Part shown: in pieces, positions 1 to 32,343 of the stretch | How the letters are laid out: the number at the start of each line of letters is the position of its first letter | How positions within the stretch are numbered: the stretch's first letter is position 1 | NCBI GenBank assembly: GCA_017529935.1 | Contig: JAFXNB010000043.1 | Location: forward strand, 1 to 32,343 | Length of the DNA: 32,343 bases | Reading direction: 5' to 3' | Source: Selenomonadaceae bacterium | Lineage (GTDB): Bacteria > Bacillota > Negativicutes > Selenomonadales > Selenomonadaceae | The notes under the pieces: generated by a model | What the model was told of the DNA's origin: nothing | Database searches by the model: none | The model's input: only the letters and a program-made list of their open reading frames with translations | Position numbers and translations under genes: made by a program

Positions 1-2
1 CT

Positions 3-839
3 TACGCTGTCTTGGAAAACGGCGGCATGCGTCTCCTTTCCCCTGAAGGCAAACCTGTGGAAGGCACAGGCCAATTTCAGCTGGCGATAATTTCTTCGGG
101 AAATGATTTTTATCAGCGCATGAAATTCTTGGAATCTCAAGGCATTCCGCGCAACCGAATCATCGACGGGCGAGTTTTTCAAGTTCCTAATTTGGATTTT
201 CAGCGTCTGTTGAATGAAGGCATCGCTTATGGAGTTATTGAAAACAACTTTGTAAACAGTGACAGCATAACATATCCAAGATTTTTCAAAATAAAAAACA
301 GCAATACGACAGTGGCTATAGGTGTAAACAGTTATATGAGCATTCTTATTGAGGATGGTATTTTTAAAAACAGCTCAGTATCTTTTGGGAACTTTTCTTC
401 AATAGCATGGAACGTGATTTTTGAACTCGGGCTTAACGGCGATCACAATTTTAAAAATGTGGGGCAATATGGCTCGTGGCGTTTCGGTTGGGACATTCCG
501 AATAGTTTTCTTTTATCAACAGAGCCGTGCAAGATTTTAATCGGTAACGATGTATGGATTGGTCGCGGTTGTATTTTGAAATGTTCTAACCCGAACAAAC
601 CGCTGATTATCGGGGACGGCGCGGTCATTTCCTCGGACAGCGTGGTTGTTAAAAGCGTTCCGCCCTATGCAATCGTCGGCGGCAACCCCGCGCAAATTAT
701 CAAGTATCGTTTTCCCGAAGACGTAATCGAATCGTTGTTGCGTATCAAGTGGTGGGATTGGAGCCTTGACAAGATTCACGACAATTTCAAGTACTTTAAC
801 GACGTAGAAAAATTTATAGCTTTACACGACAGGAGCTGA
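3..839 (+). CDS. CatB-like hexapeptide-repeat O-acyltransferase, 5'-truncated by window edge
   Basis: The frame is open from the first complete codon, and the second copy at 2055 shows that about 40 N-terminal residues lie upstream, so this is a partial gene; the TTG at 12 is not a convincing start. The C-terminal half has the left-handed beta-helix signature of xenobiotic/CatB-type acetyltransferases: ILIGNDVWIGRG, IIGDGAVI and the PPYAIVGGNPAQIIKYRF segment that ends the coil, followed by a helical tail with KWWDWS. The family transfers acetyl from acetyl-CoA to a sugar or other small acceptor. The N-terminal domain (FENGG, then AIISS) may be a Rossmann-like sugar-nucleotide domain as in PglD, but that is inference. 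It is followed after 4 nt by the exported HD protein. A role in surface glycan modification is likely but unproven. Confidence 0.8.
   Translation, partial: YAVLENGGMRLLSPEGKPVEGTGQFQLAIISSGNDFYQRMKFLESQGIPRNRIIDGRVFQVPNLDFQRLLNEGIAYGVIENNFVNSDSITYPRFFKIKNSNTTVAIGVNSYMSILIEDGIFKNSSVSFGNFSSIAWNVIFELGLNGDHNFKNVGQYGSWRFGWDIPNSFLLSTEPCKILIGNDVWIGRGCILKCSNPNKPLIIGDGAVISSDSVVVKSVPPYAIVGGNPAQIIKYRFPEDVIESLLRIKWWDWSLDKIHDNFKYFNDVEKFIALHDRS
529..830 (+). repeat. 302-bp direct repeat, partner at 2691-2992
   Basis: The 3' thirds of the two acyltransferase genes align without gaps at an offset of 2162 bases, with roughly 85-90% identity by eye. The central coding parts of the two genes are much more divergent, giving a mosaic pattern. 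The repeat brackets the HD gene. Confidence 0.8.
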
Positions 840-843
840 ACTT

Positions 844-2049
844 ATGTTTAGAAAAATTTTCGCCGCATGGTTGCTCGTCTTAACATTTTTGTTTGCGCAA
901 GTCGTTTCGGCGGCGGAACTCGACGCGGTAAAAAATCTTTCAGCGAAATATTACGCCAACGCCAAGGAAATCGCCAAACAATTCGTGGAGCTTAGGACTT
1001 ACAGCGACCACGGCACCCACCACGCGGCATTGGTTGCGGTAAAATCTTTGGAGGCAGCTGACGCAATCGACGCGGCGAATTTCGGCAACGTGTGGTATTC
1101 GTCGATTGACAGGCGCGAGCTGGAGGTTGCGGCGTTCATGCACGATACCGGCATGGACGGCGGCGCGTTCAAAACTTACACCGACGGCAACGCCCTGCGC
1201 AAAGATCATTCGCTGAACTCTGCGATTCACGTTTTGGAAAACCGCGCGGAGATTGCGGCGATGGGCTTCAACGTCGACGCGGTTGCGCTTGATTGCATGG
1301 GGCACAGCAAAAGTTGTTCGGGCGTCCGCGACTTGACCAGCCACGAGCAATGGACGGATTGTTTTAACCGCATTGACGAGGCTGTCGCGCTTTACAATCA
1401 AAAATTCCCCGCCGCGCAGATTTTCTTCGACAAATCGACTTGGACGAACGGCGACACTTACAAAAATAAAAAGGGCGTCGAAGTTTACAAATTTAACCGC
1501 GAGACTTTGGCGCGGAGTGCGGCTGTCATTGCGGCGTTGAGGCTCGGCGACGCAAACCGCGAGGCGGCTCAATTTCCCCACACGCAGACCGGAGAGACAA
1601 TCGAGGTTGACTTTGATTCTTACGTCACGCCCGCCAAAGATTGGCACGCGGAAATTGCCAAAGCGAAAATTTTTATCGTCGACGAGAACGGCGCGCGGAC
1701 TTCTCTTTTAACGCAAGGCGTGGACGCAAACGGCTTCGGGCGCATGTACATGGCGGGCGAGGACAACCTCTCCATGAGCTGCGAATTTAATCCGAAGACG
1801 CAAAACGTCCGCGAAGCTTTTAAAATTCTCCACGGCAAGAGTTTTCCGCTGTCAACGCAGAATTGCATAGAGGAGCGGCTCGGCGAACTCGACACGATGA
1901 AAAAATTTCCCGTCGAAGCGCATATCGTGATTACCGGCGATTATTCCAAAGTCGACAAGAAAAGAATTTCCCGCATTTACAGCCGCTATTGCCGCGACGC
2001 TCAACGCAAACACCAATTCCCCGTGACGTTTGAATTTGCAAAGGAGTAA
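844..2049 (+). CDS. Exported HD-domain (metal-dependent phosphohydrolase-like) protein
   Basis: 401 residues. The ATG at 844 is preceded by AGGAG (831-835), which overlaps the end of the upstream gene. Residues 1-23 form a Sec signal peptide (Lys/Arg, a hydrophobic core, then VSA-A), so the product is exported. The HD pattern is visible: H59/H60 in DHGTHH, the H100-D101 pair in AAFMHDTG, H122 in KDHS, and a later Asp in ALRLGDAN. HD proteins are usually cytosolic phosphohydrolases or nucleases, so a periplasmic form is unusual. The C-terminal third (about residues 265-401) includes SMSCEFN and an alpha/beta-like tail I cannot assign. It sits between two related acyltransferase genes, which suggests a shared envelope or glycan substrate. 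The substrate is unknown. Confidence 0.75.
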   Translation: MFRKIFAAWLLVLTFLFAQVVSAAELDAVKNLSAKYYANAKEIAKQFVELRTYSDHGTHHAALVAVKSLEAADAIDAANFGNVWYSSIDRRELEVAAFMHDTGMDGGAFKTYTDGNALRKDHSLNSAIHVLENRAEIAAMGFNVDAVALDCMGHSKSCSGVRDLTSHEQWTDCFNRIDEAVALYNQKFPAAQIFFDKSTWTNGDTYKNKKGVEVYKFNRETLARSAAVIAALRLGDANREAAQFPHTQTGETIEVDFDSYVTPAKDWHAEIAKAKIFIVDENGARTSLLTQGVDANGFGRMYMAGEDNLSMSCEFNPKTQNVREAFKILHGKSFPLSTQNCIEERLGELDTMKKFPVEAHIVITGDYSKVDKKRISRIYSRYCRDAQRKHQFPVTFEFAKE

Positions 2050-2208
2050 TTTTAATGGCGTACAAAACTTTACTTTTCGGCACTGACGATTTGTTTAACG
2101 AACTGAAACCTTTTTATGTGAACGCACAAAAGCAAGGCGTTCTGGAAATCGTCGCCGCCGCCGTGTTTGAAAATGGAGGAATTCGTTACGTTACCGACGA
2201 AGTTGACT

Positions 2209-2217
2209 GGGGGGGGG
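2209..2217 (+). repeat. Homopolymeric G9 tract at the frameshift
   Basis: Nine consecutive Gs fall exactly where the two halves of the acyltransferase change frame. With seven or ten Gs the codons read TGG, glycines, AAT, TCT, ATC and continue in frame. Long G runs inside surface-modification genes are classic contingency-locus tracts. Confidence 0.85.
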
Positions 2218-2275
2218 TAATTCTATCGACATTGACATCGCGATAATTTCTGCCAGAAATAAATTTTATGAGCGC

Positions 2276-2998
2276 ATGAAACAACTCGAAGCTATGGGCA
2301 TTCCGCGCAACAAAATTATCGATGGACGAGTTTTCTTCCGAATGATTGACTTAGATTTTCCGCGACTGCTTGCCGAAGGTGTAGCGTATGCTCAGACTAA
2401 TTCCCTTAAATTTGATGACCATCTTAACGGAAGCGCAGTTACAACTATATATGCGAGAATTTACAGAATCGCAAACAGCGAAACAACCGCAGTGATAGAT
2501 CGGAAAAGCTATATCGCAGGCGGTTCTGTCGTGGGGAGCGGTTTGTTGGTAGTTGGGAAATATTGTTCGATTTCATGGGGCGAAAAATTTGAACTTGGAG
2601 ACAACGGCGGGCATAATTATAAAAATGTAACTGCGTTTGGAGATTTTGATTGGTCGTTACCTGAAAAATTTTTTCCGCCGCAGGGCACGTGCAAAATTTT
2701 AATCGGCAACGACGTATGGATTGGGCGCGACTGTATCTTGAAGTGTTCTAATCCAGACAAACCGCTGATTATCGGAGACGGAGCGGTCATTGCGACGAAC
2801 AGCGTGATTGTTAAAAATATTCCGCCCTATGCAATCGTCGGCGGCAATCCCGCGCAGATTATCAAGTATCGTTTCCCGCCGCACGTCATCGAAGCGTTGT
2901 TGCGTATCAAATGGTGGGATTGGAGCCTGGACAAGATTCACGATAATTTTAAATATTTCAACGACGTGGAGAAATTTATTTCACTTCACGATAAGTAA
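2276..2998 (+). CDS. Acyltransferase body of the frameshifted gene (hexapeptide repeats)
   Basis: This is the open frame downstream of the G9 break, 240 residues from ATG 2276. It carries the full left-handed beta-helix acyltransferase domain and the KWWDWS tail. No ribosome site of note precedes this ATG, and residues that match the first copy (IAIISARNKFYER) lie upstream of it, so it is probably an internal fragment of the gene starting at 2055 and not an independent gene. The central part (about 2380-2680) is poorly related to the first copy, whereas the last 100 residues are nearly identical. Confidence 0.5.
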   Translation: MKQLEAMGIPRNKIIDGRVFFRMIDLDFPRLLAEGVAYAQTNSLKFDDHLNGSAVTTIYARIYRIANSETTAVIDRKSYIAGGSVVGSGLLVVGKYCSISWGEKFELGDNGGHNYKNVTAFGDFDWSLPEKFFPPQGTCKILIGNDVWIGRDCILKCSNPDKPLIIGDGAVIATNSVIVKNIPPYAIVGGNPAQIIKYRFPPHVIEALLRIKWWDWSLDKIHDNFKYFNDVEKFISLHDK

Positions 2999-3010
2999 GG
3001 AGGTTTGCTT

Positions 3011-3721
3011 ATGGCAATGTTGGAAGTTAAGGACATCAACGTTTACTACGGCGCGATTCACGCGATAAAAGGCATAAGTCTTGCGGTCGAAGAAGGCGAG
3101 ATTGTCACGCTGATAGGCGCGAACGGCGCGGGCAAGTCGACGACGCTGCGGACAATTTCGGGACTGCTCAAGCCAAAGACCGGCGAAATAAATTTCCTCA
3201 ACAAAAATATCGCGGGAATGCCAGCGCACAAAATCGTTCACGAGGGGATTTCGCAAGTGCCTGAAGGTCGGCGAATTTTCGCGGAAATGACGGTGCTGGA
3301 AAATTTGGAGCTGGGAGCCTTCACGCGCACCGACAAGGACGAAATTCAAAACGATTTCAAAATGGTATTCGGGCGTTTCCCGCGGCTGGAGGAAAGAAAA
3401 GCGCAGCTGGCAGGAACTTTATCCGGCGGCGAGCAGCAGATGTTGGCAATGGGGCGCGCGCTGATGAGTCGCCCAAAACTTTTGCTTATGGACGAACCGA
3501 GCATGGGACTTGCGCCGCTTTTGATTCGCGAAATTTTTAATATCATCGTCGACATAAACAAAACGGGCACAACAATTTTGCTCGTCGAACAGAACGCGAA
3601 CATGGCGTTATCGGTTGCGAGCCGCGCTTACGTTTTGGAGACGGGGCGAATTACAATCAGCGGCGACGCAAAGGAACTTGCCGCCAGTGAGGAAATTCGC
3701 AAGGCTTATCTCGGAGGATAA
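3011..3721 (+). CDS. livF: LivF-type branched-chain amino-acid ABC transporter ATPase
   Basis: 236 residues from ATG 3011, chosen because AAGGAGG at 2997-3003 lies 7 nt upstream; the TTG at 3005 is too close to it. It is a cytosolic ATPase of the LivF subfamily: Walker A GANGAGKST near residue 37, the Q-loop region with VPEGRRIFAEMTVLENL, signature LSGGEQQMLAMGRAL, Walker B LLLMDEPSMGLAP and the H-loop-equivalent LLVEQNANMAL. LivF normally works with LivG, LivH, LivM and a binding protein, but none of these is in the window. Instead it sits between the acyltransferase and the giant ATPase gene, whose ATG starts one base after the livF stop. The partners may lie upstream of the window, or this may be an orphan ATPase. 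Confidence 0.9.
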   Translation: MAMLEVKDINVYYGAIHAIKGISLAVEEGEIVTLIGANGAGKSTTLRTISGLLKPKTGEINFLNKNIAGMPAHKIVHEGISQVPEGRRIFAEMTVLENLELGAFTRTDKDEIQNDFKMVFGRFPRLEERKAQLAGTLSGGEQQMLAMGRALMSRPKLLLMDEPSMGLAPLLIREIFNIIVDINKTGTTILLVEQNANMALSVASRAYVLETGRITISGDAKELAASEEIRKAYLGG

Positions 3722-3722
3722 C

Positions 3723-6700
3723 ATGGAAAGATTGAAGATAATTAACGAACTACGCGCCACGCTAAACGAATTGCGCTTGGCGGGCACGGCACTCAAGGCG
3801 ACTTTCACCGAGCTGGAAGGTTTTATCGACGGAGAAAAATTTCCGGAACCCGACTTGGTGGAAGGCTCAAACAAAAATTTTAACAACTGGATTACCGGCG
3901 CGAACAACTGCACCTTGCTTTACTACAAACTTTTTGGCACCGACAAGCCGCCAACTTTTTCCGAGCTGGAAATGATTTTGGACGTGGCGGAGACAAGAAT
4001 CCGCGAGGAAAGTATCTTCGGGCAAGCGGAAAAATTTCTGCTGTTCGTCACCAAAGCTCCCGACCTTAGAAAAATTCTCCACGAACATCAAGCTAAGCTG
4101 AAAAAATTATTGGCGCGGAAACGGCAGAATGAAAAGTTAAGAGCCGCCCTTGCACCCTACGCAAAATTTATGAACGCCATGGAGGAAAAAGATTTTGGCA
4201 AAAAATTTTCGACGGGCGCGGAACTCAGAGAACTTTTCGGCGACGACTTCATTGGGCGCGGGCTTTTCGGCGGCGAATTGAATTTGTTGACGCCCGAAGA
4301 ATTCGCTAAGCAAAAACCTGCGCGGACTTGGTCTCGCAAGAAAAAAGTTGTAGCTCCGACGCCGCCCGAACAAAAAGATTTTGCCAAAATTCTCAATGAC
4401 AAGGGCGCACTGTTGACGCAAGAGGATTTCGTCCCGTGGGAAAAAATGTTCAGCGTGGAGAAAAACGAGCGCAGCAAAGAATTTTCCGCGAGCCGCTTTA
4501 AGCACGACTTCAAAAACGCCGAAACGTTCAAGCCGATTTTGTGCTACGTTGCGGCGAACGGTATGCTTTCTTGGCCTGCCTTCTGCCCGAAAAAAATGTC
4601 CAAGGAAATCATGGAGAGTCTTGCGCAACCGTTGTTTAACAGGGGCTACATTCAGAAATATTCTTTACAGGGCTACGGCTACTTTTACGGTCTGACAAAA
4701 AATTTTGTTGACTTCGCGAGAACTGACAGCGGCAAGAAATTTATCAACAGCAAACGCGGCAACAAATCCGAAATTGAAAACGTCGCGTTCCTTGCTGAAA
4801 AAGCAAAATATATTTTGGCGCGGGCGGCGTACTTTTTTCTCTACAACATCGAGATGGAGCAAAAAAATAAATTCTACGATTTGGATATTTCGCGGCAATC
4901 GTTTCGGGCGACTTTTGGCATCAACGACGAGCGCGATTTGTGGCTGGGCTGTTTCTGGGAGACGACGGACGACTGCGAAAAATTTTTGAAGCGGCTCAGG
5001 AATTGTCTGAAGCGGGAAAAGAAAATTAATCGCATCTTCGTCGTAGGCATCAACGTTCAGCACGCCAAAAAAGTTTTCGACGCGCTGGAGGAGATTTTGG
5101 CGGACGAATTCCCGAAAGACGCCGACTGCTACCTTTACGACTTCGACGAGGTTGACTTTTATCGCCGCGACACGATGGAAGTAGTTATTTCTTACGATAT
5201 TTGGGGCATGCCGACGCCGCCCGACGACGAACCCGAACCCGATAAAACTCCCGACGACAAGCCCGAAGAATCCGCAGAAGTTCCCGCCGTGCAAAAATCC
5301 GAGGCACCGCCAATCGACGCGACTGTCAAGGAAAAAATTTTGGGCGACGTGAAGGACATGCTCCTTGGCAAAAAATTTTACTGCGCGGCGGCTTATCTTA
5401 AGGCGCGGAGTTTGGAGCTTAAGGAGGCGGAGCCGCTTTATCGCCAGCTTGCCTTCGCGCTTGACGACCCGCTTTTGAACGAGGGCTACAGTGCCGACGC
5501 CGTGAGCATTTTGGCGTTGCAGGACGACGACGCGTTTAACGAGGCTTTGCTGACTGCCGCCGCCGTTCGCACGCTTTTTTATAATGATTTCGGCGTCGAT
5601 TACGGCGTCCCCGCCTTGAACGCGCTGACGAAAAGTTTTGGGCTTGTCAAGTCAAATGCCGCCTTGATTCAGCTGATTGACGAGCTGAAAACTTTCAAGG
5701 CGGAGCAAAAGAAGGGCGTCGACCTTTTCGCCGACTACCGCACAAAGGACAGACAAGCCGCCGAGGGAAATCTCGCCAAAATTATCCGCGACGCCGAAGA
5801 TTATTACATGCGCTACTTTGAGGGGAAATTGACTGACCGCGCCGACAACGAAACTTTTATTCGCATGGAGCGGGATATTTTTTCGCGCAACGGAGATTTG
5901 GCGCAAATTTTCAGCGCGATAAAGGATAAGACCGAGGCGCGTTCGACGGACACGTTAAACTTTGTCAAAGATTTTTTGGCGGAAACTTTTATCAAGGAAA
6001 ACGCCGGCTTCGAGCGGGTTAATATCGACGACGAAAAGCTTAACCAATTCATCGACGACAAATGGGAAAAGGCTTGCAACAAGAAAAATCCCGGCAAACT
6101 TATCAGCCGGCTCCGCAACAACATAACCAAGAACATGGAACGCGCCGTCGAAATTATGTGTGCGTGGGTGAATTGCGCGGAAATTCTGTGCGCGGGCGGC
6201 GACGATAGCGGCACTTTGGAATACAAAAAAATTCGTGCGCGGCTTTTGGATAACGTTCAGCAGGCGCAAAAAAATTTGGCGGCGGACGCGGGCGCGGTTG
6301 TTGTTGCCAAAACTTTGGAAGAACTTTCTGCGCGGCTTGACGGCTCCTACAACCGGCTTGAACACAAATATTTTTATGCGGAATTTTTATGCGGCGACAA
6401 AGTTGTCCTTGACGAAAATTATCTGCCGAACTTTGAGCTGAACATTTCCGACGGCACGCACGAAAATATTTCCGAACAGATTAAAAAGCACGCCGCGCAG
6501 AAGTTGCCGGACTTTGAAGCGCGTATCGAACAGATTTTTGAGGCGGGCGGCGACGATTTCGGCACCGCGCAACTGATTGACGATTATCTTAAAGATTTCA
6601 AGGGCGCGTCGATAATCGAGAAAAAAGAATACGACGTGGCGAAGTGCATGAACAGTGCCGCCAAGGACGCGCCGCGCAGTCTGGAAAATTTTATCGGCGG

Positions 6701-8903
6701 GCTGGAGCTGGCGCAGAGTTATGGACAATTCGACACGCTGCCCGAAGGTGAAAAGGAAAAAATTCTTCAGCTCGTCGAAAATTGCTACAAGTACGCCGAG
6801 GCTAGCAAAAATTTTGGCGTGTTCTTCCGCGTGAAAAAATATTGGGAGGACGTAATCGAGGACAACACCGCCCAACGCGCCGAAGCTCTCAAGGCTGATT
6901 TGGCGTCGGCGGCGGAGAATTACAAAAAAGTTGCGGATAATTTTAACGCGGCGGAGCTTGCCGACAGCGTCGAGGAAATTGAAAAGATAATCGCGGCGCG
7001 GAACTTCACGGCGGCGCAAGGTTTAATTTTCAAGCTCAATCGCGGCGAACTCTACAAAAAATTCGACGACGCCGAAGATACGCCGCTTGCCCGCTTTATC
7101 GACGCGGAGGAGTACAGCGATTGTTATAACAAGGTCAAGGACAGCGGCGACTCGCTGGAAAATTTGATTGGGAAGAAAATTTTTGTGCGCGATAAAATTT
7201 CCAACGCCAAAAGCAAGCTCGTCAAGAATTGGATAACAAATCCCGTCGGCGACGAAAAAATTAAGACGTTGCTGGAGTTGCTCGGCTTCAGCGTCGAGAG
7301 CGTGCAGAAACTTTTCCTGCTCAGTGCCAACACCGTAAACTTCCACGTGAAAATTTTCGGCACGGGACAAAAATATAGCCACCCGATAGCGGCGTTCGGC
7401 TCGGACGCGGAAATTGGCGGCTTCAACGTGTCGTGTCTGTTCGGCAAGTTCGACGAGAAAAATTTGGTCGAGAAGTTCAAGGAGCTGGGCAATTCAAATC
7501 ACACGCTGGTATTTTTGGATTACGCGCTGGACTTGCCGACACGCCGCCGCCTTGCTAAGGAAATTAAGCTGGAAAAAAGTTTGACAAAAGTTTTCGCGGT
7601 CGTCGACAGGGTCGCGATAATGTACCTGCTCAAAAACTGCGCGGCGCAACTGGGCACAAAACGAATCACCGATACGCTAATGTCGCTTATCATGCCGTTC
7701 GCCCGCTGTCAGCCTTACATCTGGTCGCCGCGAATCCCCCTGCCGCCGGAAATGTTCATCGGGCGCGAAAACGAAATTAACGAGGTCACGAATCACGGCG
7801 GAGTTAATATCGTCTGCGGCGGTCGCCAGCTCGGCAAATCCGCGCTGCTTAAAATGGCGTGCAGGAAAATCGACGGCAACAACAACGAGCGCGCGATTTT
7901 TATTGACATTGACGACAAAAATTATCGAGAGGCGGCGTTGCTGACCAGCCGCGAACTCAGCGATAAAAATTTCTTCGCCGAAGCTTTCGAGACGGACGAT
8001 TGGGAAGAACTCACCCGCGCCATAAGGAACCGCTTGGCAAGTGACGCGCCGACGAAAATTCCCTACTTCCTGCTCATGCTTGACGAGGCGGACAAATTTA
8101 TCGAATCCTGCGCGGAAAATAATTACGCGCCGATTGTCGCGCTGGCGAAAATTCAGCAGGAAGACTACGATGGCAGCCGCTTCAAATTCGTAATCGCGGG
8201 CTTGCGCAACATTATCCGTTTCGAGCGCGAAAAAACTTTCAGCAACAACAGCATTCTCCCGACGCTCAAATCGCTGACGATTAAGCCGTTCAACGTCGAG
8301 GACGCGCGGAAACTTTTGGAGGTGCCCTTACGCTACCTTGGCTTGTACTTCCCCGACACGCAAAAAGATTCGCTGATTCTGACGATTTTGGAGACGGCGA
8401 ATTATTTCCCCAGCTTGATTCAACTTTATTGCGAAAAATTGGTTCGGGCGTTGTTCGAGCCGAGTTACGCGGGCTACGACGCCAACACGCCGATTTATCG
8501 GATAAGCGAGGAGCACATTAAAAAAATCCTTGCCGATAAGGACTTCACAAAGGACATCAAAACCAAAATTGAAATCACGTTGCGCCTGGGCGAGGACAAA
8601 TATTATTACGTCATCGCGAATTTGCTGGCGCACCTTTACTACAATCAAAACAACGTCGAGGGTTATTCGCCCAAAGAAATTTTGACGGCGGCGGAAAGTT
8701 TCGGGCTGATTAAAGAGCCGTTCCTGCCGAATTCGCCTGAAAAAGTCGGCGCGCTCATGGAGGAGCTTTGCGAGCTGAACATTTTGCGCAAGACCGACGA
8801 GACGAAATATTTATTTTCGCGGCATAGAATTTTGCGGATAGTCGGCACTTTGAACGAGGTCGAAGACGCGCTCCTCAAGTTGATGGAGGCGGCACATGAA
8901 TAA
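3723..8903 (+). CDS. Giant STAND/AAA-type ATPase with winged-helix and helical-repeat regions
   Basis: 1726 residues from ATG 3723, with GGAGG at 3713-3717; upstream in-frame starts lie inside livF. The N-terminus is helical and charged. About residues 266-330 resemble a winged helix (YVAANGMLSWPAF). A Pro/Asp/Glu linker covers about 497-531, followed by roughly 650 mostly helical residues, partly TPR-like. An alpha/beta domain (about 1180-1330; FGSDAEIGG, HTLVFLDYALDL) leads into the ATPase: MFIGRENEI at 1344, Walker A GGRQLGKS at 1366-1373, Walker B LLMLDEAD with D1454-E1455, and a sensor-like VIAGLRN. A C-terminal winged-helix region follows. This order recalls large bacterial STAND signalling ATPases; I cannot name the family. 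It overlaps the next gene by 8 nt, so the two are coupled. A nucleotide-driven sensor or switch is inferred. Confidence 0.75.
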   Translation: MERLKIINELRATLNELRLAGTALKATFTELEGFIDGEKFPEPDLVEGSNKNFNNWITGANNCTLLYYKLFGTDKPPTFSELEMILDVAETRIREESIFGQAEKFLLFVTKAPDLRKILHEHQAKLKKLLARKRQNEKLRAALAPYAKFMNAMEEKDFGKKFSTGAELRELFGDDFIGRGLFGGELNLLTPEEFAKQKPARTWSRKKKVVAPTPPEQKDFAKILNDKGALLTQEDFVPWEKMFSVEKNERSKEFSASRFKHDFKNAETFKPILCYVAANGMLSWPAFCPKKMSKEIMESLAQPLFNRGYIQKYSLQGYGYFYGLTKNFVDFARTDSGKKFINSKRGNKSEIENVAFLAEKAKYILARAAYFFLYNIEMEQKNKFYDLDISRQSFRATFGINDERDLWLGCFWETTDDCEKFLKRLRNCLKREKKINRIFVVGINVQHAKKVFDALEEILADEFPKDADCYLYDFDEVDFYRRDTMEVVISYDIWGMPTPPDDEPEPDKTPDDKPEESAEVPAVQKSEAPPIDATVKEKILGDVKDMLLGKKFYCAAAYLKARSLELKEAEPLYRQLAFALDDPLLNEGYSADAVSILALQDDDAFNEALLTAAAVRTLFYNDFGVDYGVPALNALTKSFGLVKSNAALIQLIDELKTFKAEQKKGVDLFADYRTKDRQAAEGNLAKIIRDAEDYYMRYFEGKLTDRADNETFIRMERDIFSRNGDLAQIFSAIKDKTEARSTDTLNFVKDFLAETFIKENAGFERVNIDDEKLNQFIDDKWEKACNKKNPGKLISRLRNNITKNMERAVEIMCAWVNCAEILCAGGDDSGTLEYKKIRARLLDNVQQAQKNLAADAGAVVVAKTLEELSARLDGSYNRLEHKYFYAEFLCGDKVVLDENYLPNFELNISDGTHENISEQIKKHAAQKLPDFEARIEQIFEAGGDDFGTAQLIDDYLKDFKGASIIEKKEYDVAKCMNSAAKDAPRSLENFIGGLELAQSYGQFDTLPEGEKEKILQLVENCYKYAEASKNFGVFFRVKKYWEDVIEDNTAQRAEALKADLASAAENYKKVADNFNAAELADSVEEIEKIIAARNFTAAQGLIFKLNRGELYKKFDDAEDTPLARFIDAEEYSDCYNKVKDSGDSLENLIGKKIFVRDKISNAKSKLVKNWITNPVGDEKIKTLLELLGFSVESVQKLFLLSANTVNFHVKIFGTGQKYSHPIAAFGSDAEIGGFNVSCLFGKFDEKNLVEKFKELGNSNHTLVFLDYALDLPTRRRLAKEIKLEKSLTKVFAVVDRVAIMYLLKNCAAQLGTKRITDTLMSLIMPFARCQPYIWSPRIPLPPEMFIGRENEINEVTNHGGVNIVCGGRQLGKSALLKMACRKIDGNNNERAIFIDIDDKNYREAALLTSRELSDKNFFAEAFETDDWEELTRAIRNRLASDAPTKIPYFLLMLDEADKFIESCAENNYAPIVALAKIQQEDYDGSRFKFVIAGLRNIIRFEREKTFSNNSILPTLKSLTIKPFNVEDARKLLEVPLRYLGLYFPDTQKDSLILTILETANYFPSLIQLYCEKLVRALFEPSYAGYDANTPIYRISEEHIKKILADKDFTKDIKTKIEITLRLGEDKYYYVIANLLAHLYYNQNNVEGYSPKEILTAAESFGLIKEPFLPNSPEKVGALMEELCELNILRKTDETKYLFSRHRILRIVGTLNEVEDALLKLMEAAHE

Positions 8904-9945
8904 TCGCTCAGAGCTGTTCGGAAAAATTTGGTGGGAAGATTTAAACGGTCCGCGCAGATTTTTAGTTGACGCGGCAGAAAAATTATCGGGCGGCAAAAGT
9001 GTCGTGTTGAGTTTGCCGGTACGTGTGCCGTGGTTCGGGACAATGCGCGACGTTCTGGAAAAGTTGTTAAGCAAGGGCACGCAAAGCATTAACATCGTCG
9101 ACGCGGAAAATATTTCCGATGAGCCGCAAGAATACGTTCTAAAGGAATTTTGCGCGAACAAAGACGGCTTCCGCCCCTACAGCAAGAAGGCCTACGCGAA
9201 ATTTTTGGCGGAGAGCAAGGGAATCGCGCTAAACGACAGCTGCATTTGGATTCGCAACGCCACGCCCGCGCAGGTCGACAAATGGCTCACGTTCATTGCC
9301 GATTATCAAAAATTTTTGAACGGCAAAAGCGGCGGCGTCTTCCTTTTGGAGGCGGAAAATTTTATCGGCAAGGCGGCGGGCGTCGAAATTCTTTCCTACG
9401 CGGACGAAATCAGCGACTACGACAGCTTTGCGTTCAATATTTTTGTGGCGGCGGACTTCGGCAACGAGAATCACTTGATGAAGCAATATCTCGCCGAACT
9501 TGTTTCCGCCTTGACGGAAGGCGACGTGGAATTCGGCGCAGAATGCATTGACAGGAGCGAAACTTTCCTTAAAAATCCCGGCGAAACTTTTGATGATATT
9601 TTGTGGGAAGGAAAATTTACTTCGGGGAAGAGCACCGACGACATTGAGCAAGCGATTTGGATGACGCAATTAAAATTAATTTTCCCGCTCGTCGAGACTT
9701 TCCGCCGCAACTTTATCAAGCAGTACGAAGAGCAAATTAAGAACACGCCGCCCTATTATCACGTGCCCGAAGAAGTGGAAATCGGGCAACTTTACGGGCA
9801 GTTCAATCAGCGGCGGTGGCTTATCAACGACAACGACGCCGACGATTTGGAAATGTATCGGGAAGTGCGCAATAAGCTGGCGCATTTGGGAACGGTGGCT
9901 TTCGACGATTTGCAGAAAATTTTCGAGAAGAATTCGCGCCGATAA
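8896..9945 (+). CDS. Uncharacterised protein with C-terminal HEPN-like Rx4H motif
   Basis: 349 residues. ATG 8896 has GGAGG at 8885-8889 and overlaps the end of the giant ATPase gene by 8 nt. Residues 1-200 look like an alpha/beta fold ([35 protein letters not shown]), reminiscent of a P-loop fold without a recognisable Walker A. The C-terminal 120 residues are helical and end in [12 protein letters not shown], where R325-N-K-L-A-H330 fits the Rx4-6H motif of HEPN ribonucleases, in the right place near the last helix. HEPN proteins often act as RNA-cleaving effectors in toxin-antitoxin and phage-defence systems. The pairing with a STAND ATPase suggests sensor plus effector, but RNxxAH also occurs in non-catalytic HEPN proteins. 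No name can be given. Confidence 0.65.
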
Positions 9946-9976
9946 ATTTAACGTTGAATCTTATTGGAGGTTATTG

Positions 9977-11086
9977 ATGAGTATTATTGAAGTTCACGGC
10001 TTAAAAAAATCTTTCGGGCAGTTGGAAGTTCTGCGCGGCATTGATTTGACGGTTGAAGAGGGCGAACGGATTGCGATAATCGGCGGCTCCGGTTGCGGCA
10101 AAAGTGTCTTCCTGCGCTGTCTGGAACTTTTAGAGACTCCGAACGCGGGACAAATTTTTATCGACGGGGAAGAACTCACCGCGCCCAACGTCAACATTGA
10201 TTTAATCCGCCGCAAAATGGGCATGGTCTGGCAGAAATTTAATCTGTTCACGCATATGAACGTTATGGAAAATTTAACCGTCGCGCCGATAAAACTTTTG
10301 GGCATGACAAAGGACGCGGCGCACGAAAAAGCAATGTCTTTGCTGGCGCAGGTCGGCTTGACTTCCAAGGCGGAAGCTTATCCGGAATTTTTATCGGGCG
10401 GACAACAGCAACGTATCGCAATTTGCCGCAGCCTGATGATGAATCCCAAAGTTATTCTCTTCGACGAACCGACAAGCGCGCTTGACCCGACGATGGTCGG
10501 CGAAGTGCTTGCCGTTATCCGTATGCTCGCAAAACAGGATTTAACGATGATTATCGTGACGCACGAGATGAATTTTGCCCGCGAAGTCTCCACGAGGATT
10601 TTATTTTTCGCGGACGGCGTGATTTATGAACAAGGCACGCCCGCCGAAATTTTCGACGCGCCTAAACTCCCTAAGACTGTCGCCTTTATCCACAAGCAAA
10701 AATATTTTTCCTACGAAATTACCGAACGCGCCTTTGACTTAATGGAGTTGCAGGGCGGCATTCAAACTTTCGCGGAAAAATACGGGCTTTCGACGCGCAA
10801 AATTAATCGTCTCCAGCTGTGTTGCGAAGAATTGATTTACGCAATGCTCGACAATGCCTGCGGTGACGACGTGAAAATTTCGCTCGATATTACTTATGCC
10901 GAGGCGGATAACAGCGTCGCGATAAAATTTTCCTGCGCGGGCAAGTCGTATAATCCGCTCGACAAAGATTTGGACGAACTCGACGAAGAAAATCTTGGCG
11001 CGGCAATTTTGCATAATCTCGCCAAAAATTATTCCCACCAATACAGCGACGGCGTCAACGAAATAAAATTTTCGCTGAGCGGCTAA
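9977..11086 (+). CDS. GlnQ-type amino-acid ABC ATPase fused to degenerate RsbW-like HATPase domain
   Basis: 369 residues from ATG 9977, with TTGGAGG at 9964-9970. Residues 1-240 are a polar amino-acid ABC ATPase: Walker A GGSGCGKS, signature [15 protein letters not shown], Walker [14 protein letters not shown] and H-loop [10 protein letters not shown]. From about residue 250 a second domain aligns with the anti-sigma kinase encoded at 26145. [10 protein letters not shown] matches the N-box but has A289 where Asn binds Mg2+, and [10 protein letters not shown] matches DSGKPYNPLE but has C320 in place of the ATP-binding Asp. The fused domain is therefore probably not a kinase and may be a protein-binding module. 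No permease or binding protein lies nearby. The bidirectional terminator at 11102 ends the run. The ABC assignment is firm; the role of the extra domain is inference. Confidence 0.85.
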
Positions 11087-11101
11087 ACTTCATAATCCAC
11101 A

Positions 11102-11139
11102 AAAAAACCTCCTGCCAATCTTTATACAGGAGGTTTTTT
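11102..11139. terminator. Bidirectional Rho-independent terminator
   Basis: A perfect 13-bp stem (11102-11114 with 11127-11139) with a 12-nt loop has an A-tract on the left and a T-tract on the right. It lies between the convergent ends of the ABC-HATPase gene and the RND pump gene and can end transcription from both sides. Confidence 0.93.
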
Positions 11140-11215
11140 CTATGTTCTGAAGTTCGAATTAAAGATAAAACAACATTCGATGGTTTTCGGTGGCAGATAT
11201 TTGTAAAAATTTTTT

Positions 11216-14200
11216 TCACATGTAGTCGATAGAAGATTTTTGTTTTTCTTGTTTCATGAAGCCGAGTTTCTTGGCGACGTATTCAGTTATGACGAACAGC
11301 ACGGGGATAACGAAAATTCCCAACATCGTCGCGAAGAGCAAGCCGCCAACAACGCAGACGCCCATGCCGTTACGAGCCGCCGAACCTGCGCCAGTCGCCA
11401 TGGCGAGCGGCAAGCAACCGATTATGAACGCAAACGACGTCATCAAAATTGGGCGAAGTCGCAAGCCGGCCGCCTCCAAAGCCGCCTTGATTGGTGGCAT
11501 GCCGCAGTCGACGCGAACTTTTGCGAACTCGACGATTAATATACCGTTTTTCGCCGCGAGACCAATTATCGTGATAACGCCGATTTGGAAATAGACGCTG
11601 TCTTGAAGTCCCGCGTTTTGTTGTCCGTTGTTTAGGAACGCCTCAAGCCACGCCATGAAATATTCCGAGAAGACCGCGCCGAAAAGTCCCGTCGGCACGC
11701 TCAAAAGCACCGCATACGGCACCGACCAGCTTTCATACAGCGCGGCGAGCATTAAGAACACGAACACCAACGCCAACGCTAAAACTTGTCCGGTGGAGCT
11801 TGCCGCTTTCTTTTCTTCGCGCGATTGCCCAGACCATTCGATATTAAAGCCAACGCCCGCCTCCTCGTTGACGATTTCTTCAATCGCCGCCATTGCTTGA
11901 CCGGAGCTGTAACCTGCGCCCGCGTTGCCTTGAATCGTCACGGCGCGCGCCGCGTTGAATCTGGAAATTTGCGTAGGACCGGTAGAAAGTTTCGGCGTGA
12001 CAAGCGAACTGAGCGGAACCATTTGCCCATCCGAACCTTTGACGAAAACAAATCTTGCGCAGTCAGCCTCACTGCGATAGAGCACGTCGGATTGGAGCAT
12101 AACTTTGTAGGTGCGCCCGAATTTGTTAAAGTCGTTGACTTGCATGCCGCCGAAGTTGACTTGCAGAGCCGTGAACACGTCAGAAAGTTTCACGCCGAGG
12201 AGTTTAACTTTCTCGCGGTCAATTTCGTATTCGACGGTCGGGGAGGCAATGTTAAAAGTCGTGCGCACGCCCTGCATTTCGGGACGCTGATTAGCTCTGG
12301 CGACGATTTTTTTCGTCAGCGCGTCAAGCTCAATGTCCGTGTGCCCCGCCATGTCCTGAAGTTGCATAGACCAGCCGCCGACGTTGCCGAGACCGGGCAG
12401 AGCCGGCGGATTGAACGCGATAACCTGCGCTTCGGGAACAACAGTTGCTCCGAGGCGGAACATCGTGCCGATACAGGCGTTGACGGAGGCATCTTTGCCG
12501 CGCTTCGTCCAATCCTCTAAGCCGCAGACGATTATGCCCGCGCTAGGTTTCGCGCCGAACGACAGAATATCAAAGCCGGTAATCATCATGCAGTTTTTCA
12601 AGCCGGGCATTTCCTTCATAACCGCGCCGCCGAGCTTGTCAATCGTCTGCACGGTGTGATTCATTGAAGTTCCTTCGGGCAAGCTTATCGACGTGAAGAA
12701 ATAGCCTTGGTCTTCTTCGGGCACGAAGGTCGACGGGAGCCGCTGATAAATCGTCCACGCACAGCCGCAAATAATCAGCAGGAAAATTACTGCGAGTTTA
12801 GAGCGTTTGATAAATGCCGCGACAATTCCGACGTAAGAATTTTTCGTGCGGTCGAACCAGTTATTGAAGCCGTTAAAGAATTTGTCTAAGATACCTTGCT
12901 TTTTGTTGGGGTCTTTGGGCTTGAGAATCATGGCGCAAAGAGCGGGCATCAAAGTCAGCGCGACGAACGCCGACAAGCCCATTGAGATTGCGATTGTCAG
13001 CGCGAACTGCCGATACAAAACGCCCATCATGCCGCCCAAAAATGCCACGGGCACGAACACCGCCGCTAAGACGAACGCAATCGCCACGACCGGTCCTTGA
13101 ACTTCGTCCATGGCGCGTTCGGTTGCGTCGACGGGCTGAAGTCCTTCCTCCATGTGGTGTTCGACGTTTTCTATAACGACTATCGCGTCGTCGACGACCA
13201 AGCCGATTGCCAAAACCATTGCAAAAAGTGTCAGCGTGTTAATCGAAAAGCCGAGAATAACAAACGCCGTGAACGTTCCGATTAATGACACGGGCACGGC
13301 AAGTAGCGGAATGAGCGTTGCGCGCCAACTTTGCAGAAAGATAAAAATAACGAACACGACGAGAGCCAAAGCCTCAACGAACGTGTGCGCGACTTCGTTG
13401 ATTGACGCGCGGATATAATCTGTGCTGTCGAAAATTTCGCTGATAAAAAGATTGGGCGGGAGATTCGGTCTTTGCCGCTCGATAATATCTTGCACGCCGC
13501 GGACAGTCGTCATTGCGTTTGCGTCGCTTGTGAGCTGAATGCCGAAGCCGACGGCGGGATAGCCGTTGAACTTTGCGACGATATTATTTTGGCGTTGCCC
13601 CGGCTCGATTCGTGCGATGTCCTTCATGTAAACAAAGGTGCCGTCGCCGTTCGACTTGAGGATAATATTTTCAAACTGTTCAATTTCTGTGAGACGCCCT
13701 TGAACTTTGCCGGTGAATTGTTTTTCCTGTCCTTGCGCCAGCGGCATTGAACCGATTGTGCCGGCGGCCGCTTGCAAGTTTTGTTCGTTAATGGCGTCAG
13801 AAACGTCGGCGACAGTCAAGTTGTATTCGGCGAGTTTGTCGGGATTGAGCCAAATGCGCATGGAGTAATCGGAGCCGAAAATTTGAACGTCGCCCACGCC
13901 GTCGACGCGCTTAATCTCGTCCATGAGATAAATATCGGCGTAGTTCTTCATGAAGGCGCGGTCGTATTCGCCGGTGGGAGAGTACATTGACAGGAAGAGA
14001 GCCATCTCGTTTGACGCCTTGCGCGTTGTGACGCCCTGCCGCTGAACGTCGCTGGGCAAGCTGGCGTTGGCGATTGCGACGTTGGTTTGAACTTTAACGG
14101 AGTCCATGTCGCCGTCGGTGCCGACTTCAAAGACGACCTGCAAGCTATAGCGACCGGTATCGTCGGAGTTGGAGCTCATGTAGTCCATGCCGTCGGTGCC

Positions 14201-14410
14201 GTTGACTTGTTGCTCGATAACTTGGGCGATTGTCTCGTTGACGACGGCGGCATTTGCGCCAGTGTAAGTCGTGCTGACGGAAATTGTCGGCGGGGAGATT
14301 TGAGGATATTGCGCGATTGGGAGTTGCAATGCCGCCAAGATACCGACGAGCGTAATTATCAAGGCAATGACTATCGCGAATATTGGTCGGTGAATAAAAA
14401 ATTTTGCCAC
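11216..14410 (-). CDS. acrB: RND (HAE1) multidrug efflux pump, AcrB-like inner-membrane transporter
   Basis: 1064 residues, the usual length for AcrB/MexB proteins. The start is GTG at 14410, with AAGGAGG about 11 nt upstream. It begins MAKFFIHRPIFAIVIALIIT, the hallmark N-terminus of the family, with QLPIAQYPQISPP after TM1. The proton-relay aspartates D407-D408 are present in LVVDDAIVVIENVE (TM4), followed by large porter-domain loops and the second block of TM helices ending near residue 1050 with a basic tail. It exports drugs, bile salts or other amphiphiles using the proton gradient, together with the membrane-fusion protein encoded at 16224 and an outer-membrane channel not seen here. 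The order MFP, symporter, small ORF, pump is unusual, since MFP and pump genes normally adjoin. Confidence 0.95.
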   Translation of the reverse strand: MAKFFIHRPIFAIVIALIITLVGILAALQLPIAQYPQISPPTISVSTTYTGANAAVVNETIAQVIEQQVNGTDGMDYMSSNSDDTGRYSLQVVFEVGTDGDMDSVKVQTNVAIANASLPSDVQRQGVTTRKASNEMALFLSMYSPTGEYDRAFMKNYADIYLMDEIKRVDGVGDVQIFGSDYSMRIWLNPDKLAEYNLTVADVSDAINEQNLQAAAGTIGSMPLAQGQEKQFTGKVQGRLTEIEQFENIILKSNGDGTFVYMKDIARIEPGQRQNNIVAKFNGYPAVGFGIQLTSDANAMTTVRGVQDIIERQRPNLPPNLFISEIFDSTDYIRASINEVAHTFVEALALVVFVIFIFLQSWRATLIPLLAVPVSLIGTFTAFVILGFSINTLTLFAMVLAIGLVVDDAIVVIENVEHHMEEGLQPVDATERAMDEVQGPVVAIAFVLAAVFVPVAFLGGMMGVLYRQFALTIAISMGLSAFVALTLMPALCAMILKPKDPNKKQGILDKFFNGFNNWFDRTKNSYVGIVAAFIKRSKLAVIFLLIICGCAWTIYQRLPSTFVPEEDQGYFFTSISLPEGTSMNHTVQTIDKLGGAVMKEMPGLKNCMMITGFDILSFGAKPSAGIIVCGLEDWTKRGKDASVNACIGTMFRLGATVVPEAQVIAFNPPALPGLGNVGGWSMQLQDMAGHTDIELDALTKKIVARANQRPEMQGVRTTFNIASPTVEYEIDREKVKLLGVKLSDVFTALQVNFGGMQVNDFNKFGRTYKVMLQSDVLYRSEADCARFVFVKGSDGQMVPLSSLVTPKLSTGPTQISRFNAARAVTIQGNAGAGYSSGQAMAAIEEIVNEEAGVGFNIEWSGQSREEKKAASSTGQVLALALVFVFLMLAALYESWSVPYAVLLSVPTGLFGAVFSEYFMAWLEAFLNNGQQNAGLQDSVYFQIGVITIIGLAAKNGILIVEFAKVRVDCGMPPIKAALEAAGLRLRPILMTSFAFIIGCLPLAMATGAGSAARNGMGVCVVGGLLFATMLGIFVIPVLFVITEYVAKKLGFMKQEKQKSSIDYM
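14376..14409 (-). repeat. 34-bp direct repeat, second copy at 14541-14574
   Basis: The first codons of the pump gene are repeated 165 bases upstream with a single A/G difference. The upstream copy is the start of the 49-codon ORF. Confidence 0.9.
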
Positions 14411-14425
14411 GAATCAACCGCCTCC

Positions 14426-14575
14426 TTATGTCTGCGAAAAATTTTTGGTAAATTCGCGGTTGATTGTCGAAACGCGGCGAGCGGCTGAAAGTTCCGCAAT
14501 GTCAAAACGCGCACACTGTTCCGCCGCTTTTAAAGCGGCCGCGAATATTGGTCGGTGAATAAAGAATTTTGCCAT
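14426..14575 (-). CDS. 49-residue ORF starting with a copy of the AcrB N-terminus
   Basis: ATG at 14575 has a good ribosome site (AAGGAGA, 7 nt spacing). The first 11 residues, MAKFFIHRPIF, are identical to the start of the RND pump. The sequence then changes to AAALKAAEQCARFDIAELSA and ends at TAA 14428-14426, which touches the ribosome site of the pump gene. It may be a scar of a partial duplication of the pump start, or a leader ORF that couples translation to the pump. The part after residue 11 resembles nothing I recognise. Confidence 0.5.
   Translation of the reverse strand: MAKFFIHRPIFAAALKAAEQCARFDIAELSAARRVSTINREFTKNFSQT
14523..14539. repeat. Short perfect inverted repeat inside the small ORF
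   Basis: GCCGCTTT and AAAGCGGC flank a single T. It lies directly beside the upstream copy of the 34-bp repeat. It has no T-tract and almost no loop, so it is not a normal terminator; it may be an operator-like site or the duplication junction. Confidence 0.45.
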
Positions 14576-14598
14576 AAGCGTTTCTCCTTCGTGGGGAT

Positions 14599-16212
14599 TC
14601 AATTCCCCAGATAAATTTTCTCGTCCATCATATTTTCAGTACGCGCTAAGACGAACGCCGCCGCTATGTCGCCCGTCACGTTGAAGCAAGTGCATGGTCT
14701 GTCGCACAGTGCGCCGATACAGAACAAAAGCCCCGCAATATCGTTGGGCACGCCGAATGTCCCGACGATTGTCAAAGTGCAAATCACTCCGGCATTGGGC
14801 ACGGCGGGCATTCCGATTGCCATCGACACGGTCATTGCCAAAATTGCCACCAGCGCGTTCAAGTCAACTTCCACGCCGTACATCTTCAGGAACATAATCG
14901 AAACAGTTGCCAAGGCAATGCAAGCACCGTTCATGTTGACGGTTGTGCCAATCGCTATCGCGAACGAAGAAATTTTCGACGAAATGCCTAGCTTCTGCGT
15001 GCAAAATTTCATCGTGAAGGGCATCGAAACACTGCTGCTACTCGTCGCGAAAGGCACGCTCCACGCCAACGGAAGTTTTTTTAAGAACGGCAACGGCGTA
15101 ATTTTTCCGACGAATAAAATCAGTAGCATGTAGACGCCGATCATCACGACGAAGCAGAACAGTTGCAGGAAAATCAATTTTGCAATCTCAAAAATCATCT
15201 GCGTGTTCGTGTCGAGTGCCAAGGTCATCATCGCGGAAAAAACTATCAGCGGCATGAACGAAACAATTATCTCAACCATCTTCATGAAGAATTCGTTGCA
15301 GTTTTCGACGAGTTCTTGAATCAGTTTGACTTTGGCACCGAGCGCGTTTAAACAAATGCCCGACAGCACCGCTAGGAAAATCACCTGCAATAAATTCCCG
15401 TCGACAATCGGGCTGACTAAGTTATTCGGGATTATGTCGACGATAAATTTAACCAGCGAAAATTCGTAGGGCTGACCTGTTACGTTATCGGCGGCGGCAA
15501 TCGTCGCGGCTTGTGGTACGCCGTCTTGAAAGAAAATCATCGACAGCGACAACGACACGGCGGCGGCAACGACCATCGTGCCCATATACAAGCCGACCAG
15601 CTTTGAACCAACTTTGCCGACGGTAGCACTTTCGCCCATGCCCATGATGCCGCTAAAAATGCTGAAGAAAATCACGGGCGCGATAACCATATTCAGCGCG
15701 TTGAGGAACATCGTTTCGATTGGCGTCATTAAATCTTCTTTAACGAACGAAATTGTTTCAGGCGAAAGAAATAAATTCATAAACACGCCGCAGACGACGC
15801 CCGCCGCCATTGCCACGAACGTCAACTTCATCAGGCGGTTGCTTTCGTCGCGCACGTTGATTGTCACGACGTTGAAATTTTTTTTATGAGTCCAGTTGAG
15901 CTTTTGCCGATTGGATTTGATAATCAGCAGGCGGCAATAATCTTCCTCGCTCCATTGCGAAATTTCGACAAGCGGATTGTGCGGCGCACCAGCGGCAGTC
16001 AATCGAATTTGAACTTTGCCGAAAAAATTTTTGACGACGCGAACTTCAACCTGCGAAACGTCGCATTGAGTGTTCATGCGCCAAAAAATTTCTTCGACCA
16101 AAAGTTCCGTGTTCAAAATGTCGCGTCGATTAATTTTCAATCGCTCCAGTTGCGGCTCAAGTTCCTCGTGCATCCGCGAAAAATTTTCAACGTTCAGCGT
16201 AAAAGAATTCAT
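14599..16212 (-). CDS. DAACS-family Na+/amino-acid symporter with N-terminal degenerate RsbW-like domain
   Basis: 537 residues from ATG 16212, 11 nt after the membrane-fusion gene; the ribosome site is weak (TAAGG). Residues 130-537 are a DAACS (GltP/SdcS-like) membrane transporter with the HP1 serine stretch FATSSSSVSMPFTM, TM7 TVNMNGA, HP2 GMPAVPNAG and TM8 CDRPCTCFNVTGD. Relative to GltPh, the Arg that binds acidic side chains is Cys, as in the neutral amino-acid carrier ASCT2, so a neutral substrate is likely; the NMDGT Asp is Asn. Residues 1-120 resemble an RsbW-type HATPase domain: LLVEEIFWRM keeps the two Glu but has R45 for the Mg2+ Asn, and AAGAPHNPL has A73 for the ATP Asp. The extra domain is thus probably non-catalytic. 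Its place in an efflux operon is odd. Confidence 0.85.
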   Translation of the reverse strand: MNSFTLNVENFSRMHEELEPQLERLKINRRDILNTELLVEEIFWRMNTQCDVSQVEVRVVKNFFGKVQIRLTAAGAPHNPLVEISQWSEEDYCRLLIIKSNRQKLNWTHKKNFNVVTINVRDESNRLMKLTFVAMAAGVVCGVFMNLFLSPETISFVKEDLMTPIETMFLNALNMVIAPVIFFSIFSGIMGMGESATVGKVGSKLVGLYMGTMVVAAAVSLSLSMIFFQDGVPQAATIAAADNVTGQPYEFSLVKFIVDIIPNNLVSPIVDGNLLQVIFLAVLSGICLNALGAKVKLIQELVENCNEFFMKMVEIIVSFMPLIVFSAMMTLALDTNTQMIFEIAKLIFLQLFCFVVMIGVYMLLILFVGKITPLPFLKKLPLAWSVPFATSSSSVSMPFTMKFCTQKLGISSKISSFAIAIGTTVNMNGACIALATVSIMFLKMYGVEVDLNALVAILAMTVSMAIGMPAVPNAGVICTLTIVGTFGVPNDIAGLLFCIGALCDRPCTCFNVTGDIAAAFVLARTENMMDEKIYLGN

Positions 16213-16223
16213 GTCGAATTGCC

Positions 16224-17504
16224 TTACTTGCCGCGCAGATTGTCGGGAGCGTTGGGATTTTTATTGGGCGCGTTGAGTCCGGCGTCCGCGTTATAAGTGC
16301 TGGTGACATTCGCGAGTGTGAAGCCCATTTCGCCAGGCGTGACAGTCGTGACAGCCAGCTCGACGCCTTCGCGCAAATTCGTCAAGCCTTCGACGACGAC
16401 GGTATCATTTTGATTAATGCCGCTCGTGACGACAAAATAACTGCCGACTTGGTCGCCGAGTTCGACGGTGCGCGCCTCGGATTTATTTCCGTTGCCGACG
16501 ACCATGACGAACGATTTGCCCAAAAGCTGTTGAACGGAGCGTTGCGGAACCAAAACTGCGTTGGGAATGACTTCGCCGGTTAATTTGACGCGGGCGAACA
16601 TGCCGGGCATAAGCAAGCCGCTAGGATTCGGGAAAATTGCTTTCATGATAAGCGAGCCGGTGCTGTTTGCCAGTTCGCGGTCAACTTCGACGATTCGTCC
16701 GCCGAAAGGATATTCTTTGCCGTCAGCAAGCGTTATCGTCACGTCGATTGGGTTGTGCTCCGATTGCATGTTCTGAACCGTCATGAAGTGCAGATAATCG
16801 GATTCGCTAATTGAAAATTGCACGAAGATTGGATCGGGCGCGCCGATTGTCACGAGTGTCGTTTGACCTGCCGAAGCAAAAGTTCCGACTGACACATCGT
16901 CGACGCCGAGTTGCCCGCTCATCGGTGCGTAAATTTTTGTGTCGTCAAGATTTTCCTGCGCCGTCCTTAAAGCGGCTTGGCAAGCGTAAATTGCCGCCTC
17001 GTTCGCCGCGCAGGTTGCCTCGTTCGCGCGAACTGTCGCCGCTTGAGTGGTGACCGTCTGCTCCGGAATTGCCGACTCCTCGAATAATTTTTCGTTGCGT
17101 TGCAAGTCAATCAGCGAGTTGTTGTAAGTTGCCACCGATTGCTGGAGAACGGCTTCGGCTTGCGCTAAATCTGCTTGAGCGCGAAGCACGGCGGAGTTGT
17201 ATTGCCGCGAATCAATTTGATAGAGCAACTGCCCCTGCTCGACGAATTGCCCGCCGACGATATATTTCTCGACGACGTTGCCCGAAACTTTTGATTGAAC
17301 TTTGACTTCCTCCGTGCCGACAAGATGTCCTGCGTATTCGCTGGCGAGCGGCGTGTCACGTCGGATAACTTTCATGGCTTTGACTTGCGCCTTTGGCATT
17401 TGCGCCTGTTGCTGATTTTTATCGTCGCCGCACCCGCCGAAAATTATTGAAGACGCGACCAACATCGCCGCCATTGTCATCAATTTGGCTTTCGATAAAA
17501 CCAC
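16224..17504 (-). CDS. acrA: RND efflux membrane-fusion lipoprotein, AcrA-like
   Basis: 426 residues from GTG 17504, preceded by GGGAGGGG about 5 nt upstream. A lipoprotein signal peptide ends at the lipobox FGGC (C25). The family layout follows: a beta-barrel/lipoyl half starting at VIRRDTPLASEYAGHLVGTE, the lipoyl motif VSGNVVEKYIVGGQFVEQGQ, a long Ala/Gln-rich alpha hairpin (about 105-175), the second lipoyl half with IYAPMSGQLGVDDVSVGTFA, then the beta-barrel and membrane-proximal domains. It bridges the inner-membrane pump to an outer-membrane channel in the periplasm. It is the first gene of the operon and is read from the promoter at 17541-17569. No local TetR regulator is present. Confidence 0.95.
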   Translation of the reverse strand: MVLSKAKLMTMAAMLVASSIIFGGCGDDKNQQQAQMPKAQVKAMKVIRRDTPLASEYAGHLVGTEEVKVQSKVSGNVVEKYIVGGQFVEQGQLLYQIDSRQYNSAVLRAQADLAQAEAVLQQSVATYNNSLIDLQRNEKLFEESAIPEQTVTTQAATVRANEATCAANEAAIYACQAALRTAQENLDDTKIYAPMSGQLGVDDVSVGTFASAGQTTLVTIGAPDPIFVQFSISESDYLHFMTVQNMQSEHNPIDVTITLADGKEYPFGGRIVEVDRELANSTGSLIMKAIFPNPSGLLMPGMFARVKLTGEVIPNAVLVPQRSVQQLLGKSFVMVVGNGNKSEARTVELGDQVGSYFVVTSGINQNDTVVVEGLTNLREGVELAVTTVTPGEMGFTLANVTSTYNADAGLNAPNKNPNAPDNLRGK

Positions 17505-17540
17505 TTCGACCCCTCCCGTTTCTTTTAAAATTACAAAAGG

Positions 17541-17569
17541 ATTTTAAGGTTTCGGCGGCTAAATGTCAA
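17541..17569 (-). promoter_or_regulatory. Sigma-70 promoter of the efflux operon
   Basis: On the minus strand a consensus TTGACA (17569-17564) is followed after 17 bp by TAAAAT (17546-17541), 37 nt before the GTG of the membrane-fusion gene. It is back to back with the folate promoter; the two -35 boxes are 1 bp apart. Confidence 0.8.
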
Positions 17570-17570
17570 T

Positions 17571-17599
17571 TTGAACTTGCGCGAACAATGCGCTATAAT
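17571..17599 (+). promoter_or_regulatory. Sigma-70 promoter of the folate operon
   Basis: TTGAAC (17571-17576), a 17-bp spacer and a perfect TATAAT (17594-17599) lie 19 bases before the folP start codon, so the leader is very short. Confidence 0.8.
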
Positions 17600-17618
17600 T
17601 TAGACGGGAGATGATTTC

Positions 17619-18443
17619 TTGAATAAAATTTTTAGATTACGCGGCAAACGGCGGCTCGAATTCGGCGGAAAAACTTTGGTGATGGGCATTCTGAACTTTA
17701 CGCCCGATTCTTTCTCGGACGGCGGGAAATATTTTAATCGTGATGCGGCAATGGTTCACGCGGCGCAGATGATTGAATACGGCGCGGACGTTATCGACCT
17801 CGGCGCGGAGTCCACTCGCCCCGGCGCGACGCCAATTTCTGTCGACGAAGAACTTGCCCGCTTGAAAAAAGTTTTGCCCTCGATAAGGAAACTCGGCGTG
17901 CCAATTTCAATCGACACTTACAAGCCTGAAGTCGCGGAAAAAGTTTTAATGCGCGGCGCGAACATTATCAATGACGTGCACGGCTTGGAGGATTCGCGCA
18001 TGATTGACGTGGCAAAAAAATTCAACGCGCCCGTCATCGTCATGCACAACGAAAAATGCTCCGACGGCAACATCATCGACGACATTAAAAAATTTTTCCG
18101 TCGAACGCTGGCGAATTGCGCGGCAAAAAAATTTAACACGGCGCGAATTATTTTTGACCCTGGTATCGGCTTCGGCAAAACTACGGCGGAAGATTTGGAG
18201 ATTGTGCGCCGCCTCGACGAGCTGAAAACTTTGGACGGGCAAGAAATTACGTTGATGATTGGCTTGAGCCGCAAAAGTTTTATCGGGAAAACGCTGGGCT
18301 TGAGGATTGACGAACGCGACGAGGCAACGGGTGCGCTCTGCGTCCACGCGATTTCTAAAGGCGTCGATCTTGTCCGCGTCCACAATGCCAAAATGATTTC
18401 GCGAATGTGTTTAACGACTGACAAATTGATAAAGGAGGCTTGA
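17619..18443 (+). CDS. folP: Dihydropteroate synthase
   Basis: 274 residues, full family length. It joins p-aminobenzoate to 6-hydroxymethyl-7,8-dihydropterin pyrophosphate in folate synthesis, in the cytosol. Motifs in order: MGILNFTPDSFSDGG (pterin/pyrophosphate loop 1), IDLGAESTRPGA (loop 2), ISIDTYKPEVAEKVL, INDVHGL, PVIVMHN, FDPGIGFGKT, GLSRKSFIG (loop with Lys and Ser) and the final DLVRVHNA. The start is TTG 17619, about 9 nt after GGGAG; the ATG at 17611 overlaps the ribosome site and is out of frame. It is the first gene of the folate operon, and folB follows after 3 nt. Confidence 0.96.
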   Translation: MNKIFRLRGKRRLEFGGKTLVMGILNFTPDSFSDGGKYFNRDAAMVHAAQMIEYGADVIDLGAESTRPGATPISVDEELARLKKVLPSIRKLGVPISIDTYKPEVAEKVLMRGANIINDVHGLEDSRMIDVAKKFNAPVIVMHNEKCSDGNIIDDIKKFFRRTLANCAAKKFNTARIIFDPGIGFGKTTAEDLEIVRRLDELKTLDGQEITLMIGLSRKSFIGKTLGLRIDERDEATGALCVHAISKGVDLVRVHNAKMISRMCLTTDKLIKEA

Positions 18444-18446
18444 TTC

Positions 18447-18815
18447 ATGGCGGACAAAATTATTTTAAAAGGTTTGGAAATTATGGGGCGGCACGGCTGT
18501 TCCGAAGAGGAGCGCAGTCAAGAGCAACTTTTTATCGTCGACACGGAACTTTATCTGGATTTGGAGCGGGCGAGCAAAACTGACGACCTCGGCGACTCGA
18601 TTGACTACGCGCAAGTTCTCACCGACATTAAAAAAATCGTGGGCGGCACTTCGCGCAATTTGATTGAGACCGTCGCGCAGGACATTTGCGACTTTTTAAT
18701 GCGGAAATATTTGCTCTTGGACGGCGTGAAAATAATTCTTAGAAAACCGGAGCCGCCCGTCGCCGAAAAATTTGCGGGCGCGGCAGTCGAAATCGAACGC
18801 ACTAGGGCAAGATGA
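18447..18815 (+). CDS. folB: Dihydroneopterin aldolase
   Basis: 122 residues, the normal length. It cleaves 7,8-dihydroneopterin to 6-hydroxymethyl-7,8-dihydropterin and glycolaldehyde. Characteristic features are the start IILKGLEIMGRHGCSEEERSQEQLF (KGLEIMGRHG is the family N-terminal motif), SIDYAQV in the middle, LIETVAQDI with the pterin-anchoring Glu, and KIILRKPEPPV near the end with the catalytic Lys region. The ATG at 18447 is preceded by AAAGGAGG within the end of folP. Its stop overlaps the ATG of the folK fusion (ATGA), indicating translational coupling. Confidence 0.95.
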   Translation: MADKIILKGLEIMGRHGCSEEERSQEQLFIVDTELYLDLERASKTDDLGDSIDYAQVLTDIKKIVGGTSRNLIETVAQDICDFLMRKYLLLDGVKIILRKPEPPVAEKFAGAAVEIERTRAR

Positions 18816-19723
18816 TTTATTATTTGGGCTTGGGCGCGAACCTCGGCGAACGCGAAAAAAATTTGCGGCGGGCGATTGAACTTATAAAAAAAATTCCCGC
18901 CGTCGAACTCAAGCGGGTGTCGTCATTTTACGAAACGGAGCCTTGGGGCGTCGAAGGGCAGCCGAATTACCTAAACGCCGCGATAAAAATTTCCACGGAA
19001 CGGGAGCCGCTCGCCTTGCTTGACGAATTGCAACGTATTGAGCTGGAGCTGGGCAGAATTCGCCGCGAACATTGGGGCGCACGCACGATTGACATCGACA
19101 TTCTTTACGGCGCGGAAATTTCGCACGAACGCTTGACGGTGCCGCACAAATTTTTATTCGAGCGCGACTTTGCGTTGATACCGCTGGCGGAAATTTTCCC
19201 GACGCTTGAATACAATCTGCGCGGCGACAAAGTTGTCAAAGTTCACGGCTCACCGATTGATTTTAAGTTCAAGCTGGTTGCGTGCGTGGATAAAAATTTG
19301 GGGCTGGGCAACGGCGGCAAGCTCCTCTTCCGCATTCCCGCCGACTTGAAAAATTTTCGGGCGTTGACGCTCAATCACACGATTATTTTCGGGCGACGCA
19401 CGCTTGAAACTTTCCCGAATCAACAACCGCTCGACGGGCGCAGAAATATTCTTTTTAGCCGAACGCAGAAAAAAATTTCGGGCGCGGAAATCGTCGGCAG
19501 TGTCGAAGAACTTTTCAGCGTGCTTGACGCGGCGGAGGAAAATTTTGTTATCGGCGGCGCGGAAATTTTTAACGAACTCATTCCATACGCTACAGAAATT
19601 ATTTTAACGGTTGTCGACGCGGAAGTTGACGCGGACGCCTTTTTTCCAAATTTTTTAGACGAATTCACGTTGCGCGGCGTGAAAAATTTTGGCGGCTTCG
19701 ACTTTAGGAGATATACGCGATGA
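18812..19723 (+). CDS. folK: Bifunctional HPPK-DHFR fusion (FolK-FolA)
   Basis: 303 residues carrying two folate enzymes. Residues 1-145 are 6-hydroxymethyl-7,8-dihydropterin pyrophosphokinase: [30 protein letters not shown] and [12 protein letters not shown] with metal-binding D94 and D96. Residues 151-303 are dihydrofolate reductase: [27 protein letters not shown] with D178 equivalent to Asp27 of E. coli [26 protein letters not shown] and [12 protein letters not shown]. The usually conserved Trp22 position is Phe (F173). Together with FolB and FolP the operon covers most late steps, though FolC and FolE are absent here. It overlaps both neighbours by ATGA. I have not seen this fusion often; fusions of HPPK with DHPS are better known. 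Confidence 0.92.
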
Positions 19724-20397
19724 GAAAAATTTTTAAAAATGATTGGGCGGAACTTTTGGACGACGAACTTAAGGAGCCGTACTATCAAGAATTACGCAAG
19801 TTTTTAATCGACGAGTACAGCACGAAAAAAATTTTCCCGAACATGTACGACATCTTCAACGCGCTACACTTCACGAGCTACGAATCGACAAAGGTTGTAA
19901 TTTTGGGGCAAGACCCGTATCACGAGCCGGGGCAAGCGCACGGTTTGAGTTTTTCCGTCCTGCCGAATGTGCCGCCGCCGCCGTCGCTTATGAATATTTT
20001 TAAAGAGTTGCGCGACGACCTGGGCTGTTTTATCCCGAACAACGGCTGCTTGAAACCTTGGGCGGAGCAGGGCGTCTTGCTCCTAAACGCCGTCTTGACA
20101 GTCAGAGCACACGCGGCGAATTCACATCGCGGGCACGGCTGGGAAATTTCCACGGACAGGATAATTCGTCTGCTAAATGACCACGAACGCCCGCTTGCGT
20201 TTATCTTGTGGGGAAGACCGGCGCGGAGCAAAAAAAATATGATAACGAACCCGCGCCACTTTATCGTTGAATCGGCGCACCCCAGTCCGTTATCGGCGAG
20301 CGGCGGTTTTTTCGGGAGCCGCCCGTTTTCCCGCGTCAACAAATTCCTCGAATCAATCGGCGAAACTCCTATCGATTGGCAAATCCCCAACCTCTGA
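19720..20397 (+). CDS. ung: Uracil-DNA glycosylase, family 1
   Basis: 225 residues, full length. It removes uracil from DNA as the first step of base excision repair. Diagnostic motifs are [20 protein letters not shown] with catalytic D65, the [23 protein letters not shown] segment, and the DNA-intercalation loop [18 protein letters not shown] with its catalytic His. It overlaps the folK-DHFR gene by ATGA, so its translation is tied to folate synthesis. This is logical because low DHFR activity limits dTMP and raises uracil misincorporation. Its stop codon lies at the junction of a 22-bp tandem duplication. Confidence 0.96.
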
Positions 20398-20417
20398 TTG
20401 GCAAATCCCCAACCTCT
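20374..20417 (+). repeat. 22-bp perfect tandem duplication across the ung stop codon
   Basis: Two identical 22-base units abut at 20395/20396. The first unit ends in CTCT followed by GA of the second, making the TGA stop. The second unit is followed by AG and would give TAG. The last five residues of the protein are encoded by the first unit. Confidence 0.95.
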
Positions 20418-20434
20418 AGAAAGGAAATTTTCAC

Positions 20435-20797
20435 ATGACTAAGCAAATGATTTCCCGAATTCTCATTGCAATTTTAATCGTCTCGAATATTTATCTGGTT
20501 TATCGCGTCAATTCCAACACGATGTCGATTGCCGCCTACGACGCGGGCATTAATCAGCGCACGGGCGTCGGCAAGCTGGAAAGTTTTTGGACGAAATATA
20601 TCGGCGGCTCGAAAGACCTTTCAAGCTACGAGGACAAGGCGCGCGCCGAAGCCGACAGCCAAACCGTCACAAAGATTTTAATCGTGTTGGACGTCGTCTT
20701 GATTGGCGCGATTTATTTTTTGAACCGGAAACCAAAGACGAAGCCCGCGCCCGTTGAAGATGATTGGCGGAGTCCGCGCCGTGGTCGTCGCCGCTAA
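20435..20797 (+). CDS. Small two-TM membrane protein of unknown function
   Basis: 120 residues from ATG 20435, with AAAGGAAA about 8 nt upstream. Hydrophobic segments at about 7-24 (ISRILIAILIVSNIYLVY) and 81-96 (ILIVLDVVLIGAIYFL) suggest two membrane helices flanking a polar loop of about 55 residues. The C-terminus is proline-rich and ends in basic residues (RSPRRGRRR), probably cytosolic. I do not recognise the family. It follows ung after the tandem duplication, may belong to the same transcript, and its stop overlaps that of the convergent amidase gene. Confidence 0.7.
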   Translation: MTKQMISRILIAILIVSNIYLVYRVNSNTMSIAAYDAGINQRTGVGKLESFWTKYIGGSKDLSSYEDKARAEADSQTVTKILIVLDVVLIGAIYFLNRKPKTKPAPVEDDWRSPRRGRRR

Positions 20798-21384
20798 GCG
20801 TTGTTAAAGTCGCGGCACCAATAGCGTATCTCGTCCAACTTTTTGTAAAGATTATCGCCTGGGCAGCTCGTGTCGTTCAAGTTCCTGTGACCGACGATAA
20901 CGCCTTCTTTCAGCGGGTCTAGCTTGTACTTTTGACAGAGCCACGCCGTTAAAAGTTTCAGCGAATCCAACTGCGCGGACTTAATCTTGGCAACTTCAAA
21001 ATTTCCCGCGACGCAAATCCCGACAGAATTTTTATTGTGGTGATAGGCGTGCGCCCCGACCGCCAAAGGTCTGCGCCCCTGCTCAATCGTGCCGTCCTTG
21101 CGAATCACGTAATGATAGCCGATGCCCGCCCAGCCGTTTACCTCTTGATGAAACTTGTGGATTTCTTCGGCGGAAGAATCTTTGTCGCCGTCAGGGAAGC
21201 CCGCGTGGTGAATCACAATCATTTCCGTCGTCGGTCGCTCCTCGTACTCGGTGAAGCGCAAAAATAATTTTCTAATCGGCGGCTCCCACGTCTCCAAGAT
21301 GTATCGGGCAGCCGCTTTTTCGTCGTCTAAAAATAATCCCGCCGCCGCCATTGCCATGACGCTCAAAAATTTTCTTCTGTCCAT
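20794..21384 (-). CDS. N-acetylmuramoyl-L-alanine amidase (Amidase_2/PGRP), Tat-type signal
   Basis: 196 residues. ATG 21384 has AGGAG upstream. The N-terminus MDRRKFLSVMAMAAAGLFL looks like a Tat signal peptide (RRKFL), so a folded zinc enzyme is exported to the periplasm. The amidase fold is clear: MIVIHHAGFPDG with a zinc His (H59/H60), WAGIGYHYVIRKDGTI, GAHAYHHNKNSVGICVAGNF, and VGHRNLNDTSCPG with the second His and the Cys ligand. It cleaves between MurNAc and the stem peptide. It is last in the partner-switching operon, 10 nt after a lipoprotein gene, and its stop overlaps that of the convergent gene at 20797. Cell-wall remodelling or recycling is the likely role. Confidence 0.9.
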   Translation of the reverse strand: MDRRKFLSVMAMAAAGLFLDDEKAAARYILETWEPPIRKLFLRFTEYEERPTTEMIVIHHAGFPDGDKDSSAEEIHKFHQEVNGWAGIGYHYVIRKDGTIEQGRRPLAVGAHAYHHNKNSVGICVAGNFEVAKIKSAQLDSLKLLTAWLCQKYKLDPLKEGVIVGHRNLNDTSCPGDNLYKKLDEIRYWCRDFNNA

Positions 21385-21394
21385 GATTGTTCTC

Positions 21395-21745
21395 CTAAAT
21401 CTTCGGCAAAGCTCGCAAAGTCACCTCGCCCGTAAAATTATCATGCGTTACGAAAAAAACCTCGTAATTGCCGGGCGTCAAGTCGATAGAAAGTTCCTGC
21501 GTCTTGTTTAGTGTATGAATTCTGCCGCCGATTTCCATTTCAATTTGCCCGCGTTCGATTTTCGCCTCGACAGCCAAGACTCCGTCGGGAACTTCGATAT
21601 AACCTTCAGCGTCGCCGTCGTCGCTGTCTTTGCCCTCAAGGTGAATCGTCATGTCGGTTGATTTTATAATTAAAGTTCCGCCAAATAAACAGCCGCTCAT
21701 AATCATCGCCGCAACCAAAATCACTGCGCAAAAAATTTTCTTCAA
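21395..21745 (-). CDS. Small lipoprotein of unknown function
   Basis: 116 residues. The start at 21745 overlaps the stop of the phosphatase gene (ATGA), so the two are coupled. A lipoprotein signal peptide ends in MSGC (C19). The mature part is acidic and looks all-beta (IEVPDGVLAVEAKIERGQIEMEI, TPGNYEVFFV), similar in feel to small surface beta-sandwich modules, but no family is recognised. The position between a sensor phosphatase and an amidase suggests an envelope function under the same control. Confidence 0.75.
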   Translation of the reverse strand: MKKIFCAVILVAAMIMSGCLFGGTLIIKSTDMTIHLEGKDSDDGDAEGYIEVPDGVLAVEAKIERGQIEMEIGGRIHTLNKTQELSIDLTPGNYEVFFVTHDNFTGEVTLRALPKI

Positions 21746-23958
21746 GCCTTGCCGCCTCCCTTAAACCTCAGCGCGAACATAGTTATATCGTCCGATTGCT
21801 CCGCCGTGCCCACATGCGCCGCCACGTCTCCGCGAATATTTTTCAGTAGCGTTTTCAAGTCAGCCGCGCAGTCCGTCGAATTCATGAACGCAATCAATCG
21901 TTCGGGCAAATATTCTTCCTCCGCCACGTTCAAAGCCTCCGTTACGCCGTCCGTGTACAGGAAAAGCAAATCGCCGCGCTTGAGTGAAATTTTTTGTTCG
22001 AAAAAGGGAATGCCGTCCATAGGTCCGAGCACAAAATTTTTCTTAACGTCAAGGAAATCGCAATGATTTTCTTCCGCGCGATAAACGACGGGAGGATTGT
22101 GCCCGCCGTTGACGTAAGTAAATTCGCCCGTCTCCAAATCCAGCACGCCGATAAAAACCGTCACGAACATCATCGCCTCGTTGTTGGCGCAGAGCTGTTC
22201 GTTGGCGGCGGCAACCACAGGAGCCAATCCGTTCTGCTTATAAAAACTCGCGGCGAAGTTGTTCAGAATCGTCTTGCTGATAACCATGAACAGCGCGGCG
22301 GAAATTCCCTTGCCGGAAACGTCCGCGACCGTTATCGCCAAATGTTTTTCGTCAAGGAAATAAAAATCGTAGAAATCGCCGCCAACTTCTTTAGCGGGTG
22401 TCATCGTCGCATAAAGTTCAAAATCTGCGCGGGCGGGGAAATCTTTTGGCAACATGCCGCGTTGAATTTCTCTGGCAACGTCAAGCTCGGTGGCAAGGCG
22501 TTCGCGCTCGGCAGTGGCTTTCGTCAAGTTCTCCATGTAAGTTTTCAACTCGTCGGTCATTGCGTTGAAGCACGCGGCAAGATGTTCAATCTCGTCGCCC
22601 GTTTGAATGTCCAATTTTTTATCGATGTTGCCGCTGGCAATGTCGCGCACGCCGTCGCTAAGTTCGTGAATCGGCTTGACAAATCGCCGCGCAAGTCCCG
22701 TACTCATAAGGAACAAAATTATCAGCAGGACGACGGGCACGCCCACAACTAATTTGTTCATGTAGGAATATTCCTGCCGCATTTGCGCTTGAAGATTGGC
22801 GACTTGTTCTTGAAAATAATCGCGGGTGGTTTTCGTCGCGCTAAAGATTTCTGATTCTTTGACGACCATGCCGAATCTCCAGCCGGTTTCGGGCATCGGC
22901 GCGAAGGAAATGTAAAAATTCTCGCCGTCCAATTTGATAGGCAAAACGTCCTGTTCGCCCGCAACCATTTTTTTTGCCGCTTCCGCCAAAGTGCTTTCGG
23001 AACTGTTGCGCAAATCGCGACTTTCATTTCTAGCGACAAGATCGTCCGAAACATTCACGGCAAAAATCCCTGAAGTCTGCGTCGAGAAAATTACTTCGCC
23101 GCGGTCGTTGAGCACAAAATTTGCGTTGTCCCTGCTGTCGGTGAAATCGTTAATCCATTTGTAAAAGTCGGTGTTGTTGTAATCCAAGCCCGCCACGCCG
23201 ATTAAATTGCCCGCCGCGTCGTAGAAAGGAGCGGACGCGCCAATTTGTTGATAGCCGTTCGCCTCAATCGTGCGGTACAGGTCGGAGATAACGGGCTTGC
23301 CCGCTCTTTTCGCGGAGATATACCAAGGACGTTTGCGCGGGTCGAATTCGTAAATTCGTTCGTGCGAAAAATAAATCGGATTGGTGAAATCGGTTGCGCC
23401 GTTTTCGTCGACGACGAGGCGCGAGCAAATATACCAGCCCTTTTCCCCGCCGACAAAAGCCGTCGCGTTGTAGCCTTCATAGTCCTTAAGCGTTTCCGCC
23501 ATAATGTCTTTGATGTTCGCGGCAAGCTCCAATTCCCGTTGAATTTCGGGCGTAACATTGTCACGAATATCTGGCGCGTAAATCCTGTACGGTTCGTCGT
23601 TGTGAATCGGGTCGGTGCGCGGGTCGGGCAAAGTCTTTGGCAAATAATCTTCGGGGTGCGACATTATCTCCGTCACGGCGTTCGCCAAAATTGTCGCGTC
23701 CTCTTTGATGATATACATTTCGCGGTCAATGAATTGCGCCTTAGCCTTTGTCAGTTCGCCGAGTGTCTGCTTGAGCTGTTCGGTTAAAAGGTTTCCGGTA
23801 TAGCTCGCGCTTTTTTCTCCGAGTTCGAAGCTCATCAACATCATATCCCGTTGCACAATATTTTTGCCGAAGTAAGAAAAAATGCCGAGCACAAGGAAAG
23901 TCGTCAGCCCCGCGCCCAAAACTAATATCAAAACTTTTTTGTGAATGTTAAGCTTCAT
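21742..23958 (-). CDS. Transmembrane sensor phosphatase: dCache-HAMP-SpoIIE (RsbU-like)
   Basis: 738 residues from ATG 23958. TM1 is near residues 8-30. A large periplasmic dCache-type sensor (about 35-395) includes FDPRKRPWYISAKRAGKP and ASAPFYDAAGNLIGVAGLD. TM2 spans about 402-422, followed by HAMP (RFVKPIHELSDGVRDIASG). A linker helix (ATELDVAREIQRGMLP) leads to the PP2C-type SpoIIE phosphatase with GGDFYDFY (metal Asp near 528), VADVSGKGISAALFM, VNGGHNPPVVY, LYTDGVTEA and SDDITMFAL, all intact. The expected reaction is dephosphorylation of the Ser-phosphorylated STAS protein encoded at 26564 when a ligand is sensed outside. It is the second of two tandem paralogues and overlaps the first by 11 nt. 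Confidence 0.92.
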   Translation of the reverse strand: MKLNIHKKVLILVLGAGLTTFLVLGIFSYFGKNIVQRDMMLMSFELGEKSASYTGNLLTEQLKQTLGELTKAKAQFIDREMYIIKEDATILANAVTEIMSHPEDYLPKTLPDPRTDPIHNDEPYRIYAPDIRDNVTPEIQRELELAANIKDIMAETLKDYEGYNATAFVGGEKGWYICSRLVVDENGATDFTNPIYFSHERIYEFDPRKRPWYISAKRAGKPVISDLYRTIEANGYQQIGASAPFYDAAGNLIGVAGLDYNNTDFYKWINDFTDSRDNANFVLNDRGEVIFSTQTSGIFAVNVSDDLVARNESRDLRNSSESTLAEAAKKMVAGEQDVLPIKLDGENFYISFAPMPETGWRFGMVVKESEIFSATKTTRDYFQEQVANLQAQMRQEYSYMNKLVVGVPVVLLIILFLMSTGLARRFVKPIHELSDGVRDIASGNIDKKLDIQTGDEIEHLAACFNAMTDELKTYMENLTKATAERERLATELDVAREIQRGMLPKDFPARADFELYATMTPAKEVGGDFYDFYFLDEKHLAITVADVSGKGISAALFMVISKTILNNFAASFYKQNGLAPVVAAANEQLCANNEAMMFVTVFIGVLDLETGEFTYVNGGHNPPVVYRAEENHCDFLDVKKNFVLGPMDGIPFFEQKISLKRGDLLFLYTDGVTEALNVAEEEYLPERLIAFMNSTDCAADLKTLLKNIRGDVAAHVGTAEQSDDITMFALRFKGGGKA

Positions 23959-26134
23959 TTCCGCGACTCCCGTTAAATCTCAACGCGAACATCGTTATAT
24001 CGTCCGATTGCTCCGCCTCGCCGACATGCGCCGCCACATCTCCGCGAATATTTTTCAGCAGTGTTTTCAAGTCCGCCGCGCAGTTCGTCGAGTTCATGAA
24101 TTTTATCAGCCGTTCGGGCAAATATTCTTCCTCCGCCACGTTCAAAGCCTCCGTTACGCCGTCCGTGTAGATAAAAATCATATCTCCGCGCTTAAACGTC
24201 GTGCGCTGTTCGACAAAGGGAATTTCGTCCATTGGTCCCATAACGAAATTTTTCTTCACGTCGAGGAAGTCGCAATGATTTTCTTCCGCGCGATAAACGA
24301 CGGGAGGATTGTGTCCGGCGTTGACGTAAGTAAACTCGCCCGTCTCCAAATCCAGCACGCCGATAAAAACCGTCACGAACATCATCGCCTCGTTGTTGGC
24401 GCAAAGTTTATCGTTGGCGGCGGCGACGACTTCGGCAAGCCCTTCGCGGTTGTGAATCGACACCATGAAGTTATGCAAAACCGTTTTGCTGATAACCATG
24501 AACAGCGCGGCGGGAATTCCCTTGCCGGAAACGTCCGCGACCGTTATCGCCAAGTGCGTCTCGTCGATAAAATAAAAATCATAGAAATCGCCGCCGACTT
24601 CCTTAGCAGGCTTCATCGTCGCGTAAAGTTCAAAATCTGCGCGGGCAGGAAAATCTTTGGGCAACATGCCGCGTTGAATTTCCGTGGCAACGTTCAGCTC
24701 GGTGGCAATGCGTTCCTTTTCCGCCGTGACTTTCGTCAAGTTCGCCGTGTAAGTTTTCAACTCGGCAGACATGGCGTTAAAGCACGTTGCAAGGTGTTCA
24801 ATCTCGTCGCCCGTTTGAATGTCAAGTTTTTTGTCGAAGTTACCGCTGGCAATGACGCGCACGCCGTCGCTTAGCTCGTGAATCGGCTTGACTAATCGCG
24901 CTGAAAGTTTATTGCTTGTCAACCAAAAAACATAGCTCAAGCCGCCCAACAAAACCGCGCTGACCAGCATTATAAAAAACCATTCGATTTGAAACCGACT
25001 GATGAAGCCGTCAACCTGCGCAAAGAAATAATTTTTGGCATTATCCGCCGCCGCAGTAATGTCTTTGCGCGGAGTCAACGTGGCGAAACTCCAGCCGATA
25101 CTTTTCATGGGCGCGAACGCAATCAAATATTCTTCGCCGTCGACAAGCACGGGCATAATCCCGCTTTGACCGTCGACCATTTTTTTTGCCGCCGCCGCCA
25201 AAGTTTTCTCACTGCTTGTGCGCACGTCGTACTTGTTCTCGTTTGAGCGCAGGTCGTTGCTTTCGTGCGAAGAAAAAATAACTTCGCCCTTGCCGTTCAT
25301 CACGAAGCTGAAACCGTTTTCTCCAACCGCCGTTTCGTCAATGGATTTGTAAATTTCAATGTTGGGCACGTCCATTCCGACGACACCCGCCACGTTGCCC
25401 GCCGCGTCGTAGTAGGGCGCGGAGCAACCGAACCGCTGATATTTGCCCAAGTTGGCGTGCGAATAGAGATCAAAGAAAACAGGCGTGTTCGCGGCGACGG
25501 CTTTTTGATACCAAGGACGCGTTCGCGGGTCGTAATCGGAAAGTTCGCTCTCCGTGAAAGGCTTCGGGGCATTTGGCGTATCGGGGAAGGACGGACAGCA
25601 GATAAAACAGCCGTGCTTTGTGCCGATATAAACCGACGAAGGGTATTGCATGAACGTGCGCTCAATCGGGGCAAGCAATACGCGAATGTTCCCGATTGCC
25701 CCAAGCTCGCGTTCAATTTCGGGCGTCAAGCCGTTGCGCTTAATTTCGGGTCCGTAAGTCATGTACGTTTGCAGATTATAAACCGGCTCGAATTGCGGAT
25801 TGATAAGTTTAACAGGCTTGTAATTTTCGGGATTGGACATAAGTCTCGTTATAGTTCGCGACAAAATCACTATGTCGCCGCGAATCACATAAAGCTTCTG
25901 TTCGATAAAACCTGCGCGGGCAACTGCCAATTCTCCGAGCGTCTGCTTGATTTGATAAGTCATCAGCGATTCGGTAAAGTTCGCGCCCGCCTTGCCGAGT
26001 TTGTCGCCCAGCTCCGTCATTTCGCCGCGCATGATTGTCATACCGTAAAAAGAAAGACCGCTCAAAGTCAAAAATGACAATATCCCCGCCGCCAAAACGA
26101 GGACGAGCAGTCTCTTTTGTATGTGCCATCTCAT
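23948..26134 (-). CDS. Transmembrane sensor phosphatase paralogue: dCache-HAMP-SpoIIE
   Basis: 728 residues from ATG 26134; TGAGG, overlapping the stop of the kinase gene, supplies the ribosome site, and the TTG three bases earlier is less likely. The architecture matches its downstream paralogue: TM1, periplasmic dCache with YDPRTRPWYQKAV and YDAAGNVAGVVGMD, TM2 near 375-397, HAMP (RLVKPIHELSDGVRVIASG), then SpoIIE phosphatase with GGDFYDFYF (near 514), VADVSGKGIPAALFM, VNAGHNPPVVY, YTDGVTEALN and SDDITMFAL. The phosphatase halves of the two proteins are nearly identical, while the sensor halves differ strongly, so two signals probably feed one output. It directly follows the RsbW-type kinase gene. 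Confidence 0.92.
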   Translation of the reverse strand: MRWHIQKRLLVLVLAAGILSFLTLSGLSFYGMTIMRGEMTELGDKLGKAGANFTESLMTYQIKQTLGELAVARAGFIEQKLYVIRGDIVILSRTITRLMSNPENYKPVKLINPQFEPVYNLQTYMTYGPEIKRNGLTPEIERELGAIGNIRVLLAPIERTFMQYPSSVYIGTKHGCFICCPSFPDTPNAPKPFTESELSDYDPRTRPWYQKAVAANTPVFFDLYSHANLGKYQRFGCSAPYYDAAGNVAGVVGMDVPNIEIYKSIDETAVGENGFSFVMNGKGEVIFSSHESNDLRSNENKYDVRTSSEKTLAAAAKKMVDGQSGIMPVLVDGEEYLIAFAPMKSIGWSFATLTPRKDITAAADNAKNYFFAQVDGFISRFQIEWFFIMLVSAVLLGGLSYVFWLTSNKLSARLVKPIHELSDGVRVIASGNFDKKLDIQTGDEIEHLATCFNAMSAELKTYTANLTKVTAEKERIATELNVATEIQRGMLPKDFPARADFELYATMKPAKEVGGDFYDFYFIDETHLAITVADVSGKGIPAALFMVISKTVLHNFMVSIHNREGLAEVVAAANDKLCANNEAMMFVTVFIGVLDLETGEFTYVNAGHNPPVVYRAEENHCDFLDVKKNFVMGPMDEIPFVEQRTTFKRGDMIFIYTDGVTEALNVAEEEYLPERLIKFMNSTNCAADLKTLLKNIRGDVAAHVGEAEQSDDITMFALRFNGSRGNEA

Positions 26135-26144
26135 CAAGACAACC

Positions 26145-26552
26145 TCAGAAAAACTTTTTCATGCGCAGAATATTTTTTCCGTCCGCGTATTCGTAGGTAA
26201 TTTCGTCGACATTTTTTTTGACAAGGAAAATACCCAAGCCGCCCACGTCGCGCTCTTCAATGGCAAGTTCGGTATCGGGGTCGGCTTTTTCAAGCGGATT
26301 GTAAGGTTTGCCGCTGTCAATGAAAGTCATCAGCACGGCGTTCGGATTTTCTTCAAATTCCATGCAAAAAGTCGCCGCGCCAGTTTCGGGGCAGTAAGCG
26401 TAGGTCGCGATGTTGACAAAAATTTCTTCGACGACAAGTTCAACTTGCATGATAATTTTCATGGAGCAATCGCGCGCTTCTAAATGTTCCGTCGCGAAGT
26501 CAATAACCGTCTGAAGATTTTCAAGGACAGCTTCAACAGTAATCTTTTCCAT
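26145..26552 (-). CDS. RsbW-type anti-sigma factor / Ser kinase (HATPase_c_2)
   Basis: 135 residues from ATG 26552; a GTG at 26561 would add three residues but has no ribosome site. It is the complete kinase-like domain: VVEEIFVNIATYA with E42, E43 and Mg2+-binding N47, FIDSGKPYNPLEKADPD with ATP-binding D79 and G81, and GGLGIFLVKKNVDEITYEYADGKN. In this family it phosphorylates a STAS antagonist and, when free, binds and inhibits a sigma factor or another target. It lies 11 nt downstream of the STAS gene and 10 nt before the first phosphatase, forming the core of a partner switch. No sigma factor gene is near, so the target is unknown. Confidence 0.92.
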   Translation of the reverse strand: MEKITVEAVLENLQTVIDFATEHLEARDCSMKIIMQVELVVEEIFVNIATYAYCPETGAATFCMEFEENPNAVLMTFIDSGKPYNPLEKADPDTELAIEERDVGGLGIFLVKKNVDEITYEYADGKNILRMKKFF

Positions 26553-26563
26553 AAAATTCACCG

Positions 26564-26860
26564 TTAAGCAATCGTCATCAAGCTGGCAAAGCCCGTCATG
26601 TCCAAAACTTCCATAACTGCTTCGCTAACGTTGATAAGTTTCATCGAACCCTGCTTGTTCATGCGCTTTTGAGCGACGAGCAACACCCTAAGCCCCGCCG
26701 ACGCGATATACTTCAGCTCCGCGAAATCGAACGTCAAGTCCGTCACGCCTTCAAGCGCGGTCGTCAGTTCCTTGGAGAGTTCAGGTGCACTCGTTGCGTC
26801 AAGCCGCCCGATAACTTTAATCGTCAATGCACTCCCGTTTTGTTCCTTTTTAATTTCCAT
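26564..26860 (-). CDS. STAS-domain anti-anti-sigma factor (RsbV/SpoIIAA-like)
   Basis: 98 residues from ATG 26860. The AAGGAG ribosome site lies in the last codons of the histidine-kinase gene, 9 nt upstream. A single STAS domain reads LTIKVIGRLDATSAPELSKEL, then LTFDFAELKYIASAGLRVLL, where S54 in the IASAG motif is the expected phosphorylation site. When dephosphorylated by the SpoIIE proteins it would bind the RsbW-type kinase encoded next and free that kinase's partner. It ends with the usual helix (VSEAVMEVLDMTGFASLM). Confidence 0.94.
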   Translation of the reverse strand: MEIKKEQNGSALTIKVIGRLDATSAPELSKELTTALEGVTDLTFDFAELKYIASAGLRVLLVAQKRMNKQGSMKLINVSEAVMEVLDMTGFASLMTIA

Positions 26861-26863
26861 TCT

Positions 26864-28501
26864 TTATAACTCCTTTCGAGCTGCAATATATTTGTTGACG
26901 GAGGCAACAAGTTGCACCACGTCAAACGGTTTGGCTATGTGATAATTCATGCCGCTTTCCATGCTCATGCGCTTATCTTCGTCGCGGCTGTTGGCACTTA
27001 GCGCGATAATCGGCAAAACTTTCGCGTCGGGTCTGTCAAGTGCGCGAATAGCCCGCGTCGCCTCGTAGCCGTTCATTATCGGCATTTGTATATCCATCAA
27101 AACTAAATCGTAGTAGCCGGGCGGGTGTTTGATAAAAGCCTCCACAGCTTCGACGCCGTCAGCAACCGTCTCGACTGAAAAGCCCGATTCCTCCAAAATA
27201 GTTTCGGCGAGCATTCTGTTCAATTCAATGTCGTCGACCAGCAAAATCCTGTTGCCGTAGCCGTCCTCCATTGGAATTTTTTCAACCGGCGCGGCGTTAT
27301 CAACTTCGTGCTCCTCGCGATAAATTTTAAACGGCAAGCCTACAGTAAAAGTTGTGCCCTTGCCTTTTTCGCTGACAGCTTCGATTGAGCCGCCCATCGC
27401 GTCGATAAGTTTTTTAGTTATGGCAAGTCCAAGCCCCGCGCTGATATGCCCCGTTTCCGTCGAAGTCGCCTCGCGCTCGAAGGTCTCGTACATGCGCTTC
27501 ATAAATTCCGCCGTCATGCCGACGCCGTCATCAGAAATCGTGAATTCGCAACGGACATAGTTTGTGTCCTCGGAAAGTTTTTTCTTCTTGGCGGTGAGTT
27601 TGACGTGCCCGCCCGTGGGCGTGAATTTAATAGCGTTGTCGACCAAGCTTGAAAGAATTTTTCTTAAGTTCACGTCGTCGGTATAAACCATTTCGCGCGG
27701 CAAATTCGTCACGCATTCCAGAGAAATATTTTTGCTCTCCGCCCTGTGCTTGAAGGCGTGAACCACAACCAGCACTTGCTCCTCCAAATCGCAGACTTCG
27801 GAGCGCAGTTGCGCCTTGCCGTAGGTTATCTTGCTCATGTCAAGCAGGTCGTTGACGAGATTTAACATCTGTAGGCTGCTCTCGTCGACTTTTTCCAGAT
27901 AACTTTTCAAAAGTTCCGGCTCGTTGAGGTGCCGCCGCGCCAATTCCGTAAAACCTCGGATTGAATTCAGCGGCGTCAAGATGTCGTGCGAAATGCTAAA
28001 CAGAAACGCCGCTTTGACTTCGTTCGCCTGTCTCTCTCTTTCCAATTCCATTTCCATGCGCAACTTCTCCTCCTGAACAAGCCGTCGTTCGGTAATGTCG
28101 CTGATAAAAACGTAAAAAGCGTCGCCGTGTTCGGGGAAAGTCGCGAAGTGCCCGTAGTCATCAATCCAGCGAACTTCTCCGTCCCTGCGCGTGATTCGAT
28201 ATTCCACGTGGTCGAGCCGGTCGTTATCGGGGTCGGCGATTTGCTCTTCGATTGACTCCTGAATTGCGTCGAAGTCGTCGGGATAAACCATGCCTTGAAA
28301 AGTGTAGCCCGTCAGCTCCTTGAACTCGTCGAGATTTTCGCAACCGTAAATATCCAAAACCGCGCTGTTGGCGTAGAAAAGCTCATAAGGCTCCTTGGCA
28401 GAATAGACGAAGAACCCGCCCGGAACTTGTTCGGCGACCCATTTTAACATCGGCAAGACTTCGTACAAATATTTCTTGCCTAAAAAAGTCGTTTTTCCCA
28501 T
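26864..28501 (-). CDS. Cytosolic hybrid sensor histidine kinase: PAS-HisKA-HATPase-REC
   Basis: 545 residues from ATG 28501, chosen because AGGAG lies 6 nt upstream and a good promoter sits 30 bases before it; the open frame extends further upstream without support. No membrane segment or signal is seen. A PAS domain covers about 15-135 (GGFFVYSAKEPYELFYANSA; ends in FVFISDITERR). A coiled linker is followed by HisKA with H172 in SISHDILTPLNSIRGF, the catalytic domain with DNAIKFTPTGG, DDGVGM and SAGLGLAI, and a C-terminal receiver with DD near the start and phospho-acceptor D470 in VLMDIQMPIMNGYEA. It is the first gene of the partner-switching operon, so a phosphorelay and Ser-based switching may converge. 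No separate output regulator is present in the window. Confidence 0.93.
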   Translation of the reverse strand: MGKTTFLGKKYLYEVLPMLKWVAEQVPGGFFVYSAKEPYELFYANSAVLDIYGCENLDEFKELTGYTFQGMVYPDDFDAIQESIEEQIADPDNDRLDHVEYRITRRDGEVRWIDDYGHFATFPEHGDAFYVFISDITERRLVQEEKLRMEMELERERQANEVKAAFLFSISHDILTPLNSIRGFTELARRHLNEPELLKSYLEKVDESSLQMLNLVNDLLDMSKITYGKAQLRSEVCDLEEQVLVVVHAFKHRAESKNISLECVTNLPREMVYTDDVNLRKILSSLVDNAIKFTPTGGHVKLTAKKKKLSEDTNYVRCEFTISDDGVGMTAEFMKRMYETFEREATSTETGHISAGLGLAITKKLIDAMGGSIEAVSEKGKGTTFTVGLPFKIYREEHEVDNAAPVEKIPMEDGYGNRILLVDDIELNRMLAETILEESGFSVETVADGVEAVEAFIKHPPGYYDLVLMDIQMPIMNGYEATRAIRALDRPDAKVLPIIALSANSRDEDKRMSMESGMNYHIAKPFDVVQLVASVNKYIAARKEL

Positions 28502-28530
28502 ACTTTCTCCTGCTAAAAAGTTTTTTTGCA

Positions 28531-28560
28531 ATAATACCACAGCTCGCCGATTTTGTACAA
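28531..28560 (-). promoter_or_regulatory. Promoter of the hybrid-kinase/partner-switch operon
   Basis: On the minus strand TTGTAC (28560-28555), an 18-bp spacer and TATTAT (28536-28531) with an upstream TG (extended -10) lie about 30 nt before the kinase ATG, just downstream of the HNH stop codon. Confidence 0.7.
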
Positions 28561-28580
28561 AGAAATTTTTCACGACCGCG

Positions 28581-29315
28581 CTATAAGTGTTCGTTGAGTT
28601 GCAAAATTTCCTCGCGACCGTTCGGATAGAGATAAAGTTTGCGTTCGCGGTCAAAAATAGGATTGGCGGCGTGAATGATTCGATGATGATTCGGGCAGAC
28701 GATTAGAAGATTCGCCGCGTCGTTGTTCAAGCTCTCGGAAAAAGGCGTTATGTGGTGGCAGTCAACCAAATTCACGCCGTAAAATTCGCCGACGCTCCGC
28801 CCGCAAATTTGGCAACGGAAATTATAATTGCGCTTCAATCGTTCGCCGATTTCCCGATTGAGTTTGCGATATTTAGTCAAGCCGAATTTTTCAATCAACG
28901 CCGCCTGCGTGTCTGTCAGCGTCGGCAAGTCCAAAAGATTTTCAACCGTCTGTTCGTTGCAGGCAAACTCCGCCTTCAAATAAAAAAGGTTTTTAATTTC
29001 CGTCGGGTACAGCGTGAAAAATTTTTGTCCCGCCGAAAAAATTTCGCGAACACGTTCACCAACTGCCCTGCCGTAATTAATCTGCCACATGTCTTTTCGG
29101 TTCGGATATTTATTTTGATTGAAGCCAATGCTCCGCAAAGTCACTTCAAAAAATTCGCCGTCAATAAGAATTGCGACCGCGCGTTTTTCGCCGTGCGCCA
29201 ACTGCCCGCCACTAAGATAAAAAGAAAAAATTTCCATAGCCTCGGACGGAATTGCGAAACCGCTTTTGAACAGCGATTCATTGACGGGTTTGCTGATTAA
29301 AAAATTTTCGCTCAT
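28581..29315 (-). CDS. HNH endonuclease family protein
   Basis: 244 residues. ATG 29315 overlaps the csaB stop (ATGA). The C-terminal 80 residues are an HNH nuclease: CQIC (C168, C171), VDCHHITPFSE with catalytic H187/H188, the NNDAANLLIVCPNHH segment with central Asn and C207/H210, and a final H215. The N-terminal 160 residues contain a beta-rich part (RAVAILIDGEFFEVTLRSIGF) that may recognise DNA, followed by a helical part. The arrangement resembles small restriction-like HNH proteins, but no methyltransferase is nearby. Coupling to a cell-wall gene is probably chance operon packing. Chemical activity is likely; the biological role is unknown. Confidence 0.85.
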   Translation of the reverse strand: MSENFLISKPVNESLFKSGFAIPSEAMEIFSFYLSGGQLAHGEKRAVAILIDGEFFEVTLRSIGFNQNKYPNRKDMWQINYGRAVGERVREIFSAGQKFFTLYPTEIKNLFYLKAEFACNEQTVENLLDLPTLTDTQAALIEKFGLTKYRKLNREIGERLKRNYNFRCQICGRSVGEFYGVNLVDCHHITPFSESLNNDAANLLIVCPNHHRIIHAANPIFDRERKLYLYPNGREEILQLNEHL

Positions 29316-30403
29316 GATTTGCCCTCCGCCAATTCGACGGCAAGTTTTGCATTCTTGCGAGCCAGTGCGCCCAATTCCCGTAAAAGTTTGTCGTCGCAGG
29401 GATTTTTGTGCGTGGAAAGTTGCTTTAAGGTCGCGTCGAAAATTTCAGCCGCCGTCACGTCAGCCATATTGCCCAGCGGTTTTTCGCCGACGGAATCAAG
29501 GAAGCGTTCAATCTTCGGGTCGTAGGAAATGCCAACCATCGGCACGCCCATGACGCCCGCGAAAATCAGCGCGTGGAGCCGAACGCCGATTAAAACGTCC
29601 ATGCAACCGACAAGACTTAAAATTTCCTGCGTGGAAAATTCTTCCTCGAACACGACGCATTTTTCCTTCATAAGCTCGGCGGTCGACACGGCGGAACGAA
29701 TATCTTCTGGGAATTTCATCGGGATAAAAACAATTTTCGCGCCCGTCGCCGCAATGATTCTGTCCAACGCCTCGGCAAGTTCGCTTTGAAATTTCCCCCA
29801 GCCTATCCAGTGACGAATCGCCACGCCGATAAATTGCCCGCCAGATTTTTTTATGCCGTGGTGCTCCAAAATATTTTCGCCGAATTCAAGCGGCACAGGT
29901 TTTATCGCCAAGACAGGGTCGGCGGTACAGTAAATTTTCGGGCGAGTTATCTTGAGCCGCGAAAGTTCCTCCAGAGAGCCTCTGTCGCGGACGGTGATTA
30001 AGTCGACGCGGTTTAAAATTAAGTTCATGAACTTGTGAGCCAACACGCCGCGAATCGGTCCGATACCTTGCGCATAGAGCATGACTTTGCGCCCGCTCGT
30101 CAGCGCAAAAAAAATTATCGCCAAGTAATAGTAAAGACTGCGCCCGCTCGTCACGTTCTGCAACAAGGAGCCGCCGCCCGAAATCAGTAAATCCGCCGCG
30201 CGAATTTTTTTTATGATTGTCCAAATGTCCAGCAACGGCACTGCGTCGACTTTGTGGCGGAGTTTGGTGTATTCGGGATTGAGCGAGATAACCGTCGCTT
30301 GCAAATCGGAAACTTCTTCGCGCAAAACTTCCAACATTGCCGCGAGCATCGCCTCATCGCCGCCGTTCTTCGAGCCGTAGTAGCCGGAAATTACGATTTT
30401 CAT
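29312..30403 (-). CDS. csaB: Polysaccharide pyruvyl transferase, CsaB-type
   Basis: 363 residues from ATG 30403 (GAGG 5 nt upstream); a TTG 24 bases earlier is less likely. CsaB proteins add ketal-linked pyruvate to a cell-wall or surface polysaccharide using phosphoenolpyruvate. Features seen: the N-terminal ISGYYGSKNGGDEAML glycine loop, LLISGGGSLLQNVTSGRSLYYY, KVMLYAQGIGPI, ITVRDRGSLEEL, TADPVLAI, and the second Rossmann-like half with IGVAIRHW, VLIGVRLHALIFAGVMGVPMVGISYDPKI and a C-terminal helix. In Bacillus the pyruvate anchors SLH-domain proteins. In Negativicutes SLH proteins are thought to bind polyaminated peptidoglycan, so the acceptor here is open. Cytosolic or membrane-associated. 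Confidence 0.93.
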   Translation of the reverse strand: MKIVISGYYGSKNGGDEAMLAAMLEVLREEVSDLQATVISLNPEYTKLRHKVDAVPLLDIWTIIKKIRAADLLISGGGSLLQNVTSGRSLYYYLAIIFFALTSGRKVMLYAQGIGPIRGVLAHKFMNLILNRVDLITVRDRGSLEELSRLKITRPKIYCTADPVLAIKPVPLEFGENILEHHGIKKSGGQFIGVAIRHWIGWGKFQSELAEALDRIIAATGAKIVFIPMKFPEDIRSAVSTAELMKEKCVVFEEEFSTQEILSLVGCMDVLIGVRLHALIFAGVMGVPMVGISYDPKIERFLDSVGEKPLGNMADVTAAEIFDATLKQLSTHKNPCDDKLLRELGALARKNAKLAVELAEGKS

Positions 30404-30467
30404 ATCCACCTCAAAAATTTTTCGCAAACTTTACTGATTTATTCTGCCCGCGCTTAAATTCCCCTGC

Positions 30468-30496
30468 TTGCGCACATTTAATGCTAATGCTAGAAT
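30468..30496 (+). promoter_or_regulatory. Promoter of the thioredoxin-lipoprotein/ferredoxin operon
   Basis: TTGCGC (30468-30473), a 17-bp spacer and TAGAAT (30491-30496) with a TG one base upstream (extended -10) lie 22 bases before the likely TTG start. Confidence 0.65.
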
Positions 30497-30518
30497 ATCG
30501 GCAAAGGAGATGATTGCT

Positions 30519-31061
30519 TTGTTTAAAAAGATTTTTGCGTTGATTTTTTTGGGCGCGGCAATTTTCATGAGCGGTTGCTCCGATTCGGCGGACGTTAATG
30601 ATTCTCCAAAAACCGCGCAGGCGTCGCCCGTCGCCAAAAACATTCCGAACTTTTCTGCCACGACGATTAAGGGCGAACCCGTCACGAACGAAATTTTTGC
30701 CGCAAAAAAAATTACCGTCGTGAATATTTGGGGGACGTTCTGCCCGCCGTGTATTGCTGAAATGCCCGAACTCGGCGAGATGGCTCGTTCCATGCCCGCC
30801 GACGCGCAGATTATCGGCTTGGTCTGCGACGCCTCGGAAAATTCCCCGCAAATTCAAAAGGCTCTGCAGATAACTCAAGAGGCAGGCGCGAATTTTACTA
30901 ACATTGTCCCCGACGCGCAACTTATGAATTTTATGGCGGGCGTCGAGGCGGTTCCGACGACGATTTTTGTCAACAGTAAGGGCGAAGTCGTCGGCAGGGC
31001 GATTATCGGCGCGGACGTGGAAGGCTACAAAGATGAACTCGAAAAACTCCTTAAGCAGTAG
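30519..31061 (+). CDS. TlpA/ResA-like thiol-disulfide oxidoreductase lipoprotein
   Basis: 180 residues from TTG 30519, 9 nt after AGGAG; the ATG at 30510 touches the ribosome site and is a poor start. The signal peptide ends in FMSGC (C20), so the protein is lipid-anchored outside the cytoplasmic membrane. The thioredoxin fold is clear: VVNIWGTFCPPCIAEMPEL with redox cysteines C75 and C78, and VEAVPTTIFVNSKGEVV with the cis-proline. Such proteins reduce disulfides in exported proteins and need a membrane electron donor. The following CXXC peptide and membrane ferredoxin protein are likely partners, as this trio recurs in anaerobic Firmicutes. Confidence 0.93.
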   Translation: MFKKIFALIFLGAAIFMSGCSDSADVNDSPKTAQASPVAKNIPNFSATTIKGEPVTNEIFAAKKITVVNIWGTFCPPCIAEMPELGEMARSMPADAQIIGLVCDASENSPQIQKALQITQEAGANFTNIVPDAQLMNFMAGVEAVPTTIFVNSKGEVVGRAIIGADVEGYKDELEKLLKQ

Positions 31062-31179
31062 GCTGATAATTTTCGTGACGGGCGCGGCGATGATTTGGTT
31101 TGGAATTGAGCGCGGCGAACTGTCAACGATTTTTGCAAAGGCAACGCGAGTTTGTCTTGAGTGCATAGGCTTGGGGTAA
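31033..31179 (+). CDS. CD1871A-family small CXXC protein
   Basis: 48 residues from ATG 31033, overlapping the end of the thioredoxin-like gene by 29 nt. A single hydrophobic segment (LIIFVTGAAMIWFGI) is followed by ERGELSTIFAKATRVCLECIGLG, the conserved tail of the CD1871A family with its CLEC motif at the C-terminus. It probably inserts in the membrane with the cysteines on one face and passes electrons or binds metal; that is inference. Its stop directly abuts the ATG of the 4Fe-4S protein. Confidence 0.85.
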   Translation: MNSKNSLSSRLIIFVTGAAMIWFGIERGELSTIFAKATRVCLECIGLG

Positions 31180-31965
31180 ATGAAACGGCGATTGATTCAG
31201 CTGGCGGCGACGATTTTAACGAATCCGCACGCGGCAAATTTTTTGAACGGCAGACTTTATCGCGGCGAACTGAAAAATTTTTGTGCGCCGGGGCTGAACT
31301 GCTGGTCGTGTCCTGCGGCGACGTTGAGCTGTCCGATTGGCGCATTGCAAGCAGTCGGCGGCGCGGGCGGCAAATTTTCTTTTTATGCGGCGGGCTTCAC
31401 GCTCTTAATCGGCTTATTTTTTGGGAGAGCCGTTTGCGGATTTTTGTGTCCGTTCGGGCTGATTCAAGAGTTGCTGAATAAAATCCCGTCGCCGAAAATT
31501 TCCTTGCCACGAAAACTTTTGCGCGTGAAATATTTTTTGCTGATTGTCTTCGTGCTGATTCTGCCCGTCGCAACCAAATTCGGCGAGCCAACTTTCTGCG
31601 AATACATCTGCCCCGCAGGGACGTTGGAGGCTGGCTTGCCACTTATCGCCACACATGAAGAATTTCGCGGCGTGTTGGGGAATTTATTTGCGCTGAAAAT
31701 TTCCGTCCTGCTCGCCGTGATTTTTTTGTGCGTTGTCGCCCACAGATTTTTTTGCCGCGTGATGTGTCCGCTCGGCGCGATTTACGGCTTGCTAAATAAG
31801 TACAGCTTCTATCAAATCAACTACGCCGCCGACAAGTGCGTTGCTTGCGGGCGTTGCAAAAAAAATTGCCCGCTTGAACTCGACCCGACGAAAGATTTTT
31901 CTTCCGCTGAATGCGTTCGTTGCGGGCGTTGTAAAAAAGTTTGTCCAACGCGGGCTTTAAATTAA
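31180..31965 (+). CDS. Membrane 4Fe-4S ferredoxin protein (NapH/CcoG-like)
   Basis: 261 residues from ATG 31180, immediately after the stop of the CXXC peptide. An N-terminal Cys cluster (C35, C41, C44, C51: CAPGLNCWSCP, then CPIGALQ) precedes TM helices near 66-82, 112-130 and 174-192. Between and after them are CGFLCPFGLIQE, YICPAGTLEAG and FFCRVMCPLGAIYGLLNKY. The C-terminus has two ferredoxin clusters, CVACGRCKKNCPLE and CVRCGRCKKVCPTRALN. It should move electrons across or along the membrane, plausibly to the TlpA-like lipoprotein. The last codons are part of the 220-bp-period duplication that also contains the end of mnmA. Confidence 0.9.
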   Translation: MKRRLIQLAATILTNPHAANFLNGRLYRGELKNFCAPGLNCWSCPAATLSCPIGALQAVGGAGGKFSFYAAGFTLLIGLFFGRAVCGFLCPFGLIQELLNKIPSPKISLPRKLLRVKYFLLIVFVLILPVATKFGEPTFCEYICPAGTLEAGLPLIATHEEFRGVLGNLFALKISVLLAVIFLCVVAHRFFCRVMCPLGAIYGLLNKYSFYQINYAADKCVACGRCKKNCPLELDPTKDFSSAECVRCGRCKKVCPTRALN

Positions 31966-32123
31966 TCGATTATCGCGCCGCCCAAAACTTCCGCGCCGTC
32001 GTAGAAAACTACCGATTGCCCCGCCGTGATTGCCCGTTGCGGCTCGACGAATTCCACACGCAGAAAATTTTCTTCTTCGGTGACGGTGCACGCTGAAAAT
32101 TTCGCGCCGTAGCGAATTTTGGC
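31929..32123. repeat. Direct repeat of at least 195 bp, second copy 32149-32343 (period 220)
   Basis: The two segments differ at about five positions and align without gaps. Each contains the last codons of the 4Fe-4S gene on + and the last 53 codons of mnmA on -. The second copy runs off the window end, so its full length is unknown. Confidence 0.92.
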
Positions 32124-32168
32124 AGTTAAACTTTTCGGGAGCGGCGGCTTGTAAAAAAGTTTGTCCAA
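31962..32168 (-). pseudogene. Extra, truncated copy of the MnmA C-terminus
   Basis: An open frame of 68 codons contains the end of a MnmA protein: PLPKSLTAKIRYGAKFSACT, FVEPQRAITAGQSVVFYDGA and EVLGGAIID. Its first seven residues (MDKLFYK) come from the reverse strand of the duplicated 3' end of the 4Fe-4S gene, so it has no natural start. It is a duplicate fragment cut off from the rest of mnmA, or the original end displaced by the duplication. Expression as a protein is unlikely. Confidence 0.75.
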
Positions 32169-32181
32169 CGCGGGCTTTAAA

Positions 32182-32343
32182 TTAATTGATTATCGCGCCG
32201 CCCAAAATTTCCGCGCCGTCGTAGAAAACTACCGATTGCCCCGCCGTGATTGCCCGTTGCGCCTCGCTGAATTCCACACGCAGAAAATTTTCTTCTTCGG
32301 TGACGGTGCACGCTGAAAATTTCGCGCCGTAGCGAATTTTGGC
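32182..32343 (-). CDS. mnmA: tRNA-specific 2-thiouridylase MnmA, C-terminal end (partial)
   Basis: 53 codons and the stop (32184-32182) of a minus-strand gene that enters from beyond the window. The sequence AKIRYGAKFSACTVTEEENF, then QRAITAGQSVVFYDG and EILGGAIIN, is the C-terminal beta-barrel of MnmA, which transfers sulfur to U34 of tRNA for Lys, Glu and Gln. This end is the second copy of the local duplication and differs from the first by a few residues (SEAQRA for VEPQRA; IIN for IID). Only the C-terminus is visible, so catalytic motifs cannot be checked. Confidence 0.8.
   Translation of the reverse strand, partial: AKIRYGAKFSACTVTEEENFLRVEFSEAQRAITAGQSVVFYDGAEILGGAIIN

Follow-up and report, generated by a model that had tools for sequence, protein, structure and literature searches.

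The window, as we call the whole 32,343-nucleotide stretch that was analysed, derives from an uncultured Quinella-like rumen member of the Selenomonadaceae. Behind a livF-type transporter gene, it carries two overlapping genes for a giant STAND-type ATPase and a small partner protein. The features of the locus are as follows.

3005-3721, forward strand: livF-type (branched-chain amino-acid-type) ABC ATPase, immediately 5' of the giant gene; left border of the insertion.
3723-8903, forward strand: giant STAND ATPase, 1726 aa (open reading frame, Shine-Dalgarno sequence and start codon, PDB profile matches, purifying selection).
3723-5336, forward strand: fast-evolving N-terminal region of the giant, residues 1-538; putative sensor or input.
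5337-7232, forward strand: middle of the giant, residues 539-1170; mostly helical, as judged by eye from the sequence.
7245-7652, forward strand: alpha/beta domain before the ATPase, residues about 1175-1310 (conservation, low-confidence model).
7740-8522, forward strand: STAND/ORC-type AAA+ core of the giant, residues about 1340-1600 (conservation, PDB profile matches).
7818-7841, forward strand: Walker A, GGRQLGKS, residues 1366-1373; its G and K positions are invariant in alignment A4.
8082-8087, forward strand: Walker B, D1454-E1455 (LLMLDEAD); the invariant D349 and E350 of alignment A4.
8217-8219, forward strand: R1499 of an AGLxNxxR motif, invariant (R394 of alignment A4); candidate arginine finger or sensor.
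8550-8882, forward strand: winged-helix-like region at the C-terminus, residues about 1610-1720; modelled better than the rest of the giant.
8896-9945, forward strand: small partner, 349 aa; predicted inactive STAND domain plus HEPN domain.
8896-9411, forward strand: residues 1-172 of the small protein, predicted ORC/STAND AAA+ fold without Walker A or B (fold match, family conservation).
9613-9942, forward strand: HEPN domain of the small protein, residues about 240-349; putative RNase effector.
9868-9885, forward strand: R325-NKLA-H330, the putative Rx4-6H catalytic motif; R and H are the two sole invariant columns among 24 diverse relatives.

The giant gene begins at the ATG at 3723, which has a GGAGG Shine-Dalgarno sequence and lies 1 nt behind the livF stop codon; an in-frame TTG further upstream, at 3615, is a less likely start. 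The small gene starts within the last codons of the giant gene and has its own GGAGG Shine-Dalgarno sequence. A sequence-only reading of this DNA had described proteins of 1726 and 349 residues, the Walker A and Walker B positions, the terminal R325-NKLA-H330 and the 8-nt overlap, all of which proved exact when the sequence was read again. It had also placed the pair between transporter ATPase genes. These are the livF-like ABC ATPase on the 5' side and, on the 3' side (9974-11086), an ABC ATPase with a fused HATPase_c_2 (RsbW-like) domain at its C-terminus. Both genes of the pair are under purifying selection, with dN/dS values of 0.09-0.19 for the small gene and 0.14-0.23 for the giant gene, compared with 0.05-0.09 for livF. 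No Rfam families or tRNAs were found in the window. Further downstream (21742-28654), two Cache-HAMP-SpoIIE phosphatases adjoin a gene for a HATPase_c_2 anti-sigma-type kinase, forming a partner-switching signalling cluster, and a PAS hybrid histidine kinase lies beyond it.

We compared the C-terminal domain of the small protein across 24 relatives from Bacillota, Pseudomonadota (alpha and gamma), Rhodothermota and Actinomycetota, which are 11-48% identical to the window protein. The only invariant columns are R325 and H330; N326, E295, W255, Q258 and P264 are nearly invariant. Against a Swt1-like HEPN profile built from genuine domains of other genomes, hhalign gave 92.8% and a score of 44.8, compared with scores of at most 13.0 for 30 column-shuffled versions and 10.5 for the reversed one. 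Swt1 and Abi_2, an accepted HEPN pair, reach only 27% by hhalign, and our domain is as similar to Abi_2 as Swt1 is. Weak HEPN_Swt1 matches were found for 8 of the 24 members, and others matched the Abi_2, HepT or RiboL-PSP HEPN families, with every single-sequence Pfam HEPN match falling below the cut-off. The model predicts helices at residues 247-283, 292-305, 312-329 and 336-347, at a pLDDT mostly below 50. Because R and H are the sole invariant columns and the hhalign score lies far above its controls, profile comparison establishes this domain as HEPN at the family level, nearest to the Swt1-like group, and the HEPN assignment suspected around R325 and H330 is supported. Catalysis on RNA by the HEPN partner is likely.

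We consider it improbable that the HEPN-like fold serves only for protein contacts, as a non-catalytic adaptor, and that the effector is another domain, for example the alpha/beta or N-terminal region of the giant. An adaptor would suit the description of the eukaryotic Swt1 HEPN as inactive (PMC3710099), the sub-threshold single-sequence matches and the presence of further uncharacterised conserved alpha/beta regions in the giant. However, R and H stay invariant across phyla, above any structural residue, and Ava_2192, a Swt1-like family of bacteria, has been listed as active (PMC3710099).

The N-terminal part of the small protein had been missed in the sequence-only reading, which saw the protein as HEPN-like and did not notice a degenerate STAND domain. 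Fold comparison of the modelled residues 1-172 gave consistent matches to ORC subunits, archaeal Cdc6, TnsC, clamp loaders, CED-4, Dark and the ZAR1 resistosome of plants (Z 7.8-10.5, rmsd 3.3-5.2, 125-164 residues); by VIA-align, Z was 8-10.5 for ORC subunits, Cdc6, CED-4, Dark and ZAR1. The model is of moderate quality here (blocks at pLDDT 47-82 within residues 20-170) and poor in the rest of the protein. A P-loop is not conserved in the family; the window protein has a GKS that precedes the first strand and is also unconserved. The region thus models as an ORC/STAND-type domain that would have lost nucleotide binding. This assignment rests on the fold model, since the profile of the small N-terminus, aligned directly with that of the giant ATPase, scored no higher than shuffled controls.

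The giant contains Walker A, Walker B and an ORC/STAND-type core followed by the winged-helix-like region. Walker A, Walker B and the arginine of its AAA+ core are conserved across phyla, and the core profile matched human Cdc6 (2e-4) and the archaeal STAND sensor PH0952 (7e-4) in the PDB. Single-protein searches of Pfam, NCBIfam, PADLOC and the PDB returned generic AAA matches or none. PADLOC has no model for the pair, and its PDC-S01 matches were discarded because they covered the P-loop only. The two AlphaFold models are weak (mean pLDDT 52 and 47), mainly because the alignments consisted of close relatives only, and AlphaFold/Foldseek results for the C-terminal 667 residues of the giant were too poor for use except in the winged-helix part. 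The alpha/beta domain at about residues 1175-1310 may, tentatively and by its model, be a catalytically dead nuclease-like fold. Giants outside the genus have an additional C-terminal domain (hhalign score 39 versus at most 16.6 for shuffles) that looks like a second, degenerate STAND copy in this comparison.

Towards the N-terminus the giant diverges. Within clade A, the branch of the genus that holds the window, mean identity to the window protein is 71% in the core and drops to 44% over residues 1-538. Homology to distant giants (hhalign) begins at residue 539, leaving residues 1-538 unaligned to them, and distant giants carry other domains in this position, namely pPIWI-RE and sigma-70. 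The Azospirillum giant has a pPIWI-RE X/MID/RNaseH module at its N-terminus, and the giants of Microvirga and Bradyrhizobium are annotated likewise as RNaseH-domain proteins. Together, the fast evolution, the start of homology at residue 539 and the replacement domains fit an exchangeable input region. On a Brasilonema plasmid (L073:4032-10901), the giant begins with a complete sigma-70 factor (regions 1.2-4) and is thus a sigma factor-STAND fusion.

In searches of 66 genomes of the genus with sensitive profiles, 53 had the giant, 52 the small protein and 50 both, at about one copy each. The two genes therefore co-occur, as the sequence-only reading would have them do, and distant pairs adjoin in other phyla as well. 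In all three genomes with only the giant (G024, G039, G014), the giant is cut by a contig end. Of the two genomes with only the small protein, one (G011) has its gene at a contig start. The other, G003 (estimated 100% complete), encodes a 1199-aa giant without the P-loop region (L039:5332-9950) that overlaps an intact HEPN partner by 4 nt, with RNELSH retained. Judged by its sequence, this is a natural ATPase-less form in which ATPase control would not be strictly required, since the HEPN partner is kept beside a P-loop-less giant. Five genomes (G009, G029, G042, G395, G399) have the two genes on separate contigs, with other neighbours wherever the surroundings were read; assembly error is possible in some of these drafts. 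Both genes are nevertheless present, so they are retained together even when unlinked. Near-complete genomes with neither gene also exist (e.g. G049, G055). The small protein was found in none of the other genera sampled in the family (0 of 8) and only sporadically in the rest of the phylum (5 of 298 genomes).

Overlapping genes, a HEPN-type partner and co-retention are also expected of a toxin-antitoxin-like pair, in which the small HEPN protein would be the toxin and the giant would hold it off. We regard this as very improbable: the partner is a switch ATPase of 1700-3400 residues, unlike a typical small antitoxin, and the small protein is kept both where the giant has lost its ATPase core (G003) and where the genes are unlinked.

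Phylogenetic analysis of the ATPase core divided the genus sequences into two fully supported clades, A and B, with the window in A. The clade A pair lies behind livF in most genomes, whereas the clade B pair is found at other sites, with livF of these genomes elsewhere. In genomes without the pair at this site, the next gene after livF is a CBS-ACT gene (G054, G023, G003), or one other gene stands between the two (G049), and many clade A genomes have the order livF-giant-small-CBS-ACT. Since the same CBS-ACT gene follows livF without the pair and follows the pair where it is present, the pair behaves, by gene order, like a self-contained unit that has entered or left between livF and CBS-ACT. 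In the clade A loci that were read, the ABC ATPase-HATPase_c_2 gene next to the pair was limited to the window and its closest relative, G043 (L056).

These patterns bear on whether the pair has been domesticated. A conflict-derived module may now serve as a housekeeping stress or growth regulator at the RNA level, tied in clade A to the operon for branched-chain amino-acid transport (livF). Near-ubiquity in the genus at about single copy, purifying selection, the 1-nt spacing to livF in the window and the position behind livF in most clade A genomes would suit this role. In both clades the pair lies among housekeeping genes and outside any defence island, which confirms the earlier remark that the window locus is no obvious defence island. 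This setting, and the occurrence of about one copy per genome with the giant in 53 of 66, count against defence and agree with domestication. However, the clade B pair occupies other sites, some genomes have an empty site and no pair, and the giants of the two clades, which are homologous end to end (1629 columns, 22% identity), are only 22-29% identical between clades, although livF identity across the genus is 83% or more. Such divergence suits arms-race genes or separate acquisitions, and we consider domestication unlikely.

Outside the genus, distant pairs were found in other Bacillota and in three further phyla, and their surroundings differ from those in Quinella. Plain pairs were found on plasmids of Salinibacter, Thiodictyon and Methylocystis. 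Azospirillum (L101:3262-19205) has a complete pPIWI-RE island, with PprRE (1e-55), PprDinG (6e-177) and PprPIWI (1e-55), in which PprPIWI is fused to the giant STAND protein and a HEPN-polynucleotide-kinase protein follows. On Agrobacterium pTiCFBP4996, the order is a WYL regulator, the giant, a HEPN-kinase protein and then E1-E2/JAB-type and patatin genes. WYL regulators and recombinases are further defence-type neighbours of relatives, and an HKD-SNF2/DrmD-like helicase adjoins one relative giant. The partner can also change: the giants of Burkholderia (L079:3912-13249) and Cupriavidus (L099:4597-16989) have a DISARM DrmE_C-like protein in place of the HEPN partner, in Cupriavidus together with a DEAD helicase, and the Euzebya giant has a TPR protein. 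Burkholderia and Cupriavidus apparently have a different system on the same ATPase. PIWI-RE, REase and DinG were unmatched in the window pair and in the neighbouring genes scanned. No relatives were found in phage records, and scans of viral contigs gave nothing usable.

In Azospirillum, Microvirga, Bradyrhizobium and Agrobacterium, a polynucleotide-kinase-like domain (AAA_33) is fused to the HEPN domain. Cleavage by HEPN enzymes yields RNA with 5'-OH ends, and polynucleotide kinases phosphorylate such ends. The fusion is thus independent support for a predicted RNase, and by pointing to RNA ends it argues against a purely adaptor-like HEPN fold. Eukaryotic Las1-Grc3 likewise joins a HEPN nuclease to a polynucleotide kinase, for rRNA processing (PMC10942766). 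It resembles the rhizobial and Azospirillum relatives in this coupling but has no STAND partner, and the small protein of the window lacks a kinase.

Because relatives lie in a pPIWI-RE island and beside other defence genes, we interpret the pair as probably a two-gene conflict module, directed against phages or mobile elements, that would work as a STAND-HEPN switch. A defence or stress system had been proposed from the sequence; the relatives among defence genes elsewhere speak for it, while the Quinella neighbourhood gives it no support. The idea of a sensor ATPase with an RNA-cleaving effector gains support from the STAND matches and the HEPN signature. The observed part of this model consists of the two proteins with their conservation, linkage and joint retention, of the HEPN signature and STAND-type folds, and of the relatives among defence genes. 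The fast-evolving N-terminal half and the helical middle of the giant would sense an invader-derived or damage signal. From what is known of the family, ATP binding would then drive assembly through the C-terminal AAA+ and winged-helix core, and the P-loop-less STAND domain would bring the small protein into the giant assembly. HEPN domains juxtaposed in this way could cleave RNA without metal, using R325 and H330, and the cleavage would stop translation or growth in a manner resembling abortive infection.

The closest description is the nSTAND2 two-gene system, a mobile system predicted to counter invaders (Kaur, Iyer, Burroughs, Aravind, eLife 2021, PMC8195603, Fig. 6C). The passage on it describes an active STAND NTPase and a partner with eroded NTP-binding motifs fused to a variable effector, most commonly GT4 or a HEPN RNase, with an arginine finger in both STAND proteins (PMC8195603). 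Our pair matches this as two adjacent genes for a predicted active STAND giant and an inactive STAND-HEPN partner. The likeness is one of architecture, as the passage gives neither size nor accession. R1499 of the giant is invariant, but no arginine finger was assigned in the small protein. Among the plasmid relatives we saw no GT4-type partner, which would have tied the family to nSTAND2. The pPIWI-RE, sigma-70 and polynucleotide-kinase fusions are absent from the nSTAND2 passage. We found no experimental study of the nSTAND2 two-gene system in the open-licence PMC literature. The earlier view of the system as undescribed holds in that no experimentally characterised family was found; it is too strong otherwise, because the architecture matches the 2021 prediction (PMC8195603).

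Other known systems share parts of the design. The three-gene pPIWI-RE island (PMC3702460) is represented by the full set of genes in the Azospirillum relative, but in that relative PIWI and the giant STAND form one fused protein and the HEPN-kinase protein comes next, and the 2013 text names neither HEPN nor an ATPase; a PIWI domain is absent from the window pair. DUF499/BrxC-like ATPases (Ava_2192; type-1 BR systems; PMC3710099, PMC12839542) also couple a Swt1-like HEPN to an ORC/STAND-type AAA+ ATPase. In those proteins, HEPN is N-terminal on the ATPase and travels with a methyltransferase and a helicase, whereas the window HEPN belongs to a separate protein with its own inactive STAND domain and has no methyltransferase. 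New here are the fusion of the giant to pPIWI-RE in a complete island, the HEPN-polynucleotide-kinase-like fusion, the exchangeable N-termini of the giants and, in the rumen genus, the empty site between livF and CBS-ACT. The finding is a form of a predicted system and not categorically new, because the testable nSTAND2 features are present, the arginine finger of the small protein aside.

A broader reading is possible, which we put forward tentatively. The giant STAND protein may be a general immune relay, in which interchangeable inputs (an Argonaute-like pPIWI-RE protein, a sigma-70 module or other sensors) act through one ATPase core on a separate inactive-STAND-HEPN RNase, in some cases with a kinase. 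If so, guide- or nucleic-acid-sensing would be coupled to RNA destruction, and the kinase would process the cut ends. The conflict module favoured above supplies a sequence and candidate catalytic residues for a class of immune switch that has so far only been predicted. Two clades in one genus, unlinked pairs, a P-loop-less giant and kinase-fused and PIWI-fused forms provide a natural panel of variants. Through this family, a prokaryotic Argonaute-like island with an as yet unsettled effector logic is also connected with a putative HEPN RNase, and this link is directly testable.
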